This document shows positions 1 to 5,234 of a stretch of DNA of 5,234 bases, piece by piece. Source of the DNA: an uncultured Odoribacter sp. (GTDB lineage Bacteria > Bacteroidota > Bacteroidia > Bacteroidales > Marinifilaceae); NCBI GenBank assembly GCA_905204385.1, contig CAJKZL010000266.1, positions 1 to 5,234 of the forward strand, given 5' to 3'. The translations under genes were made by a program, and so were the position numbers. The notes beneath the pieces are model-generated. The model saw only the letters and a list, made by a program, of their open reading frames with translations, made no database searches and had not been told where the DNA came from. Numbering within the stretch: position 1 is the first letter of the stretch; the number at the start of each line of letters is the position of its first letter.

Positions 1-679
1 TTTTTATTTTATGATTGATTAGTATTTTGTGTAGATTATGCTTGAGTCTAGTTTCCTGTTTACTTTTAATATCTGTATCCGTTTCTTGTTTTGTTTGTGG
101 CATTGTTGCTGCGGATTTGCCCGGATCTGCTGCAAATTTGCCCGGATTTACTGTAAATTTGCCCGGATTTGCTGCGGATTCATTCGTCTGTTCTCCGTTT
201 TCCCCCTTTGTCTCCTTTGTCTCTTTTCTCTCCTTTGTTTCCTTTGTCTCCTTTGTCTCCTCCTCGTTATCATTCGCTTCTTTCTCCTCCTTGATCATCC
301 AGAAGTTTTCCAAAGGCAATTTGTATTTCCTCCGGCTGTCGATGATGATTTTGTGATACTGCTCTTGGATGGCTTGCGAGGTCAGCACCCCGTACTCCTT
401 ATATATATAGGTGTCGAACAATCCCACCGACAGACAATCGTCGATGATGGCCTGCATTTCCTCCTCCTCGCAACAGGCTTCCTGAGCGATGTCGAACAGT
501 GTGTCCTTGTTCCAAAGGACATAATAGCCTTTTTCTTTGTAGATAAGACAAAGCAGGGAAGTGAGCGCGGCAATTCCTGCCGCGTGATGGCGGCAGGAGA
601 TGCGGCGCACTTTCCGGTCTTGCAGGAAATTGACATCTAGGGGGAAATAATCTAATCCGGGTTTGGAAATGCGTGCCAT
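1..679 (-). CDS. Lin1244/Lin1753-like (DUF4373) domain protein, C-terminus off the window
   Basis: The frame is open from ATG at 677-679 to the left edge, giving 226 residues with no stop, so the 3' end lies outside. The N-terminus reads MARISKPGLDYFPLDVNF, followed by a basic patch (DRKVRR), 'AALTSLLCLIYKEKGYYVLW', 'TLFDIAQEACC' and 'SVGLFDTYIYKEYGVLTS'. This is the typical pattern of the Lin1244/Lin1753 N-terminal domain (about residues 8-105) seen in Bacteroidales and Firmicutes phage or element proteins. The biochemical role is not established; a link to replication-initiation-type proteins is only an inference from family company. After the domain comes a low-complexity tail: repeated Glu-Thr-Lys (about residues 140-160), three 7-residue repeats containing (N/D)PGK (about 168-188), then a Lys/Gln/His-rich stretch. 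It lies 37 bp after the amidase stop and is probably the last visible gene of the operon. No clear Shine-Dalgarno is present; the leader is AT-rich. Confidence 0.85.
   Translation of the reverse strand, partial: MARISKPGLDYFPLDVNFLQDRKVRRISCRHHAAGIAALTSLLCLIYKEKGYYVLWNKDTLFDIAQEACCEEEEMQAIIDDCLSVGLFDTYIYKEYGVLTSQAIQEQYHKIIIDSRRKYKLPLENFWMIKEEKEANDNEEETKETKETKERKETKETKGENGEQTNESAANPGKFTVNPGKFAADPGKSAATMPQTKQETDTDIKSKQETRLKHNLHKILINHKIK
116..178. repeat. Three 21-bp tandem repeats within the DUF4373 gene
   Basis: Three consecutive 21-bp units start at 116, 137 and 158, each beginning tttgcccgga. They differ by a few substitutions. Being a multiple of three, they encode on the minus strand three 7-residue units built on Pro-Gly-Lys plus small or aromatic residues. 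They fall in the disordered-looking tail and probably act as a variable-length linker. Confidence 0.85.
203..262. repeat. Glu-Thr-Lys coding microsatellite
   Basis: The stretch repeats tttgtctcc-like 9-bp units on the plus strand. Read on the minus strand these give repeated GAG-ACA-AAG (Glu-Thr-Lys), interrupted once by Arg-Glu-Lys. It is a low-complexity part of the DUF4373 protein tail and prone to slippage in steps of 9 bp. Confidence 0.75.
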
Positions 680-716
680 GATAAATTAAGTTTTAAAAAG
701 TGATACATTGTGCGGT

Positions 717-1157
717 TTATCGGAACTCGTTGCGTACATCGAAGCAGGGGCACATCTTGATAAACTCGTTGGGCGAGATAATGCCGTCACCGTTGCGGTC
801 GGGGCTGGTGTCCCGGTGGCCTATCACTTGTCTGATGTCGGGGTAAACGAGCCGCAGGTCTTCCACCAGGCGGATGAGCGCTTCGCGTTGGGCTTCCGTC
901 CGGGTGTCGGCGGGACGGCCTTCCTAGTCCAGTCCGCCCACGTAGCAGATACCTATGCTTTGGCGGTTCCAGCCCGTGCAATGCGCTCCGTCGAGGGAGA
1001 CATCCCTTCCCGGTTCGATGGTTCCGTCGAGCCGGATTACGAAATGATAGCCGATGGAACGGAAACCGCGCGCACGGTGCCAGAGGTCGATGTCGGCGGC
1101 TGTGAAATCCTGTCCCGCACGGGTGGCGGAACAGTGGATGATAATCGTGTCTCTCAT
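717..1157 (-). pseudogene. N-acetylmuramoyl-L-alanine amidase (Amidase_2/T7-lysozyme type) with in-frame amber codon
   Basis: The family cleaves the lactyl-amide bond between N-acetylmuramic acid and the stem peptide, using one zinc ion. From ATG 1155-1157 the frame gives MRDTIIIHCSATRAG (H8 is the first zinc ligand), then 'SIGYHFVI' (Y37, H38), 'GAHCTGWN' and 'SIGICYVGGLD'. A TAG follows at 924-926 (codon 78). The same frame then continues without other stops to TAA at 717-719. It includes the DTRT motif, 'IGHRDTSPDRNGDG' (H114, second histidine ligand) and 'FIKMCPCFD' (K134 and C136, matching the catalytic Lys and third ligand of T7 lysozyme). Full length would be 146 residues, normal for Bacteroidales amidases of this kind. 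The 77-residue product ending at the amber would lack two zinc ligands and be inactive. The start overlaps the endonuclease stop as TAATG, suggesting coupled translation. It could be a recent nonsense mutation, a sequencing error, or a read-through site. Confidence 0.85.
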
Positions 1158-1933
1158 TACAGTGTCCCCCTTTCTTGTTGGTTGCGGCTTGTGTAGATGG
1201 CGAATCCGAAAGCGATGGCTTCGTCTTCCGACAGTTGGCGGTAATATTGCCGGTTCACCGGATGCTGGACCGGGATGCAGGGGGATTGTACAGGCGGGAC
1301 AGGCCGATGATGGGACGACTGTGAGACAGCCTGAGCGGGAGAAGTCTGCGGAACAGCCGGAGCGGGAGACAACGGTAAGGGTTCTTTCATGATAAAAGCG
1401 TCTCCTCTGTGCTGGCGGACGCGTAAGTTGTGGAGGAGTAGTCGTTCCGGATAGCGCAACTGTAGTCTGAGCCAGTTTATGAATGCGGGATTCATGTGTT
1501 CTCCTTTGCTCATCGCCTGCATGGACGGGTAGGCGCGGAGTGTATTCCCACTTGCGTCCGTTACGGCGCAGGGAACACCCGAATACTTTGAACCCGTTTT
1601 TCCGGGAGGCCGCAATCCCATTCGGATGGCGTGCATTATGTTGTCATGCGCGTCACACCATTCGAGGTTCGACACGTGGTTGTTCAGCGTGTTTCCGTCG
1701 AGGTGGTTTACTTGCGGCAGATGCTTCGGGTTGGGAATGAACGCCTTAGCTACCAGACGATGCGTGTAGTATTTGGTGTAGATTCCTTTTTGCATGAGCT
1801 CTGTCTGCTCGTAGCCTTCTCCTGCGATCGTGGTGCAGAGAATCAGTTTCGACTTGCCTTTAAAACTCAACACCCGTCCATGGTCCGAGACCATGTAGTC
1901 GGGATTTTCTTCGATAAATCTCCAATTTTCCAT
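1157..1933 (-). CDS. NUMOD4/HNH-family endonuclease with proline-rich C-terminal extension
   Basis: The 258-residue protein opens with ENWRFIEENPDYMVSDHGRVLSF, the NUMOD4 pattern (W-x-x-I ... Y-x-V-S-x-x-G-R-V-x-S; about residues 3-25). The HNH_3 core follows at about residues 57-102: 'HRLVAKAFIPNP', 'VNHLDGNTLNNHVSNLEW', then 'HDNIMHA'. The His of NHLDGN and the Asn residues are the expected metal/catalytic set, so the nuclease domain looks intact. Such proteins are usually phage or intron-type free-standing homing endonucleases that nick or cut DNA. A segment 'AVTDASGNTLRAYPSMQAM' (about 123-141) resembles the small DNA-recognition repeats that often follow HNH domains. From about residue 183 the chain turns Pro/Ser/Gln-rich, then ends in a different 30-residue segment (QYYRQLSEDEAIAFGFAIY...), which is unusual for the family. 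It lies 37 bp after the preceding stop and overlaps the amidase start by one base. Confidence 0.88.
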   Translation of the reverse strand: MENWRFIEENPDYMVSDHGRVLSFKGKSKLILCTTIAGEGYEQTELMQKGIYTKYYTHRLVAKAFIPNPKHLPQVNHLDGNTLNNHVSNLEWCDAHDNIMHAIRMGLRPPGKTGSKYSGVPCAVTDASGNTLRAYPSMQAMSKGEHMNPAFINWLRLQLRYPERLLLHNLRVRQHRGDAFIMKEPLPLSPAPAVPQTSPAQAVSQSSHHRPVPPVQSPCIPVQHPVNRQYYRQLSEDEAIAFGFAIYTSRNQQERGTL

Positions 1934-1970
1934 ACTTGATATTGGTAAACGTTAATAAAATTATATTCTG

Positions 1971-2234
1971 TTAAAAAACGGTCTGTTCTTTTGTCTCCGC
2001 GTGGAGAAACGGCGTTTCCTGCATTCCAAGAACGGCGTTTCCCGGTGTATAGAAACGGCGTGGACTGGATATGTTAAACGGCGTTTCTTCCTCCTCCGTG
2101 CGGGGTTCGAGCCTTTCGGCGCAATGGATAAGAAACTCCAATTCTTCCCGGCAGCCTTGAATGGCTTCTTGCAGGGAGTCTACATTGTACTGCCTGCAAA
2201 GGATTTCCCATTCTTCTCGTTCCTGCCGGTTCAT
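1971..2234 (-). CDS. Small charged hypothetical protein (87 aa), coupled to the DUF2693 gene
   Basis: ATG at 2232-2234 is preferred over a longer upstream start because it overlaps the stop of the preceding gene as ATGA, the classic coupled arrangement. The product starts MNRQEREEWEILCRQYNVD and continues with a Glu/Leu/Arg-rich helical stretch (about residues 1-45), then an acidic run (TEEEETPF) and a C-terminal part rich in Pro, Phe and Thr. The tetrapeptide Glu-Thr-Pro-Phe occurs twice. I do not recognise a family. The last third of the gene is made of an array of DNA repeats with a 23-bp period, so the C-terminus may be dictated by DNA-level constraints rather than by protein function. 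Confidence 0.65.
   Translation of the reverse strand: MNRQEREEWEILCRQYNVDSLQEAIQGCREELEFLIHCAERLEPRTEEEETPFNISSPRRFYTPGNAVLGMQETPFLHAETKEQTVF
2001..2092. repeat. Four near-palindromic cores at exact 23-bp period
   Basis: The 8-bp core AACGGCGT occurs at 2008-2015, 2031-2038, 2054-2061 and 2077-2084, each 23 bp from the next. In three copies it extends to AACGGCGTTTC, and the first is GAAACGGCGTTTC, a palindrome around its central base. The bases between the cores (about 10-15 bp) are not conserved. The array lies in the 3' part of the small minus-strand gene, but 23 is not a multiple of three, so the copies are read in different frames. This looks like a DNA-binding array (operator- or iteron-like); function is inferred only from geometry. 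Confidence 0.8.
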
Positions 2235-2602
2235 TCTGTTCTCGTCTTTTCGGGTTCGTCCTCGGCGTCGATGTCCAGAAAGTTTTCCGCATGGAACGTG
2301 CGCCATCCTTTTGCCTCGATGTCGTAGTAGACGACGAACGTGTTTTCCGGTCGTGGAATATAAGGTTGGTGGAAACTGTGTTCGTATCCGGTGAGTGTGC
2401 CGATGGCGTGGCGGACGCTGCCGTCTTGTCTGGTGTAGTGGAAGCGGACATTTCCGTGATGCATCTGCCGGATGAGGGCGCCTATCCGGTGGGCGGTGAC
2501 GAGTGCGTCGTGCCGGTTCATACCATTGTTTTGCCGGATGGCGGCTGCCTGTTTCATGAGCCGCACCCGTTGAAAAGAATGCTCTTCTTTAATCTTGGTC
2601 AT
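2231..2602 (-). CDS. DUF2693 / SH3 beta-barrel fold-containing protein
   Basis: ATG at 2600-2602 gives 123 residues beginning MTKIKEEHSFQRVRLMKQ. The N-terminal half (about 1-55) is basic and helical (ALVTAHRIGALIRQMHHG). The second half holds the DUF2693 signature: 'VRFHYTRQDGSVRHAIGTL' (about 56-74) and 'FVVYYDIEAKGWRTFHAENF' (about 92-111). These match the family pattern V-x-F-x-Y-x-K-x-D-G-T-x-R-x-A-x-G-T followed by Y-x-D-x-x-x-x-x-W-R-x-F. The family is typical of Bacteroidales and has no assigned biochemical function; the fold is predicted to be a small SH3-like barrel. The longer open frame upstream has no family match and crosses the intergenic promoter region, so this start is preferred. 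It is the first gene of the minus-strand operon and ends in an ATGA overlap with the next gene. Confidence 0.85.
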   Translation of the reverse strand: MTKIKEEHSFQRVRLMKQAAAIRQNNGMNRHDALVTAHRIGALIRQMHHGNVRFHYTRQDGSVRHAIGTLTGYEHSFHQPYIPRPENTFVVYYDIEAKGWRTFHAENFLDIDAEDEPEKTRTE

Positions 2603-2630
2603 TGTTCTTCGGTTTATTTTGATTATGAGG

Positions 2631-2638
2631 CAAAAGTA
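2631..2638 (-). promoter_or_regulatory. Candidate Bacteroides -7 box for the minus-strand operon
   Basis: The plus strand reads caaaagta, which is TACTTTTG on the minus strand, an exact match to the Bacteroides -7 consensus TAnnTTTG. It lies 28 bp before the DUF2693 start codon, leaving a short leader. No good -33 TTTG is seen at the expected 19-21 bp distance, so the promoter may be weak or need an activator. Confidence 0.5.
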
Positions 2639-2666
2639 GGGAATGGAAAGGGGAAAGATTGTCCGA

Positions 2667-2708
2667 GCTTGACACATAAATGAGGAATTAAAGAAGAATG
2701 TGTCAAGC
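2667..2708. repeat. Perfect 10-bp inverted repeat, 22-bp spacer
   Basis: GCTTGACACA at 2667-2676 is the exact reverse complement of TGTGTCAAGC at 2699-2708. The arm centres are 32 bp apart, close to three helical turns. No T-run follows on either strand, so it is not a typical terminator. It lies just upstream of the candidate minus-strand promoter and 66 bp before the plus-strand start, a natural place for a shared operator. Confidence 0.7.
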
Positions 2709-2773
2709 GTGAACATGATTGTTAAGAGAAATAGCCGTTCTTTGTGGAAATTTTTAATTAATACAATAGGAAA

Positions 2774-3298
2774 ATGGCAAAGAAATTGGTAAAAAGAGGG
2801 TCGGAAGTGACAAGTAATAGTGATGCAATCTGTAAGGTAACCGGACTTCGGCATTGCGATGATAGCACAAAAAAAGAGATTGTGGACTATTTGGTGAAAA
2901 TAGATAAGCAGAATGATATACCGGAATGTTATATTGTAAATAATTCAAATAGTTCGACTTCTTCGGTGAGACGTGTGTTCAGTTGCGTCTGGGATGGCAG
3001 TACTTCAATACCCGATTTTACGACGTTATTTAATATTAGCGCGTGTGTCCTCAAAAAGGCTAAAATCGTTGTAGCCCTTCCCGGATTACTGTGTGCGGTT
3101 GTATGCCTTTTACTGAAAGATTCGGCGAAAGTGAAGTGCCGGGTTATAAACCGGCACCATCTGGTAATGGATATCGAACTCTTTGAGGATAAAATTATAT
3201 CTGTTGAAGATTGGGAGGAGATGAAGAAGGAAGAGGCGGAAAAGAATAAAACAGATAAGAATAAAACAGATAGGAAAAAAACGAATAAGAAAAAGTGA
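2774..3298 (+). CDS. Hypothetical protein with hydrophobic segment and lysine-rich repeated tail
   Basis: ATG at 2774 follows a short purine run (aggaaa) that could serve as a ribosome-binding site. The 174-residue product starts MAKKLVKRGSEVTSNSDAIC. I recognise no family. Visible traits are a polar N-terminal half with several cysteines (C20, C28, C52, C71, C91), a hydrophobic stretch at about 98-114 (IVVALPGLLCAVVCLLL) flanked by lysines that could be a membrane or buried segment, then a short beta-like stretch 'AKVKCRVINRHHLVMDIELF'. An acidic run (EDWEEMKKEEAEK) leads into a Lys/Asn/Thr tail of 5-residue repeats ending at the stop. It is visibly AT-richer than the flanking operons, which suggests separate acquisition. 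It converges on the DUF4248 gene with one base between the two stops, leaving no room for a terminator. Confidence 0.7.
   Translation: MAKKLVKRGSEVTSNSDAICKVTGLRHCDDSTKKEIVDYLVKIDKQNDIPECYIVNNSNSSTSSVRRVFSCVWDGSTSIPDFTTLFNISACVLKKAKIVVALPGLLCAVVCLLLKDSAKVKCRVINRHHLVMDIELFEDKIISVEDWEEMKKEEAEKNKTDKNKTDRKKTNKKK
3242..3286. repeat. 15-bp tandem repeats encoding the Lys/Asn/Thr tail
   Basis: Two identical units (aagaataaaacagat at 3242-3256 and 3257-3271) are followed by a diverged third (3272-3286). Each encodes five residues (Lys-Asn-Lys-Thr-Asp or similar) at the C-terminus of the orphan protein. Confidence 0.85.
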
Positions 3299-3299
3299 A

Positions 3300-3533
3300 T
3301 CAAGGTTCTCCTAAAAAACGGAAAAACAACCCTACTTGCGCCGGAGTAAGCAGGATGGATTTCTCGCTGTATCCCGTTTGGGCGAGTGCAGCCTGCAATT
3401 CTGTATTTTTGGCTATCCACCCCCGCAGGGTGCGGCGTGCTGAGGCGGTTTGTATATCGGGCAGGTAGAAGGACGCTAACTGGCTTTTGCTATAAGTCCG
3501 GATGCGGATGGAAGGGGATGTTTCTGCTTTCAT
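3300..3533 (-). CDS. DUF4248 domain-containing protein
   Basis: This is a 77-residue protein from ATG at 3531-3533. It shows the DUF4248 pattern end to end: 'IRTYSKSQLASFYLPD' (about 11-26), 'SARRTLRGWI' (31-40), 'GYSEKSILLTPAQV' (54-67) and the C-terminal 'FLGEP' that typically closes family members. Length is normal for the family. The fold looks like a small helical, possibly helix-turn-helix-like domain, but no function is established. In Bacteroidales this gene is typically found divergent from or beside an HU-HIG gene, as here (248 bp from it). A TAnnTTTA-like box on the minus strand (plus 3576-3583) is a possible promoter, with no clear -33 partner. Confidence 0.88.
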   Translation of the reverse strand: MKAETSPSIRIRTYSKSQLASFYLPDIQTASARRTLRGWIAKNTELQAALAQTGYSEKSILLTPAQVGLFFRFLGEP

Positions 3534-3567
3534 TGTCGGTTGTCTTTTAAGGGGTTTTATCAGATTC

Positions 3568-3575
3568 TATGTTTG
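3568..3575 (+). promoter_or_regulatory. Candidate distal plus-strand -7 box toward the HU gene
   Basis: TATGTTTG matches the Bacteroides TAnnTTTG consensus exactly. A TTTT at 3545-3548 lies 19 bp upstream where TTTG is expected. Use of this promoter would give the HU gene a leader of about 200 nt. Confidence 0.4.
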
Positions 3576-3713
3576 TAAAGGTAAGGCTTTTTAGGCTGAT
3601 TGGTGATGTGTTGTGCAGAAGCGGTTGTGGGCATGGTTTGTGCGGACTCGTGCCGGGTTGCTGTCTCTTGTGACAGGCCGGTACGTTATGGCTCACGTTT
3701 TTTTCCTTCCGGT

Positions 3714-3721
3714 TACCTTTG
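3714..3721 (+). promoter_or_regulatory. Candidate proximal -7 box of the HU-HIG gene
   Basis: TACCTTTG is an exact TAnnTTTG match, 60 bp before the HU start codon, predicting a leader of about 50 nt. No good -33 element was found upstream. The leader ends in an A-rich tract with aaggaaacagt just before ATG, a likely ribosome-binding region. Confidence 0.5.
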
Positions 3722-3781
3722 CTTTCGTAATCGGTTACAGAGAGGAATTTAATTTATCAATCATTAAAAAAAGGAAACAGT

Positions 3782-4300
3782 ATGCCATTAATTTACAAAC
3801 CTTATCAGGCAACGCTTGCCAACAAGGAAGGACAGAAATTGTATTATCCCCGTCTGGTGAAATTCGGGAAGGCAGTCAATACGCAGAAAATGGCGGAATT
3901 GATTGCGGAAAAAGCCTCGCTGACGGCGGGTGATGTCCATAATGTGATTCGTAATCTGATGTCCGTGATGCGGGAACAGTTGCTTAATAGCCGCACGGTA
4001 CGCCTCGAAGGCTTGGGAACGTTTACCATGATCGCTAAGGCGAACGGGAAAGGGGTGGAGCTTGAAAGTAAAGTCAGCAGCGCGCAGATTACTTCGTTGC
4101 GTTGTCAGTTTACACCGGAGTATACACGTGAGGCGAACGGAAGCGCTACCCGTGCGCTGACTTCCGGAGTGGAATTTGTACACGTCAAGGATGTGGCGGG
4201 CTCGTTTGTCGCTGCCGATGATTCAGGTGAAGATCCGGACGACGGAAAGAAACCGGATGGCGGAAACGGTAGCGGAGAAGCTCCGGATCCGTCTGAATAA
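3782..4300 (+). CDS. HU-HIG family DNA-binding protein
   Basis: This 172-residue protein starts MPLIYKPYQATLANKEGQ, the usual opening of Bacteroidales HU-HIG proteins (HU-like domain linked to wHTH, Ig or glycine-rich parts). The HU-like core includes 'LYYPRLVKFGKAVNTQKMAE', 'TAGDVHNVIRNLMSVMREQL' (dimerisation helix region), 'VRLEGLGTFTMIAKANG' (about 73-89) and 'LRCQFTPEYTRE'. From about residue 148 the chain becomes an Asp/Gly/Pro/Ser-rich acidic tail (SGEDPDDGKKPDGG...), the glycine-rich variant. Proteins of this class are expected to bind and bend DNA in the nucleoid; specific targets are unknown. ATG at 3782 is supported by family start and the preceding aaggaaacagt. It is followed by a repeat tract and a microprotein frame before the terminator, suggesting one transcript. 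Confidence 0.92.
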   Translation: MPLIYKPYQATLANKEGQKLYYPRLVKFGKAVNTQKMAELIAEKASLTAGDVHNVIRNLMSVMREQLLNSRTVRLEGLGTFTMIAKANGKGVELESKVSSAQITSLRCQFTPEYTREANGSATRALTSGVEFVHVKDVAGSFVAADDSGEDPDDGKKPDGGNGSGEAPDPSE

Positions 4301-4309
4301 TGAGGAAAC

Positions 4310-4371
4310 GGACTTTAAGAGACTGGATTTTAAGACTGGATTTTAAGAGAGGATTTTAAGAGACCGGATTA
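4310..4371 (+). repeat. Degenerate 13-15 bp direct repeats in the HU 3' region
   Basis: The motif GGAnTTTAAG occurs at 4310-4319, 4325-4334, 4338-4347 and 4351-4360, with a partial copy (ggattaaa) at 4366. The spacing is 15, 13, 13 and 15 bp. It lies just after the HU stop codon and before the microprotein frame. It could be slippage debris, a binding tract, or a structured-RNA/translation-control region. Confidence 0.75.
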
Positions 4372-4396
4372 AAAAAAAATTTAAAAACAGAAGCTT

Positions 4397-4471
4397 ATGA
4401 AATTGTTGTTGGAAAAATTGCTTGACATTCTTGAGGCAATATTGCGTTTCCGCAGACGCCGTAAAGAGTAG
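4397..4471 (+). CDS. Candidate 24-residue amphipathic microprotein
   Basis: ATG at 4397 opens a 24-codon frame ending TAG at 4469-4471. The peptide begins MKLLLEKLLDILEAIL and ends FRRRRKE: a leucine-rich amphipathic helix with a strongly basic tail. The gene context (immediately after HU-HIG, before a terminator) is where Bacteroidales often carry a tiny peptide gene annotated as 'smalltalk protein'. The sequence here does not match the Trp/Thr/Ala-rich form I recall for that family, so I do not assign the name. The ribosome-binding region is weak (acagaag) behind a long A/T tract. Confidence 0.5.
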   Translation: MKLLLEKLLDILEAILRFRRRRKE

Positions 4472-4535
4472 ATTGCTGTTTGTGGAAATTGTGGAAAAAT
4501 GAAGCTGGCTCGCTTATTATTTGTAAGTGAAGAGA

Positions 4536-4603
4536 TGAAAAATCCCCCTTACTATTACCTTAGTCCGTTGTGATATTAAGAAATGGTAAGGGGGGATTTT
4601 TTT
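4536..4603. terminator. Bidirectional intrinsic terminator between convergent units
   Basis: The arm aaaaatcccccttac (about 4539-4553) pairs with gtaaggggggattttt (4587-4601), with one bulged G. The right arm runs into seven T on the plus strand, and the left arm gives about five T on the minus strand. The loop contains a small extra stem (ctta 4559-4562 with taag 4577-4580). The position, between the plus-strand HU unit and the minus-strand gene ending at 4618, fits termination in both directions. Confidence 0.85.
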
Positions 4604-4617
4604 GTGGGGAAATCAGA

Positions 4618-5234
4618 TCAGTCGGTCTCGATCTGGAACTTACGGCTTACTTTCATTAGATTGATGGTGTAAGTCACCACGTTTTGGGCTTCCTGAACCA
4701 TCGTCAGGTATACCATGCTGACGCGGATACTTCCCGACTGGCTTTGGATGCGCTGCAGTTCCTTGCGTTTCAGCAGCGAGAGTTGTCCGTTAAGGTCGTT
4801 GGCGCGGCGGATTTCTTCTTCCATGTTATTGTAATCGTTGTTTTCCAGTTTTCTGCGACATTGCTGGATCAGGTAAGTGATGTCTTCGGCCGCGTCGCTG
4901 AATTCGCCTTTTTGGATAGCGTCCAATGGGTTGAAGTTGTTGTCGATGTGCTCCAGGCACGGTTCGCAGAGACGGGAAATGCTGTACACCAGTTCGCTGG
5001 CGAAGTCGTTGCCCTGGTAGTAGTAAAGCCCTTTTTCGAGCACGGTGTTGTTGTCGAGACGGCACATAGCGACGGTTCCGGTACGCTTCATCTGCTTGAC
5101 GAGCTGCTTCTCGAATTTGGTGGAGCCCATCGCGCGACGCAATCCCCGCAGGTTCTCGTGGAGGAAGGAGGTGACGGTGAGCTCGAAATTCGTTTCCGCG
5201 TATTCCATCAGCTTGCCGAGCTCTTCGCGGGTGT
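4618..5234 (-). CDS. C-terminal part of a probable phosphate-transporter family protein (PhoU-like tail)
   Basis: The frame runs in from the right edge and ends with TGA at 4618-4620. The internal Met at 5206-5208 is not a start, since codons upstream (TREELGKL) continue the frame. About 205 residues are visible, all soluble and helical: 'TNFELTVTSFLHENLRGLRR', 'VAMCRLDNNTVLEKGLYYYQ', 'ELVYSISRLCEPCLEHIDNN', 'YLIQQCRRKLENNDY' and 'MVQEAQNVVTYTINLMKVSR'. This resembles the PhoU-like cytoplasmic extension found at the C-terminus of large Bacteroidales inorganic phosphate transporters; the membrane part would lie outside the window. A Na/Pi-cotransporter-type protein is the alternative. Codon use looks like normal chromosomal genes. 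I am confident it is a real coding region and moderately confident of the family. Confidence 0.6.
   Translation of the reverse strand, partial: TREELGKLMEYAETNFELTVTSFLHENLRGLRRAMGSTKFEKQLVKQMKRTGTVAMCRLDNNTVLEKGLYYYQGNDFASELVYSISRLCEPCLEHIDNNFNPLDAIQKGEFSDAAEDITYLIQQCRRKLENNDYNNMEEEIRRANDLNGQLSLLKRKELQRIQSQSGSIRVSMVYLTMVQEAQNVVTYTINLMKVSRKFQIETD

Follow-up and report, generated by a model that had tools for sequence, protein, structure and literature searches.

The four evenly spaced elements at the end of a small gene in the stretch of DNA analysed here (5,234 nucleotides, in the following called the window) are, as comparisons with related genomes show, non-coding DNA sites which merely overlap the end of that gene. 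The array is assigned to a class of repeat arrays in Bacteroides that seems to be defined by a spacing of 22–23 bp and not by sequence. The best explanation, put forward tentatively and as one which could still prove wrong, is that of dispersed repeat blocks of phased candidate recognition sites for a DNA-binding factor. Readings as RNA hairpins, as elements of the REP/RAYT kind, as operators of the surrounding operon or as neutral minisatellites fit less well than phased sites.

Results

The array in the window

A string search of the window found AACGGCGT exactly at 2008, 2031, 2054 and 2077, i.e., with a step of 23 throughout, as had been stated in an earlier reading of this DNA (the sequence-only reading). 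The following bases are TTC at three sites and GGA at 2054. This is the sole exact 8-mer of the window with four occurrences at one step (steps 10–60), and in none of 200 first-order Markov surrogates did an 8-mer recur even three-fold at one step; a chance origin of the array was thus rejected. On the strand of the 87-aa gene the array begins with unit 1 at 2090 and ends with unit 4 at 1999 (Table 1); each unit consists of CAGnnnACGCCGTTT and eight free bases. The consensus of 48 aligned units from 12 arrays reads CAG, three loose bases, the nine-base core ACGCCGTTT (on the strand opposite to AACGGCGT) and eight loose bases. Over 4.5 kb, the window and Bacteroides finegoldii DSM 17565 (L002) share 98.2% identity, the array being identical by eye.

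Table 1. Features of the window and further loci with arrays of the same family. Positions are those of the window; loci are lettered as in the text, with the array of the window as locus A.
Feature	Position	Strand	Remarks
HNH_3/NUMOD4-like gene	1157..1933	-	Downstream of array; operon neighbour outside array
AT-rich stretch	1934..1998	-	Between array and HNH start; similar in relatives, by eye
87-aa ORF	1971..2234	-	Array corresponds to about codons 49–79
Array unit 4 (CAGGAAACGCCGTTTCTCCACGC)	1999..2021	-	Core on + strand at 2008
Array unit 3 (CGGGAAACGCCGTTCTTGGAATG)	2022..2044	-	Core on + strand at 2031
Array unit 2 (CAGTCCACGCCGTTTCTATACAC)	2045..2067	-	Core on + strand at 2054
Array unit 1 (GAAGAAACGCCGTTTAACATATC)	2068..2090	-	Core AACGGCGT on + strand at 2077
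WYL_2 (PF10902) gene	2231..2605	-	Upstream of 87-aa ORF; operon neighbour outside array
HU-HIG gene	3782..4300		Domain match
Locus B			After 45-codon gene
Locus C			Seen 3' to citrate synthase in G001 and G003
Locus D			Seen 3' to rseP in G001 (where nrdG also adjoins), G147 and G088

The cores had been called near-palindromic, a description which holds nominally only. By a column-permutation test, the p values for palindromic units at locus A were 0.21 (G001, the B. finegoldii array identical to that of the window), 0.11 (G147) and 0.06 (G002); they were 0.34 at locus B (G002) and 0.025 at locus D (G001), so that p < 0.05 was obtained in only one of five arrays of the window family. The core of locus A leans to GAAACGCCGTTTC, an odd palindrome; that of locus B leans to GGCTACGCCGTTTT, which is not palindromic, the left arm being different and the symmetry lost. 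Symmetry is thus hardly a well-conserved property of the family, and because of this weak test a reading in terms of a bound dimer is weaker here than for the sister families described below.

Gene context

The HNH and HU-type genes named in the sequence-only reading were recovered as neighbours of the array. The match of the former to HNH_3 is above the cut-off, that to NUMOD4 slightly below; a Lin1244-like gene is also present in the window. The WYL_2 gene corresponds to the DUF2693 gene of that reading, which had compared the geometry of the array with iterons or operators and had pointed to genes of the operon. Under a corresponding proposal the units would be operators or iterons of the window operon, bound by the WYL_2, HNH, Lin1244-like or HU-HIG product. 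The array lies immediately upstream of the AT-rich stretch preceding the HNH start, which may carry the HNH promoter, and the WYL_2 gene, the small gene and the HNH gene are kept together in eight other genomes. In these eight genomes, however, the same gap contains long unrelated tandem repeats (two genomes) or short, low-scoring ones or none (six genomes; TRF), and the unit family of the window also adjoins citrate synthase, rseP and a lipoprotein-like gene, i.e., it occurs at three other loci with other genes beside it. A link to the operon is therefore not supported. Nor is the term iteron, since the loci are chromosomal and their neighbours, citrate synthase and rseP among them, are unrelated genes. 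A role as operators of this operon is very improbable, whereas the term operator array may still apply in the looser sense of phased protein-binding sites.

The two long repeats lying between small gene and HNH gene measure 80 bp × 11.5 (G142; L044, 1714–2631) and 154 bp × 3 (G095; L039, 1747–2212); L039 has in addition a 116-bp array upstream, so that repeats in this gap may be background. Some other features of the window were also recorded. At 717–1157 (minus strand) a stop codon interrupts, in frame, the reading frame for an N-acetylmuramoyl-L-alanine amidase; the portion preceding this codon matches Amidase_2. An inverted repeat with 18-nt arms (83% complementary) is located at 2660–2715, upstream of the WYL_2 gene; TTGACACAT, which is part of it, was found upstream of the gene in G014 too, and the repeat is a possible promoter or operator. 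Downstream of the HU-HIG gene, at 4320–4358, AGACTGGATTTTA is repeated as three copies of 13 bp, of which the third is 85% identical.

An 11-kb GenBank record from human faeces, named "Bacteriophage sp." (MT836335.1; L001), includes locus A together with the array; it may be bacterial chromosomal DNA. A search of viral_contigs with the 87-aa product yielded no relative, and the exact two-core pattern gave two matches there, which lie, by eye, within other repeats.

Constraint on the core at the DNA level

The conserved portion of the 87-aa product comprises about the first 47 residues, and the remainder is mostly the array read as codons. Among homologues (50 of 109 were compared) this portion is common to most, and the tails are divergent, containing ETPF, KRRF and GNAV, i.e., the three frames of the repeat. 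In G014 the frame already ends before the array, and in G147 its stop codon lies inside unit 1. Of the two alternatives raised in the sequence-only reading, conserved cores or conserved amino acids, the former holds for the array.

In orthologous units of locus A (40 unit pairs from five genomes, leaving out G147, in which one unit has 22 bp) the core ACGCCGTTT differed in 32/360 positions (0.089) and the eight-base spacer in 100/320 (0.312). The corresponding values for locus B (60 unit pairs; the six genomes which have four units each, leaving out G011 with three units and G093 with one) were 59/540 (0.109) and 173/480 (0.360). Divergence of the core is therefore 3.3 to 3.5 times below that of the spacer; random choices of 9 of the 23 positions were equally conserved in 1 (locus A) and 59 (locus B) of 20000 draws. 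Since the array of locus B sits in the gap after the stop of a 45-codon gene, coding is an unlikely cause there; the gene facing it had no match in NCBIfam and is lipoprotein-like by reading its start. The lower divergence of the core, together with the non-coding position of locus B, means that it is as DNA that the core is conserved. Constraint at the protein level was rejected on account of the divergent tails, the stops in G014 and G147 and the comparison of core and spacer, which bears out the earlier view that selection on the protein does not explain the cores.

The spacers are 65% and 72% different within arrays; a recent tandem duplication of the 23-mer was rejected for the spacers on these grounds, although turnover of units exists. 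That the spacers are unrelated, as had been stated, is partly wrong: CAG precedes most cores, units 1 and 3 as well as units 2 and 4 are alike in several relatives, and some spacers are common to different loci of the window family. At locus B the core change CGCCTTTT is shared by the adjacent units 3 and 4 in three genomes; such a shared change is a sign of turnover, which could also keep the cores alike.

Other loci of the window family

A two-unit pattern was found in 11 of 149 genomes, several of these having arrays with other cores, and a three-unit pattern in 6 of 158. The reversed patterns, used as control, matched G047, G112, G087, G146 and G121, where they probably hit another 23-bp repeat of the TTTGCCGCA kind (up to 22 matches per strand in G047). 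A model of the 12 arrays, built from sequence only, was searched in the genus and, at E ≤ 0.01, matched 40 of 158 genomes. Other families, some of them with a period of 22 bp, account for many of the weak matches, and weak arrays can be missing, the search having scored the 23 best candidates per genome with strict filters. In 60 sampled genomes of the order, only G001 itself was matched at E ≤ 1e-4.

Four loci are present in the clade of the window (Table 1); near-identical copies of the C and D arrays occur in G108. At locus A, four cores are found in all six genomes with a close homologue. Locus B was inspected by eye in 19 genomes (420 bases each): four units are present in G014, G088, G023, G128, G002 and G003, three in G011, one in G093 and a remnant in G046. 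The window family is absent from this locus in the other 10, so that the array is dispensable there. Loci C and D, which were absent from the set used for building the model, have long inverted repeats, the majority being of the GGCGTTTTAACAC type; these two loci may well be terminators.

The distances of the loci from dnaA were 104, 141 and 205 kb in G001, 179 and 235 kb in G002, and 199 and 279 kb in G023. Assuming that the contig is a closed circle starting at dnaA, they were 166 and 200 kb in G147, 173 and 194 kb in G088 (the match at 173 kb having an E value of 0.0015 only) and 102 and 158 kb in G108; in G128, whose length is known only as a rounded value, they were roughly 0.26 and 0.32 Mb. 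Loci A to D thus lie about 100–280 kb upstream of dnaA (102–279 kb in the six readable genomes). Array and dnaA share a contig in seven of nine genomes searched and are on different contigs in G003 and G014; G014 has one weak match elsewhere (C32, E = 0.0097). No match of comparable score was present elsewhere in those genomes among the 23 best candidates of each. Because species share gene order, the evidence for proximity to dnaA amounts to four loci and not to a dozen; the positions of ori and ter were not visible in a coarse GC-skew sample of G002, and dnaA served as reference.

A wider class of 22–23 bp arrays in Bacteroides

A scan for diverged repeats, in which 38 of 66 positions had to equal those one period on, was applied to 1.475 Mb from G001, G147 and G002. 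The sample is not random, since about 0.7 Mb lie around the family of the window and the two known arrays of G002 were included deliberately; detection needs about four units, so that a preference for this number of units is not deduced from it, and the gene calls in the scans are crude. Outside ORFs, 18 arrays were obtained at period 22, 5 at period 23 and 8 at period 44, and for the other periods between 13 and 41 which are not multiples of three the mean was 1.1, with a maximum of 7 at period 14. Of the arrays with periods 22–23, 23 out of 27 were outside ORFs, which corresponds to about 16 intergenic arrays per million bases; if this density were general, a genome of 5–6 Mb would contain 80–100 arrays, an extrapolation from a sample partly chosen around the window's family. 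The sequence-only reading had suggested a check against random expectation; such an array is beyond chance. Arrays of this period with other cores occur in many intergenic regions of Bacteroides.

In 300 kb of E. coli K-12, a small sample, there were no arrays at period 22 or 23. A likewise small sample of 267 kb from 20 genomes of the order contained one array at period 22, and none outside ORFs. In 80 kb from 22 further loci, taken from additional genomes of the genus, period 22 with four arrays and period 23 with two again ranked first, all others having none or one. With a looser threshold, the arrays of period 22 were situated in tandem (10), convergent (4) and divergent (4) gaps, at an edge (3) and in an ORF (1); those of period 23 in tandem (3) and convergent (3) gaps and in an ORF (1).

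Palindromic units were supported at p < 0.05 in 21 of 31 arrays when unit columns were permuted. The cores vary among arrays, yet they recur as families, for example TTCTCA-N6-TGAGAA in six of seven genomes and AGTTTCA-N6-TGAAACT in all seven; read backwards, both of these sister patterns had no match in any of the seven genomes. The patterns which define the sister families favour consensus sequences. More arrays of 22–23 bp, with GAAACGGTGTTTC-like and ATCAAACGCCGTTTGAT-like cores, were seen in L050 and L051 (G040, G135) and in L013 and L014 (G018, G099). In L100 and L101 some units of the GGCTACACC / GGTGTAGCC arrays are inverted and nevertheless kept in 22-bp register, which is not expected from simple tandem duplication. 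No published description of phased 22–23 bp arrays in Bacteroides was found in open-licence PMC text.

Arm pairing in a sister family and predicted folding

AGTTTCA-N6-TGAAACT units of G147 and G088 were compared (105 positions at 29 loci, 96 distinct 20-mers); the pattern allowed up to three mismatches, which limits the visible variation. Arm pairs 2, 3, 4 and 6 are intact in all 96 units or in all but one. Departures were seen at pair 1 in 27 units (G-T in 13) and at pair 5 in 13 (C-A in 10, T-G in 3), the changes being all one-sided, and no compensated double change in pairs 1–6 was present among the 96 distinct units. Pair 7, which is still within the search pattern, is of the Watson-Crick type in only 34, and the loop pair 8 in 45 versus 38 expected. 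The lack of compensation in the arms fits recognition by a protein better than pairing.

These data bear on the possibility that the palindromic units are transcript hairpins acting as terminators, attenuators or stabilisers. A nested hairpin was predicted in four of six locus-A arrays (G001, G002, G128, G023), with folding z values of -4.5 and -4.3 in G002 and G128, which, by eye, are also the two of 12 sequences with a compensated change at one base pair joining units 2 and 3; the long inverted repeats at loci C and D point in the same direction. The remaining 10 of 12 arrays, however, have z values of +1.2 to -2.2, the covariation score for nested pairing of units 1-4 and 2-3 was equalled in 69 of 500 shuffles, and the arms of the sister units are uncompensated, although part of the changes are G-T. 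Moreover, the arrays occupy tandem, convergent and divergent gaps with, as a class and by eye, no preference for 3' ends, and no Rfam family reached gathering score in the window. An RNA element is for these reasons quite improbable.

Neutral minisatellites, in which slippage yields tandem repeats of 22–23 bp and template switching keeps the palindromes without any selection, would account for differences by whole units and for changes shared by adjacent units; the ordinary intergenic contexts and the frequent lack of the locus B array agree with this. They would not be expected to show the reduced divergence of the core, nor one step common to unrelated cores and absent from 300 kb of E. coli, and the arms of the sister units change on one side and stay uncorrected. 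We regard this explanation as unlikely.

Block copies

Three copies of a sister-family block in G147 align over 169 bp. Two of them, which are 94% identical and in opposite orientation, lie at a distance of 65 kb from each other; the third lacks exactly 22 bases, as a single gap, and similarity stops at the ends of the block. Blocks of the class therefore occur as dispersed copies which differ by single units. Such sharp-ended copies at separate loci could also be produced by a selfish repeat of the MITE or REPIN type, whose blocks are moved by a transposase which acts in trans and needs the core, without gain for the host. Presence or absence and the varying unit number at locus B are compatible with this, as are gene contexts resembling ordinary intergenic DNA. 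Yet a transposase domain of the Y1 type (the RAYT kind) occurs in just two of seven genomes, all of which possess sister arrays; terminal inverted repeats or target duplications were not noticed by eye in the flanks of loci A and B; and the strong matches of the window family are confined to one chromosomal segment, unlike what free transposition would give. A selfish repeat is on the whole doubtful, if by no means negligible.

Discussion

The array is a non-coding element made up of four units of 23 bp, in which a conserved core is combined with about eight free bases. It is one copy of a dispersed family, among several families in Bacteroides with a common spacing of 22–23 bp. This distance is about two turns of the DNA helix. 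In the preferred reading, that of phased recognition sites, each core could be a recognition site, and a factor, perhaps binding cooperatively, would occupy neighbouring sites on one face of the DNA. Blocks of sites would multiply through copying and would gain or lose entire units; the overlap with the 87-aa gene would arise only because the reading frame of that gene enters a block. The putative binding protein, and any effect on the host, belong to this proposal.

If the arrays are indeed phased recognition sites, they would represent, in a major group of gut bacteria, a layer of DNA organisation or regulation of which no description was found; since the step is fixed while the cores change, this reading is open to direct tests. 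If they are selfish, they would be a class of repeats that follows a spacing rule of its own and for which no mobiliser is known. In either case, tails of proteins reading into such arrays should not be annotated as protein. A more far-reaching version, to which we would give little credence, is that several families of phased arrays mark the Bacteroides chromosome, each with its own factor, and that the family of the window is a landmark on the origin side, comparable to parS and matS but unlike them.

Comparison with known systems

The sites matS and parS are short, near-palindromic sites of chromosome organisation with regional distribution. The strong matches of the window family in the segment near dnaA would provide an analogy, although the Bacteroides sites form arrays instead of single sites and differ in sequence. 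In CRISPR arrays a short constant part alternates with a variable part at a fixed step, and the window array likewise alternates constant core and variable spacer; its cores have, however, only 9–15 bp and its spacers about 8 bp, the spacers are inherited between species and not replaced, and no Cas domain was found among nine proteins of the window. From plasmid iterons, which lie beside a replication initiator on a replicon, the window family differs by its chromosomal position, on the contig of dnaA in seven of nine genomes, with loci B, C and D beside other genes.

REP elements are described by a GTAG or CGTC tag at one end of the unit and an association with RAYT transposases (PMC3733652, PMC2817692, PMC3116915). 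REP, BIME and REPIN sequences have short palindromic intergenic units, regularly spaced clusters (BIMEs) and many copies per genome. Units of this kind are seen in the class of arrays (palindromic at p < 0.05 in 21 of 31), but in the window family in one of five arrays only; the tag is absent from the consensus of the 48 aligned units of the window family. The Y1 domain (PF01797) is present in two of seven genomes versus sister arrays in seven of seven, and in Bacteroides the step of 22–23 bp is common to families with unrelated cores.

Porphyromonas gingivalis is a member of the Bacteroidales. Its BrickBuilt MITE is described as consisting of imperfect 23-nt tandem repeats, dispersed and intergenic, with 1 to 22.8 units (PMC4596501, PMC5771137), a degenerate consensus AGAYCATARTATCCTCTCRTRTG, no spacer, and a leader and tail with short terminal inverted repeats (PMC4596501). 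The unit consensus of the window is, by eye, unrelated to AGAYCATARTATCCTCTCRTRTG, and the array found here consists of four units and includes free spacers, no leader or tail ends being noticed by eye at loci A and B. With its period of 23, its dispersal and its variable number of units, the window array resembles BrickBuilt, which is the nearest known kind found.
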